Both the position numbers and the translations under genes were made by a program. This document shows, piece by piece, positions 1-64,000 of a stretch of 64,000 nt of DNA. The DNA is from Conexibacter arvalis (GTDB lineage: Bacteria > Actinomycetota > Thermoleophilia > Solirubrobacterales > Solirubrobacteraceae), in NCBI RefSeq assembly GCF_014199525.1, contig NZ_JACHNU010000005.1, forward strand, positions 186,001 through 250,000, written 5' to 3'. The stretch's first letter is position 1, and every line of letters starts with the position of its first letter. A model generated the notes under the pieces. That model worked only from the letters and a program-made list of their open reading frames with translations, did not search any database and was not told where the DNA came from.

Positions 1-1086
1 ATGGAGGAGACCTTCAGGGAGGTCGGCGCCGAGTTCGCGCTGCGCTTCCCCGACCCGGCGAACGTCTTCCGCGTCGGCGGCAAGACGGTCAACCCGGCGA
101 AGGGCGGCTGGGCCTTCCTGCTCGACCGGATCACGAAGAAGGGCGCGAAGGTCCTCACCCAGCTCGGCAGCGCCAAGCGCGGCGACTACCCCGAGGAGCA
201 GCTGACGCTCGAGCAGTGGATCGCCAGAGCGACCTCCAACGAGACGGTCCACCGCCTCTTCCGCAACCTCGCCGCCGCGATCTTCGCCGTCAACGCCGAC
301 GAGATCCCGGCGAAGGCGTTCCTGACGTACTTCATGGAGAAGGGGGCCTTCCGCAAGTTCGGCTTCCACCCCGACGGGACGATCGGCGTCTGCCGGGCGC
401 TCGCCGACGTCGTCGAGCGCGACGGCGGCCGCATCTGGCTGGAGAGCGAGGTCGTCGCGCTGCACAGCGAGGAGGGCCGCGTCACCGGCGCGACGATCCG
501 CCGCGGCGGCGAGGAGATCGAGGTCGGCTGCGCCGCCGTCGTCTCCAACGCCGGCCCCGACGCGACGATCGCGCTCGCCGGCGAGGAGGCGCTCGGCGCC
601 GACTACGTCGCCTCGATCCGCAGGCTGTCGAAGCCGACCGCCAACTTCATCATCCACGTCGCCAGCGACGAGCCGCTGCTCGACACGCCCGGGCTGATCG
701 TCTTCTCCAACACCGAGCGCGTCTGCAACGCCGGCAACATGACCGCGACCTGCCCCGAGCTGGCGCCGGAGGGCAAGCACCTGACCGTCGTCTACGCGGT
801 GCCGCGGCCGGCGGTCGGCCCGTTCGACGCGGAGCGCGAGCTGCAGCTGTCGCTCGACGAGCTGCGCGCCGAGCTGCCGGGGATGGCCGAGGCGGAGGTG
901 ATCGACGCGCGCGTCATGCAGGGCGACTGGCCGGCGCAGCGGGCGCTCTCCGGCTACGAGATGCCGCGCGAGACACCGCTCGACAACCTCTGGAACGTCG
1001 GCGACGGCGTGCGCGACTATGGCAGCGGCGGCACCCAGTCGTGCGCGGAGACCGCGCGCGACGTCGTCGCGGAGATCCTTGGATGA
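1..1086 (+). CDS. NAD(P)/FAD-dependent oxidoreductase (phytoene-desaturase-like), 5' end missing
   Basis: This is the C-terminal part of a flavin amine-oxidase/phytoene-desaturase-type protein. The visible 361 residues lack the N-terminal Rossmann GxGxxG that these enzymes need, so the real start lies upstream of the window and the ATG at position 1 is probably internal. Supporting motifs are the second FAD-contact strand (AAVVSNAGPDATIAL, about residues 179-193) and the C-terminal FAD loop NLWNVGDGV near residue 328. The stop overlaps the next ATG by 4 bases, so it is translated with the CoA transferase and hydratases that follow. Its likely role is oxidation of a ring or acyl intermediate in the catabolic operon; the substrate is unknown. 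Confidence 0.75.
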   Translation: MEETFREVGAEFALRFPDPANVFRVGGKTVNPAKGGWAFLLDRITKKGAKVLTQLGSAKRGDYPEEQLTLEQWIARATSNETVHRLFRNLAAAIFAVNADEIPAKAFLTYFMEKGAFRKFGFHPDGTIGVCRALADVVERDGGRIWLESEVVALHSEEGRVTGATIRRGGEEIEVGCAAVVSNAGPDATIALAGEEALGADYVASIRRLSKPTANFIIHVASDEPLLDTPGLIVFSNTERVCNAGNMTATCPELAPEGKHLTVVYAVPRPAVGPFDAERELQLSLDELRAELPGMAEAEVIDARVMQGDWPAQRALSGYEMPRETPLDNLWNVGDGVRDYGSGGTQSCAETARDVVAEILG

Positions 1087-2318
1087 GCGGCGTGCTGTCG
1101 GGCATGCGCGTCGTCGAGGGCTCCGCGTTCGTCGCGGCGCCGCTCGGCGGCATGACGCTCGCCCAGCTCGGCGCCGACGTGATCCGCTTCGACCAGATCG
1201 GCGGCGGCCTCGACCGCGACCGCTGGCCCCTCGCCCCCGACGGTCAGAGCCTCTTCTGGGCCGGGTTGAACAAGGGGAAGCGGTCGATCCAGCTCGACCT
1301 CCGCTCCGACGAGGGGCGCGAGCTGGCGCAGGCGCTGATCACCGCGTCGGGCGAGGACGCCGGCCTCTTCCTGACCAACTTCCCCGCGCGCGGCTGGCTC
1401 GCCCACGACGTGCTGCAGGCGCGCCGCCGCGACCTCGTGATGGTCGCGCTGACCGGCAACCCGGACGGCTCCAGCGAGGTCGACTACACCGTCAACCCCG
1501 CGACCGGGTTCCCGTGGGCGACCGGCCCGCGCAACCTCGCCGAGCCGCTCAACAGCGTGCTGCCGGCGTGGGACGTGGCGATGGGCACGCTGGCGACGAC
1601 CGGACTGCTCGCCGCCGAGCGGCGGCGAGCGCGGACCGGGGAGGGGACGCTGGTGCGGCTGGCGCTCTCCGACGTCGCCTTCGCGATGGTCGGCAACCTC
1701 GGCCGCATCGCCGAGGCGCAGCTCGGCGGCCGCGACCAGCCCAAGGACGGCAACTACCTCTACGGCGCCTTCGGCCACGACTTCGAGACCCGCGACGGCC
1801 GGCGCGTGATGGTCGTCGCGCTGACGGCGCGGCAGTGGCGGGCGCTGCAGGACGTGACCGGGCTCCACGAGGCGTGTGCGAGCGTCGAGCGGGCGACGGG
1901 GTACGACCTCGGCACCGAGGCCGGTCGCTTCGAGGGGCGGGACCTGATCGCCGCGCTGCTACGGCCGTGGTTCGCGCAGCGCGAGATGCGCGAGATCCGC
2001 GTCGCGTTCGCCGGCACCGGCGTCTCGTGGGGGCCGTACCAGACGTTCAAGCAGCTGGTCGAGGAGGACGATCGCTGCTCGACCGCCAACCCGCTCTTCA
2101 GCGAGGTCGAGCATCCCGGCCTGGGCAGGTACCTGATGCCCGGCTCGCCGCTGCACTTCGCCGACCTGGAGCGCCAGCCGGCGCGCCGCGCGCCGCTGCT
2201 GGGCGAGCACACCGAGGAGATCCTCGCGGAGGTGCTCGGCTGCGGCGACGCCGAGATCGGCCGGCTGCTGGAGCGCGGCGTCGTCGCCGGAACACGAGAG
2301 AGGAGCACGGTCGCATGA
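1083..2318 (+). CDS. CaiB/BaiF (family III) CoA transferase
   Basis: This 411-residue protein has the normal length and fold signature of family III CoA transferases: an N-terminal segment reading GMRVVEGSAFVAAPLGGMTLAQ with GADVIRFDQIGGG close behind, and GxNxGKRSIQLDLRS-type sequence near residue 60. The family moves CoA between a donor thioester and an acid, with an aspartyl-CoA intermediate; an Asp in the VDYTVNPATGFPW stretch near residue 137 is the likely catalytic one. It overlaps its neighbours at both ends (ATGA type), so it belongs to the same transcript as the oxidoreductase and hydratases. It probably activates the acid that this pathway degrades. Confidence 0.88.
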   Translation: MSGVLSGMRVVEGSAFVAAPLGGMTLAQLGADVIRFDQIGGGLDRDRWPLAPDGQSLFWAGLNKGKRSIQLDLRSDEGRELAQALITASGEDAGLFLTNFPARGWLAHDVLQARRRDLVMVALTGNPDGSSEVDYTVNPATGFPWATGPRNLAEPLNSVLPAWDVAMGTLATTGLLAAERRRARTGEGTLVRLALSDVAFAMVGNLGRIAEAQLGGRDQPKDGNYLYGAFGHDFETRDGRRVMVVALTARQWRALQDVTGLHEACASVERATGYDLGTEAGRFEGRDLIAALLRPWFAQREMREIRVAFAGTGVSWGPYQTFKQLVEEDDRCSTANPLFSEVEHPGLGRYLMPGSPLHFADLERQPARRAPLLGEHTEEILAEVLGCGDAEIGRLLERGVVAGTRERSTVA

Positions 2319-3085
2319 GCGGCGAGCAACCCGTCCTGACGCAGGTGGCCGACGGCGTCGGCCGCATCACGCTCAACCGCCCGCAGGCGATGAACGCGAT
2401 CACGGTCGAGCTGGCCGAGGGCCTGGCGGCCGCGCTGGAAGCGCTGGCGCCGGAGGTCGCCGTGATCGAGATCCGCGGCGCCGGCGGCAACTTCTGCGTC
2501 GGCGGCGACTTCAAGCAGCTGGAGGCGCTGCGGGCGCGGGGCCCGGAGGCGATGGCGGAGCTGTTCGCCGCCTTCGGGCGCGCCTGCGCGCTCGTCGCGA
2601 CGGTCGAGGTGCCGGTCGTGGCGGTCGTCGAGGGCTACGCGATGGCCGGCGGGTTCGAGCTGATGCAGGCAGCCGATCTCGCGCTCGTCGCCGAGGAGGC
2701 GAAGCTCGCCGACAACCATTCGAACTTCGGCCAGGTGCCCGGCGGCGGCGGCTCGCAGCTGCTGCCGCGGCTGGTCGGCCGGCAGCGCGCGAGCGCGCAC
2801 ATCCTGCTCGGCGAGCGGCTCTCCGGCGCGGAGGCGGCGGCGTGGGGGCTGGCCCACCGGGCCGTGCCGGCAGCGCGGCTCGACGCGGTCGCGGCCGAGG
2901 TGGTCGCGAGGCTCGCCGGCAAGTCGCGGGCGGCGCAGGCGCGCACGAAGCGGCTGATCCGCGAGGGCCTCGAGCTGCCGCTCGCCGACGGGCTCGCGCT
3001 CGAGCGCCGGGTCGTCGTCGAGCACCTGACGGGTGAGGATGCCGGCGCGGGGATCGCGTCGTTCACAGGCGGAGGGAGAACGTGA
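2315..3085 (+). CDS. Enoyl-CoA hydratase/isomerase family protein
   Basis: This 256-residue crotonase-fold protein has the oxyanion-hole segments GGNFCVGGDFKQL and GYAMAGGFELMQAADLAL and a VPGGGGSQLLPRLVG loop. The first catalytic Glu of classical hydratases is present (GGFEL), but the second, normally in a PE-x-x-x-G context, is replaced in ADNHSNFGQVPGGGG. Activity may therefore be isomerase, hydrolase or retro-Claisen type rather than plain hydration. The ATG overlaps the stop of the CoA transferase. A GGAGGGA ribosome-binding site for the next gene lies inside its last codons. Confidence 0.85.
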   Translation: MSGEQPVLTQVADGVGRITLNRPQAMNAITVELAEGLAAALEALAPEVAVIEIRGAGGNFCVGGDFKQLEALRARGPEAMAELFAAFGRACALVATVEVPVVAVVEGYAMAGGFELMQAADLALVAEEAKLADNHSNFGQVPGGGGSQLLPRLVGRQRASAHILLGERLSGAEAAAWGLAHRAVPAARLDAVAAEVVARLAGKSRAAQARTKRLIREGLELPLADGLALERRVVVEHLTGEDAGAGIASFTGGGRT

Positions 3086-3891
3086 TGTCCGAGACGCTGA
3101 TCGCCGACGGGCCGGTCCTGCTCGAGCTCGACGGCGCCGTCGCGCACCTGCGCTTCAACCGGCCGGAGGCCTCCAACGGCCTCGACGTGCCGCTGCTGCG
3201 CGCGCTGTATGAGGCGGTGATGCGGATCCACGGCGAGCCGCGCGCCCGCGCGGTGCTGGTGACCGGGGAGGGGAGGCACTTCTGCGCCGGCGGCGACGTC
3301 AAGACCTTCGCCGCCAAGGGCGAGGCGCTGCCCGACTACCTGCGCGAGGCGACCAGCTGGCTGCAGATCTCCGCCTCGGCGCTGATCCGGCTGCGGGCGC
3401 CGGTGATCGCCGCCGTCCACGGCTTCGCGGCCGGCGGCGGCGGGCTCGGGCTGGTCTGCGCCTCCGATCTCGTGATCGCCGAGCGCTCGGCGACGTTCAT
3501 GCTCGGCGCGACGCGCGTCGGGATGGCGCCCGACGCCGGCGGCTCGGTCACGCTGACCCATCTCGTCGGCTTCCGCAAGGCGATGGAGATCGCGCTCACC
3601 AACCCGGCGATCGAGGCAGAGGAGGCGCTGCGGATCGGGCTGATCACGCGCGTCGTCGACGACGGCGCCGCGCGCGCGGAGGGGATGGCGCTCGCGCGCG
3701 AGCTGGCCGCCGGGCCGACGCTCGCCTACGGGCAGACGAAGCGGCTGCTGTGGGAGGGCCTCGGCGCGACGGTCGAGGCGCGGCTGCCCGACGAGGCGCG
3801 GACGGTCGCCGAGCTGTCGGGGAGCGAGGACGCGCGCGAGGGCCTCGCGGCGGTGATCGAGCGGCGCGCGCCGGAGTACCGGGGCCGATGA
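3085..3891 (+). CDS. Enoyl-CoA hydratase/isomerase family protein (PaaG-like)
   Basis: A second crotonase-fold protein of 268 residues. HFCAGGDVKTFAAKG and GFAAGGGGLGLVCASDLVI form the oxyanion hole, and RVGMAPDAGGSVTL is the loop found in PaaG-like isomerases and ring-opening relatives. The Glu at the GGGCEL position is Gly here, so it is unlikely to be an ordinary hydratase. I chose the ATG at 3085 over the in-frame GTG at 3082 because a strong GGAGGGA lies 8 bases before it. Two diverged paralogues side by side suggest successive steps such as isomerisation and ring cleavage of a CoA thioester. Confidence 0.84.
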   Translation: MSETLIADGPVLLELDGAVAHLRFNRPEASNGLDVPLLRALYEAVMRIHGEPRARAVLVTGEGRHFCAGGDVKTFAAKGEALPDYLREATSWLQISASALIRLRAPVIAAVHGFAAGGGGLGLVCASDLVIAERSATFMLGATRVGMAPDAGGSVTLTHLVGFRKAMEIALTNPAIEAEEALRIGLITRVVDDGAARAEGMALARELAAGPTLAYGQTKRLLWEGLGATVEARLPDEARTVAELSGSEDAREGLAAVIERRAPEYRGR

Positions 3892-4598
3892 GACGCACGG
3901 CACTGGTGACCGGCGGCTCGTACGGCATCGGCGCCGCGATCGCGGAGCGCCTCGTCGCCGACGGCGCGGAGGTGATCCTCACCGGCCGCAAGCTCGACGC
4001 GGCGCGGCAGCAGGCGGAGCGGATCGGCGCGCGCGCCGTCGCCTTCGACGTCGCCGACCACGCCGCGACCGTCGCGGCGATCGAGCGGCTCGGCCCCGTC
4101 GACATCCTCGTCAACAACGCCGGCGCCGATCACTTCGGCTGGTTCACGCAGGTCCCCTACGAGACGTGGAAGCGGATTCTCGCCGTCAACCTCGACGGCG
4201 TGCTGTCGTGCACGCAGGCGGTGCTGCCCGGGATGCAGGAGAGCGGCTGGGGGCGGATCGTCACGGTCGGCTCGGAGGCCGGCCGGATCGGCTCGAAGGG
4301 CAACGCCGCCTACGCGGCGGCCAAGGGCGCGGTGATCGCCTTCACGAAGTCGATCGCGCGCGAGAACGCGCGCTTCGCGATCACCGCCAACGTCTGCTCG
4401 CCGGGGCCGATCGAGACGCCGCTGCTGCGCGAGATGAGCGAGCACGCGATCGCGGTCGTGACCGAGCAGACGCAGCTGAAGCGGCTCGGGACGCCGCAGG
4501 AGGTCGCCGCCGCCGTCTCGTTCCTGGTCTCGGAGGAGGCGTCGTACGTCACCGGCGAGAACCTCGGCGTCTCCGGCGGGATGGCGCTCGGCGGTTGA
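3888..4598 (+). CDS. Short-chain dehydrogenase/reductase
   Basis: A classical 236-residue SDR. The nucleotide-binding motif TGGSYGIG is at residues 8-15, NNAG follows near residue 70, a Ser lies in TVGSEAG near residue 124, and the catalytic YAAAK is near residue 137. It reduces or oxidises a hydroxy/keto group with NAD(P)H. The ATG overlaps the stop of the preceding hydratase, making it the last gene of the first polycistron. In this setting it would suit 3-hydroxyacyl-CoA or cis-dihydrodiol oxidation; the latter is attractive because a Rieske dioxygenase follows directly. Confidence 0.88.
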   Translation: MRRTALVTGGSYGIGAAIAERLVADGAEVILTGRKLDAARQQAERIGARAVAFDVADHAATVAAIERLGPVDILVNNAGADHFGWFTQVPYETWKRILAVNLDGVLSCTQAVLPGMQESGWGRIVTVGSEAGRIGSKGNAAYAAAKGAVIAFTKSIARENARFAITANVCSPGPIETPLLREMSEHAIAVVTEQTQLKRLGTPQEVAAAVSFLVSEEASYVTGENLGVSGGMALGG

Positions 4599-4600
4599 TC

Positions 4601-4642
4601 GGACATCTTGTTCGGACACACTGTCCATTTTCGTGTTAGGAT
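4601..4642 (+). promoter_or_regulatory. Promoter and candidate operator for the dioxygenase operon
   Basis: The 51-bp gap before the dioxygenase alpha gene has a -35-like CGGACA (4613-4618), 18 bp of spacer and a -10-like TAGGAT (4637-4642). This places transcription start at the ATG at 4650 and predicts a leaderless mRNA. A perfect inverted repeat GGACA-CAC-TGTCC (4614-4626) overlaps the -35, and a further GGACA lies at 4601-4605, as expected for repressor control. No regulator gene is adjacent. The gap is notably AT-richer than its surroundings. Confidence 0.5.
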
Positions 4643-4649
4643 GGAGCGC

Positions 4650-5915
4650 ATGAGTACTGTCGACGCCACAGCCGGATGGGATCGGCTCATCGAGCACGAC
4701 CGCGTCCACGGCTCGCTCTACACCGACCCGGCGATCTACGAGGCCGAGCTCGAGCGGATCTGGTACCGGACGTGGGTCTTCGTCGGCCACGTCAGCGAGG
4801 TGCCGGAGCCCAACGACTACGTCGTCAAGTCGATCGGACCCCAGCCGGTGATCATGACCCGCGACAAGCAGGGCGAGATCCACCTGCTGCTCAACCGCTG
4901 CACCCACCGGGCCAACCTCGTCTGCGACGCCCCGAGAGGCAACTCGAGCGCCTTCCGCTGCCCGTACCACGGCTGGACCTTCTCGAACACGGGGAGACTG
5001 CTCGGCTACCCGTTCAACAGCGGCTACGACGGGCGCGAGGCGAAGCGGGAGCTCGGCCTCGGGCGGGTGGCGCGGATCGGCATCTACGAGGGCTTCGTCT
5101 TCGGCTCCTTCGCGGAGGAGGGGCCGACGCTGCTGGAGCACCTCGGCGCGGCGCGGGAGGCGCTCGACCGCCTCGTCGCGCTGTCGCCGAGCGGCGAGCT
5201 CGACCTGAGCGCCGGCTGGCTCCAGCACAAGGTGAAGGCGAACTGGAAGATGCTGGTCGAGAACGAGACCGACGGCTACCACCCGCAGTTCGTCCACTCG
5301 TCGATCTTCAGCGTCGCGCAGAGCGGCATCGGCGAGCTCTACGGCGAGGAGTCGACGGCGCTGTCGCGCGACCTCGGCAACGGCCACACCGAGAACGACC
5401 TGCGGCCGGAGTTCCGTCGCATCGGGCAGCCGCTCGGCTGGTTCGGGACGACGCCCGACCGCGTGCCCGACTACGTCGCGCAGCTGGAGGCGGCGAAGGG
5501 GGTCGAGCAGGCGCGCGAGCTGCTGATCGACGGCTCGCCGCACGTGATGCTGTTCCCGAACCTCTTCATCGCGGAGATCCAGCTGTTCGTGATCCAGCCG
5601 CTGGCGGTCGACGAGACCGTCCAGCACGTCACCGCGGTCCAGTACAAGGGCGCGCCGGACATGAACCGCCGGATGCTGCAGCAGACGATCGGGTCGGTCG
5701 GCCCGGCCGGCTTCCTGCTCGCCGACGACTCCGAGATGTACGAGCGCAACCAGCGCGGCGTCCACGCCCGCTCGCCGGAGTGGGTCGTGCTCAAGCGCGG
5801 GACGCACCGCGAGCGCCTCGACGAGGACGGCCACCTCGTCGGCGACGCGACCGACGAGGTCCCGCAGCGCGCGATCTGGAGGCACTACCGCCGGCTGATG
5901 GAGGCGGGGGCATGA
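4650..5915 (+). CDS. Aromatic-ring-hydroxylating dioxygenase, Rieske alpha subunit
   Basis: This 421-residue protein has the Rieske [2Fe-2S] ligands C84-x-H86 and C104-x2-H107 (CTH and CPYHGW). The mononuclear-iron segment NETDGYHPQFVH contains bridging Asp208, His211 and His216. It is the catalytic subunit of a ring-hydroxylating oxygenase that adds O2 to an aromatic acid or hydrocarbon. In-frame starts exist at 4608 (TTG), 4641 (ATG) and 4650 (ATG); I favour 4650 because a -10 element ends 7 bases upstream. The beta subunit, reductase and ferredoxin follow in one overlapping operon, so all electron-transfer components are local. The substrate cannot be read from sequence. Confidence 0.93.
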   Translation: MSTVDATAGWDRLIEHDRVHGSLYTDPAIYEAELERIWYRTWVFVGHVSEVPEPNDYVVKSIGPQPVIMTRDKQGEIHLLLNRCTHRANLVCDAPRGNSSAFRCPYHGWTFSNTGRLLGYPFNSGYDGREAKRELGLGRVARIGIYEGFVFGSFAEEGPTLLEHLGAAREALDRLVALSPSGELDLSAGWLQHKVKANWKMLVENETDGYHPQFVHSSIFSVAQSGIGELYGEESTALSRDLGNGHTENDLRPEFRRIGQPLGWFGTTPDRVPDYVAQLEAAKGVEQARELLIDGSPHVMLFPNLFIAEIQLFVIQPLAVDETVQHVTAVQYKGAPDMNRRMLQQTIGSVGPAGFLLADDSEMYERNQRGVHARSPEWVVLKRGTHRERLDEDGHLVGDATDEVPQRAIWRHYRRLMEAGA

Positions 5916-6409
5916 GCGGCGCGACGGTGAACCGCGACCTGCTGCTGGAGGTCGAGCAGTTCGTCTACCGCGAGGCGCGGATGCAGGACGAGCACGACTA
6001 CGACGGGTGGGAGGCGCTCTGGACCGACGACGCGCTCTACTGGGTGCCGGCCAACGGCGACGCGATCGACCCGACGAGGGAGATGTCGATCATCTTCGAC
6101 AACCGCTCGCGGATCGCGACGCGCGTCAAGCAGCTGAAGACCGGCAAGCGCCACGCGCAGGCGCCGCCGTCGCGGACCCGCCGGGTCGTCTCCAACGTCG
6201 AGCTGCTCGACGGCGCGGGCGACGGCGGCGAGCTGGTCGTCGGCGCGAACTTCGTCCTCTACGAGTCGCGCGAGCGCGGCGTCACGCTGTGGGCGGGCCG
6301 CAGCACGTACAGGCTGCGCCCGACCGGCGACGGTCTGCGGATGGCGTACAAGAAGATCGAGCTGGTCAACAACGACCGCGCGATCTTCACGCTCGCGTTC
6401 CTGATCTGA
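5912..6409 (+). CDS. Aromatic-ring-hydroxylating dioxygenase, beta subunit
   Basis: A 165-residue protein of the SnoaL/NTF2-like small-subunit family. Typical features are LLLEVEQFVYREARMQDEHDY, the DDALYWVP strand and the C-terminal YKKIELVNND. Beta subunits carry no metal and hold the alpha subunits in the alpha3beta3 oxygenase. It starts inside the stop of the alpha gene (ATGA), consistent with equal expression. Confidence 0.92.
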   Translation: MSGATVNRDLLLEVEQFVYREARMQDEHDYDGWEALWTDDALYWVPANGDAIDPTREMSIIFDNRSRIATRVKQLKTGKRHAQAPPSRTRRVVSNVELLDGAGDGGELVVGANFVLYESRERGVTLWAGRSTYRLRPTGDGLRMAYKKIELVNNDRAIFTLAFLI

Positions 6410-6639
6410 TGGGCGTCGGGGAGGTCGTCAGCGAGTTCGCGGCGGTCGCGGTGTCGATCGACCACGAGGGCAACGGTCCGCGGCTGCGGATCGAGGATCT
6501 CAAGACCGGCCACGTCGGCTACCTCGACGCGCTCGAGCTGGAGACGCTGGCGTGGCTGCCCGAGGGCGCGCTCCACCCGCTGCTCGACCCGTCGCTGCAC
6601 CGCTGGCGCAAGCCGGCGCCGAACGGAGGCCATCACTGA
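6409..6639 (+). CDS. Small conserved-looking protein in the dioxygenase operon
   Basis: A 76-residue protein locked between the dioxygenase beta subunit and the reductase by ATGA-type overlaps at both ends, which makes it a real gene rather than a chance frame. It has no Cys pair, membrane segment or signal peptide, and reads like a small beta-rich domain (EFAAVAVSIDHEGNGPRLRI) followed by a Trp- and Pro-containing tail (LAWLPEGALHPLLD). I do not recognise the family. By position it may help assemble the oxygenase or couple the ferredoxin; that is inference only. Confidence 0.6.
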   Translation: MGVGEVVSEFAAVAVSIDHEGNGPRLRIEDLKTGHVGYLDALELETLAWLPEGALHPLLDPSLHRWRKPAPNGGHH

Positions 6640-8000
6640 TGCGGATTGCGATCGTCGGGGCGGGGCCGTCGGGCTTCTTCGCCGCCGGCCATCTCCTCGC
6701 CGCAGGGCACGAGGTCGACCTCTTCGACCGCCTGCCGACGCCGTGGGGGCTGGTGCGCGGCGGCGTCGCGCCCGACCACCCGAACATCAAGTCGGTCTCG
6801 CGCGTCTTCGAGAAGATCGCGAGCCGGCCGGGCTTCCGCTTCTTCGGCAACGTCGAGGTCGGCCGCGACGTCGCGCACGAGCAACTGCTCGACTGGCACC
6901 ACGCCGTCGTCTACGCCGTCGGCACGGCGATCGACCGGCGCAGCGGCGTGCCGGGCGAGGAGCTGCCGGGGTCGCACTCGGCGACCGAGTTCGTCGGCTG
7001 GTACAACGGCCACCCGGACTTCCGCGACCGCCGCTTCGACCTCTCCGGCGAGCGCGCGATCGTGATCGGCAACGGCAACGTCGCGATCGACGTCGCGCGG
7101 ATGCTGACGCTGACGGGCGACGAGCTGGCGGTCACCGACGCCGCCGATCACGCGATCGAGGCGCTCGCCGCGTCGCGGATCCGCGAGATCGTCGTGCTCG
7201 GCCGGCGCGGCCCGCACCAGGCGGCCTTCACCAACCCGGAGCTGCTCGAGCTGGGCGAGCTGAGCGATGCCGACGTCGTCGTCGATCCTCGCGATCTGGA
7301 GGTCGACCCGCTCGTCGCCGACGCCGAGCTCGACGAGACGGTCGAGCAGACGCTGGAGATCCTTGGCGGCTACGCGCGGCGGCGGCCGTCGGCGGCGGCG
7401 CGCAAGCGCGTCGTGCTGCGCTTCCTCGCCTCGCCGGTCGAGCTCGTCGGCGACGGGCGGGTGGAGGCGGTGAGGGTCGTCCGCAACCGCCTCGTGCGCG
7501 ACGAGCGGGGCGTCGTGCGGGCGCAGCCGACCGAGGTGACGGAGGAGCTGCCCGCCGGGATCGTCTTCCGCGCGATCGGCTACCGGGGCGTCGCGGTTCC
7601 GGGCCTCCCGTTCGACGAGCGGAGCGGCCTGATCCCCAACGACGGCCGCGGTCGCGTGACCGGCGCCGCGCGCACCTACGTCGCCGGCTGGATCAAGCGC
7701 GGCCCGTCCGGCGTGATCGGGACGAACAAGAGATGCGCGATCGACACGGCGAAGGCGCTGCTGGAGGACGCCGAGGCCGGCGTGCTCGGCAGCCGCCCGG
7801 TGCCGGAGGCCGACGCGGTGGAGCGGGCGCTGCGCGAGCGGGTGCCCGACCTCGTCGACCAGGCCGGCTGGCAGTCGATCGACGCCGCCGAGCGCGCCGC
7901 CGGCGAGCCCGCCGGCCGGCCGCGCGTGAAGCTGACGACGGTCGCCGAGCTGCTGCAGGCGGCGGGGGCGGCGGCCGGGAAGGAGGCCGCACTGCGATGA
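6639..8000 (+). CDS. Ferredoxin-NADP+ reductase, adrenodoxin-reductase/FprA type
   Basis: This 453-residue flavoprotein begins with the FAD-binding IAIVGAGPSGFFAA. It continues with TPWGLVRGGVAPDHPNIK, diagnostic of the FprA/adrenodoxin reductase family, then the NADPH-binding IGNGNVAIDVARML near residue 147 and VAGWIKRGPSGVIGTNK near residue 348. It passes electrons from NADPH to the ferredoxin encoded next, which would supply the Rieske oxygenase. It overlaps the small protein upstream and the ferredoxin downstream by 4 bases each. Confidence 0.92.
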   Translation: MRIAIVGAGPSGFFAAGHLLAAGHEVDLFDRLPTPWGLVRGGVAPDHPNIKSVSRVFEKIASRPGFRFFGNVEVGRDVAHEQLLDWHHAVVYAVGTAIDRRSGVPGEELPGSHSATEFVGWYNGHPDFRDRRFDLSGERAIVIGNGNVAIDVARMLTLTGDELAVTDAADHAIEALAASRIREIVVLGRRGPHQAAFTNPELLELGELSDADVVVDPRDLEVDPLVADAELDETVEQTLEILGGYARRRPSAAARKRVVLRFLASPVELVGDGRVEAVRVVRNRLVRDERGVVRAQPTEVTEELPAGIVFRAIGYRGVAVPGLPFDERSGLIPNDGRGRVTGAARTYVAGWIKRGPSGVIGTNKRCAIDTAKALLEDAEAGVLGSRPVPEADAVERALRERVPDLVDQAGWQSIDAAERAAGEPAGRPRVKLTTVAELLQAAGAAAGKEAALR

Positions 8001-8257
8001 GCTACGTGATCACCGACAGATGCGTCGGCAACAAGGACGCCTCCTGCACCGAGGTCTGCCCCGTCGACTGCATCCACCCGACCCCCGACGAAGCGGGCTT
8101 CGCGGAGGCCGAGATGCTCTACATCGATCCGGGCGAGTGCATCGACTGCGACGCCTGCTTCGAGTCCTGCCCCGTCAAGGCGATCTACCCGAAGGGCCAG
8201 CTTCCCGCCGACCTCGTCCACTTCGCCGAGATCAACGCGGCGAGGTTCGCGGCGTGA
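7997..8257 (+). CDS. fdxA: 7Fe (3Fe-4S/4Fe-4S) ferredoxin
   Basis: An 86-residue ferredoxin. Cysteines at 9, 17, 21, 25, 48, 51, 54 and 58 match the Azotobacter FdI/FdxA arrangement. The Cys that would be the fourth ligand of the first cluster (position 12) is Asn, so I expect a [3Fe-4S] on C9/C17/C58 and a [4Fe-4S] on C21/C48/C51/C54. A GGGAAGGAGG ribosome-binding site precedes the ATG, which overlaps the reductase stop. It is the last gene of the operon and the probable electron donor to the dioxygenase. Confidence 0.92.
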   Translation: MSYVITDRCVGNKDASCTEVCPVDCIHPTPDEAGFAEAEMLYIDPGECIDCDACFESCPVKAIYPKGQLPADLVHFAEINAARFAA

Positions 8258-8309
8258 GCGCGGGCGGGCGAGGAGGGGAAGATCCGCTCGTCCTGGCCGA
8301 GCTGCGCGG

Positions 8310-9191
8310 TCACCGGGCGGCCCGCCCGCGCGCGGGCGCGGTCGCCGTGACGAAGTCGCGCATCAGCGCGGCGGCCTGGGGCGCGTGGGTCTCCAGCAGG
8401 AGATGGCCGGCGTCGAAGACGTGGGCCTCCATGCGCGGCAGGTCGTGCATCCACGACAGCGTCTCGGCGATGTCGAAGAAGGCGTCGTGCCGCCCCCACA
8501 GCATCAGCGCCGGCGGCTGCGCCGCGGCGAGGTAGTCGCCGATCGCGTCGAACCGGTCGACGTGACGGGCGTAGTCGGCGACGAGGTTGCGCTGCGCGTC
8601 GCGGCGGCCGGGCAGTGACATGACGCGCCAGTCCTCTTCCCAGGCGTCGGGGGAGATGCGGGCCGCGACGTCGGAGGGGACGCCGGCGACGTACTGGTCG
8701 CGGATCCCGTCGAGCGTCAGATGAGCGGTGGCGGCCGCCTCGTTGCGCGGGTTGGGGTCGGCCCAGAAGGCGAGCGTGTCGCCCCACTGAGGGCCGAAGC
8801 CGGTGCGGTGGGCGTTGGCGTTCTGGACGATCAGCCCGAGCACCTGGTCGGGCTGCTCCATCGCGATCGTGAGGCCGACCGGCGCCCCGAAGTCGTGCAG
8901 GTAGATGTAGCGCGGGCCGACCGCGAGGTGCTCGAGCAGATCGGCGATCACCCCGGCGAAGGCCGCGAACGAGGTCGCGGGCAGCGGATCGGAGTCGCCG
9001 AAGCCGGGCAGGTCCGGCACAACGACCTCCGCATGGTCGGCCAACGCGGGGATGACGCCGTGGAAGCCGCGGGCCGAGTTCGGGAATCCGTGCAGCAGCA
9101 GGACGGTCGGCCGTGCGGGATCGCCGGCGTGGAGGTACGACAGGTTGGTCCCATGCGCGGTCCGGAAGCGCCTCCGCCGAACATCTCCCAT
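8310..9191 (-). CDS. Alpha/beta hydrolase, epoxide hydrolase/haloalkane dehalogenase type
   Basis: A 293-residue alpha/beta hydrolase. The HGFPNS oxyanion segment is near residue 34. The nucleophile elbow HDFGAP near residue 99 has Asp instead of Ser, so it belongs with epoxide hydrolases and haloalkane dehalogenases, which form an alkyl-Asp ester. The catalytic acid is likely in WGRHDAFF and the base is the His of DAGHLLLE near the C-terminus. It faces the dioxygenase operon, 52 bp from its end, and may handle an epoxide or halogenated by-product of that pathway. Confidence 0.85.
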   Translation of the reverse strand: MGDVRRRRFRTAHGTNLSYLHAGDPARPTVLLLHGFPNSARGFHGVIPALADHAEVVVPDLPGFGDSDPLPATSFAAFAGVIADLLEHLAVGPRYIYLHDFGAPVGLTIAMEQPDQVLGLIVQNANAHRTGFGPQWGDTLAFWADPNPRNEAAATAHLTLDGIRDQYVAGVPSDVAARISPDAWEEDWRVMSLPGRRDAQRNLVADYARHVDRFDAIGDYLAAAQPPALMLWGRHDAFFDIAETLSWMHDLPRMEAHVFDAGHLLLETHAPQAAALMRDFVTATAPARGRAAR

Positions 9192-9274
9192 CGGGCGAGC
9201 CTAACAGCGCCCAGCGCGCCGGACCGCGGCGCACGTGCGACGCGACGCGGCGGCGGAGCCACTGCCGCGCTCGG

Positions 9275-10105
9275 TCACGAGGCGCGGTAGCCACGCCAGG
9301 TCAGCGGCGCGAACAGCGCCGTGATCGCCGCCGCCTCGACGAGCACGAGGACGACGTCGCCTGCCTCTGACGTGCCGGACAGCAGTCCGCGGACGGCGGT
9401 CGTGAGGTGGGAGATGGGGTTGAGGCCGACGACCGTCTCGAGCGCCGCGGGCAGCGTCGCGGGGTCGACGAAGACGTTGCTGAGGAAGACCAGGAGGAAG
9501 ACGCCGGTCATGCCGGTTCCCTGGACCGCGCTCTCGCTGCGCAGCGCCAGCGCGCAGGCGGTGAGGATCCACGACACCGCGAAGGCGAAGATCACCACGA
9601 GCGCGACGCCGGCGAGCAGGCCGGCGACGCCGCCGTCGGCGTCGAAGCCGAGCACGAGGCCGACTGCCACGACGGTGGTGGCGGCGAGCGTCGAGCGCAC
9701 CGCGTCGCCCGCGACGCCGCCGACGAGCGGGGCGCCAGTCCAGACCGGCAGTGAGCGGAAGCGGTCGATGACGCCGCGGCCGCGGTCGGCCGCCAGCGCG
9801 ATGCCGGCGTAGGGCGTCGTCAGCAGGACGGCCATCACGAGCACGCCGGGGAGCACGAATTGGAGGTACGCGCCAGGCGAGCCGTCGATCGCGCCGCCGA
9901 ACAGGTACGTGAACGAGACCAGCAGCAGGACCGGTCCGATCGTCGCGTCGACCAGCTGCTCGGGGACGTGGCGGATCTTGAGCAGGCCGCGCCACGCGAA
10001 GGCGGCGCTGGCCGCGACGGCGCCGGCCGGATTCGGGGCCGTGCCGTCGTCGACGATGTCGGCGACGTGCGTGGGCGCGACGGGGGATGACGTCGGGGTC
10101 TTCAT
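9275..10105 (-). CDS. ABC-2 type transporter permease (DrrB-like)
   Basis: A 276-residue integral membrane protein with about six hydrophobic helices, a long cytoplasmic N-terminus and the ABC-2 hallmark GLNPISHLTTAVRGLLSG near residue 226. It would form the membrane pore of a drug or lipid exporter. Its ATG overlaps the stop of the ATP-binding gene by 4 bases, so the two are translated together. The overall arrangement is that of daunorubicin-resistance DrrAB exporters. Confidence 0.88.
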   Translation of the reverse strand: MKTPTSSPVAPTHVADIVDDGTAPNPAGAVAASAAFAWRGLLKIRHVPEQLVDATIGPVLLLVSFTYLFGGAIDGSPGAYLQFVLPGVLVMAVLLTTPYAGIALAADRGRGVIDRFRSLPVWTGAPLVGGVAGDAVRSTLAATTVVAVGLVLGFDADGGVAGLLAGVALVVIFAFAVSWILTACALALRSESAVQGTGMTGVFLLVFLSNVFVDPATLPAALETVVGLNPISHLTTAVRGLLSGTSEAGDVVLVLVEAAAITALFAPLTWRGYRAS

Positions 10106-11115
10106 GCGGCCACCGCCTCGGCGGTCGTCTCGTCGCGGCCGGTGAGCGCGAGGAAGACCTCGTCGAGCGTCGGACGGCCGATCGAGAACTCCGTCAGCTC
10201 GACGCCGCCGTCGGTGAGCGCGGCGAGCGCTCTCGCCGCCTCCCGCTCTCCTGCGGGGCGCACGGACAACGCGAGCGGGTCGTCCCCGAGCGTGACCTCG
10301 CCGCCCGTCGCGGCGGCGAGCAGCTCGGCCGCGGCGTCGCGCGTGTCCGCATCGGCGACGCGCACGCGAACGGCGCCCGACCCGACCGAGGCCTTCAGCT
10401 GAGCCGGCGTGCCCTCGGCGACGACGCGGCCGCGGTCGAGGACCGCGATACGGTGCGCGAGCGCGTCGGCCTCCTCCAGCTGCTGGGTGGTCAGCAGCAC
10501 GGTCGTGCCGCGTCTGGTGAGCGCCCGCACGACCGCCCAGACGCGCAGGCGCCCGACCGGGTCGAGCCCGGTCGTCGGCTCGTCGAGGAACAGCACGCGC
10601 GGCGTGACGACGAGGCTGGCCGCGAGGTCGAGCCGCCGACGCATCCCACCGGAGTAGGTCTTCACGAGCCGGCCGGCGTCGTCGGCCAGCTCGAACGCTG
10701 CGAGCAGTCGCCGCGCGCGTTGCCGAGCGCGGTCTCCGCGGAGCCCGAGCAGCCTGGCGATCAGCACGAGGTTCTCCTCGCCGCTCATCGCGTCGTCGAC
10801 CGACGCGAGCTGACCGGTGAGGCCGATCAGCCGCCGCACGCGAGCACCGTCGTCGCGCACGTCGACCCCTTCGATCAGCACGGTGCCGGCATCGGGCGCC
10901 GTCAACGTCGCGAGCATCCGCACGGCGGTCGTCTTGCCGGCCCCGTTGGGACCGAGCAGGCAGTAGACCATGCCGCGCGGGACGCGCAGATCGAGGCCGT
11001 CGACCGCGACGACGTCGTCGAAGCGCTTCACCAGCCCGCGAGCGACGATCGCCGGCAGATCTCCTTCCCGTGCGACCGCGGGGTCGTCTCCCAGTTCCAT
11101 CACGCTAGCCTCCAT
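10102..11115 (-). CDS. ABC transporter ATP-binding protein (DrrA-like)
   Basis: A 337-residue DrrA-family ATPase. The Walker A GPNGAGKTT is near residue 53, the signature YSGGMRRRLDLA near residue 155 and the Walker B VLFLDEPTTGLD near residue 175. A C-terminal domain (about 230-337) is typical of drug-exporter ATPases. Starts at residue 1 (11115) or residue 6 (11100) are both possible; the first overlaps the proposed MarR operator. It energises the permease encoded downstream and is divergent from a MarR regulator. Confidence 0.9.
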   Translation of the reverse strand: MEASVMELGDDPAVAREGDLPAIVARGLVKRFDDVVAVDGLDLRVPRGMVYCLLGPNGAGKTTAVRMLATLTAPDAGTVLIEGVDVRDDGARVRRLIGLTGQLASVDDAMSGEENLVLIARLLGLRGDRARQRARRLLAAFELADDAGRLVKTYSGGMRRRLDLAASLVVTPRVLFLDEPTTGLDPVGRLRVWAVVRALTRRGTTVLLTTQQLEEADALAHRIAVLDRGRVVAEGTPAQLKASVGSGAVRVRVADADTRDAAAELLAAATGGEVTLGDDPLALSVRPAGEREAARALAALTDGGVELTEFSIGRPTLDEVFLALTGRDETTAEAVAA

Positions 11116-11135
11116 CGTCGAAACCGTTCACGATG
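11113..11135. promoter_or_regulatory. Candidate MarR operator between the exporter and its regulator
   Basis: An inverted repeat CATCGT-N11-ACGATG (11113-11118 and 11130-11135) sits in the short gap between the divergent exporter and MarR genes and includes the exporter start codon. TTCACGAT also occurs as a direct repeat at 11127-11134 and 11159-11166, 32 bp (three helical turns) apart. MarR proteins commonly bind such palindromes in their own intergenic region. Confidence 0.4.
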
Positions 11136-11145
11136 AAGCTACCAC

Positions 11146-11613
11146 ATGATGAATGATCTTCACGATCTCGGAAGGCGGACCGCTGCGCTCGACAAGGTGA
11201 TCGAGCTGAGCGTGCTGCTCAACGACGACATGGACCGCGATCTCGCGCGGCGCAACCTGACGCGGTCCCGTGTCCACGTCGTGTGGCTGATCAGCCAGCA
11301 CGGCCCGATGACCCAGCGAGACCTCGCCGCAGTGATCGGCGTGAGCGCCCGCAACGTCACCGGGCTCGTCGACGGCCTCGAGCGCACCGGCTTCGTCCGT
11401 CGCGAGCCGCACCCCTCCGACCGGCGCGCACTGCTCGTCACGCTCACGCCGCACGGCGAGGAGACGGCCGCGGACCTCCAGCGCGGCTACGTCGAGCTCG
11501 CCGGCCAGCTGTTCGGCAGCCTCCCGCCGCGCCGCCTCGACGAGCTGACGAAGGGCCTCGACCACGTCCTCGCCGAGCTGCGAAGAGCGATCGCCGAGGC
11601 GGAGAGCGGGTGA
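11146..11613 (+). CDS. MarR-family transcriptional regulator
   Basis: A 155-residue winged-helix regulator. The MarR core is seen in HVVWLISQHGPMTQRDLA, the recognition helix SARNVTGLVDGLERTG and the wing RREPHPSDRRALLVTLT. MarR dimers repress nearby efflux genes and release DNA on ligand binding. Divergence from the DrrAB-like exporter with only 30 bp between starts makes that exporter its probable target. Confidence 0.9.
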   Translation: MMNDLHDLGRRTAALDKVIELSVLLNDDMDRDLARRNLTRSRVHVVWLISQHGPMTQRDLAAVIGVSARNVTGLVDGLERTGFVRREPHPSDRRALLVTLTPHGEETAADLQRGYVELAGQLFGSLPPRRLDELTKGLDHVLAELRRAIAEAESG

Positions 11614-11638
11614 GGATGCCGATCTCGGGTGCGACCGG

Positions 11639-12067
11639 CTAGTCCGGCGTGGGGGGCTCGTGGTCGACGACGGCGGCGATCGCCTCGAGCTCGACGAGCT
11701 GGTCGTCGTAGCCAAGGACGGTGACGCCCATCAGCGTGCTCGGGACGTCGTGGTCGCCGAACGCGTCGCGGACGACCTCCCAGGCGGTGACGAGGTCGGC
11801 CTGGTCGCTGGAGGCGACGAGCACGCGGGTGCTGATGACGTCCTCGATCGCGGCGTCCGCGTCGGCGAGCGCGGTGCGCAGGTTCTCGACGCAACGCTGC
11901 GCCTGGCCCGCGTAGTCGCCGACGGCGACGGTCGCGCCGTCGGCGTCGAGCGGGCAGGAGCCGGCGAGGAAGATCAGCCGCGCGTCGGCCGGCGCGGTCG
12001 CGGCGTACGCGTACTCGGCGACGTTCGAGAGTCTGGCGGAGCGGATCAGGGTTACGGCGCGGGGCAT
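11639..12067 (-). CDS. RidA/YjgF-family protein
   Basis: A 142-residue protein of the RidA (YjgF/UK114) superfamily. It shows IFLAGSCPLDADG, QAQRCVENLRTALADADA and a DVISTRVLVAS segment. Members deaminate reactive enamine/imine intermediates or act as related hydrolases. The C-terminal Arg region is divergent from true RidA, so a Rid2-7-type relative is likely. I chose the ATG at 12067 because the longer frame upstream is of shadow composition. It converges with marR, 25 bp apart. Confidence 0.8.
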   Translation of the reverse strand: MPRAVTLIRSARLSNVAEYAYAATAPADARLIFLAGSCPLDADGATVAVGDYAGQAQRCVENLRTALADADAAIEDVISTRVLVASSDQADLVTAWEVVRDAFGDHDVPSTLMGVTVLGYDDQLVELEAIAAVVDHEPPTPD

Positions 12068-12256
12068 CGTGGTCCTCGGTTCGGGGTGGACGGCCGGTTG
12101 GCGTCCGGCCGGCCCGACCGCCGCCAGCGTCTCGACAAGGAGGTCGGATCGGCAGACTAGTCGGAGTCGGGCGTGAGCGCCCCGTGCCGTCGAAACCGAT
12201 CGCGGCCGGCGGGTCGGCGCCGACGAGCGTCCAGGTGCGGATGCGGTCGTTGTCGT

Positions 12257-12346
12257 GAGACGGAGGAGACCAAGGCGCTCCTGCACCTGCTGATCGAGGA
12301 CCTCCAGGTCAACAGCCGGGCGGAAATCCTCCCCAAATACAAAGTC
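12257..12346 (+). pseudogene. Remnant of a serine recombinase C-terminus
   Basis: A short in-frame stretch translates as EETKALLHLLIEDLQVNSR followed by AEILPKYKV. This is the pattern seen at the C-terminal end of large serine recombinases, where a Leu-rich helix is followed by a strand and a short tail. No upstream body remains, so it looks like debris from an earlier mobile element at this tRNA site. The rest of the gap 12068-12574 holds a terminator, the left attachment repeat and integrase arm repeats; 12068-12256 shows nothing I can name. Confidence 0.35.
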
Positions 12347-12374
12347 GCCGCGCAAATGGCTTGCGCGGCGACTT
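12342..12374 (-). terminator. Intrinsic terminator, original tRNA-Ala terminator displaced by the element
   Basis: A 14-bp perfect stem (12342-12355 with 12361-12374) and a 5-base loop. Read on the minus strand it is followed by a T-rich run (TTTGTATTTG). It lies just outside the left copy of the tRNA 3' half, where the terminator of an uninterrupted tRNA-Ala transcript would have been. Confidence 0.65.
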
Positions 12375-12380
12375 GTGAAG

Positions 12381-12422
12381 TGGAGCTAGTCGGGCTCGAA
12401 CCGACGACCTTCGCGCTGCCAG
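12381..12422. repeat. attL: 42-bp copy of the tRNA-Ala 3' half
   Basis: These 42 bases are identical to 30121-30162, the 3' part of the intact tRNA-Ala(GGC) from the anticodon loop to the discriminator base. Outside them the two sites diverge at once. A truncated tRNA copy at one end and an intact tRNA at the other is the standard product of tyrosine-integrase insertion into a tRNA gene, with crossover in the anticodon-loop/T-arm segment. Confidence 0.9.
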
Positions 12423-12506
12423 TGCGAAAGAGGCATGCTGGAGCGTGTATCTGGCTCTGGTGAGTATGGGAGCAAACGGCGCTGTGACGGGACATTCGGC
12501 GCCGTT

Positions 12507-12557
12507 TGGTACCCAAAGTGGTACCCAATCGCGTTGGTACCCAGTGTGGTACCCAAT
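12507..12557. repeat. Left integrase arm-type repeats (4 copies of TGGTACCCAA)
   Basis: TGGTACCCAA occurs at 12507-12516, 12519-12528, 12535-12544 (last base G) and 12547-12556, spaced 12, 16 and 12 bp, immediately upstream of the integrase start. Two more copies lie at the right end (30025 and 30038). An 18-base block GCGCCGTTTGGTACCCAA is shared by both ends. Presence at both ends and nowhere else that I noticed fits binding sites for the integrase N-terminal domain, and suggests integrase autoregulation. Confidence 0.7.
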
Positions 12558-12574
12558 GCGATACGGCGGCTCCG

Positions 12575-13930
12575 ATGCCCCTGTCGCAGACACCGTCGGT
12601 CGTTGTTCGTGAGTTCGTCGAAGGCAAGCCCTACTTCGAGGCGAAGTGGCGCGACGCGCGGGGGAGACAGTGCAAGCGCCGTCTCGGTCAGGCGTGGGTC
12701 GAGCCCGACGGCGATGGCGGCTGGAAGAAGCGCAGAGGCCGCGTCCCCGACGGCTGGCTCGACGAGCGCGAGGCCCAAGTGCTCGCCGCCGCAAAGGTCG
12801 CCGAGGTCGAACGCGAGCGCATCGCTGTTGAGCGTGCCGCCGAGCGCGCGAACATCCCGACCTTCCGTTCGGTCGCCCTTGAATGGCTCGCGTGGAAGCG
12901 CGACGTCAAGGGCGCCGCCCCTTCGACGCTCGTCAACGACGAGGCCATGCTGCGCGACGCCGGCGCCCGCCACCGCCCAGGTAGCGGCATCGCGAAGGGC
13001 CGCATCATGGCCGCGTTCGCCGACCAGGAGATCGACGCGATCGACCCCAGAGCCGTCGCGACGTTCCTGCGCCAGCTCGACGCCGAGGGCATGACGCCCG
13101 CGCACGTCAACGAGCACCGCTCGGTTCTCCACGCGATCTTCAACTACGCGATGAAGCCAGACACCTACGGCTTGTCCGCGAACCCGGCCAGCAGCACCGA
13201 CAAGCGAGCGACCCCGCCGCCGCCGGCGTTGGACTTCTACGAAGTCGAGGAGTTGGAGGCACTCGCGCGCGCATGCGAGCGCGGCGAGCAGCGGGGGAGA
13301 GCCCCGCACTACAGAGGCCGCCCGAACGTCGTCTCAGACGAGGAGACGGCCGCGCGTCGCGTCGAGGACCACCAAGACGCCGAACTCTTCCGCGTGAAGT
13401 TCTACTCCGGCATGCGCTTCGGCGAAGTGCTCGCGCTCAGATGGCGCCACGTCCACTTCGCCGCGGATCTGTCCGGCGCCGTCCTCGATGTTCAGAGAGC
13501 GATCAGCGCCGGCGTCGAGAAGGACCCGAAGGGCAGACGCGGCCGCCAGCTCCCGCTCCCGCGCCCCGGCGCCGCCGCCCTGGCCCGCCTCGGCCGCCGC
13601 GACGACTTCACCAGCCCCGACGACTACGTCTTCTGCAACCGCTTCGGAGACCACCTCGACCCATCAGCGTTGCGGCGCCGCTACAAGCGGGCCGCCGCCG
13701 CGGCGGGCCTGCGCCCGATCAGGCTCCACGGCCTCCGCCACTCCGCCGGCTCCATCCTCGCCCGCGCCGTCCCCCTCGTCACGGTTCGCGACGTCCTCGG
13801 TCACGCCGACCTCCGCACGACCAACCGCTACCTCCACACGAAGATCGACCCGGCGGCGATCCTGGCCGTCAACGTCGCGTTCGGCGCGGACGGCGACGGG
13901 GAGACCGTGCCGATGGAGCCGCCGGACTGA
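12575..13930 (+). CDS. int: Tyrosine-type site-specific integrase
   Basis: A 451-residue phage-type integrase. The N-terminal arm-binding domain (about 1-80) is beta-rich and includes YFEAKWRDARGRQCKRRLG. The core-binding SAM-like domain is about 100-210, and the catalytic domain has R281 (SGMRFGEVLALRW), H385/R388 (HGLRH), H410 (LGHADLRTTNRY) and nucleophile Y419. I start it at the ATG at 12575; the longer frame from 12506 just translates the arm repeats. It is adjacent to attL, as expected for the enzyme that inserted the element into tRNA-Ala. Its 3' end overlaps the convergent excisionase-like gene by 62 bases. Confidence 0.93.
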   Translation: MPLSQTPSVVVREFVEGKPYFEAKWRDARGRQCKRRLGQAWVEPDGDGGWKKRRGRVPDGWLDEREAQVLAAAKVAEVERERIAVERAAERANIPTFRSVALEWLAWKRDVKGAAPSTLVNDEAMLRDAGARHRPGSGIAKGRIMAAFADQEIDAIDPRAVATFLRQLDAEGMTPAHVNEHRSVLHAIFNYAMKPDTYGLSANPASSTDKRATPPPPALDFYEVEELEALARACERGEQRGRAPHYRGRPNVVSDEETAARRVEDHQDAELFRVKFYSGMRFGEVLALRWRHVHFAADLSGAVLDVQRAISAGVEKDPKGRRGRQLPLPRPGAAALARLGRRDDFTSPDDYVFCNRFGDHLDPSALRRRYKRAAAAAGLRPIRLHGLRHSAGSILARAVPLVTVRDVLGHADLRTTNRYLHTKIDPAAILAVNVAFGADGDGETVPMEPPD

Positions 13931-14177
13931 CGCTCGCCCGCCCGTGGGCGCCGTCGCCGGCGGGCTGCAGCGTCCGCTCGATCTCGTCGCGCACGAACCG
14001 CACCGTCCGCCCGAGCCGAGCGCACGGCAGGACCCCGCGCCGCGCGAACTCGTAGACGGTCGATACCGGCAGTTCGAGCAGCTCGGCGACCTCTCTCGCG
14101 GTCATCACGTCAGCCCGCGTGAGGCGGGGGCGTGACGGGGCTGCGGTGGTCTCGGCGGTGAGCGGGTCGGGTCTCAT
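13869..14177 (-). CDS. Excisionase-like MerR/AlpA-type HTH protein
   Basis: A 102-residue protein with a helix-turn-helix_17 domain: MTAREVAELLELPVSTVYEF then ARRGVLPCARLGRTVRFVRDEIE. This is the winged-helix fold used by excisionases and AlpA regulators. The frame starts at 14177, but an in-frame ATG at 14105 directly before the domain is also plausible. The tail after about residue 75 is basic and runs antisense into the integrase 3' end. Position next to int supports a recombination-directionality role. Confidence 0.72.
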   Translation of the reverse strand: MRPDPLTAETTAAPSRPRLTRADVMTAREVAELLELPVSTVYEFARRGVLPCARLGRTVRFVRDEIERTLQPAGDGAHGRASVSPAAPSARSPRRRPRRTRR

Positions 14178-14241
14178 CTAACCCCGTCGGGAATCCGCTG
14201 CAATCCACCCCTGCGAGTTCGCCTGCACCGGGACCGCGTCG

Positions 14242-14694
14242 CTACGCGGGTGAAGCCCTGCCGCCCGCGCGCGGATGCTCGCCTTCATCGAGCTGATCTA
14301 GAAACGCGCGTGCCGAGAGAACCGGTGGTTCAGGCTGCTCGAGGCCAAGAAGATGCCGATCGCCCGAGACGATCGCATCCACTCCCTCCGCTCGCGCGAG
14401 GGCGACGAGGTAGTCGTCGCCGGGATCCGGGGTCGCGCCTGGCGTTGGGGCTGGATCGTCGGCAAGGACGGCGAGTCGAGCGACGGCTCGCACGTAACCA
14501 TGGGCCTGATCGAGCGAGGCGTACCGGCGAAACTTCTCGCGCATCAAGACGCGCTCCAGCTCAGCCAAAAGCTGAGGTGAGACGACCAGCTCGAATCTGC
14601 CGGCAGCAAGCGCTCGATACAAGGCCGCCGGGGCACCGCGCGGCGAGATGAGCGCCGCGATCAGGACATTCGGGTCGACGACAACCCGCGCCAC
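14242..14694 (-). CDS. PIN-domain ribonuclease toxin (VapC-like, COG1569 type)
   Basis: A 150-residue PIN nuclease. Acidic residues of the metal site are visible in VVVDPNVLIAALIS (Asp near 7), LLAELERVL (Glu near 45), PGDDYLVALARAEG (Asp near 92) and IVSGDRHLL (Asp near 111). It begins with GTG, which shares one base with the TAG stop of the antitoxin gene, a tight coupling typical of type II toxin-antitoxin operons. Expected action is cleavage of RNA when the antitoxin is degraded. It stabilises the element or acts in defence. Confidence 0.85.
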   Translation of the reverse strand: MARVVVDPNVLIAALISPRGAPAALYRALAAGRFELVVSPQLLAELERVLMREKFRRYASLDQAHGYVRAVARLAVLADDPAPTPGATPDPGDDYLVALARAEGVDAIVSGDRHLLGLEQPEPPVLSARAFLDQLDEGEHPRAGGRASPA

Positions 14695-14915
14695 TACTCG
14701 CGTGCGGCGTGCTTCTCTTCGTCGGCCAGCTTGAGTGCCTCGACCTCGGTCAAGTCACTTCCGCGCCAGACCTCTTCGACCACGTCCAGACCGAGATAGC
14801 TGCGCAGCGCATCCTCGACGACCTGCGACTGGTCGCGGTGGCTTCGCGAAGCGACGACCTGCGCCGCCTGCAGGACCTCGTCGTCCAAGTAGAGCGTTGT
14901 CGGTCGACGCGCCAT
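14694..14915 (-). CDS. Ribbon-helix-helix antitoxin
   Basis: A 73-residue protein with an N-terminal RHH domain (TTLYLDDEVLQAAQVVASR, then a VVEDALRSYLG helix) and an acidic, Ala/Glu-rich C-terminus suited to wrapping the PIN toxin. The start codon sits in an inverted repeat GCCAT-N10-ATGGC (14911-14930), a likely autoregulatory operator. A -10-like CATACT lies 7 bases upstream on the minus strand, so the mRNA may be leaderless. Confidence 0.82.
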   Translation of the reverse strand: MARRPTTLYLDDEVLQAAQVVASRSHRDQSQVVEDALRSYLGLDVVEEVWRGSDLTEVEALKLADEEKHAARE

Positions 14916-15017
14916 CTTGTCCAGTATGGCACGAGGCCAGTCGCTGAATCGCGTTGGCGTGCCTCGATATCGCCTGGGGATGCGCCAAGACGCCGGTGGG
15001 GCTGAGACAACGGTGCA

Positions 15018-15830
15018 ATGAGCAACCACACTGCCGGGCACAGCATCGCGCAGCGTGAAGGAACAGCGCTGCTGCGCAGTCCCGTACTGGAAGCGTTCGA
15101 GGTCGAGCGTGCGCAGCTCCGCGCGCGGCTCGCGGCCCTCGACAAGGCCGAGGCGGTCGTCGCTGAGGCATACCCCGACGAGGGAGAGATTCCATTGTCG
15201 ACGGAGCCGCGCGTCCCTCCCCGCGGACAGAGACGCTCCACACAGGCCGGCCGATTCGAGCCCACGAGACCTACACAAGACGAGATCGTCCGATTGGTCT
15301 CTGGGCGGGACAGACCGGTGACCCGCAGAGAAGTCGTCGACGCGCTCGGCGGGAGCGTTGACAACGTCGGCCGAAAGCTGCAAACCCTTCACAAGAAGGG
15401 GCGATTGAAAGGCCATGGTCACGGCGGTGCTCGCGCCTACTCCGCTGTCCCGGCGCTCAGATTCGCACCTCGCGCTCCATCAGAGCCGGCCGCGAGCGAA
15501 CCGACCCGACGGAACACGGAGGCCGGGAAGCGAGCGCCTCAGCAGCGTCCGACGGTGGCCGTCGACGAGTACCTCGCCTCTCGCGCGGCCTCCCAACGAG
15601 CCATCCCGCTGAAGCAAGCGGAACCTGTCGGAGATCCCTTGTTCGATGCGATCCGTGCGCATGGTCCCATCACGGTTCTGCAGCTCCAGCAGTTGATGCC
15701 CAGTAAGAGCCTTGCGCAGATCGTCAACGAAGGACGCTCCCTCGTAGCGCGGGGGCTGATCACGTCGGACGGCGACGGCGCAACACGCATCTACTGCGTC
15801 ACGGCTCCGCCAACTAAAGGAGCAGCATGA
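15018..15830 (+). CDS. Hypothetical protein with two winged-helix-like segments
   Basis: A 270-residue protein with a short coiled-coil N-terminus (EVERAQLRARLAALDKAEAV). A helical domain follows (PTQDEIVRLVSGRDRPVTRR, VVDALGGSVDNVGRKLQTLH, KKGRLKGHG), then a Pro/Arg linker. A second similar domain covers about 205-260 (GPITVLQLQQLM, IVNEGRSLVARGLI). Both look like wHTH folds that read replication- or transcription-control sites, but I recognise no family. It shares a 4-base overlap with the sigma-like gene, so the two act together. Confidence 0.6.
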   Translation: MSNHTAGHSIAQREGTALLRSPVLEAFEVERAQLRARLAALDKAEAVVAEAYPDEGEIPLSTEPRVPPRGQRRSTQAGRFEPTRPTQDEIVRLVSGRDRPVTRREVVDALGGSVDNVGRKLQTLHKKGRLKGHGHGGARAYSAVPALRFAPRAPSEPAASEPTRRNTEAGKRAPQQRPTVAVDEYLASRAASQRAIPLKQAEPVGDPLFDAIRAHGPITVLQLQQLMPSKSLAQIVNEGRSLVARGLITSDGDGATRIYCVTAPPTKGAA

Positions 15831-16924
15831 TGCCGGCAAACGAGTTCTCCAAGAAGCGCCGACCGCGAGGACGACAGGCCCCGCCGGCCGAGCTGGCGGC
15901 GACGCTCGTCAGACGAGGTGCACGTCGCGGCGTGAACATTGGTCCTTCCAGCGCGCGCAGACTCGCGGCGCAGGGCCAGGCCCGGGCAATGCGCACCGTC
16001 GATGACGTATGCACCATTATTCAGACCGCTCGGAGCGAAGGAAAACGTCTCGACTTCGGAGGCGGGCTCCGGCGCCTCAACGAAGCCGGTGGGGACGTTC
16101 AACAGGCGATCGACCGTTTGCGCTTCGGCCATACCGAGATGCACCCCGGTGTCCAGAAGGTCAGCCGCTACGCCGCTGAACGCGGCATCGAGTTGACCGC
16201 GTGGACGATCCGCTTCTACGTGCGACATCGTGGCGAGGAGGGCGCTCGCGCTCACATCGCCGGTCTCGCGAACATCATGGATGCGGCCGCCGTACTCGGC
16301 GAGGAGTGCAGTCTGGGAACCGCGCTGTGGCGTTTGAGCGACGCGGATGGCGACAGCGGGCTCGCCGTCGAACGCCTTGTCAGCAGACATCAGCGCACGA
16401 TGGCGCGTTGGGGCAAGCGATGCGAAGTCGCAGTAACGCCTCGTGACCAACACGAAGCTGCAAAGGCCCGCGCGACCTGTGCCTGCCGGCGCTGCCTCGA
16501 CGCTCTCGCTCGCCAGCTCGAGAACTACATCGGCGTGATGATCCGGAACGACGCGGCAATTCGGATCCTTGATCCCGACGAGGCTCGCGGCGCGGCCAGC
16601 GAAGCACTCATGCGGGCCGTGGAGACGTGGCCCGGCGGCAGGTCCTTCACCGGATGGTTCTCAGGTGTCTTCAGACGCCACGTCGGCCACATCCACTCCC
16701 GGAGAGCCCACGAGGAGTGGTCCATGCTTTCCCTCGATCAGCCGATCGGCGGAGATCGCCTGGGCAATCCGGTGACGATAGGTGACCTGGTGCCGGACCG
16801 CACGGTCGACCCAGCCACGATCGTGGTCTGGCGCGAGACCCTTCGCGAACGATTCGGCGAGATCCGCGCAGAGCGCGAGGCGCGTTCAGATGAGTACGAC
16901 GTCTTCGGTGCGCAGGCTGCTTAG
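15827..16924 (+). CDS. Sigma-70-like protein with a long N-terminal extension
   Basis: A 365-residue protein whose last third resembles sigma factor region 2/3. AASEALMRAVETWPGGRSF followed by TGWFSGVFRRHVGHIHSRR matches the aromatic-basic 2.3/2.4 pattern, and SLDQPIGGDRLGNPVTIGDL then VPDRTVDP resembles the linker found in sigma factors before region 4. A clear region 4 is absent. The N-terminal 240 residues are helical and unrecognised and include two similar segments. A CACRRC pair lies near residue 221. Start at the first of two ATGs behind AAAGGAG. It could be an element-specific sigma or anti-terminator. Confidence 0.5.
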   Translation: MMPANEFSKKRRPRGRQAPPAELAATLVRRGARRGVNIGPSSARRLAAQGQARAMRTVDDVCTIIQTARSEGKRLDFGGGLRRLNEAGGDVQQAIDRLRFGHTEMHPGVQKVSRYAAERGIELTAWTIRFYVRHRGEEGARAHIAGLANIMDAAAVLGEECSLGTALWRLSDADGDSGLAVERLVSRHQRTMARWGKRCEVAVTPRDQHEAAKARATCACRRCLDALARQLENYIGVMIRNDAAIRILDPDEARGAASEALMRAVETWPGGRSFTGWFSGVFRRHVGHIHSRRAHEEWSMLSLDQPIGGDRLGNPVTIGDLVPDRTVDPATIVVWRETLRERFGEIRAEREARSDEYDVFGAQAA

Positions 16925-17005
16925 GCGCTGCCCACGATTGGTACACAATCGTTACGTTCGCAGCCTCCGGACTACCTATGGTCATGAAGTGAACTGAGAA
17001 AAGTT

Positions 17006-17040
17006 GGGGCCCGGAGGTGCTGGAACACCTCCGGAGCCCC
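17006..17040. other. Strong GC hairpin in the sigma-like/XRE gap
   Basis: A near-perfect stem of about 14 bp (17006-17019 with 17026-17040, one bulged base) around the loop CTGGAA. No T-tract follows, so it may be a non-canonical terminator for the sigma-like gene or an mRNA structure upstream of the XRE regulator. An imperfect TGGTACACAAT, close to the integrase arm repeat, lies about 70 bases before it. Confidence 0.4.
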
Positions 17041-17065
17041 GTGCACAGGAGAAACGAGGTCTCCC

Positions 17066-17143
17066 ATGCGCACCAAGCGTAACCCACGGTCGTGGCCCGA
17101 TCGCCGCGCCGGAATCCCTGTCGCCGCCGGCTTCGAGGTCTGA
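17066..17143 (+). CDS. Possible 25-codon leader peptide
   Basis: An ATG at 17066 opens a 25-codon frame (MRTKRNPRSWPDRRAG...) that stops 3 bases before the XRE gene start. AGGAG occurs 16-20 bases before it, too far for a perfect site. It is basic and Pro/Arg-rich. Position suggests translational coupling or attenuation of the regulator; it could equally be chance. Confidence 0.25.
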   Translation: MRTKRNPRSWPDRRAGIPVAAGFEV

Positions 17144-17146
17144 GCG

Positions 17147-17407
17147 ATGGCCGTCATTCACTCGCCGGAGCACGTCGTGCTCGGCCGAGCTCTCCGCGAG
17201 TTCCGCGCCCGCCGCGGCCTGTCGCAGGAATCGTTCGGCTTCAGCGCCGGCATGCACCGCAACTACGTCGGCGCGATCGAGCGCGGCGAGGTCAACCCGA
17301 CGTTCAAGATCCTCCTCAAGCTCGCCGGCGCGCTCGAAGCCCCGCTCAGCGACCTGATCCGCCTCTACGAGGATCGGATCGCAGAGGGGAGGAGCAGCAC
17401 CAGATGA
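17147..17407 (+). CDS. XRE-family helix-turn-helix regulator
   Basis: An 86-residue Cro/CI-type protein. The HTH_3 domain fills most of it: LGRALREFRARRGLSQESFG, AGMHRNYVGAIERGEVNPTF and ILLKLAGALEAPLSDLIRLY. Such proteins control lysogeny or transfer genes on mobile elements. It is followed by a small RHH-like gene with a 4-base overlap. Confidence 0.87.
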   Translation: MAVIHSPEHVVLGRALREFRARRGLSQESFGFSAGMHRNYVGAIERGEVNPTFKILLKLAGALEAPLSDLIRLYEDRIAEGRSSTR

Positions 17408-17643
17408 CGATGCACACGACCACCGTCCGCTTCGACCCCGAGACCTGGGCTCGCCTGAAACTGGTCACGACCGAGCTCGGCATCGCCACCGCCGACTACA
17501 TCCGAGCCGCGACGCTCCAGCGCCTCGAACGCACGGCGTACGAGGCACGGGTGCTTGCCCTGGAGAGTCGCGTCAAGCGCGTCGAGCAGCTTGTCGCCCT
17601 CATCTTGCGCCGCTGGGGTCTCGTGTCGCGAGCCTCGACGTGA
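17404..17643 (+). CDS. Small RHH-like/coiled-coil protein
   Basis: A 79-residue protein beginning MHTTTVRFDPETWARLKLV, which resembles the beta-strand and first helix of ribbon-helix-helix DNA-binding proteins. An amphipathic coiled coil follows (YEARVLALESRVKRVEQLVA). It overlaps the XRE gene and may be its partner or a mobilisation-accessory protein; I cannot assign a family. Confidence 0.55.
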   Translation: MTMHTTTVRFDPETWARLKLVTTELGIATADYIRAATLQRLERTAYEARVLALESRVKRVEQLVALILRRWGLVSRAST

Positions 17644-17754
17644 CGGACCCGCATGGCATAGCGCCCAGGGGCCGCTTCGACCGGGCATGGGGGGAACCGA
17701 GTGCCGTCGGCTCGTCCTCATCGCCGCCTGCACGCACGAAAGCCGCACGTAGCT

Positions 17755-17950
17755 CTGACCGAACCGGCTTTCCCCGTAGACCGTCACGCAGGTTCGGTCA
17801 GCGATGGACTGGAAGACAAAGCGTCCCGTCCTGTCTGCGATATCGCTGACCGAACTACTTGGGCGAAAGTTCGGTCGCAGGTAGCTATACGAGCGGCGTT
17901 TCGGCGTTGTCGCGGCAAGCGGAAACCCAGCTATGACGGGAAATCCCGTC
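17755..17950. repeat. Alternating inverted repeats in a 419-bp gene-free gap
   Basis: The motif CTGACCGAAC occurs four times in alternating orientation: 17755-17764 (forward), 17792-17801 (reverse), 17846-17855 (forward) and 17869-17876 (reverse, 8 of 10 bases). The middle two extend to a perfect 14-bp inverted repeat (17792-17805 and 17842-17855). A separate perfect palindrome GACGGGA-AA-TCCCGTC lies at 17935-17950. The gap 17644-18062 has no convincing gene and is AT-richer near 17880-18005. It could be an origin, a transfer site, or an operator array for the XRE/RHH proteins upstream. Confidence 0.55.
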
Positions 17951-18062
17951 GAGCCACCGCCCTCCGCCGAACCGCCGAAGGCACGGTGACATAGTTATAG
18001 AACGACGGTGGAGTCGTTCTCCGTCCGAGAGCGAGGACGGAGCCCAACTGCGAGCGGACCGC

Positions 18063-18395
18063 TCAACCCTCGTCGTCGGGCGGCAAGGAGACGCCGTAAA
18101 TCTCTTCGAACTCGACGATCTCGTCCGCCCTCGCCGGTCGGCTCCCGAGCTTCGCATGGATCTCGCCGAGCGTGGGCTCGCCGGGCGCTTCCAAGTAGTC
18201 GAGGACGTCGACGACGAGGCGATAGACCTGCGTCTCCCACATGCCAAGCCGCTCCGCGACCTCCCGCGGTGTCACGCCCTCGCCGATCAACGCGACCGCC
18301 CGCCGTTCGCATTCGTCGAGCGCTGGCAGCCGCGAGGCCTCGCAGGCCAGCGACCGCATATCGAACCCTCCGACATCAGATGGCTGCTGCGTCAT
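18063..18395 (-). CDS. Small HTH protein, sigma-70 region-4-like
   Basis: A 110-residue protein with a helix-turn-helix seen as LPALDECERRAVALIGEGVT, then PREVAERLGMWETQVYRLVV, like sigma region 4 or LuxR-type HTHs. The C-terminus is acidic (EFEEIYGVSLPPDDEG). I prefer the ATG at 18395 over 18449 because AAGGG precedes it by 5 bases. A region-4-like protein in the same element as a region-2-like protein (15827-16924) may be a split sigma pair; that is speculation. Confidence 0.5.
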   Translation of the reverse strand: MTQQPSDVGGFDMRSLACEASRLPALDECERRAVALIGEGVTPREVAERLGMWETQVYRLVVDVLDYLEAPGEPTLGEIHAKLGSRPARADEIVEFEEIYGVSLPPDDEG

Positions 18396-18575
18396 CGCAC
18401 CCTTGCGCGATCCTTCGGCACAGATTGAGACGAGCGCGGCATCCCGCACTCACCTTCGCAGCAGGTCCACATAGGGGCAACAGCAAATCGCTGGGACCCG
18501 CAGCATGGAGCGCAGTTTCGTTAGCCGACGCTCGCCACCGCCAGAGGACGCCCTTTGCGCTCAGCCGACGGACCG

Positions 18576-19817
18576 CTACCGCCGGCGTGCACTCCGGCGT
18601 TTACCGTCTGCCAGCTCCATCAGAAGGCGGTGAGCCTGCTCGGCGGAAAGGTCGGCGTACGCCCGCCATCGCGGGGCGGCGACCGCGAGACTCGGCCGCA
18701 GATGACGCAGACGCACGTGGGCAGACCAGTAGCCGTGGTACATGAGGAGTTCGGCTTCTTCTGGCAGAAAGCGGTCGAGGTCAGTGCGCAGGTCGGCGAG
18801 CGCATCCGCGAAGCCGACCGGCAGCGCGCCATCGGCGGCGTCGGCGATCGCCGACGCCGAGCCCGGTGGCCGGAAGCGCGAGGGTTCTTTGTCGATCTGG
18901 ACCAGCAGACCGTCGAGCTGTCCGGCGAGCAACTGGTCGACGAACCACCGCACACGGCTCGCGCGCGTTTGGACGTACTGTGCGCTCTGGCTGCGTCTAA
19001 GCGACCGTGCCCAGCCGAAGTGCCGCGGTTCCATTCGGAGCGGGCCGGACGCATCGACCGCGAGCACGAAGTCACACGGACGGGCGCTGGGCGGTCGGCC
19101 GGCGTTCCAACCTTGGAACCACTCCAAGCCGAGGTTGTCGTAGACGCCACCGTCGACCAGGGACAGCTCTGGCGGCGGGTCTTTCAACCCGAGACCTGCC
19201 GTGCGCAGATGCACTGGCGGGAAAAGAAATGGCACGGCGGTTGACGCGGCCAGCGCAAGCGACATAGACAAGGTCGGCGGTGCGTCGGTGTAGCCGAACT
19301 CCCAGCCGCCGACGAAGTCCTGGGAGACGCGGAAGGCGCGGCCGGAGGACAGGTCGGTGCTCGTCAGGATCACCTGCAGCGCGTCGGGCAGATCAGCCAC
19401 CCGCTGTGCGTTGAGAAGATGCTTGGTCATCGTCATGCCGAGCGCCGATCCAAGGCGCCGGCGCTTGGGAGCCACCCGCGTGACCACCCAGCGGCCGATC
19501 CCTCGATTGCGCAGATTCTTACGAGTGACGACCTCGAGGAAAGGGCCCGATACGTGCGCCTCGAACGCAGAGGTCGTGAAGTTCGCGGCTGCAAGTGCTG
19601 GCCAGCGGTCAGCGAGGACGGCAGCCGCAACTGACCCACCCGACACGGCGGAGACCGCCCGAACCTTTGCGAGCTGGCCTGACTCGGCGAGATATCGGGC
19701 GACGCCGAGTGCGAACAGCGCAGCGCGGAAGCCTCCGCCGCTCAGGCACAGGCCGATCGCCGGTCCGGTTCCGTCCGTGTCGGAGGCTATGTTGCTTGGT
19801 CCAGAACTGTCAGACAC
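18576..19817 (-). CDS. Patatin-like phospholipase (CapV-like effector candidate)
   Basis: A patatin/cPLA2-type lipase of 413 residues. The Gly-rich oxyanion motif SGGGFRAALFALGVARYL is near residue 26, the nucleophile elbow AVSGGS has the likely catalytic Ser59, and Asp222 lies in the dyad motif LVDGGVYDNLG. Such enzymes release fatty acids from membrane lipids; in CBASS (CapV) they kill infected cells. It is divergent from, and 58 bp away from, the MBL-E2/E1-JAB operon. The start is uncertain: GTG at 19817 or 19832 keeps it clear of the divergent gene, while the ATG at 19955 would overlap it by 80 bases. Confidence 0.85.
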   Translation of the reverse strand: MSDSSGPSNIASDTDGTGPAIGLCLSGGGFRAALFALGVARYLAESGQLAKVRAVSAVSGGSVAAAVLADRWPALAAANFTTSAFEAHVSGPFLEVVTRKNLRNRGIGRWVVTRVAPKRRRLGSALGMTMTKHLLNAQRVADLPDALQVILTSTDLSSGRAFRVSQDFVGGWEFGYTDAPPTLSMSLALAASTAVPFLFPPVHLRTAGLGLKDPPPELSLVDGGVYDNLGLEWFQGWNAGRPPSARPCDFVLAVDASGPLRMEPRHFGWARSLRRSQSAQYVQTRASRVRWFVDQLLAGQLDGLLVQIDKEPSRFRPPGSASAIADAADGALPVGFADALADLRTDLDRFLPEEAELLMYHGYWSAHVRLRHLRPSLAVAAPRWRAYADLSAEQAHRLLMELADGKRRSARRR

Positions 19818-19875
19818 AGGAAAAAGGCGCACAAGGGCGACGTGACGCCGGACCGGAAGGGGCTGTTGACGGACG

Positions 19876-20973
19876 ATGGCTGATCTCGAAGTGATCTTTG
19901 CAAACGTCGGGCAGGGCGACTGCACCCTGATCCGTCTTCCGGATGACGAGTACATGCTCGTCGACGTCTATCGGTGCCCGGACCACGGCATCGACATCTT
20001 CAAGCTCCTCGACGACGTCCTGCCCGACGGCGGTGACGGCCGTAAGCGCCTTAAGTATCTCGTCATCACGCACGCGCACGACGACCACATCACCGGGATC
20101 GGCGATCTCTACGACCGCTACGAGGTCGAGTGGCTGTGGCTGCCGCAGCATGAGGACCGCAAACAGATCGCGAAGCACTTCGGTGACTACCAGGACGTCG
20201 AGGATCGGCATCCCGACGACAAGATCTACCGGCCCCAGGGCAGCCGGAGCCCGCTCGACGTCGACCTCGGCGAGGGCGTCACCGTGCGGTGCTTCTCCCC
20301 TCCCGGCTACATCGAGATCGACGAGTCGCTGACCGAGGAAGAGGCCAAGAAGCTCGTCCACGAGAACTGTCTGGTGATTCGTCTCTGTTACGAGGGCGTG
20401 TCAGTCATGCTCACCGGGGACTCCGACGTTGCCGGCTGGAAGCGCGTCGTTGGCTACTACGAGGGTCGCACCGACGAGGAGACCGGGACCGAGGTCCTTG
20501 ACTCGACCGTGCTGCACGCCAGCCACCATGGCTCGCGAACGTTCATCAAAGAGAACGGCGAGGACTCAGAGGCCTGGCTCGACGGACTGGAGCTCATCGC
20601 CCCCGAAGCGGTCATCGTGTCGGTGGGCGAGGACAACCGTCACAGCCATCCGCACGAGGACATGATGGCGGCATACCGCGACCAGGCGGGGGTCGACAAC
20701 GTCTTTGAGACCTGCCAAACCGGCACGATCGTGCTCGAGGTCGATGCGGGCGGGACCTACCGGGTGGTTCTCGACAACGGCCGCTTCGTCGAGGATTACG
20801 GCTGGGAGGACGACGACGGCGACGATGGTGATGATGCTCACGACCGTGGCAGCGGTGGCGGGGGGATGGCGCTGGCCGGCGTGGCCGCTGGGGCTATGAC
20901 CGCCGCGGCAATCGCCAAGCGCCGTCGCGCCAGGGGCAGCCGCACGCGTCTCGACGACGAACCGGCGGCGTGA
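19876..20973 (+). CDS. ComEC-like metallo-beta-lactamase-fold protein with hydrophobic tail
   Basis: A 365-residue protein. The MBL domain (about 1-300) opens with FANVGQGDCTLIRL, has the metal motif THAHDDH (H66, H68, D70, H71), then LTGDSD (D182) and LHASHHGS (H217/H218). This is the ComEC/Rec2-type subgroup, often phosphodiesterases or nucleases. After it comes an acidic linker (EDDDGDDGDDAHDRG), a GGGG run at 327-330, an Ala/Gly-rich hydrophobic stretch (MALAGVAAGAMTAAAIA) and a basic tail, which could anchor it in the membrane. It overlaps the E2-E1 gene by 4 bases, so it is part of that system. Confidence 0.85.
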   Translation: MADLEVIFANVGQGDCTLIRLPDDEYMLVDVYRCPDHGIDIFKLLDDVLPDGGDGRKRLKYLVITHAHDDHITGIGDLYDRYEVEWLWLPQHEDRKQIAKHFGDYQDVEDRHPDDKIYRPQGSRSPLDVDLGEGVTVRCFSPPGYIEIDESLTEEEAKKLVHENCLVIRLCYEGVSVMLTGDSDVAGWKRVVGYYEGRTDEETGTEVLDSTVLHASHHGSRTFIKENGEDSEAWLDGLELIAPEAVIVSVGEDNRHSHPHEDMMAAYRDQAGVDNVFETCQTGTIVLEVDAGGTYRVVLDNGRFVEDYGWEDDDGDDGDDAHDRGSGGGGMALAGVAAGAMTAAAIAKRRRARGSRTRLDDEPAA

Positions 20974-22643
20974 AACCGTGGTTCGAGCGGTTTCCGGACA
21001 CGTACACCGCCGAACGCGGATTCTGGCTCGGTAAGCGATTCGAAGAGGCCGACATTCGCCGGGACGGAGTCGTCTTCATAGGGACGATCATCGTCCGCGT
21101 CGGCGGGGAAGAGGGCCTGGAGCGACACGCCTTCAACCTCAAGGTGGTGTACCCACCGGGCTACCCGTACGTCGCGCCGCGAATCGAGTTCATCGACCCG
21201 CCGATCAAGCGGGCACGTCACCAGAGCGTCAACGGTAGTCCGTGCTTGTTCCCGCCGAGCGCATGGACGCGGACGTTGTCGGCGAGCGAATTGCACCTCG
21301 CGATCGAGCGCTGGCTTGCCTATCACCTTTCCGGGCACTTCCCGCGAGAACTGGCGGTCTACGAGCTGCCGGAGTACTTCCCATGGACTCCGTTCAGCGT
21401 TCTCACCACCCCTTCGGCTCTTGAGCGGGCCACCGACCGCCGCTATGGCCGGTTCACGGTCGATGAACTCGTAGGCCATGACCTCGGCGTCCTGTGGACA
21501 ATCGACCAGCAGAGAGTGGGCACGGAACTGCTCGATGCGCTCGCGCCTGGGTCTAGCCGCAACACCAGACGGCACACGGGTCGGTGGTTTCGCCTCGATC
21601 AGGAGCCGCCGCCGTTCGAGAACACGAACGAGCTTCAGCAACTGCTCGGTCGCGCCGGGCACCGCGTGGATTTTCGTCGGCGCCCCAACAGCAAGGAACT
21701 CATCGGTCTTATCTTCCCGGACGACGCTCTCGGCGAGGAGCGACTGCTCATGCTGGACTTCGGTGTGCAGTCCAGAAAGGCGCTGGCCGCCGTTGGAAAG
21801 GGCTGGTCCGTCCGATGTCCATCGCTGTACGTCGTCTCCACGGAGGAGCTGTTTCGCCGCCTTAGCGGAGTTCGTGACGTCTCCGCGTTGAGGTCCACGA
21901 CGATCGGTTGCTTGGGCCTCGGTGCAATTGGCTCGCCGCTCGTGACGGCCTTGGCCCGAGAGGGCGTAGGGAACTTCATCCTCTGTGACCCTGACCGCCT
22001 GCACCCGGGCAACCTCGCACGGCATGCGCTCGACTTGGCGAGCATTGGCGAGTTCAAGGCAGAGGCGGTCGACGAGCAGCTCGCGCGCATCAATCCTTGG
22101 GTTCGCACTCGCACGGAAACCGAGAATCTCTCACATCCCGATGTCCTCGCCAGCCTCGTCGCCGGCGCCGGTCTCGTGGTCGCAGCGATCGGCGACGACC
22201 TCCAGGAGGAGCTTCTGAGCGAGGCCATCCGTGCGTCAGACAACCGCCCACCCATGTTGCTTGCGCGCACGCTCCACGGCGGCGCTGTGTTCCGCGTGGC
22301 ACTGCTCCGCGCCGGAGTTGACGCCTGCATTACATGCTTGGCCTCATACCGCGCGACTGGGGACGTGCAGTGGATTGACGTCCCGGCGACGGGCTTCCCC
22401 GACGTCTTCGACACCGGCTGTGCCGCGCCAGCACGACCAGGGGCGGGCATCACTTCCCAGCACGCCGCGATCTTCGCTGCGGCCCGGGCTCTTGACGTCC
22501 TCGAAGGACGCGCCGATGACACCAACCACTGGCTCTGGGTCGAGCGCGCAGTCCCCGATGCCGACTCGCGTCTCGCTGTGGCGGGCACCCTTCACACCTC
22601 GGTGTTCAGTCCCCGGCCGGATTGCGGAGCGTGCGGTGTTTGA
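20970..22643 (+). CDS. E2-E1 fusion protein (Cap2-like ubiquitin-transfer enzyme)
   Basis: A 557-residue protein. The N-terminal UBC/E2 domain (about 1-130) has the YPPGYPYVAPRIEF loop, His84 and catalytic-type Cys92 in NGSPCLFPPSAW. A linker (about 130-305) resembles an inactive adenylation-like domain. The C-terminal ThiF/E1 adenylation domain has GCLGLGAIGSPL (315-323), the acidic ILCDPDRLHPGNLARH, a CxxC pair at 453/456 matched by C552/C555 for zinc, and Cys484 in DTGCAAPARPG as a possible E1 Cys. The E2-before-E1 order is that of Cap2 in type II CBASS. GTG start overlaps the MBL stop, and a JAB gene overlaps its end. Confidence 0.92.
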   Translation: MKPWFERFPDTYTAERGFWLGKRFEEADIRRDGVVFIGTIIVRVGGEEGLERHAFNLKVVYPPGYPYVAPRIEFIDPPIKRARHQSVNGSPCLFPPSAWTRTLSASELHLAIERWLAYHLSGHFPRELAVYELPEYFPWTPFSVLTTPSALERATDRRYGRFTVDELVGHDLGVLWTIDQQRVGTELLDALAPGSSRNTRRHTGRWFRLDQEPPPFENTNELQQLLGRAGHRVDFRRRPNSKELIGLIFPDDALGEERLLMLDFGVQSRKALAAVGKGWSVRCPSLYVVSTEELFRRLSGVRDVSALRSTTIGCLGLGAIGSPLVTALAREGVGNFILCDPDRLHPGNLARHALDLASIGEFKAEAVDEQLARINPWVRTRTETENLSHPDVLASLVAGAGLVVAAIGDDLQEELLSEAIRASDNRPPMLLARTLHGGAVFRVALLRAGVDACITCLASYRATGDVQWIDVPATGFPDVFDTGCAAPARPGAGITSQHAAIFAAARALDVLEGRADDTNHWLWVERAVPDADSRLAVAGTLHTSVFSPRPDCGACGV

Positions 22644-23136
22644 ACACGTCGTAATCGGGTTCGGCGTGCGCGCCGCGCTCGCCGGTCACGCTCGTTCCAG
22701 GCCGGGCGAAGAAACCGGCGGAATCCTGATCGGCCACCCAGATGGCGCAACGCTTCGCGTCACGCGTGCCAGCCCGCCCGGACCGAATGCACTCCATCGA
22801 CGTTTTCGGTTCTCACGGGATACGCGATACTTGCAGCGCTACCTCGATGAGGTCGTTGACCGCACCGATGCCCAAGAAGACTACGTCGGGGAGTGGCATG
22901 TGCACCCGGCACTCGACACCCTGCCGAGCTGCGTCGACCGGCGTTCGCTGTGGCGCATCGCGCGGCGCACCAACTACGCGACTGATAGCCCTGTGCTTGT
23001 GATCGTTGAGGAGAGCCCGCCTGAGCGCCGAGTCCGCGCGTACGGCTTCGAGGTCCACCCTCGCCGTGTTTGGTCCGAACTTCCGGTCACGTACCAATCA
23101 GCGGCTGCGGGTAGCGCTGAGAACGGCGAGAGCTAG
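22636..23136 (+). CDS. JAB/JAMM isopeptidase (Cap3-like)
   Basis: A 166-residue Mov34/JAB1-type metalloprotease. The JAMM motif is complete: Glu25/26 (GEETGGILIG), H88-x-H90, Ser98 and Asp101 in EWHVHPALDTLPSCVD, exactly the HxH-x7-S-x2-D spacing. These enzymes cut isopeptide or C-terminal peptide bonds of ubiquitin-like modifiers. I start it at the GTG at 22636, with GGAG 6 bases upstream and an 8-base overlap with the E2-E1 stop. It would process a modifier or reverse conjugation by the upstream enzyme. Confidence 0.92.
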   Translation: MFEHVVIGFGVRAALAGHARSRPGEETGGILIGHPDGATLRVTRASPPGPNALHRRFRFSRDTRYLQRYLDEVVDRTDAQEDYVGEWHVHPALDTLPSCVDRRSLWRIARRTNYATDSPVLVIVEESPPERRVRAYGFEVHPRRVWSELPVTYQSAAAGSAENGES

Positions 23137-23351
23137 AACTCAGACGCCCTCTCCGCGTAACCCGGGTCGCCCTGTCGGTTGTGCGCCTCTTCGCCCGATG
23201 AAACCCACATCAGAGGAACGTCCCCGTCAATGGCCAGGCGTTGGCGCCGGGACCGACTCGCCGCGTCTTCGCGGACGGCGAAATAAACGTACCGATACAC
23301 TAGAACGCTCGTGATGCGACGAGTCGAGACGAGAAAGAGAAGTGGCGCCCA

Positions 23352-24731
23352 GTGACCGAGTCGGAGGCTGACGAGCGCTTCGTGCTCCTGCTGGGTAGCA
23401 CGACTAACGACACGGTTCTTAGCAAGCTCAAAGCGGCTGGCATCTTGTACGTCGAAAAGCGCCTCGAGTCGAACCCGGAGAATTGGCGCACCATTACGGG
23501 TATGCTGCAAAATGAACAGTTGCTGGCAGTAATTGTCAAGCTGACCGGAAAGAATCTGGCGGCAGCGATGACTCACGACTACTGCGAGGCGGCAAGAGCG
23601 CTCGCGGACCAGTTGGGCAGAGTCCGGCATATGGTCCTCGTCCACGAATCGCTGTTGGGTCCCGATGAACGAGTTCCTCCGCCGGATGCGTTGGTGATGG
23701 ACCCAGACGACGAACGCATACCTTGGTTCCTTTCGCGCCATGACCATCCCTTCGCACGGCCATCCGACGAGTTGTTGGCAAAGGCGTTCGAATATCTCAG
23801 ATCGGCAAATGTGAGCGTTCTCCCGTACGAGACAAACGCTGAGCTCTCCGTGATCTCAGCCGCGTTCCTCGACGACTACGAGCAAAACCTGTTGTTTCGC
23901 ATCTATGTTCCCGCGGGTCGCCTCTACTCGGATGAAGCCGACAAGCTCATGTCTCTCTTTCACGACTGGATGCATCGCGTGAAGAGACAGCGGGTTCGTA
24001 GAGGTGGTTATGAAACGCCCGACGGACAGGTCTTCGAGTTCTTTGGTGAAAGTGCCGTAAGCGCCGGCGAGGTCGCCGTTCAGTTCAACGACTTCTCAGA
24101 GTTCTTGGACCTTTGTCTTGCGAACAACGACGAAGCCGCTTCGTGGTTGGTGAGAAGTGGCATCGAGCCGCGACGGGCCGATGCGCTGGCCCTTCGCTAC
24201 GCCAAGGAGGGCCGGCGGATCGATCGTGACATGCGGCAGGCACGGGATGAGTTGCTGGTCAGGCTGCGCTACGAGCTTGAAGAAGAGCTGTCCGACACCT
24301 TCGATGAGACTGTCGGGGCGAGCGACCTGGACCGGCTCCTCCGTCAGTTGGTGCCCGAGCCGGGCATGGGTGTTCAGGCACTCTCACCTAGCATCAGCTC
24401 GGGCTCGTCGCGGGGCGAGATCAACGTCTCGGTTGTCCAGCAGGTCTTCGAGCACGTTGAGGGGACGGTCATCGGAACCGTCACTGGGACGGCCAACCTC
24501 GGAACCAATCCGCGTGAACTGTTGAGTCTTGTCGAGCGTTTTGCTGACGCGGACCAACGGCAGGCTCTTACGACTTCTATCTACGAAGTCGAAGACGCCG
24601 GAGCGCCTGCCGACAAGCGAATCGTCGCGCGTCAGCGGCTGAAGAAGTTCTTGGCTGACCTCGGGGGAAAGGTGGAGGACTCCGTGATCAGAGTCATGCA
24701 GGCCTATCTTGAGAGCAGAATCGGCATTTGA
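23352..24731 (+). CDS. Unknown 459-residue protein downstream of the E2-E1/JAB operon
   Basis: No family recognised. The N-terminal part (about 9-105) looks like an alpha/beta domain (FVLLLGSTTNDTVLSKLKAA). The centre (about 200-335) is helical and charged. The C-terminus has a beta segment (INVSVVQQVFEHVEGTVIG, then TVTGTANLGTNP) followed by a helical bundle (RQRLKKFLADLGGKVEDSVI). Similar Gly/Thr strand-plus-helix tails occur in AbiTii-like and other conflict proteins; that likeness is by eye. It starts with GTG 215 bp after the JAB gene, with a possible TACACT -10 at 23296, so it may have its own promoter. Base composition is lower in GC than the core genome. Confidence 0.7.
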   Translation: MTESEADERFVLLLGSTTNDTVLSKLKAAGILYVEKRLESNPENWRTITGMLQNEQLLAVIVKLTGKNLAAAMTHDYCEAARALADQLGRVRHMVLVHESLLGPDERVPPPDALVMDPDDERIPWFLSRHDHPFARPSDELLAKAFEYLRSANVSVLPYETNAELSVISAAFLDDYEQNLLFRIYVPAGRLYSDEADKLMSLFHDWMHRVKRQRVRRGGYETPDGQVFEFFGESAVSAGEVAVQFNDFSEFLDLCLANNDEAASWLVRSGIEPRRADALALRYAKEGRRIDRDMRQARDELLVRLRYELEEELSDTFDETVGASDLDRLLRQLVPEPGMGVQALSPSISSGSSRGEINVSVVQQVFEHVEGTVIGTVTGTANLGTNPRELLSLVERFADADQRQALTTSIYEVEDAGAPADKRIVARQRLKKFLADLGGKVEDSVIRVMQAYLESRIGI

Positions 24732-24756
24732 ATCGGAGCGGACGCAGCGGTTGCTG

Positions 24757-25719
24757 TCACGTCGGCGAGTAGTGCTTGCGGAGATCGTCGTCGAGTCCTC
24801 CCCGCGCCGCGAACTCACTGAAGAGGGCGCAAAGGTGTTGGCTTGCTCGGACGGTGTGCTTCGCGACATCGCTGAAGGCAGCCGTGTCGAGGTCGTGTGG
24901 AAGGACGCTCATCGCGTCGAGGCATGCTTCTGCCACCAGGCGTGAGAGCACGAATGCGGCGATCGGGGCGATCCCCGCGTAGGTGGAGTCGAGGCGCAAC
25001 TCGCCTTCGGCACTCGCCAGATGGAACGCGCGCAGCTCGTTCCATGTGGGGTGAACGTAGGTGGAATGGGAGACGAACAACGCCTCGTACAGCCAGTACT
25101 GGTCGAGATCCTCGAACCGTCTGCGGACATCGGGTCCCCAGCTGTTGGGTCGTGAGGGCACGTCGTCCCACGAAAGTCCCGCTGCCTTCAGTTCAGCAGC
25201 GATGTGGTTCTCGATCCCCTGGCGAAGCTGTCTCGCCGTTCCATCTTCGGAAGTTGCGGCAGCTCGTTGCAGCCACGCTCTCCATCTCGCGAACGAGTCG
25301 GCGCGAAACCGTCGGTAGGAGATGGGGTCCGACTTCCACACAAGCCAACGGAGAGTGATCGCGGTCTCCCCAAGGCACCGGGACAGTGGCGAGTGCGCTT
25401 CTGACCCATCGGCCTGAGTCGAGTCGAAGATGGCCCGTGTGAGCTTTCCCACACGGACGAGCAGTCCGCCGATTACTGCCTCGTCGAGAGTCAGCCCGAT
25501 TGGGGTTCCGTCCGATCTGCGGCTGGCTTTCTCCACAAGCAGTTGGCAGAGTCGTCCGGCACGAGCAAGCATCTGCCATCCGAGTTCGTCGAACTCGCCT
25601 CGGTCGTCGGTCTCGCTGAGGTGACCGGTATCTATGCGTATGGCTGGAATACCCAGCGTGGTGAGGCTTGTCGGCACGTCATCAGCGACTTCATCGCGGT
25701 GCGAACCGTCTCGTGGCAT
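24757..25719 (-). CDS. Hypothetical protein, DUF5677-like
   Basis: A helical protein of about 320 residues. ETAITLRWLVWKSD and a SHSTYVHPTWNEL segment resemble DUF5677-type proteins, which have a conserved Arg/Trp helix and a late His-Pro. Function of that family is unknown. The open frame runs up to 25812, but starting at the ATG at 25719 limits overlap with the upstream zinc-ribbon gene to 29 bases. It converges with the 459-residue gene, 25 bp apart. Confidence 0.55.
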   Translation of the reverse strand: MPRDGSHRDEVADDVPTSLTTLGIPAIRIDTGHLSETDDRGEFDELGWQMLARAGRLCQLLVEKASRRSDGTPIGLTLDEAVIGGLLVRVGKLTRAIFDSTQADGSEAHSPLSRCLGETAITLRWLVWKSDPISYRRFRADSFARWRAWLQRAAATSEDGTARQLRQGIENHIAAELKAAGLSWDDVPSRPNSWGPDVRRRFEDLDQYWLYEALFVSHSTYVHPTWNELRAFHLASAEGELRLDSTYAGIAPIAAFVLSRLVAEACLDAMSVLPHDLDTAAFSDVAKHTVRASQHLCALFSEFAARGGLDDDLRKHYSPT

Positions 25720-26128
25720 GCCTTCCGCCTGGCATCTCGCGCACAGCATCCCCCCGCAGCAGGAAACGATCCACCGCGATGCTGACCCCACGGACTGGAC
25801 CCAGCGCATCACAGATCGTGCAACGCGACGGCTCCTCGGAGAGGCTATGGCCGAGCCGCGATTCTATGCTGGAGACGAGACCCCCGACACACTGCGGGCA
25901 TGCGACGAGTTCCGGAGCGAGAGGCATCCAATATCCGGGCCCTGCGCCGGTCCCGAAGTGGGGGCAGTAGCGCTTCTCGTCGGCTTCGTTGAACTGCCGA
26001 ATCAGTTCATCCGCCCATGCGGGACGCTCCTGTTCGGGGAACGGCCCAACCGCAAATCCGCCCGACTCGACCGCGTGCCGGATCAGCGCAAGGACGGCGT
26101 CGTCCGCTGCGTCTTTGTGTTCGACCAT
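25691..26128 (-). CDS. Small Cys-rich (zinc-ribbon-like) hypothetical protein
   Basis: A 145-residue protein with one CxxC pair in ACPQC (near 78-81), another in RCTIC (near 102-105), and a lone Cys with His in YCPHFG. This is compatible with a zinc-binding module. The N-terminus is helical and acidic. It overlaps the start of the DUF5677-like gene, so the two form a cassette of unknown function. The 190-bp gap between it and the divergent antitoxin holds only the TA operator region. Confidence 0.55.
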   Translation of the reverse strand: MVEHKDAADDAVLALIRHAVESGGFAVGPFPEQERPAWADELIRQFNEADEKRYCPHFGTGAGPGYWMPLAPELVACPQCVGGLVSSIESRLGHSLSEEPSRCTICDALGPVRGVSIAVDRFLLRGDAVREMPGGRHATRRFAPR

Positions 26129-26291
26129 GTTCCGACTCTATGGGCCGAGTCGGAGGGATGCTCACGGCGCTCGCTCGGGTGCCTGGTGATGTCGCGGGAG
26201 TGGATGCGCGGAGGCCTCTGTCAACCGCCGTACGCTGTTCGGCAGGAGCCGACTGACTGCGCATCGCAAGTGATAGCACAGATGTGCAGGT

Positions 26292-26314
26292 AGGACAGGT
26301 TGTGGTAGTGTCCT
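26292..26314. promoter_or_regulatory. Candidate operator/promoter of a toxin-antitoxin operon
   Basis: An inverted repeat AGGACA-N11-TGTCCT (26292-26297 and 26309-26314) lies 4 bases before the antitoxin ATG. A -10-like TAGTGT at 26306-26311 would put the transcription start at the ATG. The layout is that of an autoregulated TA promoter with a leaderless message. Confidence 0.4.
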
Positions 26315-26318
26315 GATC

Positions 26319-26663
26319 ATGAAGACCTTGCATCTCGATCCTGATCGGCGCGAGCGCGCGAGCCTCGTGGTAGAGGAGATCGAGCGGCTGCTCGGCGAGG
26401 GCAAGCGGATTGCTGTCACCGTCGCGGAGGAGCACGAGCTGCTTTCGCCGCAGCAGGCGGCTGACCGGCTCGGCTTCTCGCGTCAGCACGTTGTGCGGTT
26501 GATCGAGGCGGGGGAGTTGGAGGGGCGCAAGCTGCCGGGCTCGAGCTATTGGCGGATCCCGCTCGCGACGGTGCTCGCATTTGAGGAGCGTCGGGAGCGG
26601 GCAGGCGAGCGGGCGGATGGGTTCGCGCGCTCGCTGGATGAGCAGGGCGCACCGCTTGAGTGA
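26319..26663 (+). CDS. Excisionase-fold (HTH_17) antitoxin
   Basis: A 114-residue protein. An N-terminal helix-rich part (ERASLVVEEIERLLGEGKRI) is followed by an HTH_17 domain: LLSPQQAADRLGFSRQHVVR then LIEAGELEGRKLPGSSYWRI. This arrangement is common for antitoxins paired with PIN-domain toxins. Its 3' end overlaps the start of the PIN gene. Since that toxin gene is broken, this antitoxin may persist as a regulator or an anti-addiction module. Confidence 0.8.
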   Translation: MKTLHLDPDRRERASLVVEEIERLLGEGKRIAVTVAEEHELLSPQQAADRLGFSRQHVVRLIEAGELEGRKLPGSSYWRIPLATVLAFEERRERAGERADGFARSLDEQGAPLE

Positions 26664-27238
26664 GCGCAGGCCGCCGCGGGCGGTGCTCGACTCGGATGTC
26701 ATCTTCTCGCGGGTGCTCTATCAGCTGCTCGGGCGGCTCGCGCTGCAGCAGCGGTTGCTCACGCTGATCTGGAGCGAGGAACTGCTCGCTGAGGCCGACC
26801 GGGTGCTCACGGAGCGCAAGCCGCTGCCAGCGGCCGTGGCCGCACAGTGGGTCGGGTACCTTCGCGAGGCGTTTCCGCATGAGCGCGTTGACGTGGGCAC
26901 CGCGCGGGCGGACGTCGATTTGAGGTCGCTGACCAGTGACTCCGACGACGAGCACATCTGCGCACTCGCAGTCGCCGGCGACGCCGACCTGCTGCTGACC
27001 TTCGACCGCGGCTAAGTGCACGAGCGGCTACAAGCACACGGCGTCGTGGTGCTTGATCCCGACACCTACCTCACCGAATTGCTCGCCGAGGAGCCGGACG
27101 CGGTGCTCGCCTCCGTCACAGCGACGGCGCGAGCATGGGGCGGAGGCCGCAGCGTCGTCGGAGCTGACCGAGGCGCTCGCCCGCGCCCGCGCCAAACGGT
27201 TCGCCGCGCGTCTTCGCTCAACCGCTGCAGGTCTCTAG
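26638..27238 (+). pseudogene. PIN-domain toxin broken by a nonsense codon and a frameshift
   Basis: A PIN nuclease paired with the preceding antitoxin. The first 126 codons carry VLDSDVIFSRVL, the SEELLAEADRVL Glu and SDDEHICALAVAGDADLLLTF, then TAA at 27013-27015. The frame continues directly with VHERLQAHGVVVLDPDTYLT and ELLAEEPDAVLASV, which is the expected C-terminal half of the family. Near 27135-27150 the homologous text moves to the next frame, which reads SELTEALARARAKRFAARLR and stops at 27238. Thus there are two lesions. The start is ATG 26638 or TTG 26656. The truncated protein keeps the catalytic core, so partial activity cannot be excluded. Confidence 0.7.
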
Positions 27239-27330
27239 GCGAAGCCGGCGCGTCAGCAAACGAGCGAGATAGCGTTTCGGCTCCGTCGCGGAAGTCAGAG
27301 GCAGACATGTGCCTCGTCGACGGGTGGAAC

Positions 27331-27408
27331 TTCGCCGCGCTGCGTCAGTCGCGGTCGTCCTGGACAACGGCAGACGCTGCGGCGTCGGTGAAGGCATGAT
27401 CGACGGGC
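27331..27408. repeat. 78-bp duplicated antitoxin-tail segment, copy A
   Basis: About 90% identical by eye (eight mismatches) to 29724-29801. On the minus strand it encodes the last 19 residues of the 427-residue protein (VDHAFTDAAASAVVQDDRD) and then, out of frame, a TQRGEV start like that of MazF/PemK toxins. It is therefore a relic of an antitoxin-toxin junction now fused to an unrelated gene. Confidence 0.75.
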
Positions 27409-28628
27409 CGCGGCGCTGGGACGGCTTTCGGCGCCGAAGGTGGCTCCTGCAGCTCGAAGGGCATCTGTTCGGCGAGCGGGCGCAACGCCTCATCGGTCGC
27501 GAGCGTCTCGCGCAGGCCGTTGAGCAGCGCCGCGACGTCACGCCACGCACCGAGTGCGGCTTCGCGCGTCGGTGCCAGCGCTTCATGCACGAATCTGTTT
27601 CGCAAGTAGTAGCCAGTTCTCCACCAGCTCGTCCAGCTGGACCTGCCCTGCCGGAGGTCGATCTCGATGCTGAGCAGGTCGGCGACGTGGTGCTCAACGC
27701 GGTTTCTGAAGCCCGCATTGATCGCTCTGCCAATGCGTTCTGCCGACCAGCCCTTCATCGGGCCGCCCACGCGCAAGAGAGTCGTCACGGCCAGCTCGAC
27801 CGCCGCGCTGCTCAGCACGATGGCCTGGGCCGGCTTGCCGGCACGCAGGTCGCCACCCGCCTCGTGTAGAAGCTCGAACACCGGGAGGAATGCGAGCCTC
27901 CCGCGGTTGTAGGCCTCGAGCAGCCGCGCGGCGTCCTCGAACTGCCTTTCGGAGACGAACTCCTGGTCAGGGAGGTTGGGCAGGAGGTCGTGCACGAAAA
28001 TCGGAAAGGTCGTGCCCTGACGCTGCACCGTGTCGCCCGCGGAAGGCGGATCATGCGGCCCGGCGAGCTCGACGATCACGGGCACCATCCCCGCGAGCTC
28101 GCGATCGGCGACCGGCGCGATCCACCAGATACCGGTCGTGAGACCAAGGATTGCGAGGATCCGGTTGAAGTCCGCTCGCACCAACTCGTAGAGCGCTCGC
28201 GCGTTCTCGTCCTCGGGATGGCGCGGGACTCCGTCGACGCCGACGAATCGCGTCAACGCCGCAATGGTGATCGGCTTCTGGATGCCTCTCTTCCGCCATC
28301 TCTTCACCGTGCGCTGACGAGCACGATGCTCCTCTGGAGTGACGAGTGGCTCGACCCAGTCGCTGAACGCCTCGTCCGCCGCCATCAGCGGTACGTGGGA
28401 TCTGACCCAGCCACGACGCAACATCCAGCGGGTGCCCGGTCCGAGATCGTCAGGAAGATCGAGGTCCTCCGGCAGCTGAAGCACCGTGCGGATTTCGTCG
28501 CTGTCCCAGCCCTCCCAGTGCGCCGCGCGTTCTTCGTAGAGCAATCCGCCGCTCTGCTCTCGAAGCCCGAGGTCAAACGGCAGCTCGATCACGAAGGTGA
28601 CCGCGAAGATCGATCGGTCGTCAGCCAT
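27345..28628 (-). CDS. Hypothetical protein carrying a captured antitoxin C-terminus
   Basis: A 427-residue protein I do not recognise. It opens MADDRSIFAVTFVIELPFDL, has a central alpha/beta region (ILAILGLTTGIWWIAPVADR) and a helical C-terminal half with QAIVLSSAAVELAVTTLLRV and LRNRFVHEALAPT, the latter like HEPN-type RNase or DUF5677-style motifs (Rx4-6H form RNRFVH). The last 19 residues match the tail of the RHH antitoxin at 29738. I start it at the ATG at 28628, preceded by AGGAG; one base separates it from the stop of the upstream gene, so the two are coupled. Confidence 0.65.
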   Translation of the reverse strand: MADDRSIFAVTFVIELPFDLGLREQSGGLLYEERAAHWEGWDSDEIRTVLQLPEDLDLPDDLGPGTRWMLRRGWVRSHVPLMAADEAFSDWVEPLVTPEEHRARQRTVKRWRKRGIQKPITIAALTRFVGVDGVPRHPEDENARALYELVRADFNRILAILGLTTGIWWIAPVADRELAGMVPVIVELAGPHDPPSAGDTVQRQGTTFPIFVHDLLPNLPDQEFVSERQFEDAARLLEAYNRGRLAFLPVFELLHEAGGDLRAGKPAQAIVLSSAAVELAVTTLLRVGGPMKGWSAERIGRAINAGFRNRVEHHVADLLSIEIDLRQGRSSWTSWWRTGYYLRNRFVHEALAPTREAALGAWRDVAALLNGLRETLATDEALRPLAEQMPFELQEPPSAPKAVPAPRPVDHAFTDAAASAVVQDDRD

Positions 28629-28629
28629 G

Positions 28630-29487
28630 TCACGTCTCCTGAGCCGTGCTGGCGGCCGGCGGCGCAATGCTCGCGCGCATCTGCTCCAGGGACGCGAGGT
28701 AGTCGGCGTATTGCGTTGACAAGACCGTGCCGCCTGCGAGCAGCTGTGTCTCGAGCGTTCGCAGCGCGTGCGTGATTCGGCGGATCACGTCGATGTGCTT
28801 GGCGAGCCATGCTGGAACGTCCACGCTCGCGGTCGCGACATCAAGATGTCGAGCCCGAGCGCTGAGCGAGCCGAGGGCGACAAGCGCGTTGACGTATGCG
28901 GCCACGATCGCCCCGGACGATGGCGCGAATGGACCGACGGCCAAGTAGAGGTTCGAGTCGGTCTGGTAGGGGCCCTCTGTCACGGCGCCACTCAGCCTCG
29001 CGCCAGGAAGACGCGGATGCGTTCCGTGTTCGGTGAAGTGATCGTGAACCGCGGTGGAGCGGGCAACGCCGAGCTTCTTGCGCACCGCGCTCGGGGTGAA
29101 CTCCCGGAACGTCTTGTCGGTGCTGACCCAAAGGTCGGCCTGTTGTGGATCCTTCGCGAAGAGCTCCACCAGATCAATCGCTTCGTACACGGGACGCAGC
29201 ACTGTGTACGCCTGCGGAAGGTAGAGGTGCGAGATCAGGTGCACACCCGCGAGCAGGTCGGTGGTCGCGCGCGCGAGCATGTGACAGATCGCCAGCGTCA
29301 GCGAATCGCTCGTGAGCGAAGGTCCACTGACGCTGCGGAGCAGTTCCAGCAGCGGCTCCGCCGCAGCGCTGAAATCATCGAGGATGGAGACGCCATCGAC
29401 GCCGACGCCGACGCCGGCGGCGTCCAAGTCGCCGAGCAGTTCGCGGATGCTCGCAGGGCTTGGCTGGATGAACGCCATGTGCTGCAT
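28630..29487 (-). CDS. Hypothetical helical protein
   Basis: A 285-residue, mostly helical protein with no membrane segments or recognised domain. LPQAYTVLRPVYEAIDLVEL followed by FAKDPQQADLW resembles the R-x-x-x-E helix of DUF5677-like families, and the middle holds a Trp/Lys-rich loop. It is coupled to the following HEPN-like gene. A two-gene cassette of this style in a mobile element may be a defence or toxin-antitoxin unit, but nothing here proves it. The gap 29488-29737 on its upstream side contains only relic sequence. Confidence 0.5.
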   Translation of the reverse strand: MQHMAFIQPSPASIRELLGDLDAAGVGVGVDGVSILDDFSAAAEPLLELLRSVSGPSLTSDSLTLAICHMLARATTDLLAGVHLISHLYLPQAYTVLRPVYEAIDLVELFAKDPQQADLWVSTDKTFREFTPSAVRKKLGVARSTAVHDHFTEHGTHPRLPGARLSGAVTEGPYQTDSNLYLAVGPFAPSSGAIVAAYVNALVALGSLSARARHLDVATASVDVPAWLAKHIDVIRRITHALRTLETQLLAGGTVLSTQYADYLASLEQMRASIAPPAASTAQET

Positions 29488-29723
29488 TCGCCAAGTAAAG
29501 GGTGTCGCGGTGCCTGAAGGCGCCGGTCGGGCCGCGGCGGGCAGGCGCGCGAACGGCTAGGCCGTGCGGATGTCGGCGGACGTGTAAACCAGATAGTGGC
29601 CTGGCTACAAGGCGAGACCCCAGCGCGTTCTCGTGCCGCAGAGTGGCTCGCGGGCTTGGATCGGGCTGCGTAACTACGGATCGCGCTCGCAGCTGATGTC
29701 GTGGTCCGTCGATGAGCGGTACC

Positions 29724-29801
29724 TTCGCCGCGCCTCGTCAGTCGCGGTCGTCTTGGATCAGGGCAGACGCTGCGGCGTCGGTGAAGGCGTGATCGGCGGG
29801 C
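29724..29801. repeat. 78-bp duplicated antitoxin-tail segment, copy B
   Basis: The parental copy of the repeat at 27331-27408. It contains the last 19 codons of the RHH antitoxin, its stop and, overlapping it, an aborted TRRGE start typical of MazF/PemK toxins. After that the toxin sequence is lost in the 250-bp gap below 29738. Confidence 0.75.
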
Positions 29802-29968
29802 AGACCGGTGATCACGCCGTTGATCGTGGCCGTCGTGTCGTCGTCGAGTGCCTTCATCCACCGCTCGGCCGCGTGCGCGAAGAACTCGCCGCGAGAGACG
29901 CCAAGCCGTCTCGCCGCGTCATCGACCCGATGCAGCGTCTCTTCCGGAACCGAGATCGTCGTCTCCAT
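29738..29968 (-). CDS. Orphan RHH antitoxin (toxin partner lost)
   Basis: A 76-residue RHH protein: METTISVPEETLHRVDDAAR, RLGVSRGEFFAHAAERWMKA, then a flexible acidic tail ending HAFTDAAASALIQDDRD that would neutralise a MazF/PemK toxin. The frame is open to 30034, but the ATG at 29968 starts precisely at the fold. Only the first few codons of a toxin follow, so it is an orphan. It is the last gene before the right end of the element. Confidence 0.75.
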   Translation of the reverse strand: METTISVPEETLHRVDDAARRLGVSRGEFFAHAAERWMKALDDDTTATINGVITGLPADHAFTDAAASALIQDDRD

Positions 29969-30024
29969 GGGGAGGAGTCTGACTCGGCACGCCCGCCCGC
30001 GCGACATCACGGCTGAGCGCCGTT

Positions 30025-30048
30025 TGGTACCCAATCCTGGTACCCAAT
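30025..30048. repeat. Right integrase arm-type repeats (2 copies)
   Basis: TGGTACCCAAT at 30025-30035 and 30038-30048, about 75 bp from the tRNA. They match the four copies beside the integrase gene, and the first is embedded in the same 18-base block as at the left end (30017-30034 versus 12499-12516). Confidence 0.7.
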
Positions 30049-30089
30049 GCCCGCCGGCACCCCAAGTTCGCCTCCCACCAAAACGACGA

Positions 30090-30111
30090 AACCCCCGCGT
30101 CTGCGGGGGTT
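30090..30111 (-). terminator. Intrinsic terminator for tRNA-Ala, supplied by the element
   Basis: A 9-bp stem AACCCCCGC/GCGGGGGTT with loop GTCT. On the minus strand it is followed by TTCGTCGTTTTGG. It lies 10 bases below the 3' end of the tRNA, inside the element, and replaces the chromosomal terminator now stranded at 12342-12374. Confidence 0.75.
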
Positions 30112-30120
30112 CCGTTCCGA

Positions 30121-30193
30121 TGGAGCTAGTCGGGCTCGAACCGACGACCTTCGCGCTGCCAGCGCGACGCTCTCCCAGCTGAGCTATAGCCCC
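30121..30193 (-). tRNA. alaT: tRNA-Ala(GGC)
   Basis: A complete 73-nt cloverleaf on the minus strand. The acceptor GGGGCTA/TAGCTCC contains the G3:U70 pair that identifies alanine tRNAs. The D stem is GCTC/GAGC, the anticodon stem TCGCG/CGCGA with loop CTGGCAG (anticodon GGC), and the T stem GTCGG/CCGAC around TTCGAGC. The discriminator is A and CCA is not encoded. Its 3' 42 bases are duplicated at 12381-12422, marking it as the integration site (attR lies within it). The symbol is generic. Confidence 0.96.
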
Positions 30194-30205
30194 AGGAGGA
30201 GATGA

Positions 30206-30235
30206 AGTGTACCGTGCTCGCGCCGACGATGTCTG
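30206..30235 (-). promoter_or_regulatory. tRNA-Ala promoter
   Basis: On the minus strand, a -35-like CAGACA (30235-30230), 18-bp spacer and -10 TACACT (30211-30206) end 12 bases before the tRNA 5' end. This is the spacing expected of a sigma-A promoter giving a short 5' leader. Confidence 0.55.
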
Positions 30236-30263
30236 GTGGCGTCGCGGGCGGGGGAGCGGCCCG

Positions 30264-31001
30264 TCAGCGCTGGGGGATGAACTCCGGGACGTCGAGGTCG
30301 TCGTCGGAGCGGCGGCGGGTGCCGTTGCGCGGGGCGCGGTCGCGCTCCCAGCCGCGGTCGCGTGAGCGATCGGCCTCGCGTGAGCGGCGGCGCGCCGGCT
30401 CGGGGTCGGGGTCGACCTCGGAGATCCGCGACGACAGCTGGTGGTGGACCTTCAGGACGTCGCGCAGCAGGCGCTCGGCGTTCGCTCTCAGCGAGCCGCC
30501 CAGCTCGCGCAGGTTCTCGGTCAGCTCGACGCCCTCGGCGCGCACGTCGCCGGCGACGACGCGGGCCTCGCTCGCCAGCTCGCGCGCGCGGCGCTCGCCG
30601 TCGGCGCGCTTGTCGGCCGCCCACGCCTCGGCCTCCTTGCGGATCTCGCGCGCGTCGTGCTCGGCTGCCGCTCGGACCTCCGCGGCCTCGGCGGTCGCGG
30701 TCGTCTTCACGCGCGCGGCCTCGCCTCTGGCCTCGGCGACGAGGCGCTCGGCGAGCTTTCTCGCCTCGGCGACGATGTCGCCGGCCTCCTCCTCGGCCGC
30801 GGCGACGCGGAAGCCGGCGGCGCGGTCGGCCTCGGCGATCCGCTCGCGCATCCGTTCCTCGGCCTCGGCGCGCAGTCTCGCCGCGGTCTCCTCGGCGGCG
30901 GAGATGATCATCGCGACGCGGTTGGCGGAGACGGACGCCGGCTGCTGCGCCTCCGTCGGCGCGCCGGGAGTGGGGGAGGACTCGTCGGCCATCGTGGGCA
31001 T
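30264..31001 (-). CDS. Long coiled-coil protein, DivIVA-like style
   Basis: A 245-residue Ala/Glu/Arg-rich protein. It is almost one continuous coiled coil from about residue 25 to 190 (EETAARLRAEAEERMRERIA and similar), with a short Pro/Ser N-terminus and an Arg/Asp-rich disordered C-terminus ending EFIPQR. Actinobacterial DivIVA/Wag31-like proteins look similar, but the diagnostic N-terminal lipid-binding motif is not evident. Start at 31001 or 30992 (both ATG). It is divergent from leuS, 99 bp away. Confidence 0.6.
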   Translation of the reverse strand: MPTMADESSPTPGAPTEAQQPASVSANRVAMIISAAEETAARLRAEAEERMRERIAEADRAAGFRVAAAEEEAGDIVAEARKLAERLVAEARGEAARVKTTATAEAAEVRAAAEHDAREIRKEAEAWAADKRADGERRARELASEARVVAGDVRAEGVELTENLRELGGSLRANAERLLRDVLKVHHQLSSRISEVDPDPEPARRRSREADRSRDRGWERDRAPRNGTRRRSDDDLDVPEFIPQR

Positions 31002-31100
31002 GGTAAAGGGCCGGCGCCGCCGGCTCTTTCAGGCGCGTCCGCGTGCGCGCGCGACCACGCCCCGGCCGGCCCAGCGGCGCACGATACCCTTCGACGCCGA

Positions 31101-33563
31101 ATGACCGAACTGCGCGAGCTGAGATACGAGCCGAAGGCGATCGAGCCGAAGTGGCAGCGGGTGTGGGAAGAGGAGCGCACCTGGGAGGCCTCCAACGAGG
31201 ACGACGGCCGCCCGAAGCACTACGTGCTCGAGATGCTGCCGTACCCCAGCGGCGAGCCCCACATGGGCCACCTCAAGAACTACGCCCTCGGCGACGCCGT
31301 CGCGCACTTCAGCCGCCGCATCGGCCGGCGCGTGCTGCACCCGATGGGCTACGACGCCTTCGGCCTGCCCGCCGAGAACAACGCGATCAAGACCGGCGAG
31401 CACCCGCGCGAGGCGACCGCGAAGTCGATCGCCTCCTTCCAGCGCCAGTTCAGAGAGTGGGGCATCTCGATCGACTGGTCGCGCGAGTTCGGCACCCACG
31501 AGCCCCGCTACTACCGCTGGACCCAGTGGCTGTTCCTGCAGCTGCAGGAGCGCGGCCTCGCGTACAAGAGAGAGGGCGCCGTCAACTGGTGCCCGAACGA
31601 CCAGACCGTCCTCGCCAACGAGCAGGTCGTCGACGGCCGCTGCGAGCGCTGCGGCTTCGAGGTCGAGCAGCGCCAGCTCGAGCAGTGGTACTTCCGCATC
31701 ACCGACTACGCCGACCGGCTGCTGGAGGATCTCGACGAGATCCAGTGGCCCGAGCACGTCAAGACGATGCAGCGCAACTGGATCGGGCGCTCGGAGGGCG
31801 CGCAGGTCGCCTTCCACAACCCCGACCTCGGCATCGACTACCCGGTCTTCACGACCCGCCCCGACACGCTCTTCGGCGCGACCTTCTTCGTCATGTCGCC
31901 CGAGCACCCCGACGTGCTCAGGCTGGCCGCCGGCACCGAGCACGAGCAGGCGGTGCGCGACTACGTCAGGCACGCGCAGACGGAGTCGGCCGAGGAGCGC
32001 GGTGCCGCCGACAAGGCGAAGACCGGCGTCCCGCTCGGCCGCTCGGTCGTCAACCCCGTCAACGGCGAGTCGATCCCGATGTGGGTCGCCGACTACGTCC
32101 TGATGGAGTACGGCACCGGCGCGATCATGGCCGTCCCGGGCCACGACGAGCGCGACCACGAGTTCGCGACCGTCCACGGCCTGCCGATCAAGCGCGTGAT
32201 CGCCGGCCCGGAGGGCGAGGACGAGCTGCCCTACAGCGGCGACGGCACGATCGTCGACTCCCACCCCGACTTCGACGGGCTGCCCAACCGCGAGGCGCTG
32301 AGCGCGATCGTCGCCTGGCTCGACCGCGAGGGCAAGGGCCACAGATCGATCAACTACCGCCTGCGCGACTGGCTCGTCTCGCGCCAGCGCTACTGGGGCT
32401 GTCCGATCCCCGTCGTCTACTGCGACGCCTGCGGGATGGAGCCGGTGCCGACCGACCAGCTGCCGGTCGAGCTGCCCGACGTCAGCGACTACAAGCCGAG
32501 AGGACGCTCGCCGCTGGCGGCCGCCGAGGAGTGGGTCGCGACGACCTGCCCGAGATGCGGCGGCCCCGCCCGGCGCGAGACGGACACGATGGACACGTTC
32601 GTCGACTCCTCCTGGTACTTCCTGCGCTACTGCGATGCCAACAACGACGCGGCGGCGTGGGATCGCGACGTCCTCAACCGCTGGATGCCGGTCGACCAGT
32701 ACATCGGCGGCGTCGAGCACGCGATCCTCCACCTGCTGTACGCGCGCTTCTTCACGAAGGCGTTCGCCGACATGGAGCTGCTCGACTTCCAGGAGCCGTT
32801 CCAGGCGCTCTTCACCCAGGGCATGATCACGCGCGACGGCGCCAAGATGTCCAAGTCGAAGGGCAACGTCATCAGCCCGGCGACCTACGTCGACAGATAC
32901 GGCGCCGACACAGCCCGCTGCTACATCCTCTTCATCGGCCCGCCCGACCAGGACGCGGACTGGTCTGACGAAGGCGTCGAGGGCGTCCACCGCTTCCTCG
33001 CGCGCCTGTGGCGTCTCGGCGTCGAGGTCGGCGTCGGGCCGGCCGACTCGCCGGCGACCGGCGCCGCCTTGAGCGACGCCGACGGCGCGCTGGCGCGCAA
33101 GGCCCACTGGGCGATCGACAAGGTCACGGCCGACGTCTCCGGCCGCTTCGCCTTCAACACCGCGATCTCGGCGGTGATGGAGCTCGTCAACGAGTGCTAC
33201 CGCCACCGCGAGCAGGCATCGCCGGAGGTGCAGCGGTTCGCGGTCGCGACGGCGGCCTCGCTGATCTTCCCGTTCGCTCCCCACACCGCCAGCGAGGTCT
33301 ACGAGCTGGTGACCGGCGGGCGCGTCTGGGAGCAGCCGTGGCCGAGAGCCGACCCGGCGATGCTGACGACCGACACCTTCGAGCTCGTCGCGCAGGTCAA
33401 CGGCAAGGTCCGCGACCGCCTCACCGCGCCGACCGACGCGACGAAGGACCAGCTCGAGCAGCTCGCCCGCACCGCCCCGAACGTCGTCGCGCACGTCGAC
33501 GGCAAGGAGGTCGTGAAGGTGATCGTCGTGCCGGGCAAGCTCGTCAACCTCGTCGTTCGGTAG
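31101..33563 (+). CDS. leuS: Leucyl-tRNA synthetase
   Basis: An 820-residue class Ia synthetase that charges tRNA-Leu. The HIGH-type motif YPSGEPHMGHLKNY is near residue 47, the CP1 editing domain has TTRPDTLFGATFF near residue 251, a zinc-like WCPNDQTVLANEQV segment and a second CxxC insert (CDACGMEP) are present, and KMSKS is at 582-586. The anticodon-binding C-terminus reads LVAQVNGKVRDRL. The ATG at 31101 has a -10-like TACCCT 10 bases upstream and no ribosome-binding site, suggesting a leaderless mRNA. The open frame before it is antisense to the coiled-coil gene. Confidence 0.97.
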   Translation: MTELRELRYEPKAIEPKWQRVWEEERTWEASNEDDGRPKHYVLEMLPYPSGEPHMGHLKNYALGDAVAHFSRRIGRRVLHPMGYDAFGLPAENNAIKTGEHPREATAKSIASFQRQFREWGISIDWSREFGTHEPRYYRWTQWLFLQLQERGLAYKREGAVNWCPNDQTVLANEQVVDGRCERCGFEVEQRQLEQWYFRITDYADRLLEDLDEIQWPEHVKTMQRNWIGRSEGAQVAFHNPDLGIDYPVFTTRPDTLFGATFFVMSPEHPDVLRLAAGTEHEQAVRDYVRHAQTESAEERGAADKAKTGVPLGRSVVNPVNGESIPMWVADYVLMEYGTGAIMAVPGHDERDHEFATVHGLPIKRVIAGPEGEDELPYSGDGTIVDSHPDFDGLPNREALSAIVAWLDREGKGHRSINYRLRDWLVSRQRYWGCPIPVVYCDACGMEPVPTDQLPVELPDVSDYKPRGRSPLAAAEEWVATTCPRCGGPARRETDTMDTFVDSSWYFLRYCDANNDAAAWDRDVLNRWMPVDQYIGGVEHAILHLLYARFFTKAFADMELLDFQEPFQALFTQGMITRDGAKMSKSKGNVISPATYVDRYGADTARCYILFIGPPDQDADWSDEGVEGVHRFLARLWRLGVEVGVGPADSPATGAALSDADGALARKAHWAIDKVTADVSGRFAFNTAISAVMELVNECYRHREQASPEVQRFAVATAASLIFPFAPHTASEVYELVTGGRVWEQPWPRADPAMLTTDTFELVAQVNGKVRDRLTAPTDATKDQLEQLARTAPNVVAHVDGKEVVKVIVVPGKLVNLVVR

Positions 33564-33566
33564 CCC

Positions 33567-34190
33567 ATGGAATCGGGGGCTGCGCGCGTCGCTGAGCGCG
33601 CGCACGTCGCCGTGATCGGCCCCGGCGACCCGTCGGAGGAGGAGCGCGCGCAGGCCTTCAAGGTCGGCGCGCTGCTCGGCCGCGCGGGTGCCGTCGTCGT
33701 CTGCGGCGGCCTCGGCGGGGTGATGGAGGAGGTCTGTCGCGGCGCGAGGTCGGCGGTGGGGGCGGGCGGTCGTGCTGAGGCGGGCGGTCGCGCTGGGGCG
33801 GGCGGCCGCACTGGGGCGGGCGGCCGCGGCGGCGAGGCGGCACCCGACATCGGCGCCCGCTCCACCGGCGCGCCAGCCGAGCCGGTCACGATCGGCATCC
33901 TGCCGGGGCTCGACCGCCGCGACGCCAACCCGTTCGTCGACGTCGCGATCCCGACCGGGCTCGGAGAGCTGCGCAACGGACTGGTCGTGCGCGCCTCCGA
34001 CGCGGTGATCGCGATCGGCGGCGCCTTCGGCACGCTGTCGGAGATCGCGCTCGCGCTGAAGGCCGGCAGACGGGTCGTCGGCCTCGGCACGTGGGAGCTG
34101 GCGCGCGACGGCGTCGCCGACACCACCGTCGTCGCCGCGACCGATCCCGCCGACGCCGTCGCGATCGCGCTCGACGCCGCGCGGCGCTGA
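33567..34190 (+). CDS. TIGR00725-like SLOG/LOG-family protein
   Basis: A 207-residue Rossmann-like protein related to the DprA/LOG superfamily. AVIGPG and VVVCGGLGGVMEEVCRGA form the nucleotide-binding half, and GLGELRNGLVVRASDAVIAI with GGAFGTLSEIALALK form the second. A Gly/Arg/Ala low-complexity insert (GAGGRAEAGGRAGAGGRTG, about 68-90) interrupts the fold between the two halves and is encoded by a GC-rich tandem repeat. It lies 3 bp after leuS, so it is probably cotranscribed with it. Function is unknown; competence genes comEA and comEC follow. Confidence 0.75.
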   Translation: MESGAARVAERAHVAVIGPGDPSEEERAQAFKVGALLGRAGAVVVCGGLGGVMEEVCRGARSAVGAGGRAEAGGRAGAGGRTGAGGRGGEAAPDIGARSTGAPAEPVTIGILPGLDRRDANPFVDVAIPTGLGELRNGLVVRASDAVIAIGGAFGTLSEIALALKAGRRVVGLGTWELARDGVADTTVVAATDPADAVAIALDAARR

Positions 34191-34226
34191 GGCGGGCTGC
34201 GGGCGCGGTCGACGCGACCGACCGTC

Positions 34227-34386
34227 GGTCCTCGCGCGGCGCAGCTGCGCTCGGCGGAGGGCGGGGCGAGCGACCGACCCTTGGTCCTCGCGCGGCGCAG
34301 CTGCGCTCGGCGGAGGGCGGGGCGAGCGACCGACCCTTGGTCCTCGCGCGGCGCAGCTGAGATCGGCGGAGGGCGGGGCGAGCGTG
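34227..34386. repeat. 56-bp tandem repeat upstream of comEA
   Basis: A 56-bp unit starting GGTCCTCGCGCGGCGCAGCT is repeated at 34227-34282 and 34283-34338 with a partial, slightly changed third copy to about 34386. Each unit holds the palindrome GCGCAGCTGCGC. It fills most of the gene-free gap 34191-34493. A TAGCGT -10-like hexamer at 34478-34483, ten bases before the comEA GTG, is the only promoter candidate. Confidence 0.85.
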
Positions 34387-34493
34387 GTGTGCGGTCCTTG
34401 CGAATCGCGGCTCATTCTCCGCAGCGGCGCGTGCGTCGCTGCGCGAAGACGCGTGGCGCCGGCACGGCGCGCGGCCGTAGCGTGGGGCGAACC

Positions 34494-35249
34494 GTGCCGC
34501 AGCCGACCAAGCCCCAACTCGCGCTCTACGCCGCCTTCGCGATCGCCGTCCTGGTGATCGGCTCCCGCTTCCTGCGCGAGAGCGGCGACGGGACTGGCGG
34601 CGCCGCGCCGCCGGCGCTCGACATGGGGGCGGGCTCGCCGGACGGCGCGTCGGGGGCGGGCGGGGCGCCCGCCGGGGGCGGAGTGGCGGCGGGCGGGGCC
34701 GATCCGCTCGCGGGCGGTGGGGCCGTGGACGGCGGTGCGGCGGCGGGCGGCGATGCGGCGGCGCTCGCGGGCGAGGGCGCGCTCGTCGTCGACGTGAAGG
34801 GGGCGGTCAGGAGGCCCGGCGTCTACCGGCTCGCTGCCGGGGCGCGCGCGATCGACGCCGTCCGACGGGCCGGCGGCATGACCGGCCGCGCGGACCGGCT
34901 CGGCGTCAACCTCGCGGCGCGGCTGAGCGACGGCGGCGAGGTCGTCGTGCCGCGACGCGGACAGGGCGGCGCGCTCGGGGTCGGCGGCGTGCCGTCTTCC
35001 GGTGGCGGCGCGCCGGGCGGAGCGAGCGGAAGCGGCGCCGGCGACCCGGCAGGGCCGCTGCAGATCGACATCAACACCGCCAGCGCCCAGGAGCTGGAGC
35101 AGCTCGACGGCGTCGGACCGGCGACGGCGGCGAAGATCATCGCCTACCGAGAGCTCCACGGCGGCTTCCGCTCGATAGAGGAGCTCGACGAGGTCTCGGG
35201 GATCGGCGAGGCGAAGCTCGCCGCGATCCGCACCCAGCTCGGCAGATGA
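34494..35249 (+). CDS. comEA: ComEA-family DNA-binding competence protein
   Basis: A 251-residue protein with an N-terminal membrane helix (LALYAAFAIAVLVIGSRFL), a long Gly/Ala linker, an SLBB domain (LVVDVKGAVRRPGVYRLAAG) and a C-terminal double HhH motif (DINTASAQELEQLDGVGPAT, EVSGIGEAKLAAIR) that binds DNA. In transformable bacteria it captures incoming DNA outside the membrane. GTG start at 34494. It overlaps comEC by 4 bases. Confidence 0.93.
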   Translation: MPQPTKPQLALYAAFAIAVLVIGSRFLRESGDGTGGAAPPALDMGAGSPDGASGAGGAPAGGGVAAGGADPLAGGGAVDGGAAAGGDAAALAGEGALVVDVKGAVRRPGVYRLAAGARAIDAVRRAGGMTGRADRLGVNLAARLSDGGEVVVPRRGQGGALGVGGVPSSGGGAPGGASGSGAGDPAGPLQIDINTASAQELEQLDGVGPATAAKIIAYRELHGGFRSIEELDEVSGIGEAKLAAIRTQLGR

Positions 35250-37042
35250 CGGCGAGGATCGCCCTCGCCGCGGCGCGGGCGCTCGAGACGCTCCGCGCGC
35301 ATCCACGTCACGTCGTGCTCGCGGCCTTCGTCGCCGGCCTGCTCGCGATCGGGCTCGAGCCGGGACCGGTCATCCTGCTCGCCGTCGCGGCGGCGGTGTT
35401 CGCCGGACGGGCCGGAGTCGCCGCGCTCGCGGCGGCCGCGGTCGTCGTCGGCGCGATCGGCGGTCAGGCGCGCCTCGCTGCACTCGACCGCACCGTGCTG
35501 CCGCCGCTGTTCGGCGCGACCGTCGTCGCCGAGGCCGAGATGCTCGAGCAGCCCCGCCCGCTCCAGCACGGCGCGACCGTGCTCGTGACGCTGCGCGCGC
35601 TGGCGGTTGAGCCCGGCGCGGCCGGCGGCTCGGGGGCGGCGGGAGGGAGCGTCGGGGCGGGGGAGGCCGGCGGCTTTTGGCCGCGAGCGGGAGGGAGCGC
35701 GCTGGCGGGCGAGGTCGGCGCGGCCGGCGGCTCCTGGCCGCGAGCGGACGGGAGCGCGCTGGCGGTCGAGGCCGGCGCGGCCGGCGGCTCCGGGCTGGCG
35801 GCGCGCGGGCAGGCGGCGGCGGCCGTGGTTCCCGGCGCGGCGGGGGAGCGGGTGATGGTGCGGGTGCGCAGCTCGACGCCGTGGCCGGAGGCGGCGACCG
35901 GCGCGGTCGTGCGGCTGCGGGGACGGCTGCGAGCGCTCGGCCCGTTCGAGCGCCACTACGCGCGCAAGGGCGCCCACGCGGCGGTGACGCTCGACGCCGC
36001 GGTCGCGACCGGCGGGCGCCGCGGCGGCATCTGGCGGCTGGTCGACGAGATCCGCGGCCGGGCCGAGCGGGCGCTCGCGGAAGGGCTGCCGGCGGCGCAG
36101 GCGGCGCTGCTGCGCGGGATGGTGCTCGGGCAGGACGAGGCGCTCGACGACCGCACCCGCGACGAGTTCCGCGACTCGGGGCTCGCGCACATCCTCGCCG
36201 CATCCGGGCAGAACGTGGCGCTGCTGCTCGCGCTCGCGCTCCCGCTGCTGACCTTCGCCGGCCTCGGGCTGCGCGCGCGGCTCGCCGTCGCCCTGCTGCT
36301 GATCGCGCTGTACGTGCCGCTCGCCGGCGGCGGGCCGTCGATCCAGCGCGCCGGCGTGATGGGCGCCGCGACGACCGTCGCGGCGCTCGCGGGTCGGCCG
36401 TCGTCGCGCTGGTACGCGCTGCTGCTCGCGGCTGCGGCCACCCTGCTGCTCAACCCGCGCGCCTCGAGCGATCCCGGCTGGCAGCTGAGCTTCGTCGCCG
36501 TCGCCGCGATCGCGCTGGCGACGCCGGCGGCGAGCGCGCTGCTGCGGCGCCGCGGCGCGCCCGCGGCGCTCGCCGACGCCACTGCGATCGCGTTCGCGGC
36601 GACGCTCGGGACCGCGCCGCTGCTCGCGTTCCACTTCGAGCAGTTCTCGGCCGTCTCGCTGCCGGCGAACGTCGTCGCCGCGCCGGCGATCGCGCCGGTG
36701 ATGTGGCTCGGGATGCTCGCGGCGGCGGTCGGCCAGGCCGCCCCGGCCATCGCGCTGCCGCTCAACGCCGTCAACGCCTACCTGCTCGCGTTCGTCGGCG
36801 CGGTCGCGCATGTCGCCGCCGGCCTGCCGTACGCGAGCGTCGAGGTCGTCGTGCCCGGAATCCGCGGGCTGATCAGCCTCTATCTCGCCGCGGCGCTGCT
36901 CGTCGCGCTGCTGCGTTCCGGCGCCGCGCCGTGGCGGCTCGCGTCGTCGGGGCGCTGGACGAGGAACGGCGCGAGCAGGCCCGGAACGGCCTCCTCGGCA
37001 AACGCGACGGCCTCCTCAGAGCCGACGTCGACGACCCGATAG
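35246..37042 (+). CDS. comEC: ComEC/Rec2 competence channel, lacking the C-terminal MBL domain
   Basis: A 598-residue polytopic protein with two N-terminal helices and a DUF4131-like region. A 19-residue repeat insert (SALAGEVGAAGGSWPRADG type, about 125-195) follows, then the competence domain with GMVLGQDEALDD, FRDSGLAHILAASGQNVALL and about ten helices. The usual ComEC C-terminal metallo-beta-lactamase domain is missing: coding potential ends near 36935 and the last 35 codons are antisense to the neighbouring PH-domain gene, overlapping it by 163 bases. It should form the DNA-uptake pore; loss of the MBL domain may be truncation or a lineage trait. Confidence 0.87.
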   Translation: MTARIALAAARALETLRAHPRHVVLAAFVAGLLAIGLEPGPVILLAVAAAVFAGRAGVAALAAAAVVVGAIGGQARLAALDRTVLPPLFGATVVAEAEMLEQPRPLQHGATVLVTLRALAVEPGAAGGSGAAGGSVGAGEAGGFWPRAGGSALAGEVGAAGGSWPRADGSALAVEAGAAGGSGLAARGQAAAAVVPGAAGERVMVRVRSSTPWPEAATGAVVRLRGRLRALGPFERHYARKGAHAAVTLDAAVATGGRRGGIWRLVDEIRGRAERALAEGLPAAQAALLRGMVLGQDEALDDRTRDEFRDSGLAHILAASGQNVALLLALALPLLTFAGLGLRARLAVALLLIALYVPLAGGGPSIQRAGVMGAATTVAALAGRPSSRWYALLLAAAATLLLNPRASSDPGWQLSFVAVAAIALATPAASALLRRRGAPAALADATAIAFAATLGTAPLLAFHFEQFSAVSLPANVVAAPAIAPVMWLGMLAAAVGQAAPAIALPLNAVNAYLLAFVGAVAHVAAGLPYASVEVVVPGIRGLISLYLAAALLVALLRSGAAPWRLASSGRWTRNGASRPGTASSANATASSEPTSTTR

Positions 37043-39162
37043 CCGCCGCTTCCGGCCGCCGTCGTCGCCGTCAGGGTCGCCAGGCCCGCACGACGTTGGA
37101 AGGGGGAGCGCGACACCGTCCACCCGATCACGCCGTCCCGCTCCAGCGCGTACGTCCGTCGCACGAACGTCCCGTGGCGGGTGACGAGATGATCTCCCGC
37201 GACGCGATGCCCCAGCGAGCGGTACGCGTCGCGCCCGAGCAGCAGCGCCGGCACGGCCGCCGGAACGCCGACGAGCGGCGCCCAACCCGGCAGCAGGTCG
37301 AGCAGCAGCGGCCCGGCCGCGGCCAGCGCCGCGGCGAGCCCGACCGTCGCCCCTGCCGCCCGCACCAGCCGCCGCCGGAGCGCCGCGCGTGGATGCGGCG
37401 CGAGGTCGGCGAACAACCCCGGCACCTCCGTGTCGGCAGGTGGCGCGGATGGGGTGGGGCCGCTCCGGTCGGCCGGCTCGGCGCGTGGCGTGGGTGCGGT
37501 CCGGGTGGGCGGGCGGTCGGGGAGCGGCGTGGATCCGCTCCGGTCGGGTCGACGGTCGGCGAATGGCGTGGGTGCGGTCGGGGCGGCCGGGTGGTCGGGG
37601 AGCGGCGTGGATCCGCTCCGGTCGGGTCGACGGTCGGCGAATGGCGGCGGTGCGGTCGGGGCGGGCGGGGAGTCAGCGAAGGGCGCGGGTGCGTTCCGGG
37701 CGGGTGGACGGTCGGCGGGTGGCGTGGCGGCGCCGGGGGCACGCAGGACGGCTGCGGCGACCTGCTGCGCGTCGGTGCGCGGGGCGGCTGGGAGGAGGGC
37801 GTCGACGCGGGCGCTCTTGCCGTCGTCGGAGCCCTTGAGGCCGCTGACGATCGCGAGCAGCGACGCGCCGTCCGCGGCCCGCAGCGGCAGCGGCTGCGCC
37901 AGCTCGACGCCGCGCAGGCGCCGCTGCTCGATCGTGATCGAGCGCGCCGTCAGCAGGCCCCGCCGAACGTGAAGCGTGCCGCCGGGTTCGCGCGTCAACC
38001 GGAAGCCCCACCAGCTCTCGACGAAGACGGCGGTCGCCGCGACGACGCCGACGACGATCGCGACGAGCAGCAGCACCGTGACCGTCAACAGCAGCGGCAG
38101 GTCGTCGGCGCGGTCGAGCCCGTCGGTCGCCGCGTCACGGATGAAGCCCTCGCCGCCGAACGCGTCGAGCGCCTGGATGCCCGCGCCGAGCACGATCACC
38201 GGCAGCGCCAGCGTCCACGGCGACAGCAGGTGATACGGCAGCCACCTCCACCGGATCGTCGCCAGCGGCGCCTCCCCGACCACCGCGCCGCCCGCCGGGA
38301 GATCGTTGGCCCACCCGCCGCCCACGGACGCGCCGCCCGTCCACGTACCGCCGGCGGACATGCCGTCCGCCGTTGCGTCGCCCGCCGTCGCGGCGCCCGC
38401 CGTCGCGTCGCCCGCGGAGGCGCCGTCCGTCGCCGCGCCGCCCGCCGTCGCGTCGCCCGCGGAGGCGCCGTCCGCCGCCGCGCCGCCCGCCGTCGCGCCG
38501 CCCGCCGCTGAGCCGGCGCTGCGTGCCGCGGCGTCGGCTGGCTCCGCGACGGCGCGCGTCGTCGGGGCCGCGGCGGCCTGCGCGGGTGGTGTCGTCATGG
38601 CGCCGGACAGAAGCTCGGCGCGCAGGCGGGCGCCCTCGGGGGCGGGGACGGCGTCGAGTCTCAGACGCGCCTGGCCTGCCCGGCCGGTGCCGACCTCGAC
38701 GGTGGTGAGGCCGAAGAGGCGGTGCAGCGGCTTGGCGGTGACGTTGACGGTGCGGATCCGGTCGCGCGGGATCGACAGCTCGCTGCGTCGCAGCAGGCCG
38801 GATCGGACCTCGACGCGCTCGGCGGTGACGCGATAGCGGGTCGTCGCCCAGCTGACGAGGTCGAGCGCCGCGCGGACGCCGGCGCCGCCGAAGATCACCG
38901 CGAGCGCGATCGCCACCTGGACGTTGAGGTCGCCGCCGCCGATCACGAGCACGAACACGAGCGGCACGAGCGAGCCGGCGAGACGGACGCCGTGGACGGC
39001 GACCATCCGTCCCGCCAGCCGGCGCCAGCCGTCCGGGTCGCTCGCCGGCGACGGGTGCGCGGCGGCCTGCACGCTCCCGCCCGGCCCGCCCCCGCTCAGC
39101 CCGCCCCCGCTCGGCGCGCGCTCGCCGCCTGCCCCGAAGCGGTCGGACGCGTCGCCGCTCAC
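36880..39162 (-). CDS. Membrane protein with multiple PH (bPH_2/DUF304) domains, YdbT-like
   Basis: A 760-residue protein with three bacterial PH domains. They are marked by YRVTAERVEVRSGLLRRSEL, WWGFRLTREPGGTLHVRRGL and HRVAGDHLVTRHGTFVRRTY, each behind paired membrane helices. Linkers are expanded by repeats: a 15-residue Ala/Gly/Asp unit (about 205-265) and a 26-residue Pro/Arg/Asp unit (about 490-560). GTG start overlaps the stop of the upstream PH gene, the YdbS-YdbT arrangement. YdbT of Bacillus affects resistance to antimicrobial compounds; the mechanism is unclear. The C-terminal 50 residues overlap comEC on the other strand. Confidence 0.8.
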   Translation of the reverse strand: MSGDASDRFGAGGERAPSGGGLSGGGPGGSVQAAAHPSPASDPDGWRRLAGRMVAVHGVRLAGSLVPLVFVLVIGGGDLNVQVAIALAVIFGGAGVRAALDLVSWATTRYRVTAERVEVRSGLLRRSELSIPRDRIRTVNVTAKPLHRLFGLTTVEVGTGRAGQARLRLDAVPAPEGARLRAELLSGAMTTPPAQAAAAPTTRAVAEPADAAARSAGSAAGGATAGGAAADGASAGDATAGGAATDGASAGDATAGAATAGDATADGMSAGGTWTGGASVGGGWANDLPAGGAVVGEAPLATIRWRWLPYHLLSPWTLALPVIVLGAGIQALDAFGGEGFIRDAATDGLDRADDLPLLLTVTVLLLVAIVVGVVAATAVFVESWWGFRLTREPGGTLHVRRGLLTARSITIEQRRLRGVELAQPLPLRAADGASLLAIVSGLKGSDDGKSARVDALLPAAPRTDAQQVAAAVLRAPGAATPPADRPPARNAPAPFADSPPAPTAPPPFADRRPDRSGSTPLPDHPAAPTAPTPFADRRPDRSGSTPLPDRPPTRTAPTPRAEPADRSGPTPSAPPADTEVPGLFADLAPHPRAALRRRLVRAAGATVGLAAALAAAGPLLLDLLPGWAPLVGVPAAVPALLLGRDAYRSLGHRVAGDHLVTRHGTFVRRTYALERDGVIGWTVSRSPFQRRAGLATLTATTAAGSGGYRVVDVGSEEAVAFAEEAVPGLLAPFLVQRPDDASRHGAAPERSSATSSAAAR

Positions 39163-39884
39163 GTCGCGTCGCCCGGGATCGCCTGGGTCGTGGCGGTCAG
39201 GCGGTCGACGACCTCGACGGCGAGCGCGTGGTCGAGGCCGTCGATCGTGATCTCGCCCTTCGCCGACGCGGTCGTGACGGTCACGGTCGCCAGGCCGAAC
39301 AGCTGCTGCAGCGGCCCGCGGACGGTGTCGACCGTCTGCACGCGCGACAGCGGCGCGACCCGCCACTCCTGCCACGCCCAGCCGGCGGCCGCGTAGACCG
39401 CCTCGTCGGTCGTCTCCCAGCGATGGACGCGGTAGCGCCAGCGCGGCATCACCACGACGTACGCCCCGCCGCCGACGATGGCGACCGCGAGCGCCGCGAG
39501 CAGCCACGGCCGCGCGTCGTCCAGCAGCGCGGCCGCGATCGCGAGGCCGCCGACGACCGGCAGGACGTTGAGCAGCGCCTGCGCCGTCCACCACCGCACC
39601 GCGCGCGGGTCGACGCGATTGCGCGGCGGCCGCAGCGCGAGCGCCGCGGCCGGGCTTGCGTCAGGCGCTCCGCTCGCGCCAGAGGCGTCGTCAGCCGCCG
39701 TGCCCGCGCCGCCGGCCGCGCCCGCGCCCGCGCCGCCGGCCGCGTCCGCGCCCGCGCTTCCGGCCGCGCCCGCGCCGCGAGCCGCTCCGCCCGTCCCGGC
39801 CTCGCTTCCGGCTGGGCCCGCGCTGCCGCCCGCACCACCCGCGCCCGGGCTACCGCCGCCCTCGTCGTCCCGCACGCCGTCCAT
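39159..39884 (-). CDS. PH-domain (bPH_2) membrane protein, YdbS-like
   Basis: A 241-residue protein. The first 80 residues are Gly/Ala low complexity (repetitive GGAGAGAAGGAG type). Then come two membrane helices (LLNVLPVVGGLAIAAALL, LLAALAVAIVGGGAYVVVM) and one PH domain (YRVHRWETTDEAVYAAAGWA, SRVQTVDTVRGPLQQLFGLA). It is the first gene of the pair. The Gly/Ala leader is probably a recent repeat expansion. Confidence 0.8.
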   Translation of the reverse strand: MDGVRDDEGGGSPGAGGAGGSAGPAGSEAGTGGAARGAGAAGSAGADAAGGAGAGAAGGAGTAADDASGASGAPDASPAAALALRPPRNRVDPRAVRWWTAQALLNVLPVVGGLAIAAALLDDARPWLLAALAVAIVGGGAYVVVMPRWRYRVHRWETTDEAVYAAAGWAWQEWRVAPLSRVQTVDTVRGPLQQLFGLATVTVTTASAKGEITIDGLDHALAVEVVDRLTATTQAIPGDAT

Positions 39885-39964
39885 CGCGGCACCGTAGCGC
39901 GCCGGGGGCGGGCGGTGGGTGCGGGCGGGCGCCGCGGCCGGTCCGCCGACTAGACTCGCCAGCC

Positions 39965-40942
39965 GTGCCGCCGAAGTTCAAAGCCGCGTACCTGATCCAC
40001 GGCGACGACCACGGGCGCATCGGCGAGCGGCGCGCGAGACTGCGGACGCTGGCCGAGTCGGTCGGTGGCTCGCAGGGCATCGAGGTCTTCGAGGGCGACG
40101 CCGCGACCGCCGAGGCGGTCGCCTCCGCGCTGTCGGCGATGACCTTCGCGATCGGCCGCCGCTTCATCATCGTCGACGGCGTCGAGCGCTGGAAGGCAGC
40201 CGACATGAGAGCGATCGAGCCGGCGCTGGCGGCGCTCCCGCCAGAGACGACGGTCGCCTTCTTCGGCCGCGAGGAGGGGCGCGCCAAGGTCCCCGACAGA
40301 TTGATCGCGGCGGTCAAGGCGGCCGGCGGCGACGTCTCGGCCGAGCAGACGGTGAAGCCGTGGGAGCTGCCGAGGTGGGCGGTCGCGCAGGCGCGCGCGC
40401 TCGGGCTCGAGCTCCACCCGGCCGCCGCGAGAGCGCTCGTCCAGCACGTCGGCGAGCGCCAGCAGCGGCTGCTGCGCGAGCTGGAGAAGCTCGCCCTGGA
40501 GCTGGGGGAGGGCGCCCGCATAGACCAGGAGCAGATCGACGAGCTGACCGCCAGCTCCGCCGAGCGCAAGAGCTGGACGCTCGCCGACGCGCTCGTCGCC
40601 CGCGACGGCGCCGCCGCGACGCGCGCCTACCTGGAGCTGCGCGAGCAGGGGGAGCGGCTCGCGGGGCTGCTGTTCACGATCGCCCGCCGCCTGCGCGACG
40701 CGCTCGACGTCGCGCAGCGGCTGGAGGCCGGCGAGTCGGCGGCGCAGGTCCGTCGCAGCCTGCGGATGCCGCCGAAGGCGGCCGAGCGGTTCGTCGCCGA
40801 CGTCCAGCGGACCGACGTCACCGGCCTGCGGGAGGCCCTCACGATCGTCGCCGACCTCGAGCTGGCTTCGCGCGGCGGGGCCGGGTCGAGACTGGGCGAG
40901 GACACGCTCGCGCTCGACGCGATCGCCCGCATCGCCGCCTGA
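39965..40942 (+). CDS. holA: DNA polymerase III subunit delta
   Basis: A 325-residue clamp-loader subunit. It has YLIHGDDHGRIGERRARLR at the N-terminus, TFAIGRRFIIVDGVERWK in domain I, and the C-terminal collar features LLRELEKLALELGEGARIDQ and EGAR-IDQEQIDELTASSAER. It opens the beta clamp during loading. GTG start at 39965, 8 bases after a -10-like TAGACT (39951-39956) with no ribosome-binding site: leaderless type. Convergent with rpsT. Confidence 0.94.
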   Translation: MPPKFKAAYLIHGDDHGRIGERRARLRTLAESVGGSQGIEVFEGDAATAEAVASALSAMTFAIGRRFIIVDGVERWKAADMRAIEPALAALPPETTVAFFGREEGRAKVPDRLIAAVKAAGGDVSAEQTVKPWELPRWAVAQARALGLELHPAAARALVQHVGERQQRLLRELEKLALELGEGARIDQEQIDELTASSAERKSWTLADALVARDGAAATRAYLELREQGERLAGLLFTIARRLRDALDVAQRLEAGESAAQVRRSLRMPPKAAERFVADVQRTDVTGLREALTIVADLELASRGGAGSRLGEDTLALDAIARIAA

Positions 40943-40969
40943 GCGCGCCGCGCGCGGATGACGTGCGAG

Positions 40970-40992
40970 TTCTGGTCGCTGAGCGACCAGAA
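40970..40992. terminator. 23-bp perfect palindrome after holA
   Basis: TTCTGGTCGCT-G-AGCGACCAGAA, 11-bp arms around one base, 27 bases below the holA stop. It may act as a bidirectional terminator between holA and the convergent rpsT, though no T-tract follows on the plus strand. A protein-binding site is the alternative. Confidence 0.45.
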
Positions 40993-41045
40993 GTCGCGCC
41001 TCATACGGGACGGGGCCGCCGAAGCGCCCGCACAACGACAAACGA

Positions 41046-41059
41046 CCCGCTCTCGCGGG
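41046..41059 (-). terminator. rpsT intrinsic terminator
   Basis: Stem CCCGC-TCTC-GCGGG; read on the minus strand it is followed by TCGTTTGTCGTTGTG. It lies 34 bases below the rpsT stop. Confidence 0.6.
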
Positions 41060-41093
41060 CCGGCGCCGTACCTCGTATGTCTGTGGCGAAGCG

Positions 41094-41372
41094 CTAGGCC
41101 TCGCCGCCGCGACCCGTCAGCAGACGGGCGGCACGCGACTTCTTGCGCGCGCCGTTGTTGCGGTGGAGCGCGCCGCGCTTGACGGCCTTGTCGATCGTCT
41201 TGACCAGCTCACGGTGCGTCGCGGCGTTCTCCTCCGCGTTCGCATCGTCAGCCGCCGTGCCCTCCTCGAGGCGACGGAAGTAGGTCTTGATCTTCGACGT
41301 GTAGCGGCGGTTCTCGACCCGCTCGCGCTCAGCGCGGAGGATGCGCTTCTTCTGAGAGTGAATGTTGGCCAT
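41094..41372 (-). CDS. rpsT: 30S ribosomal protein S20
   Basis: A 92-residue basic protein with the S20 signature MANIHSQKKRILRAERERVE, RRYTSKIKTYFRR, and the C-terminal RGALHRNNGARKKSRAARL. It binds 16S rRNA in the body of the small subunit. ATG at 41372. It is convergent with holA and divergent from murJ, a common actinobacterial order. Confidence 0.97.
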   Translation of the reverse strand: MANIHSQKKRILRAERERVENRRYTSKIKTYFRRLEEGTAADDANAEENAATHRELVKTIDKAVKRGALHRNNGARKKSRAARLLTGRGGEA

Positions 41373-41408
41373 AAGAATTCGGCCGCGGTCAGGGCCGCGG
41401 CGGCGTCG

Positions 41409-41416
41409 TACTATAG
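41409..41416. promoter_or_regulatory. Overlapping divergent -10 elements of murJ and rpsT
   Basis: TACTATAG reads TACTAT for murJ (plus strand; start codon 9 bases further on, so leaderless) and TATAGT (minus strand, 41416-41411) for rpsT. Two promoters sharing one -10 in a 51-bp gap would compete for polymerase. -35 elements are weak on both sides. Confidence 0.5.
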
Positions 41417-41423
41417 CGCGCTC

Positions 41424-43184
41424 GTGACCGTCGAGACAGCTGACGAATCCCCCGCCGCGGCAGAGGCCCCCGCCGGCCAGCGCCGGCGCATCGCACGCAA
41501 CACCCTCATCTTCTCGATCGCCACCGGCCTCTCGCGGATCGCGGGGCTGGTGCGCGAGATCGTCGCGTCGAGCTTCTTCGGCACGAGCGGGGCGTTCTCG
41601 GCCTTCACGATCGCCTTCCAGGTCCCCAACCTGGTCCGCAGCCTCTTCGCCGACGCCGCCCTCTCGGCGGCGTTCGTGCCGGTCTTCACCGAGCTGCTGG
41701 AGAGAGGGGACAGAAGAGGGGCGTTCCGGCTCGCCTCGACGCTCTGCCTCGTGATCATCGCCGCGCTCGGCGCGATCTGCGCCGTCTTCATCCTTGGCGC
41801 GGGCGTGATCATGCCGCTGTTCACGGCCGACACGTTCGACGCCCAGCTGAACGCGCTGACCGCCGGCCTGAGCCAGGTGCTGTTCCCGATCGTCGTGCTG
41901 CTCGGCGTCAACGGCCTCGTCGTCGGGATCCTCAACACCTACGAGCACTTCACGATCCCGGCGATCGCGCCGCTGGTCTGGAACGTCGTGATCGTCGTCG
42001 TGCTCGTCATAGCGAAGCCGTTCTTCAGCGGCGACGACGAGATGTACGCCTACGCGATCGGCGTCCTCGCCGGCACGACCGTCCAGCTGCTGATGGCGCT
42101 GCCGATGCTGCCGCGCGTCGGCTTCCGCTTCGAGCTGGCGTTCGACTGGCGCGACCCGCGCATCAAGCAGGTCTTCAAGCTGATGCTGCCGGTCACGATC
42201 AGCCTCGGGATCATCAACTTCGACCTGCTGGTCAACTCGGCGCTCGGCACGCTCGTCTCCGAGGAGGCGCCGCGCGCGATCGACGCCGCCTTCCGCATCT
42301 ACATGCTGCCGCAGGGGATGTTCAGCGTCGCGGTCGCGACCGTCCTCTTCCCGACGCTGAGCCGCTTCGCCGCGCAGCGCGACCTCGACGGCCTGCGCCA
42401 CACGATGGCGACGGGCATCCGCCAGATCTGCCTGCTGCTGATCCCGGCCGCGGCGGTCACGCTCGTGCTCGCCGAGCCGATCACGCGGCTGGTCTACCAG
42501 CGCGGCGCCTTCGACGACAGCTCGACCGAGATGGTCTCCACCGCGCTGCTGTGGTTCTCGCTCAGCCTCCCGTTCTCGGGCGTCAACCTGCTGCTGTCGC
42601 GGACCTTCTTCTCGCTCCAGAGACCGTGGCTGCCGACGGCGCTCGCGCTCGGCTCGCTGGTCGTCAACGTGCTCGTCAGCCTCGCGCTCTACAAGCCCTA
42701 CGGCATCGCCGGTCTCGTGATCGGCACCGTCGTCTCCAACGTCGCGATGGCGGCCGGCCAGGCGTGGGGCGTGCGGCGGCTGCTGAACGGCAGCCTCGAA
42801 GGCGGCGCGACGCTCGCGGCGGTCGCCCGCATCACGGCCGCCGCGGTGATCCTTGGCGCGGCGACGTGGTTCGTGTGGTGGGGCCTCGACGACGCGCTCG
42901 GCCGCTCGCTGCCGGCCCAGATCGTCTCCGTCGGCGTCGCGATCGCGACCGGGACCTGCTTCTACGTCGCGGCCGTGCTCAGCTGGCGGGTTCCCGAGGG
43001 CCAGCAGATCTACCGCATGGTCCAGGGCCGCCTCGCCGCCCGTCGCGCCAGCAAGCCGCGCAAGCCCAAGCGGGTCGTGCCGCCGCCGACGCCGCGCGGC
43101 GCCCGCCGCGCCGCCCCGCGCCGGGGCCGCAGACGGCCGCCGCCGCCCCGGCGCGGCCGGCGCCCGCCGCCGGGCCGCCGCTGA
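41424..43184 (+). CDS. murJ: Lipid II flippase MurJ (MVIN family)
   Basis: A 586-residue MOP-superfamily transporter. Its first helix is RNTLIFSIATGLSRIAGLVR, followed by SSFFGTSGAFSAFTIAFQVP and NLVRSLFADAALSAAFVPVF, diagnostic for MurJ. About 14 helices follow. It moves the peptidoglycan precursor lipid II across the membrane. The C-terminal 50 residues are Pro/Arg-rich and disordered (PRGARRAAPRRGRRRPPPP), an extension I do not see as part of the fold. GTG start at 41424. Confidence 0.93.
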   Translation: MTVETADESPAAAEAPAGQRRRIARNTLIFSIATGLSRIAGLVREIVASSFFGTSGAFSAFTIAFQVPNLVRSLFADAALSAAFVPVFTELLERGDRRGAFRLASTLCLVIIAALGAICAVFILGAGVIMPLFTADTFDAQLNALTAGLSQVLFPIVVLLGVNGLVVGILNTYEHFTIPAIAPLVWNVVIVVVLVIAKPFFSGDDEMYAYAIGVLAGTTVQLLMALPMLPRVGFRFELAFDWRDPRIKQVFKLMLPVTISLGIINFDLLVNSALGTLVSEEAPRAIDAAFRIYMLPQGMFSVAVATVLFPTLSRFAAQRDLDGLRHTMATGIRQICLLLIPAAAVTLVLAEPITRLVYQRGAFDDSSTEMVSTALLWFSLSLPFSGVNLLLSRTFFSLQRPWLPTALALGSLVVNVLVSLALYKPYGIAGLVIGTVVSNVAMAAGQAWGVRRLLNGSLEGGATLAAVARITAAAVILGAATWFVWWGLDDALGRSLPAQIVSVGVAIATGTCFYVAAVLSWRVPEGQQIYRMVQGRLAARRASKPRKPKRVVPPPTPRGARRAAPRRGRRRPPPPRRGRRPPPGRR

Positions 43185-43260
43185 GCCGCGGGTCCGGCCG
43201 CGCAGCCGAGCGGGCCCGCATGGCCGGGCCCGCCGCGGCCGTGAGGGATCTGCTCAGAAC

Positions 43261-43315
43261 GACACGCGCCCGTCCGCCATGACGAGGAAGAGGTGGCGGA
43301 CGGGCGTCTCGTGTC
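43261..43315. terminator. Large hairpin between murJ and a convergent small gene
   Basis: A 13-bp perfect stem CGCCCGTCCGCCA (43267-43279) with TGGCGGACGGGCG (43294-43306), flanked by GACACG/CGTGTC (43261-43266 and 43310-43315). The loop is 14 bases. It stands between two convergent genes and read on the minus strand is followed by TGTCGTTCTG, so it is best explained as a bidirectional terminator. Confidence 0.55.
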
Positions 43316-43372
43316 GACGGGCGTGCTGGCGCCCGAAGGGGGCGGGCCGAGCGGCCCGGGGAAGGGCGGCGT

Positions 43373-43585
43373 CTAGACGTGCGTGCCGTGCTCGCGGCCG
43401 AAGAAGCCGTGGCCGAGGAAGAGCGAGCCGAAGATCGCTCCGCGCGCGGCGGCCCGGGCCTCCGCGATCTCCTCGGTCGGGCGTCTGGCGCGGCGCCGGC
43501 TTCCGAGGCGGCGGTCGCGCTCGGCGCGCGCTCGCAGCTCGGCCGCCCGGACGTCGTTCTGGATGGTGGTGAGGGCGGGGTTCAT
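43373..43585 (-). CDS. Small Arg/Ala-rich hypothetical protein
   Basis: A 70-residue protein beginning [20 protein letters not shown] with a basic helical body and a Gly/Phe/His tail ([18 protein letters not shown]). An AGGAG 9 bases before the ATG and a terminator downstream support a real gene. Function unknown. The 176-bp gap to lepA holds little except a -10-like TAACCT at 43746-43751. Confidence 0.55.
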
Positions 43586-43761
43586 CGCCGTGGCTCCTGA
43601 GTCGGGATTCGACTCCTGAGACGCTACGTCTGAGACGAACCGGACACATCGGGCGGATGCCGCCAGTTCGCGGGTCCGACGCCTTACCCGTGTCCGAGCG
43701 GGCCTTACGGGGAACGGTCGCGCGTCGCGCGATGGCCGGGGCGCCTAACCTGTACCGGCCC

Positions 43762-45570
<1,809 letters not shown>

Positions 45571-45574
45571 CGCG

Positions 45575-46501
45575 GTGGCGCGGCTGAGCGACGAGCAGCG
45601 CCGCGCCCGGCGGGCGCGGGCCAAGCGCGCGCGGCGGCGCCGTCGCCACCTCGCCGGCGGCGCGCTGCTCGGCGTCGTCGCGCTGATCGCGGGCCTCGCG
45701 CTGTTCGCGTCGGGCTCGGACCCGACCGGCGACGCGGTCGCCGAGGCCGAGGCGACGGTCGCGCGCGACGCGCCGGCGGCCGACGGCGGACGGGCGGCCG
45801 GAAGGGCGCGCGAGCGGGCAGTCCCGAAGGTCGCGATCGACGCGATCCCGCCGCTGAGGGCCGGGACGGCCGAGGTCGTCCAGCGCGGCCCGGCGGCCGG
45901 CCGGAAGGTCGCGCTCACCTTCGACGACGGCTTCTGCGCCGACTGCGTCACGACGCTGATCCGCCAGCTGGAGCGGACCGGCGCGCACGCGACGCTGTTC
46001 CCGAACGGCACCTACGGCTCCTCGTGGGCGCCGCACGCGAGAGCGATCCGCAGGCTGGTCGCCGCCGGGCAGGTGATCGTCGGCAGCCACACCTTCAGCC
46101 ACGTCGACTCGCCGGCGGTCGGCGCGGCCGCCTTCGGCGCCGACCTCGACCGCAACGAGCGGTGGATCCAGCAGACCTTCGGGCTGACCGGCCGACCGTA
46201 CCTGCGTCCGCCGTACGGCGCCTACGACGCCGGCACGCTGGCCGCCGCCGGGGAGCGCGGCTACACGAAGGTCGTGATGTGGAGCGGCACGGTCGCCGAC
46301 TCGAACCTGCGCTCGAGGGCGTACATCCTGAACGCGATCGAGCACTGGGCGAGACCGGGGGCGATCATCCTGCTGCACGCCAACTACCCGCCGACGGCCG
46401 AGGCGCTGCCGGAGATCGTGCGGATCCTCAGACGCAAGCGGCTCAGAACCGCGACGCTGCAGGAGCTGATCGGCGGATCGCCGTACCGGCCGGCCGGCTG
46501 A
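45575..46501 (+). CDS. NodB-type polysaccharide deacetylase, membrane-anchored
   Basis: A 308-residue CE4 enzyme. A very basic N-terminus (RRARRARAKRARRRRRHLAG) precedes one membrane helix (GALLGVVALIAGLALFA). The NodB domain (about 105-300) has motif 1 LTFDDGF, motif 2 SHTFSH (metal His), motif 3 RPPYGAYD, and the C-terminal IILLHANYP. It should deacetylate peptidoglycan or another cell-surface N-acetylated glycan from the outside. GTG start at 45575, close behind lepA. Confidence 0.9.
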   Translation: MARLSDEQRRARRARAKRARRRRRHLAGGALLGVVALIAGLALFASGSDPTGDAVAEAEATVARDAPAADGGRAAGRARERAVPKVAIDAIPPLRAGTAEVVQRGPAAGRKVALTFDDGFCADCVTTLIRQLERTGAHATLFPNGTYGSSWAPHARAIRRLVAAGQVIVGSHTFSHVDSPAVGAAAFGADLDRNERWIQQTFGLTGRPYLRPPYGAYDAGTLAAAGERGYTKVVMWSGTVADSNLRSRAYILNAIEHWARPGAIILLHANYPPTAEALPEIVRILRRKRLRTATLQELIGGSPYRPAG

Positions 46502-46571
46502 ACGGTCGACCGGGCCCGGCGAGCGGGCGGGCGGCGGGGCGCGCCGCGCCCGGCCGCGCGACAATCGGGCG

Positions 46572-47378
46572 ATGGAGCTCGGGTTGAAGGGACGGCGCTG
46601 CGTCGTGACCGGCGCCAGCCGCGGGATCGGCCGCGCGGTCGCCGAGACGCTGGCCGGGGAGGGCGCCGACGTGCTGCTGGTCGGGCGCGGCACCGAGGCG
46701 CTGAGGGAGGCGGCCGCCGCGGTCGCGGAGGCCGCCGCGCCGGGCGCGCGGGCCGAGACGTTCGCCGCCGACGTGACGGCCGCGGAGGCCGGCGAGGCGA
46801 TCGTCGCCGCCTGCGTCGAGCGGCTCGGCGGGATCGACGTGCTCGTCAACAACGCCGGCACCTCCAGCGTCGTGCCGCTGGAGCGGCTGGAGGAGGCCGA
46901 CTGGGAGCAGCAGTGGCAGCTGAACGTGCGCGGCCCGGAGCGGCTGATGCGGGCCGCCGCGCCGCGGATGGCCGACGGCGGCTGGGGCCGGATCGTCAAC
47001 GTCACCTCCTCCTCGGGCAAGCGTCCGTCGGCGACGAACGTCGCCTATGCCGTCACGAAGACCGCCCAGCTGGCGCTGTCGCGCGCCTACGCGGAGGCGT
47101 GGGCGCCCCGCGGCGTGCTCGTCAACGCGGTCGCGCCGGGACCGACGGCGAGCGAGCTGTGGATGGGGGAGGGCGGCCTCGCCGACCAGGCGGCGGCCGT
47201 GCGCGGCGTCGACCGCGAGCAGGTGCTGGAGGCCGCCTCCGCGAGAGTGCCGCTCGGCCGCTACTCGACGCCGGGCGAGATCGCCGACGCGATCGCCTAC
47301 CTCTGCTCCGAGCGGGCCGCCAACGTCGTCGGCGCCGCCTGGTCGGTCGACGGCGGAGCCGTCCCGTACTTCATCTGA
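46572..47378 (+). CDS. Short-chain dehydrogenase/reductase
   Basis: A 268-residue SDR: TGASRGIG (14-21), NNAG near 94, Ser in NVTSSSGK near 143 and YAVTK near 159. It probably acts on 3-oxoacyl substrates, since two hydratase-like genes follow 53 bp downstream. A GACAAT -10-like element 6 bases before the ATG suggests a leaderless transcript. Confidence 0.9.
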   Translation: MELGLKGRRCVVTGASRGIGRAVAETLAGEGADVLLVGRGTEALREAAAAVAEAAAPGARAETFAADVTAAEAGEAIVAACVERLGGIDVLVNNAGTSSVVPLERLEEADWEQQWQLNVRGPERLMRAAAPRMADGGWGRIVNVTSSSGKRPSATNVAYAVTKTAQLALSRAYAEAWAPRGVLVNAVAPGPTASELWMGEGGLADQAAAVRGVDREQVLEAASARVPLGRYSTPGEIADAIAYLCSERAANVVGAAWSVDGGAVPYFI

Positions 47379-47430
47379 CACAGTGCGGAGCGCAACCGAG
47401 CGATCGAGCAGTCGAGCAGGAAGGAGCCCG

Positions 47431-47874
47431 GTGCCTCACAACACCGACGCGGTCGGGAAGCGGTACGACCCGGTCGTCTACGCGGTCGGGCGCGAGAAGG
47501 TGAAGGAGTACGCGCTCGCGGTCGGCGAGACCAACCCGCTGCACCTCGACGTCGCGGCGGCGCGCGCCGCCGGCCACGCCGACGTCGTCGCGCCGCCGAT
47601 GTTCGCGGTCGTCTACCAGTCGCCGTCGGTGATGCCGGCGCTGTTCGACCCCGAGGTCGGGATCGACTTCGCGATGCTCGTCCACAGCGCCCAGGAGTTC
47701 CGCTGGGAGCGGCTCGTCGTCGCCGGCGAGGAGCTGACGACCGCGACGACCGTCGCGGCGATCAGCGAGAAGGGCGGGATGGGCTTCTTCGACTTCGAGG
47801 TCGAGACGGTCGACGCCGCGGGGAAGCCGGTCGCGACCGGCATCTGGAAGATGATCGTGCGAGGAGAGGCGTGA
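47431..47874 (+). CDS. HadA-like (FAS1-type) MaoC dehydratase subunit
   Basis: A 147-residue hot-dog-fold protein with GETNPLHLDVAAARAAGHAD, VVAPPMFAVVYQSPSV and QEFRWERLVVAGEELT, the pattern of mycobacterial HadA/HadC-type subunits that partner with HadB. It lacks the full hydratase-2 His/Asp motif, consistent with a structural subunit. GTG start with AAGGAG 5 bases upstream. It overlaps the next gene by 4 bases. Confidence 0.85.
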   Translation: MPHNTDAVGKRYDPVVYAVGREKVKEYALAVGETNPLHLDVAAARAAGHADVVAPPMFAVVYQSPSVMPALFDPEVGIDFAMLVHSAQEFRWERLVVAGEELTTATTVAAISEKGGMGFFDFEVETVDAAGKPVATGIWKMIVRGEA

Positions 47875-48278
47875 CGATGGCCTTCGCGTTCGAGCCGGGC
47901 GCCGAGCTGCCCGAGCTGAAGACGACCCCCGACCGGTACCTGACGGTCCGCTACGCCGGCGCGTCCGGCGACTTCAACCCAATCCACATCGACGAGGAGT
48001 TCGCCAGATCGGTCGGGCTGCCGGGCCGCATCCTCCACGGCCTCTGGTCGATGGCGCAGGTCGCCCGCGCCGCCACCGACGCGGCCGGCGACCCGGCCGC
48101 GCTCAGATCGCTGTCGGTGCAGTTCCGCGGCATGGGCGTGCTGGAGCAGGAGGTCGTCGTGACCGCGAAGGTCAAGGCGGTCGAGGACGGCGTCGCGCGG
48201 ATCGCCGGCGAGGCGCGCCAGGGCGACACGCGGATCGTCCGCAACGCCGTCGCCGAGGTCTCCGTCCCGGAGCGGTAG
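47871..48278 (+). CDS. HadB-like MaoC (R)-hydratase subunit
   Basis: A 135-residue hot-dog protein with the hydratase-2 motif GDFNPIHIDEEFARSVGLPG, whose Asp and His are catalytic. With the preceding subunit it should form a heterodimeric (3R)-hydroxyacyl dehydratase or enoyl hydratase. GTG at 47871 (overlapping TGA) or ATG at 47877 are both possible. The set SDR-HadA-HadB suggests a short-chain acyl pathway or modified fatty-acid elongation. Confidence 0.87.
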   Translation: MTMAFAFEPGAELPELKTTPDRYLTVRYAGASGDFNPIHIDEEFARSVGLPGRILHGLWSMAQVARAATDAAGDPAALRSLSVQFRGMGVLEQEVVVTAKVKAVEDGVARIAGEARQGDTRIVRNAVAEVSVPER

Positions 48279-48362
48279 GGCCTGAGCCGCCGCGGCGCGG
48301 GCGTCGTCCGCACGCGCCCGCGCGCGCCGGCGGGCCGGCGCGGCGCCGCCGGTCGGCCGGCC

Positions 48363-48368
48363 TAGAAT
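48363..48368 (+). promoter_or_regulatory. hrcA -10 element (leaderless)
   Basis: TAGAAT, five of six consensus bases, 6 bases before the hrcA ATG. No CIRCE inverted repeat is visible in this gap. Confidence 0.5.
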
Positions 48369-48374
48369 GAGAGG

Positions 48375-49400
48375 ATGCTCACCCCGCGGCAGGAGCTGAT
48401 CCTTGGAAAGGTCGTCGAGGGCTATCTCGAGGCCGGCCAGCCCGTGGGCTCCAAGGCGCTCGCCGCCGACGTCGAGTGGGGGCCGTCGACGATCCGCAAC
48501 GAGCTGGCGATGCTCGAGGAGCACGGGCTGCTCGCCCACCCGCACACCTCCGCCGGCCGCGTCCCGACCGAGTCCGGCTACCGCTACTACGTCGACCGCC
48601 TGCTGAGCGGGCGCGAGCGCACCGGCGCGGAGCTGGAGAAGCCGCAGCTGTCGCTGTCGCTCGTGCGCCACGAGATCGACGAGGCGGTCCGCGTCACGAC
48701 CGAGACGCTGTCGCAGGTGACCAACCTGCTCGCGATCGTCTCCGCGCCGCCGCTGGAGACGGCGACGGTCCGCCACGTCGAGGTGCTGCTGCTCCAGCCG
48801 CAGGTGCTGATGGTCGTCGTCATCACGTCGACCGGCGGGGTCACCAAGCGCGTCTTCACCTTCGAGGAGCCGGTCGACCCGGGCCTCGCCGACTGGGGCG
48901 CCAGCTTCCTCAACGAGCAGCTGGCCGGGATGGGGCTCGGCGCCAGCACGCTCCAGCGGCGGCTCGCCGATCCGAGCCTGTCGCCGCGCGAGCGCGGCTT
49001 CGTCGACGCGATCTCGCCGGTCTTCACCGAGCTGGCCGGCGACGTCGAGCACACGCTCTACGTCGACGGCGCCGCGCGGCTGGTCAGCGACTACCAGTTC
49101 GGCGACGTCGCCCAGCTGAACGAGGTGATGCAGATGCTGGAGCGGCGCGTGACGCTGCTCGGCGTCCTGAGCGCCGCGCTGGTCGAGCGCGACGTCTACG
49201 TCCGCATCGGCCGCGAGAACGAGGCGCCGGCGCTGCGCTCGCTGGCGCTCGTCGCCGCCAGCTACGGGCTGCCGCGCCGCAGCCTCGGCACCGTCTCGGT
49301 GCTCGGGCCGCTGCGGATGGACTACGGCCACGCGATCCGCTCGGTGCGGGCCGCCGCCCACCAGCTGTCGCGCTTCGTCGAGGACGTCTACGAGGACTGA
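48375..49400 (+). CDS. hrcA: Heat-inducible transcription repressor HrcA
   Basis: A 341-residue repressor. The N-terminal winged helix reads LTPRQELILGKVVEGYLEAG, then GPSTIRNELAMLEEHGLLAH and PHTSAGRVPTESGYRYYVD, a stretch nearly invariant in HrcA. The GAF-like domain ends TVSVLGPLRMDYGHAIRSV. It represses groE/dnaK-type operons through CIRCE. Unusually for this lineage, dnaJ is not next but 13 kb downstream. Confidence 0.96.
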   Translation: MLTPRQELILGKVVEGYLEAGQPVGSKALAADVEWGPSTIRNELAMLEEHGLLAHPHTSAGRVPTESGYRYYVDRLLSGRERTGAELEKPQLSLSLVRHEIDEAVRVTTETLSQVTNLLAIVSAPPLETATVRHVEVLLLQPQVLMVVVITSTGGVTKRVFTFEEPVDPGLADWGASFLNEQLAGMGLGASTLQRRLADPSLSPRERGFVDAISPVFTELAGDVEHTLYVDGAARLVSDYQFGDVAQLNEVMQMLERRVTLLGVLSAALVERDVYVRIGRENEAPALRSLALVAASYGLPRRSLGTVSVLGPLRMDYGHAIRSVRAAAHQLSRFVEDVYED

Positions 49401-49429
49401 CCGGTCCGCGGCGCTGGCCCGCGCCCCGC

Positions 49430-51301
49430 TCATTCGACCGTCACGGTCTTCGCGAGGTTGCGCGGCTGGTCGACGTCGAGCCCGCGCAGCCGTGCGACGT
49501 GGTAGGCGAGCAGCTGCAGCGGGACGATCGCGAGCAGCGGCGCGAGCATCCAGTCGGTCGCCGGGACGCGGATCACGTCGTCGGCGTGCGCGCCGATCTC
49601 GCCGTTCCCCTCGGTCGCGACGGCGATCACGTGCGCGCCGCGGGCGCGGACCTCCTGGACGTTGGAGATCAGCTTGTAGAGCACCGGCGCGTCGGTCGCG
49701 ACGCAGACGACGGGCGTCGCCTCGTCGAGCAGCGCGATCGGGCCGTGCTTCATCTCGCCGGCGGCGTAGGCGTCGGTCGCCGAGTAGGAGATCTCCTTCA
49801 GCTTCAGCGCGCCCTCCAGGGCGACCGGCAGGCCGACGTGGCGTCCGAGGTAGAGGAAGAAGCGGGCGTCGCGATGGCGCGCCGCGATCGCGCGGATCTC
49901 GGCGTCGCCCCGTTCCAGCAGCGCGGCGATCCGGTGGGGGATCAGCTTCAGCTCGCCGATCAGCTCGCTCAGGCGCGCGGGCTCGAGCGTGCCGCGCAGC
50001 TCTGCGAGCCGCAGCGCGAGCAGGTACATCGCGGCGACCTGCGCGACGAAGGTCTTCGTCGCCGCGACGCCGATCTCCAGGCCGGCGCGGGTGAACAGCA
50101 CGCCGTCGGCGTCGCGCGTCGCCTGCGAGCCCATCACGTTGACGATCGCGAGGACCTTCGCGCCGCGCGCTCTCGCCAGGCGCATCGCGGCGAGCGTGTC
50201 GGCGGTCTCGCCCGACTGCGAGATCCCGATCACGAGATCGCCGGGCCCGACCACCGGGTCGCGGTAGCGGTACTCCGAGGCGATGTCCATCTCCACCGGG
50301 ACCCGCGCCCAGCGCTCGATCGCGTAGCGGCCGATCAGGCCGGCGTGGTACGAGGTGCCGCAGGCGACGACGACCACCCGGCGCGCCGCGCGCAGGAAGG
50401 CGTCGTCGATCGCGCCGAGGTCACCGAGGTCGATCCGGTCGCGATCCGCCACCCGGTCGGCGATCGTCTCGGCGACGGCGTCGGCCTGCTCGTGGATCTC
50501 CTTCAGCATGAAGCTCTCGCAGCCGGCCTTCTCGGCCGTCTCGGCGTCCCAGTCGATCTCGACGACCTCGCGCTCGATCGGCTCGCCGGCCGGCGACATG
50601 AACTCGACCCCGCCGGGCCGCAGCACGACCAGCTCCCCGTCCTCGACGAACTGCACGCGGCGGGTGCGCTCCAGGAAGGCCGGCATCGCCGAGGCGACGA
50701 ACTGCTCGCCGTCGCCGCGGCCGACGACCAGCGGGCACTCCCGCCGCGCCCCGACGAGCACGCCCGGCTCGTCGGCCGCCATCGCGACGAAGGCGAAGTG
50801 GCCGACCAGCTCGCCGTAGGCGGCGCGCACCGCCGCCGGCAGATCGCCGTCGTAGCGGCGCGCGATCGCATGCGCGATCACCTCGGCGTCGGTCTCGGAG
50901 GAGAAGCGGGCGCCGTCGTCGCAGAGCGCGCGCGTCAGCGAGACGTAGTTCTCGACGATCCCGTTCACGACGACGTGGATCCGCCCGGAGGTGTCGACGT
51001 GGGGATGGGCGTTGCGCTCGCTCACGCGCCCGTGCGTCGCCCAGCGGGTGTGGCCGATGCCGCACGCCGCGTCGGCGACCGCCACCGGCGCGCCGCCGTC
51101 GGCGACCGCCGCCGGCGCGCGCTGCGCGACCGCGTCGCGCAGCGCGCTGAGGTTCCCGACCGCGCGCACCGACTCGACGCCGGCCTCCGACAGGATCGAG
51201 ATGCCCGCGCTGTCGTAGCCGCGGTACTCCAGTCGCGCGAGCGCCGCCAGCAGCAGCTGCTGGACCGGACGGGGGCCGACGTAGCCGACGATGCCGCACA
51301 T
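49430..51301 (-). CDS. glmS: Glutamine-fructose-6-phosphate aminotransferase (isomerising)
   Basis: A 623-residue enzyme that makes glucosamine-6-phosphate. It begins MCGIVGYVGPR, with Cys2 the glutaminase nucleophile; YRGYDSAGI follows, then two SIS domains (VVVACGTSYHAGLIGRYAIE, IGISQSGETADTLAAMRLAR, SRATRDAD-type) and the terminal QPRNLAKTVTVE. GGAGG lies 8 bases before the ATG. Located beside a putative amino-sugar polymer locus, it would feed UDP-GlcNAc/GalNAc synthesis. Confidence 0.96.
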   Translation of the reverse strand: MCGIVGYVGPRPVQQLLLAALARLEYRGYDSAGISILSEAGVESVRAVGNLSALRDAVAQRAPAAVADGGAPVAVADAACGIGHTRWATHGRVSERNAHPHVDTSGRIHVVVNGIVENYVSLTRALCDDGARFSSETDAEVIAHAIARRYDGDLPAAVRAAYGELVGHFAFVAMAADEPGVLVGARRECPLVVGRGDGEQFVASAMPAFLERTRRVQFVEDGELVVLRPGGVEFMSPAGEPIEREVVEIDWDAETAEKAGCESFMLKEIHEQADAVAETIADRVADRDRIDLGDLGAIDDAFLRAARRVVVVACGTSYHAGLIGRYAIERWARVPVEMDIASEYRYRDPVVGPGDLVIGISQSGETADTLAAMRLARARGAKVLAIVNVMGSQATRDADGVLFTRAGLEIGVAATKTFVAQVAAMYLLALRLAELRGTLEPARLSELIGELKLIPHRIAALLERGDAEIRAIAARHRDARFFLYLGRHVGLPVALEGALKLKEISYSATDAYAAGEMKHGPIALLDEATPVVCVATDAPVLYKLISNVQEVRARGAHVIAVATEGNGEIGAHADDVIRVPATDWMLAPLLAIVPLQLLAYHVARLRGLDVDQPRNLAKTVTVE

Positions 51302-51457
51302 GGGGAACCTCCGTGCCGAACGACGCGGAGCCGCGTCGCGACGGCTCCGGCGGGGCCTCGGAGCGGCCCCGCAGCCGCACGGTAGCGCCCACCGCACCGG
51401 TGATCGGTATGAGTCGCAGATGAGCCGGCCGCCGCTCGCCCCGCGCTCCCCGGGCGG

Positions 51458-51499
51458 CGTTCAGCGGATGAACGGAAAGCGGGCCGACCGGCCCATTGG
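51458..51499 (+). promoter_or_regulatory. Shared bipartite promoter motif, copy 1
   Basis: CGTTCA-N5-TGAACG (51458-51474), then 14 bases, then CGGCCCATTGG (51489-51499). The same arrangement recurs at 54723 and 59733. It lies between glmS and the secreted-protein gene, 35 bases before the proposed GTG of the latter. Confidence 0.65.
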
Positions 51500-51533
51500 C
51501 GACGCGGCGGCGATCTCGCAAGATGGCCTCCTC

Positions 51534-52499
51534 GTGATTCGGCGTAGGGGAACGTGCGCGGTCGATCGGGGGCGTCGCCGTCGCGCTCGCCTCCGCGCGG
51601 CCGCCGCGGTGGCGCTTGCCTGCGGAAGCGCGGCAGGGGCCCTCGCGCCCGCGGCCGTCGCCGAGGAGCCGCCGCTTCCCGGGCCGCCGCCCGGCGCCGG
51701 CGCCGGCTTCCCGCTGCCGCCGGCGTCGGGACCGATGGCGCCGACGCCGCCGGCCGGTCCGCCCGGCTCGATCGCGCCGGCGTCCGGGCGGCCGGCGCTC
51801 GCCGACGGCTCCGGCCGGGTGAGCGCCGGCGGGCGGCTGACGCTGCGGATCGCCTGCCGGGCGAGCGGTCAGGCGCGGCTCGACGTGACCGCGCTCGGAT
51901 CGGCGCCGCTCGCGCGGGCGAGATACCGCTGCCGCGGCGGACGCGCCGCCGCGCAGCTGCGGCTGGCGCGCGCCGTCGTGCCGCGGCTCGCGCGGCTGAG
52001 CCCCGCGGTCGGCCGCGTGACGCTGCAGGAGCGGGGCGCCGCCGCGCGCGTCTCGGTCGCGCTCGGCGCCGCCGGGCGCTCGACCTCGCCGGGCTTCTGG
52101 AGCGACGGCGGCCTCCAGTGCGCCTCGCCGGGACCGCGCCAGACCTACCTCGTCGGGCCGAACTTCACCGTCTCGCCGGCGACGTCGATCTCCGTCCGGC
52201 CGTGGATCGCGACCTACACCTCCGCTGGCGGCTGGCGCTGGCTGGGGCTGAACGGCGGCGCGAGCCGCTGGCTGCAGCTGACCGCCACCCCGGCCGGCGT
52301 CGCCCAGTGGCTCCAGCCGACCGGCGCGCTGAACCCGTGGACGTGGGGCCCGATCACCGCCCCGCCGAGCGGGAGCGTGTCGGCGATCGGCCTGTTCGAG
52401 GTGATCTACTGGTACGGCGGGCGGCCGACCTACGTCTGGAAGTACACCCACTCGTTCGTCGGCTCCCAGCCGGCCGGGGCGTTCTGCGCGTTCCCGTGA
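51534..52499 (+). CDS. Secreted protein of unknown function
   Basis: About 321 residues with an Arg-rich N-terminus and signal peptide (LRAAAAVALACGSAAGALAP, AAVAEEP cleavage region), a Pro-rich linker, a middle region of beta type (about 110-190), and a Trp/Tyr-rich C-terminal domain (WYGGRPTYVWKYTHSFVG). No family recognised. I chose the GTG at 51534, the first start after the shared promoter motif; the frame is open upstream to 51291. Co-regulation with the PelF and deacetylase genes suggests a matrix or export component. Confidence 0.6.
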   Translation: MIRRRGTCAVDRGRRRRARLRAAAAVALACGSAAGALAPAAVAEEPPLPGPPPGAGAGFPLPPASGPMAPTPPAGPPGSIAPASGRPALADGSGRVSAGGRLTLRIACRASGQARLDVTALGSAPLARARYRCRGGRAAAQLRLARAVVPRLARLSPAVGRVTLQERGAAARVSVALGAAGRSTSPGFWSDGGLQCASPGPRQTYLVGPNFTVSPATSISVRPWIATYTSAGGWRWLGLNGGASRWLQLTATPAGVAQWLQPTGALNPWTWGPITAPPSGSVSAIGLFEVIYWYGGRPTYVWKYTHSFVGSQPAGAFCAFP

Positions 52500-52511
52500 G
52501 CGGGCTCGGAT

Positions 52512-53156
52512 TCACAGCAGCTCGTCGCGGACCGCGCGCACGGCCGCCTGGATGCGGTTGGCGACGTGGAGCTTGGCGAGGATGCTCGAGATGTGGTTCT
52601 TGACCGTGTGCGGGCTGATGTAGAGGCGCTGGCCGATCGCGGCGTTGTCGGCGCCGTCGGCGACCAGCCGCAGCACCTCCCGCTCGCGCGGCGACAGGCG
52701 GGCGTCGCAGTGGGCGTCGGCCGGGCGGCTGCTGGCGCGCATCCGCGCCAGCAGCGTGGCGGCGACGCGCGGCGAGAGGATCGCCTCGCCGGCGCAGACC
52801 GCGCGGACGCCCCCGACGATCGTCTCGACAGAGGCGTCCTTCAGGAGATAGCCGCGGCTGCCGGCGAGCACCGCGTCGGTGAGGTCCTCCTCGGCCTCGG
52901 AGACGGTCAGGACGAGGACGGCGGTCGCCGGCGCGTCGTCGGCCAGCCGCCGGATCGCGTCGATGCCCGACCCGTCCGGCAGGCTGAGGTCGACGATCGC
53001 GACGTCCGGGGCGTGGCGCTCGACCTGCTCGACGCCGCTCGCGACGGTCGGCGCCTCGCCGACGACCGCGATCCCGTGCTCCTCCAGCAGCTCCCGCAGC
53101 CCGGCGCGGAAGAGCGTGTGGTCCTCGATCAGCACCGTCGTGATCGGCCGGCTCAC
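52512..53156 (-). CDS. NarL/LuxR-type response regulator
   Basis: A 214-residue regulator. The receiver has E11/D12, phospho-acceptor D56 (IVDLSLPD) and K near 105; the C-terminal LuxR HTH reads LSPREREVLRLVADGADNAA then IGQRLYISPHTVKNHISSIL. Its ATG overlaps the stop of a second regulator. With the kinase upstream it forms a three-gene system that likely controls the nearby exopolysaccharide promoters. Confidence 0.92.
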   Translation of the reverse strand: MSRPITTVLIEDHTLFRAGLRELLEEHGIAVVGEAPTVASGVEQVERHAPDVAIVDLSLPDGSGIDAIRRLADDAPATAVLVLTVSEAEEDLTDAVLAGSRGYLLKDASVETIVGGVRAVCAGEAILSPRVAATLLARMRASSRPADAHCDARLSPREREVLRLVADGADNAAIGQRLYISPHTVKNHISSILAKLHVANRIQAAVRAVRDELL

Positions 53157-53806
53157 GGCGGCGAGGCCTCCCGCGTCAGCCGCAGCGCCGCGTCGCGGTC
53201 GCCGACGCCGAGCCGGTGGGCGGTCGCGGAGACGTGCCGGCGGACGGTCACGGGGGAGAGGCCGAGCCGGTCGGCGACCTGCTTGGTCGTGAGCCCGCGG
53301 CGCAGCAGCTCCAGCACCGAGGCCTCGCGCGGCGACAGCGTCACGACGGCGCCGTCGGCCGCCCGCACCCGGCGCGCGCCGCTGCGCGTCTGCAGCTCCT
53401 CGACGATCCGCGCCGTCAGCTCGCTCGACAGCGGCGCCTCGCCGTGGACCGCGCCGTGGACGGCGCGGACCAGCTCATCGGGCCCGATGTCCTTCAGCAG
53501 GTAGCCGATCGCGCCGGCGCGCAGCGCCGCGATCAGCTCGTCGTCGGCCCGTCTGGCGGCGAGCATGATCACGCGCGTGCGCGGAGCCGCGGCGGCGATC
53601 GCGGCGACCGCCGCGAGCGCGCCGCCCGGCAGGCCGACGTCGAGCAGGCAGACGTCGACCTGGCACTGGCGCGCGCAGGCGAGCGCGCCGGCGGCGTCGC
53701 TCGCCTCGACGACGCTGGTGATGCCGTCGCGCTCCAGCGCCATCCGGATGCCGAGCCGCGTGATCGGCTGGCGCTCCGCCAGCAGAACCCGCAGCGGGTC
53801 GCTCAC
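53153..53806 (-). CDS. NarL/LuxR-type response regulator with atypical acidic pocket
   Basis: A 217-residue regulator with D56 (LLDVGLPG) and a LuxR HTH (LSPREASVLELLRRGLTTKQ, VADRLGLSPVTVRRHVSATA). The metal-binding acidic pair, normally two acids after the first strand, reads LLAERQP: the second acid is Arg. Phosphorylation may therefore be weak or regulation non-canonical. GTG start at 53806 overlaps the kinase stop. Confidence 0.88.
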   Translation of the reverse strand: MSDPLRVLLAERQPITRLGIRMALERDGITSVVEASDAAGALACARQCQVDVCLLDVGLPGGALAAVAAIAAAAPRTRVIMLAARRADDELIAALRAGAIGYLLKDIGPDELVRAVHGAVHGEAPLSSELTARIVEELQTRSGARRVRAADGAVVTLSPREASVLELLRRGLTTKQVADRLGLSPVTVRRHVSATAHRLGVGDRDAALRLTREASPP

Positions 53807-54519
53807 GGCAGGCTCACCGCCACTTCGGTCCCCCTTCCGGGGGCGGAGACGACGCTGAAGCTGCCGCCGAGCAGCTCGGCGCGCTCGCGCATCGACAGGA
53901 TGCCCCAGCCGTGCGACCCCGCGGCCGCCGCGGAGGCGAAGCCGGCGCCGTCGTCGGCGACGCTCAGCGCGACGCGGTCGTCGCGCGCGTGGACGTGGAC
54001 GCGCACGCGCCGGGCGGCGCCGTGGTCGGCGGCGTTGGCGAGCGCCTGGCCAAGGATGCGCAGGACCGCGATCCGCCGGTCGCGGTCGACGTCGCAGGAG
54101 AGCTCGAGGCGCAGGTCGACGGCGACGCCCGAGCGCGACTCGAACGAGCTGACCTCCTCCTCCAGCAGCTGCGAGAGCGGCAGCTCGCGCGCGGCCCGCA
54201 GCTCGTCGATCGTCAGGCGCGCCTCCCGCAGCGCGCGGCGCGCGGCGGCGCGCAGCTCGAGCAGCGCGCGCTCGTCGTCGGCCCGCGACGGGAGCCGGTC
54301 GAGCTGGAAGACGATGAACGCCAGCTCCTGCGCGACGCCGTCGTGGACGTCGCGCGCGATCTCGCGCCGCTGCTCGGCGAGCGCGGCCGCGACCGGGTCG
54401 CGGCGGCGCCGGCGCGCGGCGCGTGTCGGCGGCGGGCGCCGCCTTCGTGTCGGTCGCCGATCGTCGGGGCGACTCCCCTGCGCATGTCGGGCCCGACCGC
54501 CTAGCAGTCGTCTTGCCAT
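53803..54519 (-). CDS. Soluble histidine kinase (HisKA_3/NarX type)
   Basis: A 238-residue kinase with no membrane helix or sensor domain. A basic Arg-rich N-terminus leads to the HisKA_3 helix with phospho-acceptor H59 (IARDVHDGVAQELAFIVFQL) and a HATPase_c domain with ALANAADHG (N box), DDGAGF and GSHGWGILSMRERAELLGGS. A kinase of this type may take its input from a partner protein. ATG at 54519 chosen; the frame is open to 54654. It is followed by two overlapping response-regulator genes. Confidence 0.87.
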   Translation of the reverse strand: MARRLLGGRARHAQGSRPDDRRPTRRRRPPPTRAARRRRRDPVAAALAEQRREIARDVHDGVAQELAFIVFQLDRLPSRADDERALLELRAAARRALREARLTIDELRAARELPLSQLLEEEVSSFESRSGVAVDLRLELSCDVDRDRRIAVLRILGQALANAADHGAARRVRVHVHARDDRVALSVADDGAGFASAAAAGSHGWGILSMRERAELLGGSFSVVSAPGRGTEVAVSLP

Positions 54520-54722
54520 GACTCGAGATCCCTCGACCTCCGCCGTGAGGTCTGGTCGCGGACAGCAGATTCGGTGGCCGGCAACCTGCCGAGCCACCGT
54601 AGCGCGCGCCCCGCGCCCGCTGGAAGCGCGCTCCGGCATCGTCACGCGATCCATACGAAGGTGGGCTGCGATGGCCCAAACTGCCCCGTCGATTTGGCCG
54701 TCGCGGCCAGTCCCCGGCGGGC

Positions 54723-54764
54723 CGTTCAGCGGCTGAACGCGAGATGGGACACGCGGCCCATTGG
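54723..54764 (+). promoter_or_regulatory. Shared bipartite promoter motif, copy 2
   Basis: CGTTCA-N5-TGAACG (54723-54739), 14 bases, CGGCCCATTGG (54754-54764), 84 bases before the coiled-coil/PelF operon start. The spacing is identical to copy 1. The 328-bp gap 54520-54847 also holds the start region of the divergent kinase gene; I see nothing else in it. Confidence 0.7.
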
Positions 54765-54847
54765 ACCTTCCGGTGCGACCGTCGACACTGGGCGCTCGAC
54801 CGATGAGCGGACTTCATCGAGTCCTCCACCGGAGGTGACGCCGAACC

Positions 54848-55276
54848 ATGGAAGCCAGGAGGGTCGACGCGAGCGGGGCCGGCGCCCCCGCTCAGGCTCC
54901 GACGCGGTCGCGACGCGGCCGGTGGCTGCGCGGCGGAGGCGGCGGCGCCGATCTCGTCGAGCAGCTGGAGGCCGAGGTCGCGCTCCTGCGCGAGGAGAAC
55001 GCGCGTCTGGAGATCCGCGCCGCGCGCGCCGGCGAGGCGCGGTCGTGGGAGGAGCGGATCCGCGACCTCGTCCCCCGCGGCGAGCAGGTCGCGGCGACCG
55101 ACGACCAGTCGTGGGAGCTGCTGACCGAATGCCAGCTGCTGCGCGCCGCGCTCGTCGACGCCTGCCGCGAGGTCGAGGCGGCGATGGCGCAGATCCGCGG
55201 CCGGCTGGAAGCGCTCGCCGCGCCGACGCCGTTGGAGACCGCGGCGGACGAGCGCACCGACGAGGGCGCGCCGTGA
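54848..55276 (+). CDS. Small coiled-coil protein preceding the PelF-like gene
   Basis: A 142-residue soluble protein with a Gly/Arg linker and a leucine-zipper-like coiled coil (LVEQLEAEVALLREENARLE), followed by a second helical region (LLRAALVDACREVEAAMAQI). GGAGG occurs 13 bases before the ATG. It overlaps the glycosyltransferase gene (GTGA). It may scaffold the polymerase complex; no family recognised. Confidence 0.65.
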   Translation: MEARRVDASGAGAPAQAPTRSRRGRWLRGGGGGADLVEQLEAEVALLREENARLEIRAARAGEARSWEERIRDLVPRGEQVAATDDQSWELLTECQLLRAALVDACREVEAAMAQIRGRLEALAAPTPLETAADERTDEGAP

Positions 55277-56808
55277 CGGCGACCGCGTCGCTGCAGGAGC
55301 GGGCGCAGACCGCGGTCCTCGACGCGACCGCCGGCGCGGCGCGCGCGCCGGTCGTCCGCCGGACGCGCGCGCCCCGCGTCCTGATGACGACCGAGGGCAC
55401 CTACCCGTTCGCGGTCGGCGGGGTCAGCTCCTGGTGCCATGTCGTGGTCGGCGGCCTGCCCGAGTTCACGTGGCGGATCCTCCCCATCCACGCGGGCGGC
55501 CGCCGACCCGTTCAGCTGTTCGAGCTGGCGCCCCATGTCGCGCTGGCGGGCCGGATCGAGGTCTGGTCCGAGCAGATGCCGCCGCGGCGCTGGAACTCCG
55601 GCCGGCGCCGCGGCGCGCGCCCGGGGCTGCCGGCCGAGCTCGCCCGCACGCTGATCGGCTGGCGCCGCGACGACGCGCTGCTGCTCGACGCGCTCGCGTG
55701 GTGCCGCGCCCACCCCGACATGCTGCGGCCGACCTTCCGCTCGATCGACGCGTGGGACCGGTTCGTCGCCGAGCTGGAGCGGGTCGTCGCCGAGCGCCAC
55801 CCGGACATCGCGCCGCCGCCCGAGCTGGACGCCGTCGACGCCGCGACGCTCTACCAGCAGCTCTACTGGGTGGCGCGCACCGCAGCGGTGCGGACGCCGC
55901 CCGCCGACGTGCTGCACGTGACCGCGGCCGGATGGGCCGCGATCCCCGCGCTCGTCGACCGCCACGTCGCGGGCACGCCGCTGCTGCTGACCGAGCACGG
56001 CGTCTACGTGCGGGAGGCGTACCTCGCCGCCGCGCGCGGCGGCGCCAGCGCCGGCGAGCGCTTCCTCTCGACCCGCCTCGCCCGCGGCCTCAGCCTCGCC
56101 ACCTACGCGGCCGCCGACGTGATCGCGCCGGTGACGGAGGCGAACGCGGCGTGGGAGGTCGGGCTCGGGGTCGACCCGCGCAAGGTCTGCGTGATCCACA
56201 ACGGCATCCCCGCGCCGCGCGCCTTCATCTCGTCGCCGGGGCGCAGGAAGGTCGTCTCGATCGGCCGCATCGACCCGCTCAAGGACGTCCAGACGATGCT
56301 CCGCGTCGCGGCCGAGGTCGGCCGGCGGATGACGGACGTCCAGTTCGAGTACTGGGGGGCTCCGACCGCCGGCCAGGAGGCGTACGCGGCAGCGTGCGAG
56401 CGGCTGCGCGTACGGCTCGGGCTGGACGGCCGCTTCCGCTTCATGGGTCAGACCAGCACGCCCGACGAGGTGCTGCGCGAGGCCGACGTCGTGCTGCTGA
56501 CGAGCATCTCCGAGGGGATGCCGATGGCGGTGCTCGAGGCGATGGCGCAGGGGCGCGCCGTCGTCGCCACCGGCGTCGGCGGCGTGCCGGACGTGCTGCA
56601 CGGCTGCGGGATCATCGCCTCCTCCGGCGACGTCGAGGCGCTCGCGAGCGGCGTCGTCATGCTGCTCGGCGACCGCGAGTTCGCGGGCCGGATGGGCCGC
56701 CGCGCCTTCGATCGCGTCTGCGGCGAGTACACCCAGGCGCTCTGCCTCGACCGCTACCGCGCGCTGATCGGCCAGCTGCTCGACGAGGCCTCCGAGGCGC
56801 GCCGATGA
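55273..56808 (+). CDS. pelF: GT4 glycosyltransferase, PelF-like
   Basis: A 511-residue cytosolic glycosyltransferase. The DUF3492-type N-terminus reads LMTTEGTYPFAVGGVSSWCH then VVVGGLPEFTWRILPI, matching the PelF subgroup. The GT4 half has SIGRIDPLKDVQTMLRVAAE, a Rossmann donor site and the E-x7-E motif in SISEGMPMAVLEAMA. PelF is the polymerase for the GalNAc-rich Pel exopolysaccharide using UDP-sugars. GTG start overlaps the coiled-coil gene; it overlaps the membrane-protein gene below. The symbol is a homology suggestion. Confidence 0.82.
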   Translation: MTATASLQERAQTAVLDATAGAARAPVVRRTRAPRVLMTTEGTYPFAVGGVSSWCHVVVGGLPEFTWRILPIHAGGRRPVQLFELAPHVALAGRIEVWSEQMPPRRWNSGRRRGARPGLPAELARTLIGWRRDDALLLDALAWCRAHPDMLRPTFRSIDAWDRFVAELERVVAERHPDIAPPPELDAVDAATLYQQLYWVARTAAVRTPPADVLHVTAAGWAAIPALVDRHVAGTPLLLTEHGVYVREAYLAAARGGASAGERFLSTRLARGLSLATYAAADVIAPVTEANAAWEVGLGVDPRKVCVIHNGIPAPRAFISSPGRRKVVSIGRIDPLKDVQTMLRVAAEVGRRMTDVQFEYWGAPTAGQEAYAAACERLRVRLGLDGRFRFMGQTSTPDEVLREADVVLLTSISEGMPMAVLEAMAQGRAVVATGVGGVPDVLHGCGIIASSGDVEALASGVVMLLGDREFAGRMGRRAFDRVCGEYTQALCLDRYRALIGQLLDEASEARR

Positions 56809-58118
56809 GCGTCGAGCCCGGCACCGACGGCGCCGGCGCGGTCGTCCGGGCGCGGCTGGGCCGCACGCCGCAGGACATGCTGGAGGCGGCCGTCGTGCTG
56901 GAGGCGTGGGGCGGGATGTCGGCCGAGACGGCGCTGCGGCTCGGCCCGCGCGTCGTGCTGCCGGCGCTGCGCTCCTCCGACCCGCGGCGGTGGCGCCCGA
57001 CCTCGGCCGAGGGCCGCAAGTCGGTCGTCGCCGAGGGCGTCGGCCTGCTGACCGCGATCCTCGCGATCGCCGCGTGGGCGGGACCGCTCAGCGCGGCGAT
57101 CGGCGACCCCGCCTTCGAGCTGGCGCTGCGGATCGCGCTGCCGGTGACGCTCGCGCTCCAGTGGGCGATCCGCAGCCGCTACCTGAGCCGGCGCGCCGGC
57201 CTCGTCTGCCTGAAGGAGGACTGGTTCGCCTTCGTGCTCGCCGTGACCGTGGTGGAGGCGTGCGTGATCGCCGTGCCGACCGCCGGCCCGGTCGCGGCGA
57301 TGCTCGTCGGGGTGTGGGCAGGGGGGACGCTGCTCACGCGGCGCGGCTGGGGGCCGGCCTACGCCGCGCTGCTGATCGCCGCGACGATCGGGCTGATCTG
57401 CGGGCTGCCCGCGATCGGCTCGCTGGCCGTCCTCACCGCGGCGACGGTCGCGACCGGCGCCGCCGCCGTCGCGACCGCGCCCGGGTTCGCGCTCGCGCCG
57501 CCCGGGCGGGTCGGCCGCGCGCTGGCGGCCGGCCTGATCGGCGCGCTGCTGGGGATGCTGCTGATCAGCGATCCGACGCTCGGCTGGGGGATCCACGGCG
57601 CCTTCCCGGCGCTGGCGCTCGTCCCGTCGGTCGTCGGCAGCTTCTGGGGCGGCTACCACCTGTGGCGCTTCCACGACGAGGTCCCGCGCGGGCTGCGCGG
57701 CGTCGAGCTGTCGCGCGCGAGCGCCTCGATGCTGCGCGGGCCGGCGACCGAGCTGGTGCTGGCGGCGCTGTTCCGCCTGATCGGGATCACGGTCGTGCTG
57801 TCGCTGCTGGTGCTGGCGATATCGAGCTGGACCTCGGGGACCGACGACGTCAGCCTCTTCGTCGCCTTCGGCTGCGCGGCGCTCGTCTGCATGTTCGTCA
57901 GCCTGCTGGAGTCGCTCGGCTACGTCCGGTGGGCGCTCTTCTCGGCCGCCACGAGCCTCGTCGTCGAGCTGCTCGTCAGCGCGTCGCTGGGCGCGCCGCT
58001 CGCCGGCGCCGGGCTGATCGCCGGCGGGACGGTCGGCACGCTGCTGGCGCTGGCGCCGCTGGTCGGCGTGCTGCGCTTCCCCGGCCGCATGCTCGCGACG
58101 GCGCTGTGGATCCAGTGA
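56805..58118 (+). CDS. Polytopic membrane protein, PelG-like
   Basis: A 437-residue protein. The cytoplasmic N-terminus of about 80 residues (MLEAAVVLEAWGGMSAETAL) precedes about 12 hydrophobic helices from residue 83 on. PelG, the transporter partner of PelF, is a MOP-type polytopic protein, and position directly after PelF supports that role. Sequence likeness is weak by eye: helices such as GFALAPPGRVGRALAAGLIG and an FHDEVPRGLRGVELSRASAS loop are not diagnostic. It could also be a MATE-like flippase of another subgroup. Confidence 0.6.
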   Translation: MSVEPGTDGAGAVVRARLGRTPQDMLEAAVVLEAWGGMSAETALRLGPRVVLPALRSSDPRRWRPTSAEGRKSVVAEGVGLLTAILAIAAWAGPLSAAIGDPAFELALRIALPVTLALQWAIRSRYLSRRAGLVCLKEDWFAFVLAVTVVEACVIAVPTAGPVAAMLVGVWAGGTLLTRRGWGPAYAALLIAATIGLICGLPAIGSLAVLTAATVATGAAAVATAPGFALAPPGRVGRALAAGLIGALLGMLLISDPTLGWGIHGAFPALALVPSVVGSFWGGYHLWRFHDEVPRGLRGVELSRASASMLRGPATELVLAALFRLIGITVVLSLLVLAISSWTSGTDDVSLFVAFGCAALVCMFVSLLESLGYVRWALFSAATSLVVELLVSASLGAPLAGAGLIAGGTVGTLLALAPLVGVLRFPGRMLATALWIQ

Positions 58119-58130
58119 CGCGGCTCGATC

Positions 58131-58859
58131 TCAGCAGGTCCGACGCCAGGCGCCGAGGTCGAGCCGCTTGCGGATCGCGTTGATCCCCAGCCGGCGCGCC
58201 TCGGCGCAGAAGCGCGCGGGCGGGAGCGCGTACTCGGCGTCGAAGACGGCCTTGCCGGCGCGCAGGAACGGCCGCGTCCGCTCGCACTCGCGGTACTGGA
58301 AGCACTGCTCGACGATCGCGAAGTCGAAGCTCGGCTGCAGCGCCCGCGCCTGCTCGAGGTCGTTCTTGAGCGCGACCGCGAGGCCGAAGCGGTGGGCCGT
58401 GCGCGCCAGCCAGCGGTTGAAGGCGAGCTGGTCGCGCGCCGTGAGCGGGAAGCCGGTGTCGTTGGTCCAGCCGTCGACGTTGTCGGGCTCGACGGCGTCG
58501 AAGCCCTTGCGCGCGCACATCGCGATCCGCGCCCGCAGGACCGGCGCCAGCTGGCGCAGGCGGCGCACGTCGAGCCAGCGCTCGCCCGGCCAGCCGTTGC
58601 CCTTGCCGAGCGTCGCGGCCGGGAAGCGGTCGCGGTCGGGCCGCCAGCGCTCCCACGCTCCGGCGCTGATGTAGCAGACGACGTAGCGCCCGTCGCGGTG
58701 CAGCCGCGCGACCTCGGCGGCGCTCGTCTCGAAGCCGTCGACGTCGTAGACCCGGGCGGAGACCGAGCGGTCGATCGGCCCCTGCAGCTGCCATTGCCAG
58801 GTCGCGTCCGCGGGCGGCCGCACGACGAGCGCCGCGAGCACGAGCGCGATCAGCGCCAC
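58131..58859 (-). CDS. GH114 endo-alpha-1,4-polygalactosaminidase-like hydrolase
   Basis: A 242-residue TIM-barrel hydrolase with an N-terminal membrane or signal segment (VALIALVLAALVV). GH114 markers are YVVCYISAGAWERWRPDRD, MCARKGFDAVEPDNVDGW (likely catalytic acids) and FAIVEQCFQYRECE. Fungal Ega3 and the PelA hydrolase domain of this type cut GalN/GalNAc polymers. GTG start at 58859 overlaps the preceding gene by 10 bases. Its presence beside PelF/PelG-like genes points to an alpha-1,4-GalNAc polymer. Confidence 0.85.
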   Translation of the reverse strand: MALIALVLAALVVRPPADATWQWQLQGPIDRSVSARVYDVDGFETSAAEVARLHRDGRYVVCYISAGAWERWRPDRDRFPAATLGKGNGWPGERWLDVRRLRQLAPVLRARIAMCARKGFDAVEPDNVDGWTNDTGFPLTARDQLAFNRWLARTAHRFGLAVALKNDLEQARALQPSFDFAIVEQCFQYRECERTRPFLRAGKAVFDAEYALPPARFCAEARRLGINAIRKRLDLGAWRRTC

Positions 58860-59677
58860 GTCTCGCTCCGGACCGGTTCGGCGAGGTGGGGCGGACGGTC
58901 GAGCTCGAGCACGCTGACGGCGGGGTGGAAGCCCTCCGCCAGCGAGCGCTGAGCGGCCTCGGCGGCGCCGGGCGAGCCGGGCGCGGCGTAGTCGAGCGTG
59001 AAGACCGGGAGGCCGCGGTCGCGCAGCCGCCGCAGGCCGGCGAGCAGCGCCGCGGTCTCCGCGGGCGGGGAGGCGACGTAGCCATCCTCCCACCGCCAGA
59101 AGACGTCCTCGTGGGCGATGCCGTCGATCGGCAGCCGGTCGGCGACGGCGAGGCCGTTCTGCGCGACCAGCAGCAGCGACGGCGCGGCCGCGCGCAGCGC
59201 CGCGACCAGCTCGACGAGCGCGTCGGCGAGCGGCGGGTGGTCCTCGGCGACGTCGAGGTTGTCGAGGTAGAGGCCGTCGAACCCGGCCGCCGCGAGCGCG
59301 GCGGCCTGCTCCGCCATCAGCGTGCGCCAACCCGGCGCGCGCACGTCGGCGTAGCGCTCGTCCGGCCAGTCGGGGACCGGCTCCAGCTGCCAGGCGGCCG
59401 GCACGCGCGGTGCGTACGGGCGCCACGCCTCGACCGTCCCGACCGAGAGGTAGGAGAGCACGAGCGTGTCCGGCACGAGCCGCGCGAGCGCCGCGGCGAC
59501 GCGCCGGCGGTCGCCGCCGCGCTCGCCGACGCCGTCGATCACGACCAGGTCGTAGCCGGAGAGGTCGCAGGCGTCCGGCTCCGCGCCGAGGACCGGAGCC
59601 CAGCGCCGGGCGGCGCGCAGCGCCTGCGCGCGCCGCGCGCGGGCGTCGTCGCCCGCGGCCGGATGGTTCGCGCTCAT
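58850..59677 (-). CDS. TM1410/GH114-like glycoside hydrolase
   Basis: A 275-residue hydrolase-like barrel protein: LSYLSVGTVEAWRPYAP, then DVRAPGWRTLMAEQ, AAGFDGLYLDNLDVAEDHPP (acidic pair) and VFTLDYAAPGSPGAAEAAQR. It is a second, divergent member of the GH114 clan, without a clear signal peptide. GGAGG lies 7 bases before the ATG at 59677. It shares the intergenic region carrying motif copy 3 with the divergent deacetylase, so both may respond to it. Confidence 0.8.
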   Translation of the reverse strand: MSANHPAAGDDARARRAQALRAARRWAPVLGAEPDACDLSGYDLVVIDGVGERGGDRRRVAAALARLVPDTLVLSYLSVGTVEAWRPYAPRVPAAWQLEPVPDWPDERYADVRAPGWRTLMAEQAAALAAAGFDGLYLDNLDVAEDHPPLADALVELVAALRAAAPSLLLVAQNGLAVADRLPIDGIAHEDVFWRWEDGYVASPPAETAALLAGLRRLRDRGLPVFTLDYAAPGSPGAAEAAQRSLAEGFHPAVSVLELDRPPHLAEPVRSETWR

Positions 59678-59732
59678 CTGCACCTCCAGGTCGGCAGTGC
59701 CGAGCGAACCGACGGTAACACAGCGATCGCGG

Positions 59733-59791
59733 CGTTCAATCGGATGAACGCACAATCCGCCACGCGGCCCATTGGGACACGCGGCCGTTTG
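59733..59791. promoter_or_regulatory. Shared bipartite promoter motif, copy 3
   Basis: CGTTCA-N6-TGAACG (59733-59750), 14 bases, CGGCCCATTGG (59765-59775), then a second related box CGGCCGTTTGG (59781-59791). It lies between the divergent GH114-like gene and the deacetylase gene. Confidence 0.7.
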
Positions 59792-59832
59792 GTCGAGACT
59801 GCGGACGTCCCCGATCGAAGGAGCGGAGGGAC

Positions 59833-62499
59833 ATGTGGACGAAGACGCTCGCGCTCGCCGTCAGCGCGTTGACGATCGCCGGCACGCTGGCGCTGACCGC
59901 CTCCCCGGCGACCGCGGCGGCGCAGCGGATCGACATGCGGGTGCTCCTGCTCGGCGCGACCGGCGGCGAGCCTTCGTTCACGGCCTGGCAGGCGCAGCTG
60001 CGGCGCGAGGGCGTCCCCTTCGACGCGCTCGTCGCGAGACCGGGCCACGCGCCGATCACGGCGTCGACCCTGTCGAGCACGCTCGCCGACGGCACCCAGG
60101 AGGCGAAGTACCAGGCGGTGATCGTCGCGGTCGGCGGCCTGCCGATCTGCGACGCCAACGGCGCCAACTGCACCTCCGCACTGTCGACCGAGGAGTGGGG
60201 CGCGCTGCAGGCCTACGAGCAGGCCTTCCACGTCCGCCAGCTGACGGCGTACGCCTTCCCGAGCGCCGCGTACGGCCTCAACGCCCCGACCTTCTCCGGC
60301 GAGATGGGCGGGCAGGTCGGGAACCTCACCGCCCGCGGCGCGCAGCTGTTCCCGTACCTGAGAGGGCCGGTCACGATCGCCGCGGGCGCCTTCGGCCACC
60401 AGGCGACCCCGCTCGCCGGGGCGAGATTCGAGACGGCGCTCGCCGGGCCGAACGGCTCGGCGCTCGTCGGCGTGCTGAACCATCCCGACGGCCGCGAGGA
60501 GATGGTCCAGACCTTCGATGGGAACCAGTTCCAGCTCCACTCGTGGCTGCTGCGCCACGGTCAGCTGGAGTGGGTCACGCGCGGCACCTACCTCGGCCTG
60601 CAGCGGAACTTCCTCGAGCTCCAGATCGACGACGTCTTCCTGCCCGACGACAGCTGGGAGATCGCGACCAACCAGACCAACTACGACCCCGCCGCCGCGA
60701 TCCGCATGACGGCGGCCGACGTGACCCGCCTGTCGAACTGGACCAGCGCGACCGGCATCCGCATGGACATGGTCTTCAACGGCGGCGGCAGCATCGCGGA
60801 GGCGGCCGCGCGCGGCTCGGATCCGCTCCTGCCGGCCTTCCAGGCGGTCAAGAACCGGTTCGGCTGGATCAACCACACGCTCGACCACCCGAACCTCGAC
60901 TGCTCGACCCGGCCGTTCATCGCCAACCAGATCGCCGCCAACACAAGCTGGGCGCAGCAGAACGGCCTGCCCGTCAACCCGGCCGAGCTGGTCACCGGCG
61001 AGCACTCCGGCCTCGCCAACCTCGTGCCGGGCAACCCGGGCACGATCGACCCGCCGTTCCTCGACGAGGCGACGCCGGCGGCGACCGGCGGCACGCTCGC
61101 CGCCGGCAGCTACGACTACAGCGTCACGGCGCTGTCGAGAAACGGCGAGAGCACCGGCTCGACGACGACGGTGACGACGACCGGCGCGACCGGCTCGGTC
61201 GCGCTCTCGTGGGAGGCGATCTGCCACGCGGTCTCCTACCGCGTCTACCGTCGCCCCTCGCCGGCGGGTCCGTGGACGCTGGTGGGGTCGCTGCCGCAGC
61301 CGGCGGGCGCCTTCACCGACGCCGGCCCGATCGCGATCTCCTTCACCGACACCGGCGGCGCCGGCAGCGGCGGCGCGCCGCCGGCTGCCAACGGCGCCCG
61401 GATCGACCCGTACGGCGGGAACCCGGCCTTCGTCGCGGCGCTCGGCGACACCGGCGTCACCTCGATCGCGAGCGACGCCTCCAAGCCGTACCCGCAGGAC
61501 CCCAGCGCCACCTCCGGTCCGCAGTGGCCGGCCGGCGCCTCGTTCCTCGCCGGGCCGGCGCGCGCGGTCCCGCGCTATCCGACCAACGTCTACTACAACG
61601 TCGCGACCGAGGCGCAGCTGCTCGACGAGTTCAACTACCTCTACCTGCCGCCGTCGCTCGGCGGCGCCTGCGTGAACACGGCGGTCACGACCTGCCTGAC
61701 GCAGCCGGCGACCTGGGATGACGTCCGCAACGGCGAGGCATCCCGGATCTTCGGCCACATGATGGGCAACGACCCGCGGCCGCACTACTTCCACCAGAGC
61801 AACATCGCGCGGACGGCCGAGCCCGGCGGCGGGGTGCTCTACCCGATCGTCGACGCCGTGCTCGCCGACTACGCCAGATACTTCGCGGCCAACGCCCCGA
61901 TCGTGCAGCTGTCGCACGCCGGCATCGCCGACCTGATCGCGCGCCAGGACGCGTGGGGGGCCGCCGGCGCCGGCCAGGTCCGCGGCTACATCGAGGGCGA
62001 CAGGGTCACGATCGTCAACAGCGGCGGAAGCGCCGTCTCGCTGCCGCTGAGCGGCACCGAGGTCGGCGAGGCCTACGGCGGGACCCGCTCGGGGTGGGCG
62101 AGCGCTCCGCCCGGCACGAGCGCCCACGTCGCCGTGGCGCCGTGGCCGGGCACGCCGGTCAGCCCGCCCGTGACCCCGCCGGTCACGCCGCCCGTGACGC
62201 CGCCGACGACGACGCCGCCCGGGAGCGGAGGCCCTTCGGCGCCGCCGCCGGTCGTCGTCCCGCCGGCGGCCAGAGCACCGGTCTCGCTCGGCAGAGCCGC
62301 GCCGAGAAGAGCCGTCAAGAAGAAGAAGGCGAGCGCCAAGAAGAAGTGCGTCAAGCGCCGCCGCGTCGTGCGCGGGCCGAGAGGGAGACGGCGGGTCGTG
62401 ACGGTGCGCGTCTGCCGGCCGCGCCACCCCGGGCACACGGGCAAGGGGAGACGCCCGGGCGCCAAGGGCAGACGTCCGGCCGCCGGCCCGCGGCGTTGA
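59833..62499 (+). CDS. Secreted Agd3/PelA-like (CE18) polysaccharide deacetylase with Fn3 domain
   Basis: An 888-residue secreted protein with signal peptide (MWTKTLALAVSALTIAGTLA, cleavage near TAAA). An N-terminal Rossmann-like/CBM region (about 35-255) precedes a deacetylase domain with LELQIDDVFLPDDSW (D266/D267), NHTLDHPNLD (H348, H352) and GEHSGL (H391), the metal pattern of Agd3/PelA-type enzymes. A fibronectin-III-like domain (about 410-515) is inserted before the rest of the domain. The tail has a VTPP repeat and a very basic Lys/Arg region (about 830-888), suited to binding an anionic surface. It should deacetylate a GalNAc polymer outside the cell. Confidence 0.75.
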   Translation: MWTKTLALAVSALTIAGTLALTASPATAAAQRIDMRVLLLGATGGEPSFTAWQAQLRREGVPFDALVARPGHAPITASTLSSTLADGTQEAKYQAVIVAVGGLPICDANGANCTSALSTEEWGALQAYEQAFHVRQLTAYAFPSAAYGLNAPTFSGEMGGQVGNLTARGAQLFPYLRGPVTIAAGAFGHQATPLAGARFETALAGPNGSALVGVLNHPDGREEMVQTFDGNQFQLHSWLLRHGQLEWVTRGTYLGLQRNFLELQIDDVFLPDDSWEIATNQTNYDPAAAIRMTAADVTRLSNWTSATGIRMDMVFNGGGSIAEAAARGSDPLLPAFQAVKNRFGWINHTLDHPNLDCSTRPFIANQIAANTSWAQQNGLPVNPAELVTGEHSGLANLVPGNPGTIDPPFLDEATPAATGGTLAAGSYDYSVTALSRNGESTGSTTTVTTTGATGSVALSWEAICHAVSYRVYRRPSPAGPWTLVGSLPQPAGAFTDAGPIAISFTDTGGAGSGGAPPAANGARIDPYGGNPAFVAALGDTGVTSIASDASKPYPQDPSATSGPQWPAGASFLAGPARAVPRYPTNVYYNVATEAQLLDEFNYLYLPPSLGGACVNTAVTTCLTQPATWDDVRNGEASRIFGHMMGNDPRPHYFHQSNIARTAEPGGGVLYPIVDAVLADYARYFAANAPIVQLSHAGIADLIARQDAWGAAGAGQVRGYIEGDRVTIVNSGGSAVSLPLSGTEVGEAYGGTRSGWASAPPGTSAHVAVAPWPGTPVSPPVTPPVTPPVTPPTTTPPGSGGPSAPPPVVVPPAARAPVSLGRAAPRRAVKKKKASAKKKCVKRRRVVRGPRGRRRVVTVRVCRPRHPGHTGKGRRPGAKGRRPAAGPRR

Positions 62500-62533
62500 G
62501 ACCCCTCGCTCACCGGTCACATACCATGGAGGG

Positions 62534-63658
62534 GTGCCCACGGCGAGCGACTACTACGAGCGTCTCGGCGTCGCGCGCGACGCCGACGCGAACGAGATAA
62601 AGAAGGCATTCCGGCGGCTGGCGCGCGAGCTGCACCCGGACGTCAACAGCCACGACCCGGAGGCCGAGGAGAAGTTCAAGGCGGCGGCCGAGGCCTACGA
62701 GGTCCTCTCCGACCCCGAGCGCCGCGCCACCTACGACCGCTACGGCGCCGACGGCCTCCGCAACGGCGGCTTCCAGCCGAGCGGCTTCGGCTCCTTCTCC
62801 GACATCTTCGACGCCTTCTTCGGCGGTGACGTCTTCGGCGGCGGCGGCGCCGGCCGCGGCGGCCCGGTCCAAGGCGGCGATGTCGCCGTGACGGCGACGA
62901 TCGACCTCGCCGAGGCGGCGACCGGCACGTCCGCCGAGGTCTCCTACGACGCCGTCGTGCGCTGCGAGACCTGCCACGGCAACGGCGCGGAGCCCGGCAC
63001 GCCGATCGAGGCCTGCGAGCGCTGCGGCGGCACCGGCCAGCTGCGCGCCGTCACACGGACCCCGTTCGGCCAGGTCGTGCGCGCGACCGTCTGCGACACC
63101 TGCGGCGGCGACGGCAGGGTCCCGACCTCGCCGTGCAAGACCTGCGGCGGCCGCGGCCGCCGCGTCGAGCGCGTCACCGTCAGCGTCGACGTGCCGGCCG
63201 GCATCGCCGACGGCCAGCGGATCCGCCTCTCCGGCCGCGGCCACGCCGGCGAGCATGGCGGCCCGCCCGGCGACCTCTACGTGCTCGTGCGCGTCCGCGC
63301 GGACGAGCGCTTCGTGCGCGACGGCGACGACCTCGTCACCGTCGTCGACGTCTCGGCTCCGCTCGCCGCGCTCGGCACCGCGATCGAGGTGCCGACGCTG
63401 GAGGGCCCGCAGACGCTCGAGGTGCCGGCGGGGATCCAGCCGAACGAGACGCTGACGCTGCGCGGCAGAGGGATGCCGGCGCTGCGGCGCGGCCGCAGGG
63501 GCGACCTGCGCGTCGTCGTCAACGTCGTCATCCCGCGCCGGCTGTCGGGCGAGCAGCGCGAGCTGCTGGAGCGGCTCGCCGCGACGCTCGGCGACGACAA
63601 CCTTGGCTCCGAGGAGGAAGGCGTCTTCTCGAAGCTCAAGCGCGCCTTCGGCGGATGA
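62534..63658 (+). CDS. dnaJ: Chaperone protein DnaJ
   Basis: A 374-residue type I DnaJ. The J domain has HPD (residues 34-36) in RELHPDVNSHDPE, then a G/F region (GGGGAGRGG), the zinc domain with four CxxCxGxG repeats (CETCHGNG, CERCGGTG, CDTCGGDG, CKTCGGRG) and the substrate domain. It delivers clients to DnaK. GTG start at 62534; a -10-like TACCAT at 62522-62527 ends 6 bases before it, pointing to a leaderless mRNA. It overlaps prmA by 4 bases. Confidence 0.96.
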   Translation: MPTASDYYERLGVARDADANEIKKAFRRLARELHPDVNSHDPEAEEKFKAAAEAYEVLSDPERRATYDRYGADGLRNGGFQPSGFGSFSDIFDAFFGGDVFGGGGAGRGGPVQGGDVAVTATIDLAEAATGTSAEVSYDAVVRCETCHGNGAEPGTPIEACERCGGTGQLRAVTRTPFGQVVRATVCDTCGGDGRVPTSPCKTCGGRGRRVERVTVSVDVPAGIADGQRIRLSGRGHAGEHGGPPGDLYVLVRVRADERFVRDGDDLVTVVDVSAPLAALGTAIEVPTLEGPQTLEVPAGIQPNETLTLRGRGMPALRRGRRGDLRVVVNVVIPRRLSGEQRELLERLAATLGDDNLGSEEEGVFSKLKRAFGG

Positions 63659-64000
63659 TCCGGCTCGCGCTGAGAGTCGAGCGCGCCCACGCCGAGGTCG
63701 CGCTCGCCGAGCTGCTCGAGCTGGCGCCGAGCGGCGTCGAGGAGGTCGACCACGGCGACACGGTCGAGTACGCCGTCTACGGCCCGCCCGGCGAGCTGCC
63801 GGCGCTACCCGAGCTGCAGGTCGCGATCGGCGGCGCGCTCGTCGAGGTGACTTCCAGCGAGCTGCCCGACGACTGGAACGAGCGCTGGAAGGCGTTCCAC
63901 ACGCCGCTCGTGCTCGGCTCGCGGCTGGCGGTGCGACCGCCGTGGGAGCGGCCGCTCGGCGCCGACGTCGAGCTGGTGATCGACCCGGCGCAGGCGTTCG
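63655..64000 (+). CDS. prmA: Ribosomal protein L11 methyltransferase, 3' end outside the window
   Basis: The first 115 codons of PrmA: the N-terminal substrate-binding domain, then WNERWKAFHTPLVLGSRLAV, RPPWERP and VIDPAQAF, where the SAM-binding GTGxH motif begins just past the window edge. It methylates L11. The dnaJ-prmA pair is standard in actinobacteria. Confidence 0.92.
   Translation, partial: MIRLALRVERAHAEVALAELLELAPSGVEEVDHGDTVEYAVYGPPGELPALPELQVAIGGALVEVTSSELPDDWNERWKAFHTPLVLGSRLAVRPPWERPLGADVELVIDPAQAF

What the first reader, a model, noticed from the sequence alone, without database searches (positions are those of the whole stretch)
51458..59791. Three promoters share a bipartite motif: a local regulon
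CGTTCA-N5/6-TGAACG, exactly 14 bases, then CGGCCCATTGG occurs at 51458, 54723 and 59733, upstream of the secreted protein, the PelF operon and the deacetylase. The strict spacing implies either an activator palindrome next to a polymerase site or the -35/-10 of an alternative sigma. NarL-type regulators encoded in the middle of the cluster (52512-53806) are natural candidates.
Basis: seen in the sequence. Interest (0 to 1): 0.7.

Follow-up and report, generated by a model that had tools for sequence, protein, structure and literature searches.

The report
Two-operator promoters controlling polysaccharide-coat genes
Three neighbouring genes or operons in a soil actinobacterium (Conexibacter), which look set up to make and modify a sticky sugar coat, share one unusually precise on-switch: two mirror-image DNA signs and an ordinary promoter at fixed distances, which most likely is thrown by the pair of response-regulator proteins encoded between them.

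Summary
CGTTCA-N5/6-TGAACG, 14 bases, CGGCCCATTGG lies at 51458, 54723 and 59733. The palindrome occurs nowhere else in the 5.2-Mb genome. An exact long form of the motif has 9 hits in 84,980 species: 8 in actinobacterial (mostly Thermoleophilia) contigs and one probable chance hit. Comparing 27 sites shows the box is not a separate polymerase signal. It carries the -35 TTG of an ordinary promoter, followed by exactly 17 bases and a -10 NANNNT (24/27 sites; 0-4 at any other offset). The box is also the right arm of a second dyad, ATGGGCC-N4-GGCCCAT, centred near -43.5. The GTTCA/TGAAC dyad is centred near -65, about two helical turns upstream. The alternative-sigma reading is not supported; the activator-operator reading is. 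Sites accompany a module of one HisKA_3 kinase and two NarL-type regulators, one with an invariant VTVRRH recognition helix and a degenerate receiver. Pel/Agd3 loci without close orthologues of these regulators lack sites. Best explanation: the linked two-component system activates these promoters through tandem operators, as DevR/DosR does, controlling a Pel/GAG-like exopolysaccharide locus. No binding or expression has been measured.

The parts
51458..51474 (+). distal dyad CGTTCA-N5-TGAACG, site 1 (before the secreted-protein gene)
51479..51496 (+). proximal dyad, site 1 (-52 to -35); right arm GGCCCAT
51496..51524 (+). predicted promoter, site 1: -35 TTGGCG, 17-base spacer, -10 CAAGAT (51519-51524)
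   Evidence: congeners have CATCAT and CAAGAT at the same register
51534..52499 (+). secreted-protein gene (no Pfam or NCBIfam match); start GTG 51534 inferred from congener alignment
52512..53156 (-). RR1: NarL-type response regulator, canonical receiver, recognition helix PHTVKNHIS
53153..53803 (-). RR2: NarL-type response regulator, degenerate receiver, recognition helix VTVRRH invariant among orthologues
53803..54654 (-). histidine kinase (HisKA_3 + HATPase_c), no sensor domain detected
54723..54739 (+). distal dyad, site 2 (before coiled-coil-PelF-PelG operon)
54744..54761 (+). proximal dyad, site 2 (ATGGGACACGCGGCCCAT)
54761..54789 (+). predicted promoter, site 2: -35 TTGGAC, 17-base spacer, -10 GACACT (54784-54789)
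   Evidence: GACACT also in both congeners
54848..55276 (+). small protein with apparent coiled coil, first gene of the pelF operon
   Evidence: coiled coil is by inspection only
55273..56808 (+). PelF glycosyltransferase (DUF3492 + GT4)
   Evidence: NCBIfam PelF equivalog above cutoff
56805..58118 (+). PelG-like membrane protein (by synteny and hydrophobicity only; no family match)
58131..58850 (-). GH114 hydrolase b (start approximate)
   Evidence: PF03537 E 1.9e-83
58850..59677 (-). GH114 hydrolase a, divergent from Agd3
   Evidence: PF03537 E 2.2e-21; start
59712..59739 (-). predicted divergent promoter of GH114a: -35 TTGAAC inside the distal dyad, 16-base spacer, extended -10 TGTTACCGT
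   Evidence: TGT-TANNNT conserved in 3 of 3 Conexibacter genomes
59733..59750 (+). distal dyad, site 3 (before Agd3-like deacetylase)
59755..59772 (+). proximal dyad, site 3 (left arm degenerate)
59772..59800 (+). predicted promoter, site 3: -35 TTGGGA, 17-base spacer, -10 GAGACT (59795-59800)
   Evidence: GAGACT also in both congeners
59833..62499 (+). Agd3-like secreted polysaccharide deacetylase (CBM87 + CE18)
   Evidence: PF25115 and PF25116

Best explanation
The motif is the operator-promoter of a small, cluster-restricted regulon. Each site is an activator-dependent, housekeeping-sigma-type promoter (-35 TTG, 17 bases, -10 NANNNT usually lacking the first T). It has two dyad operators on one helical face: GTTCA-N5/6-TGAAC centred near -65, and ATGGGCC-N4-GGCCCAT centred near -43.5 and overlapping -35. 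The linked two-component system (HisKA_3 kinase plus NarL-type RR1 and RR2) most likely binds these dyads cooperatively and recruits RNA polymerase, switching on pelF/pelG, the Agd3-like deacetylase and a secreted protein together. At the third site the distal dyad also contains the -35 of the divergent GH114 hydrolase promoter, so binding would probably repress that hydrolase while activating the deacetylase. Shown by sequence: site uniqueness, conservation, dyads, -35/-10 register, co-occurrence with the regulators. Inferred: binding by RR1/RR2, which regulator takes which dyad, activation rather than repression, and reciprocal control.
For: Uniqueness: the only 3 copies in 5.2 Mb, all in this cluster. 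Conservation at the same three genes in two congeners and, despite rearranged gene order, before PelF, Agd3 and the coiled-coil gene in another genus. -10 register: 24/27 sites against 0-4 at other offsets, although -10 was not used to pick sites. Second dyad: 70% of cells complementary at one register against at most 40% elsewhere; its left arm was not used to pick sites. Regulator link: RR1 and RR2 orthologues with conserved helices in the f1-family site-bearing loci that are long enough. Among RR2-like loci, VTVRRH-helix loci outside the training set carry near-sites in 6 of 12 against 0 of 13 without that helix, Fisher one-sided p = 0.005. Of 8 site-bearing genomes not used to build the RR2 profile, 6 are in the best 43 of 394 by RR2 score, hypergeometric p = 3e-5. 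Ten Pel/Agd3 stretches (170 kb) without close RR1/RR2 orthologues have no site. DevR precedent: cooperative sites with the proximal one overlapping -35 (PMC3029386).
Against: No binding, footprint, start-site or expression data. Several site-bearing loci in another family (L096-L099) lie by Tad-pilus genes and a different kinase without RR1/RR2 beside them; two of those genomes have an RR2-like protein with VTVRTH, not VTVRRH. Six of 12 independent VTVRRH loci show no near-site within about 1.5 kb. The distal dyad loop varies from 4 to 7 bases, unusual for a rigid dimer site. RR-to-site pairing is statistical; closely related genomes are not independent.
Confidence: 0.75

Rival explanations
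1. The conserved box and -10 are the recognition site of an alternative sigma factor, with the palindrome as an upstream activator or UP-like element.
For: GGCCCATTG is more conserved than a usual -35, and -10 lacks the canonical first T.
Against: -11 A (25/27) and -7 T (24/27), TTG at -35 and a 17-base spacer are the housekeeping pattern; the box is explained as the right arm of a dyad; no sigma gene was recognised in the loci examined, though no dedicated search was made.
Confidence: 0.08
2. The sites are bound by another, unlinked transcription factor conserved in Thermoleophilia, and the two-component system sits beside them because it is itself a target or passenger.
For: Some sites (L096-L099, L101) have no RR1/RR2 beside them; in genus g19 a site precedes another NarL-type regulator.
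Against: Presence of sites tracks the RR2 recognition helix across genera; two regulators and two dyads match in number; NarL-type proteins bind such dyads.
Confidence: 0.14
3. The palindrome acts as an RNA hairpin (riboswitch or leader element).
For: Inverted repeat with a loop of variable length.
Against: It lies upstream of the conserved promoter and so would not be in the transcript; no Rfam match in the window apart from a tRNA elsewhere.
Confidence: 0.02

Closest known systems
DevR/DosR regulon of Mycobacterium tuberculosis (NarL-family regulator, tandem Dev boxes)
   Same: NarL-type regulator with HisKA_3-type kinase; two closely packed dyads; proximal one overlaps -35; the proximal dyad has GGG-N8-CCC spacing, as the Dev box does (Dev box consensus from memory; overlap and cooperativity from PMC3029386)
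   Different: Two different dyad sequences instead of two copies of one; two co-encoded regulators, one with a degenerate receiver; regulon is exopolysaccharide, not dormancy
RcsB with auxiliary LuxR-type partners (RcsB-BglJ and similar)
   Same: A phosphorylatable NarL-type regulator with a paralogue that has a non-canonical receiver; heterodimer possible (from memory)
   Different: No evidence of heterodimers here; the auxiliary genes are unlinked in Rcs
Gram-positive pelDEADAFG locus of Bacillus cereus (PMC7112168) and bacterial agd3 operons (PMC7229062)
   Same: PelF, membrane partner, separate deacetylase and hydrolase genes; a divergent hydrolase gene flanks the operon in bacilli too
   Different: No PelD/PelE recognised here; deacetylase is Agd3/CE18-type; control appears to be by a two-component system
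MadR-family response regulator (NCBIfam NF047785)
   Same: Best NCBIfam match of RR1 (163.6 bits)
   Different: Below the curated cutoff of 300; not a member by that test

Membership tests
Housekeeping-sigma (sigma-70 group) promoter | -35 TTG-like and -10 with A at -11 and T at -7, spacer 16-18 | tested here: met
   17-base register in 24/27 sites
Housekeeping-sigma (sigma-70 group) promoter | transcription starts about 7 bases after -10 | not testable with these tools
   needs start-site mapping
NarL/FixJ-family response regulators (RR1, RR2) | receiver plus GerE/LuxR HTH | tested here: met
   PF00072 and PF00196 for both
NarL/FixJ-family response regulators (RR1, RR2) | complete receiver active site | tested here: inconclusive
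   RR1 canonical; RR2 has Ala at the Thr/Ser position and in genus g25 lacks the phospho-Asp (read by eye)
DevR/DosR-type tandem-operator regulon | two adjacent dyads, proximal overlapping -35 | tested here: met
   centres near -65 and -43.5
DevR/DosR-type tandem-operator regulon | both dyads are copies of one consensus bound by one regulator | tested here: not met
   the two dyads have different consensus sequences; so 'works like', not 'is'
Pel exopolysaccharide locus | PelF glycosyltransferase | tested here: met
   NF038011, 148.9 bits over a cutoff of 100
Pel exopolysaccharide locus | PelG membrane protein | tested here: inconclusive
   neighbouring hydrophobic 437-aa protein without family match
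Pel exopolysaccharide locus | PelD/PelE | tested here: inconclusive
   no domain match in the small protein before PelF; rest of genome not searched
Agd3 / CE18 deacetylases | CE18 catalytic domain and CBM87 | tested here: met
   PF25115 and PF25116 above gathering score

The most novel reading that the evidence does not exclude
A two-regulator, two-operator code: RR1 (phosphorylatable) and RR2 (degenerate receiver) each read a different dyad, or bind as a heteromer, so that the promoter fires only when both are placed. The same event shuts the divergent hydrolase promoter by covering its -35, giving reciprocal control of polysaccharide maturation and breakdown.
Probability: 0.35. Interest if true: 0.65.

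Novelty: new variant of a known kind. Interest (0 to 1): 0.5.

Why it matters
It gives a first, directly testable regulatory logic for Pel/GAG-like exopolysaccharide genes in Thermoleophilia, a soil lineage with little experimental work, and a clean natural case of two paralogous NarL-type regulators with distinct conserved recognition helices found together with two distinct operators. The consensus can be used to predict targets in other Thermoleophilia.

Tried and rejected
Alternative-sigma reading: rejected on the -10 register and the dyad explanation. RNA element: no Rfam match and wrong side of the promoter. Relaxed motif with 2-3 mismatches to enlarge the regulon in the own genome: the extra hits have 2-3 mismatches and are unconvincing. 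Assigning a regulator to each dyad from recognition residues: ambiguous, because TVKNH in RR1 resembles DosR (from memory) while Arg-Arg in RR2 could also read G-rich arms. No description of these sites was found in the papers library, which lacks most subscription journals. The second, degenerate CGGCCGTTTGG copy at 59782 is not conserved in congeners and was dropped.

Full report
Check of the observation. The three motif copies are exactly as described. Each is CGTTCA, 5 or 6 bases, TGAACG, 14 bases, CGGCCCATTGG, on the + strand. With mismatches neither half exceeds chance in the window, but the exact composite does. In the whole genome (5.2 Mb, 18 contigs) the palindrome with a 4-7 base loop occurs only at these three places. 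The box alone occurs a fourth time without a palindrome. With up to 3 mismatches the own genome gives no convincing further site.

Distribution. Two same-genus genomes (G003, G004) keep the sites at the same three genes, with the first site degenerate in G004. A looser pattern (GTTCA-N4..7-TGAAC-N17,18-CCCATT) matched 13 of 232 genomes of the order and 13 of 399 sampled from the class. The reversed control gave none in either set. A stricter pattern over 84,980 named species gave 9 contigs: eight from Solirubrobacterales, Thermoleophilia or unnamed Actinobacteria assemblies, one of them Conexibacter sp. CPCC 206217, and one Pollutimonas, taken as chance.

Anatomy. I aligned 27 sites with a good box on the right arm of the palindrome. 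Downstream, at one register only, stands NANNNT: 24 of 27 sites, against 0-4 at any other offset from -15 to +11. The A at -11 (25/27), A at -9 (20/27) and T at -7 (24/27) are conserved. It lies exactly 17 bases after the TTGNNN hexamer at the end of the box. The -10 was not used to choose sites. The box is thus the -35 region of a normal promoter. Upstream of the box, positions -52 to -46 have the consensus ATGGGCC, the mirror of GGCCCAT at -41 to -35. Complementarity is 70% at that register and at most 40% at others. So there are two dyads: distal, centred near -65, and proximal, centred near -43.5, about 21.5 bp apart, i.e. on the same face of the helix.

Neighbourhood. The cluster holds glmS, a secreted protein, RR1, RR2, a HisKA_3 kinase, a small protein, PelF, a PelG-like membrane protein, two GH114 hydrolases, and an Agd3-like deacetylase. 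PelF passes the NCBIfam equivalog cutoff. Agd3 (CE18) is the galactosaminogalactan deacetylase of Aspergillus, with bacterial homologues in exopolysaccharide operons (PMC7229062). Gram-positive Pel loci are described in PMC7112168. The product is thus probably a Pel/GAG-like galactosamine polymer (inference).

Same genes, different order. In genus g25 the gene order differs, yet sites stand before PelF, Agd3 and the small coiled-coil gene. Elsewhere sites stand before a Wzz/BY-kinase-like gene (L079), a large secreted protein (L075), and a kinase gene in Tad-pilus clusters (L096, L097, L099) (the Tad assignment is by reading the sequences), all consistent with surface structures.

Who binds. 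In the window's family, every site-bearing locus with enough sequence around the cluster has orthologues of both RR1 and RR2; the Tad-type loci of another family do not. RR2 orthologues share an invariant recognition helix VTVRRH and a receiver that is degenerate in many of them. An RR2 profile run over 399 genomes of the class ranked site-bearing genomes near the top: leaving out genomes used for the profile, 6 of 8 fall in the best 43 of 394 (p = 3e-5). Among the best 30 RR2-like loci, those with VTVRRH and not used for training have a near-site in 6 of 12, those without in 0 of 13 (p = 0.005). Five of these six genomes (congeners G001 and G006, and G111, G113 and G147) and G149 had been missed by the exact pattern; the regulators predicted their near-sites, five of the six of which have NANNNT at the right place. 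Ten Pel/Agd3 stretches without close RR1/RR2 orthologues (170 kb) have none. The relatedness of genomes inflates these p-values.

Mechanism. By analogy to DevR, where closely packed sites with the proximal one overlapping -35 are bound cooperatively (PMC3029386), the two-component system most likely activates these promoters. Which regulator reads which dyad is open. In the Agd3-GH114 intergenic region the opposite strand carries TTGAAC (GTGAAC in G003), 15-16 bases, and an extended -10 TGTTANNNT, conserved in three of three Conexibacter genomes, with its -35 inside the distal dyad. Binding there should hinder hydrolase transcription. This is inference from sequence.

Judgement. A real, conserved regulatory module of a known general kind, in a variant with two different operators and two co-encoded regulators. 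It is not an alternative-sigma promoter set, and across the class it is not restricted to polysaccharide genes.

Noticed in passing
window 53153-53803 and orthologues in L035, L036, L039, L077: RR2 receivers are degenerate: Thr/Ser replaced by Ala in Conexibacter, phospho-Asp lost in genus g25, suggesting a phosphorylation-independent partner.
   Followed up: partly
window 53803-54654: The kinase has no recognised sensor or membrane domain, whereas the longer kinases in L072, L073 and L100 have extended N-termini with apparent membrane segments.
   Followed up: no
L096, L097, L099: The same operator-promoter stands before a roughly 510-aa histidine kinase at the end of Tad-pilus-like gene clusters; L097 has a second copy (position 2408) with -10 GACACT.
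   Followed up: partly
L072 6779-7105, L073 1201-1584, L118 2230-2547: Small genes (about 105-130 aa; the L072 one has no Pfam match) lie beside RR1/RR2 and directly behind a site or near-site; possible conserved member of the module.
   Followed up: no
window about 54643-54660 (- strand), L015 and L016 equivalents: GTATGGATCGCGT is conserved on the kinase side of the intergenic region in three genomes at differing distances from the palindrome; start codon or -10 of the kinase operon.
   Followed up: no
window 51519-51536: The predicted start of transcription at site 1 is about 3 bases before the GTG, so the secreted-protein mRNA may be nearly leaderless.
   Followed up: no
L035 13345-15084 and 16683-19268; L036: Two Agd3-like genes per locus in genus g25, one of them matched in two pieces.
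   Followed up: no
G149 contig C391 around 10216 and 11472: A second RR2-like gene with a near-site about 1.2 kb away, suggesting a second copy of the module in that genome.
   Followed up: no
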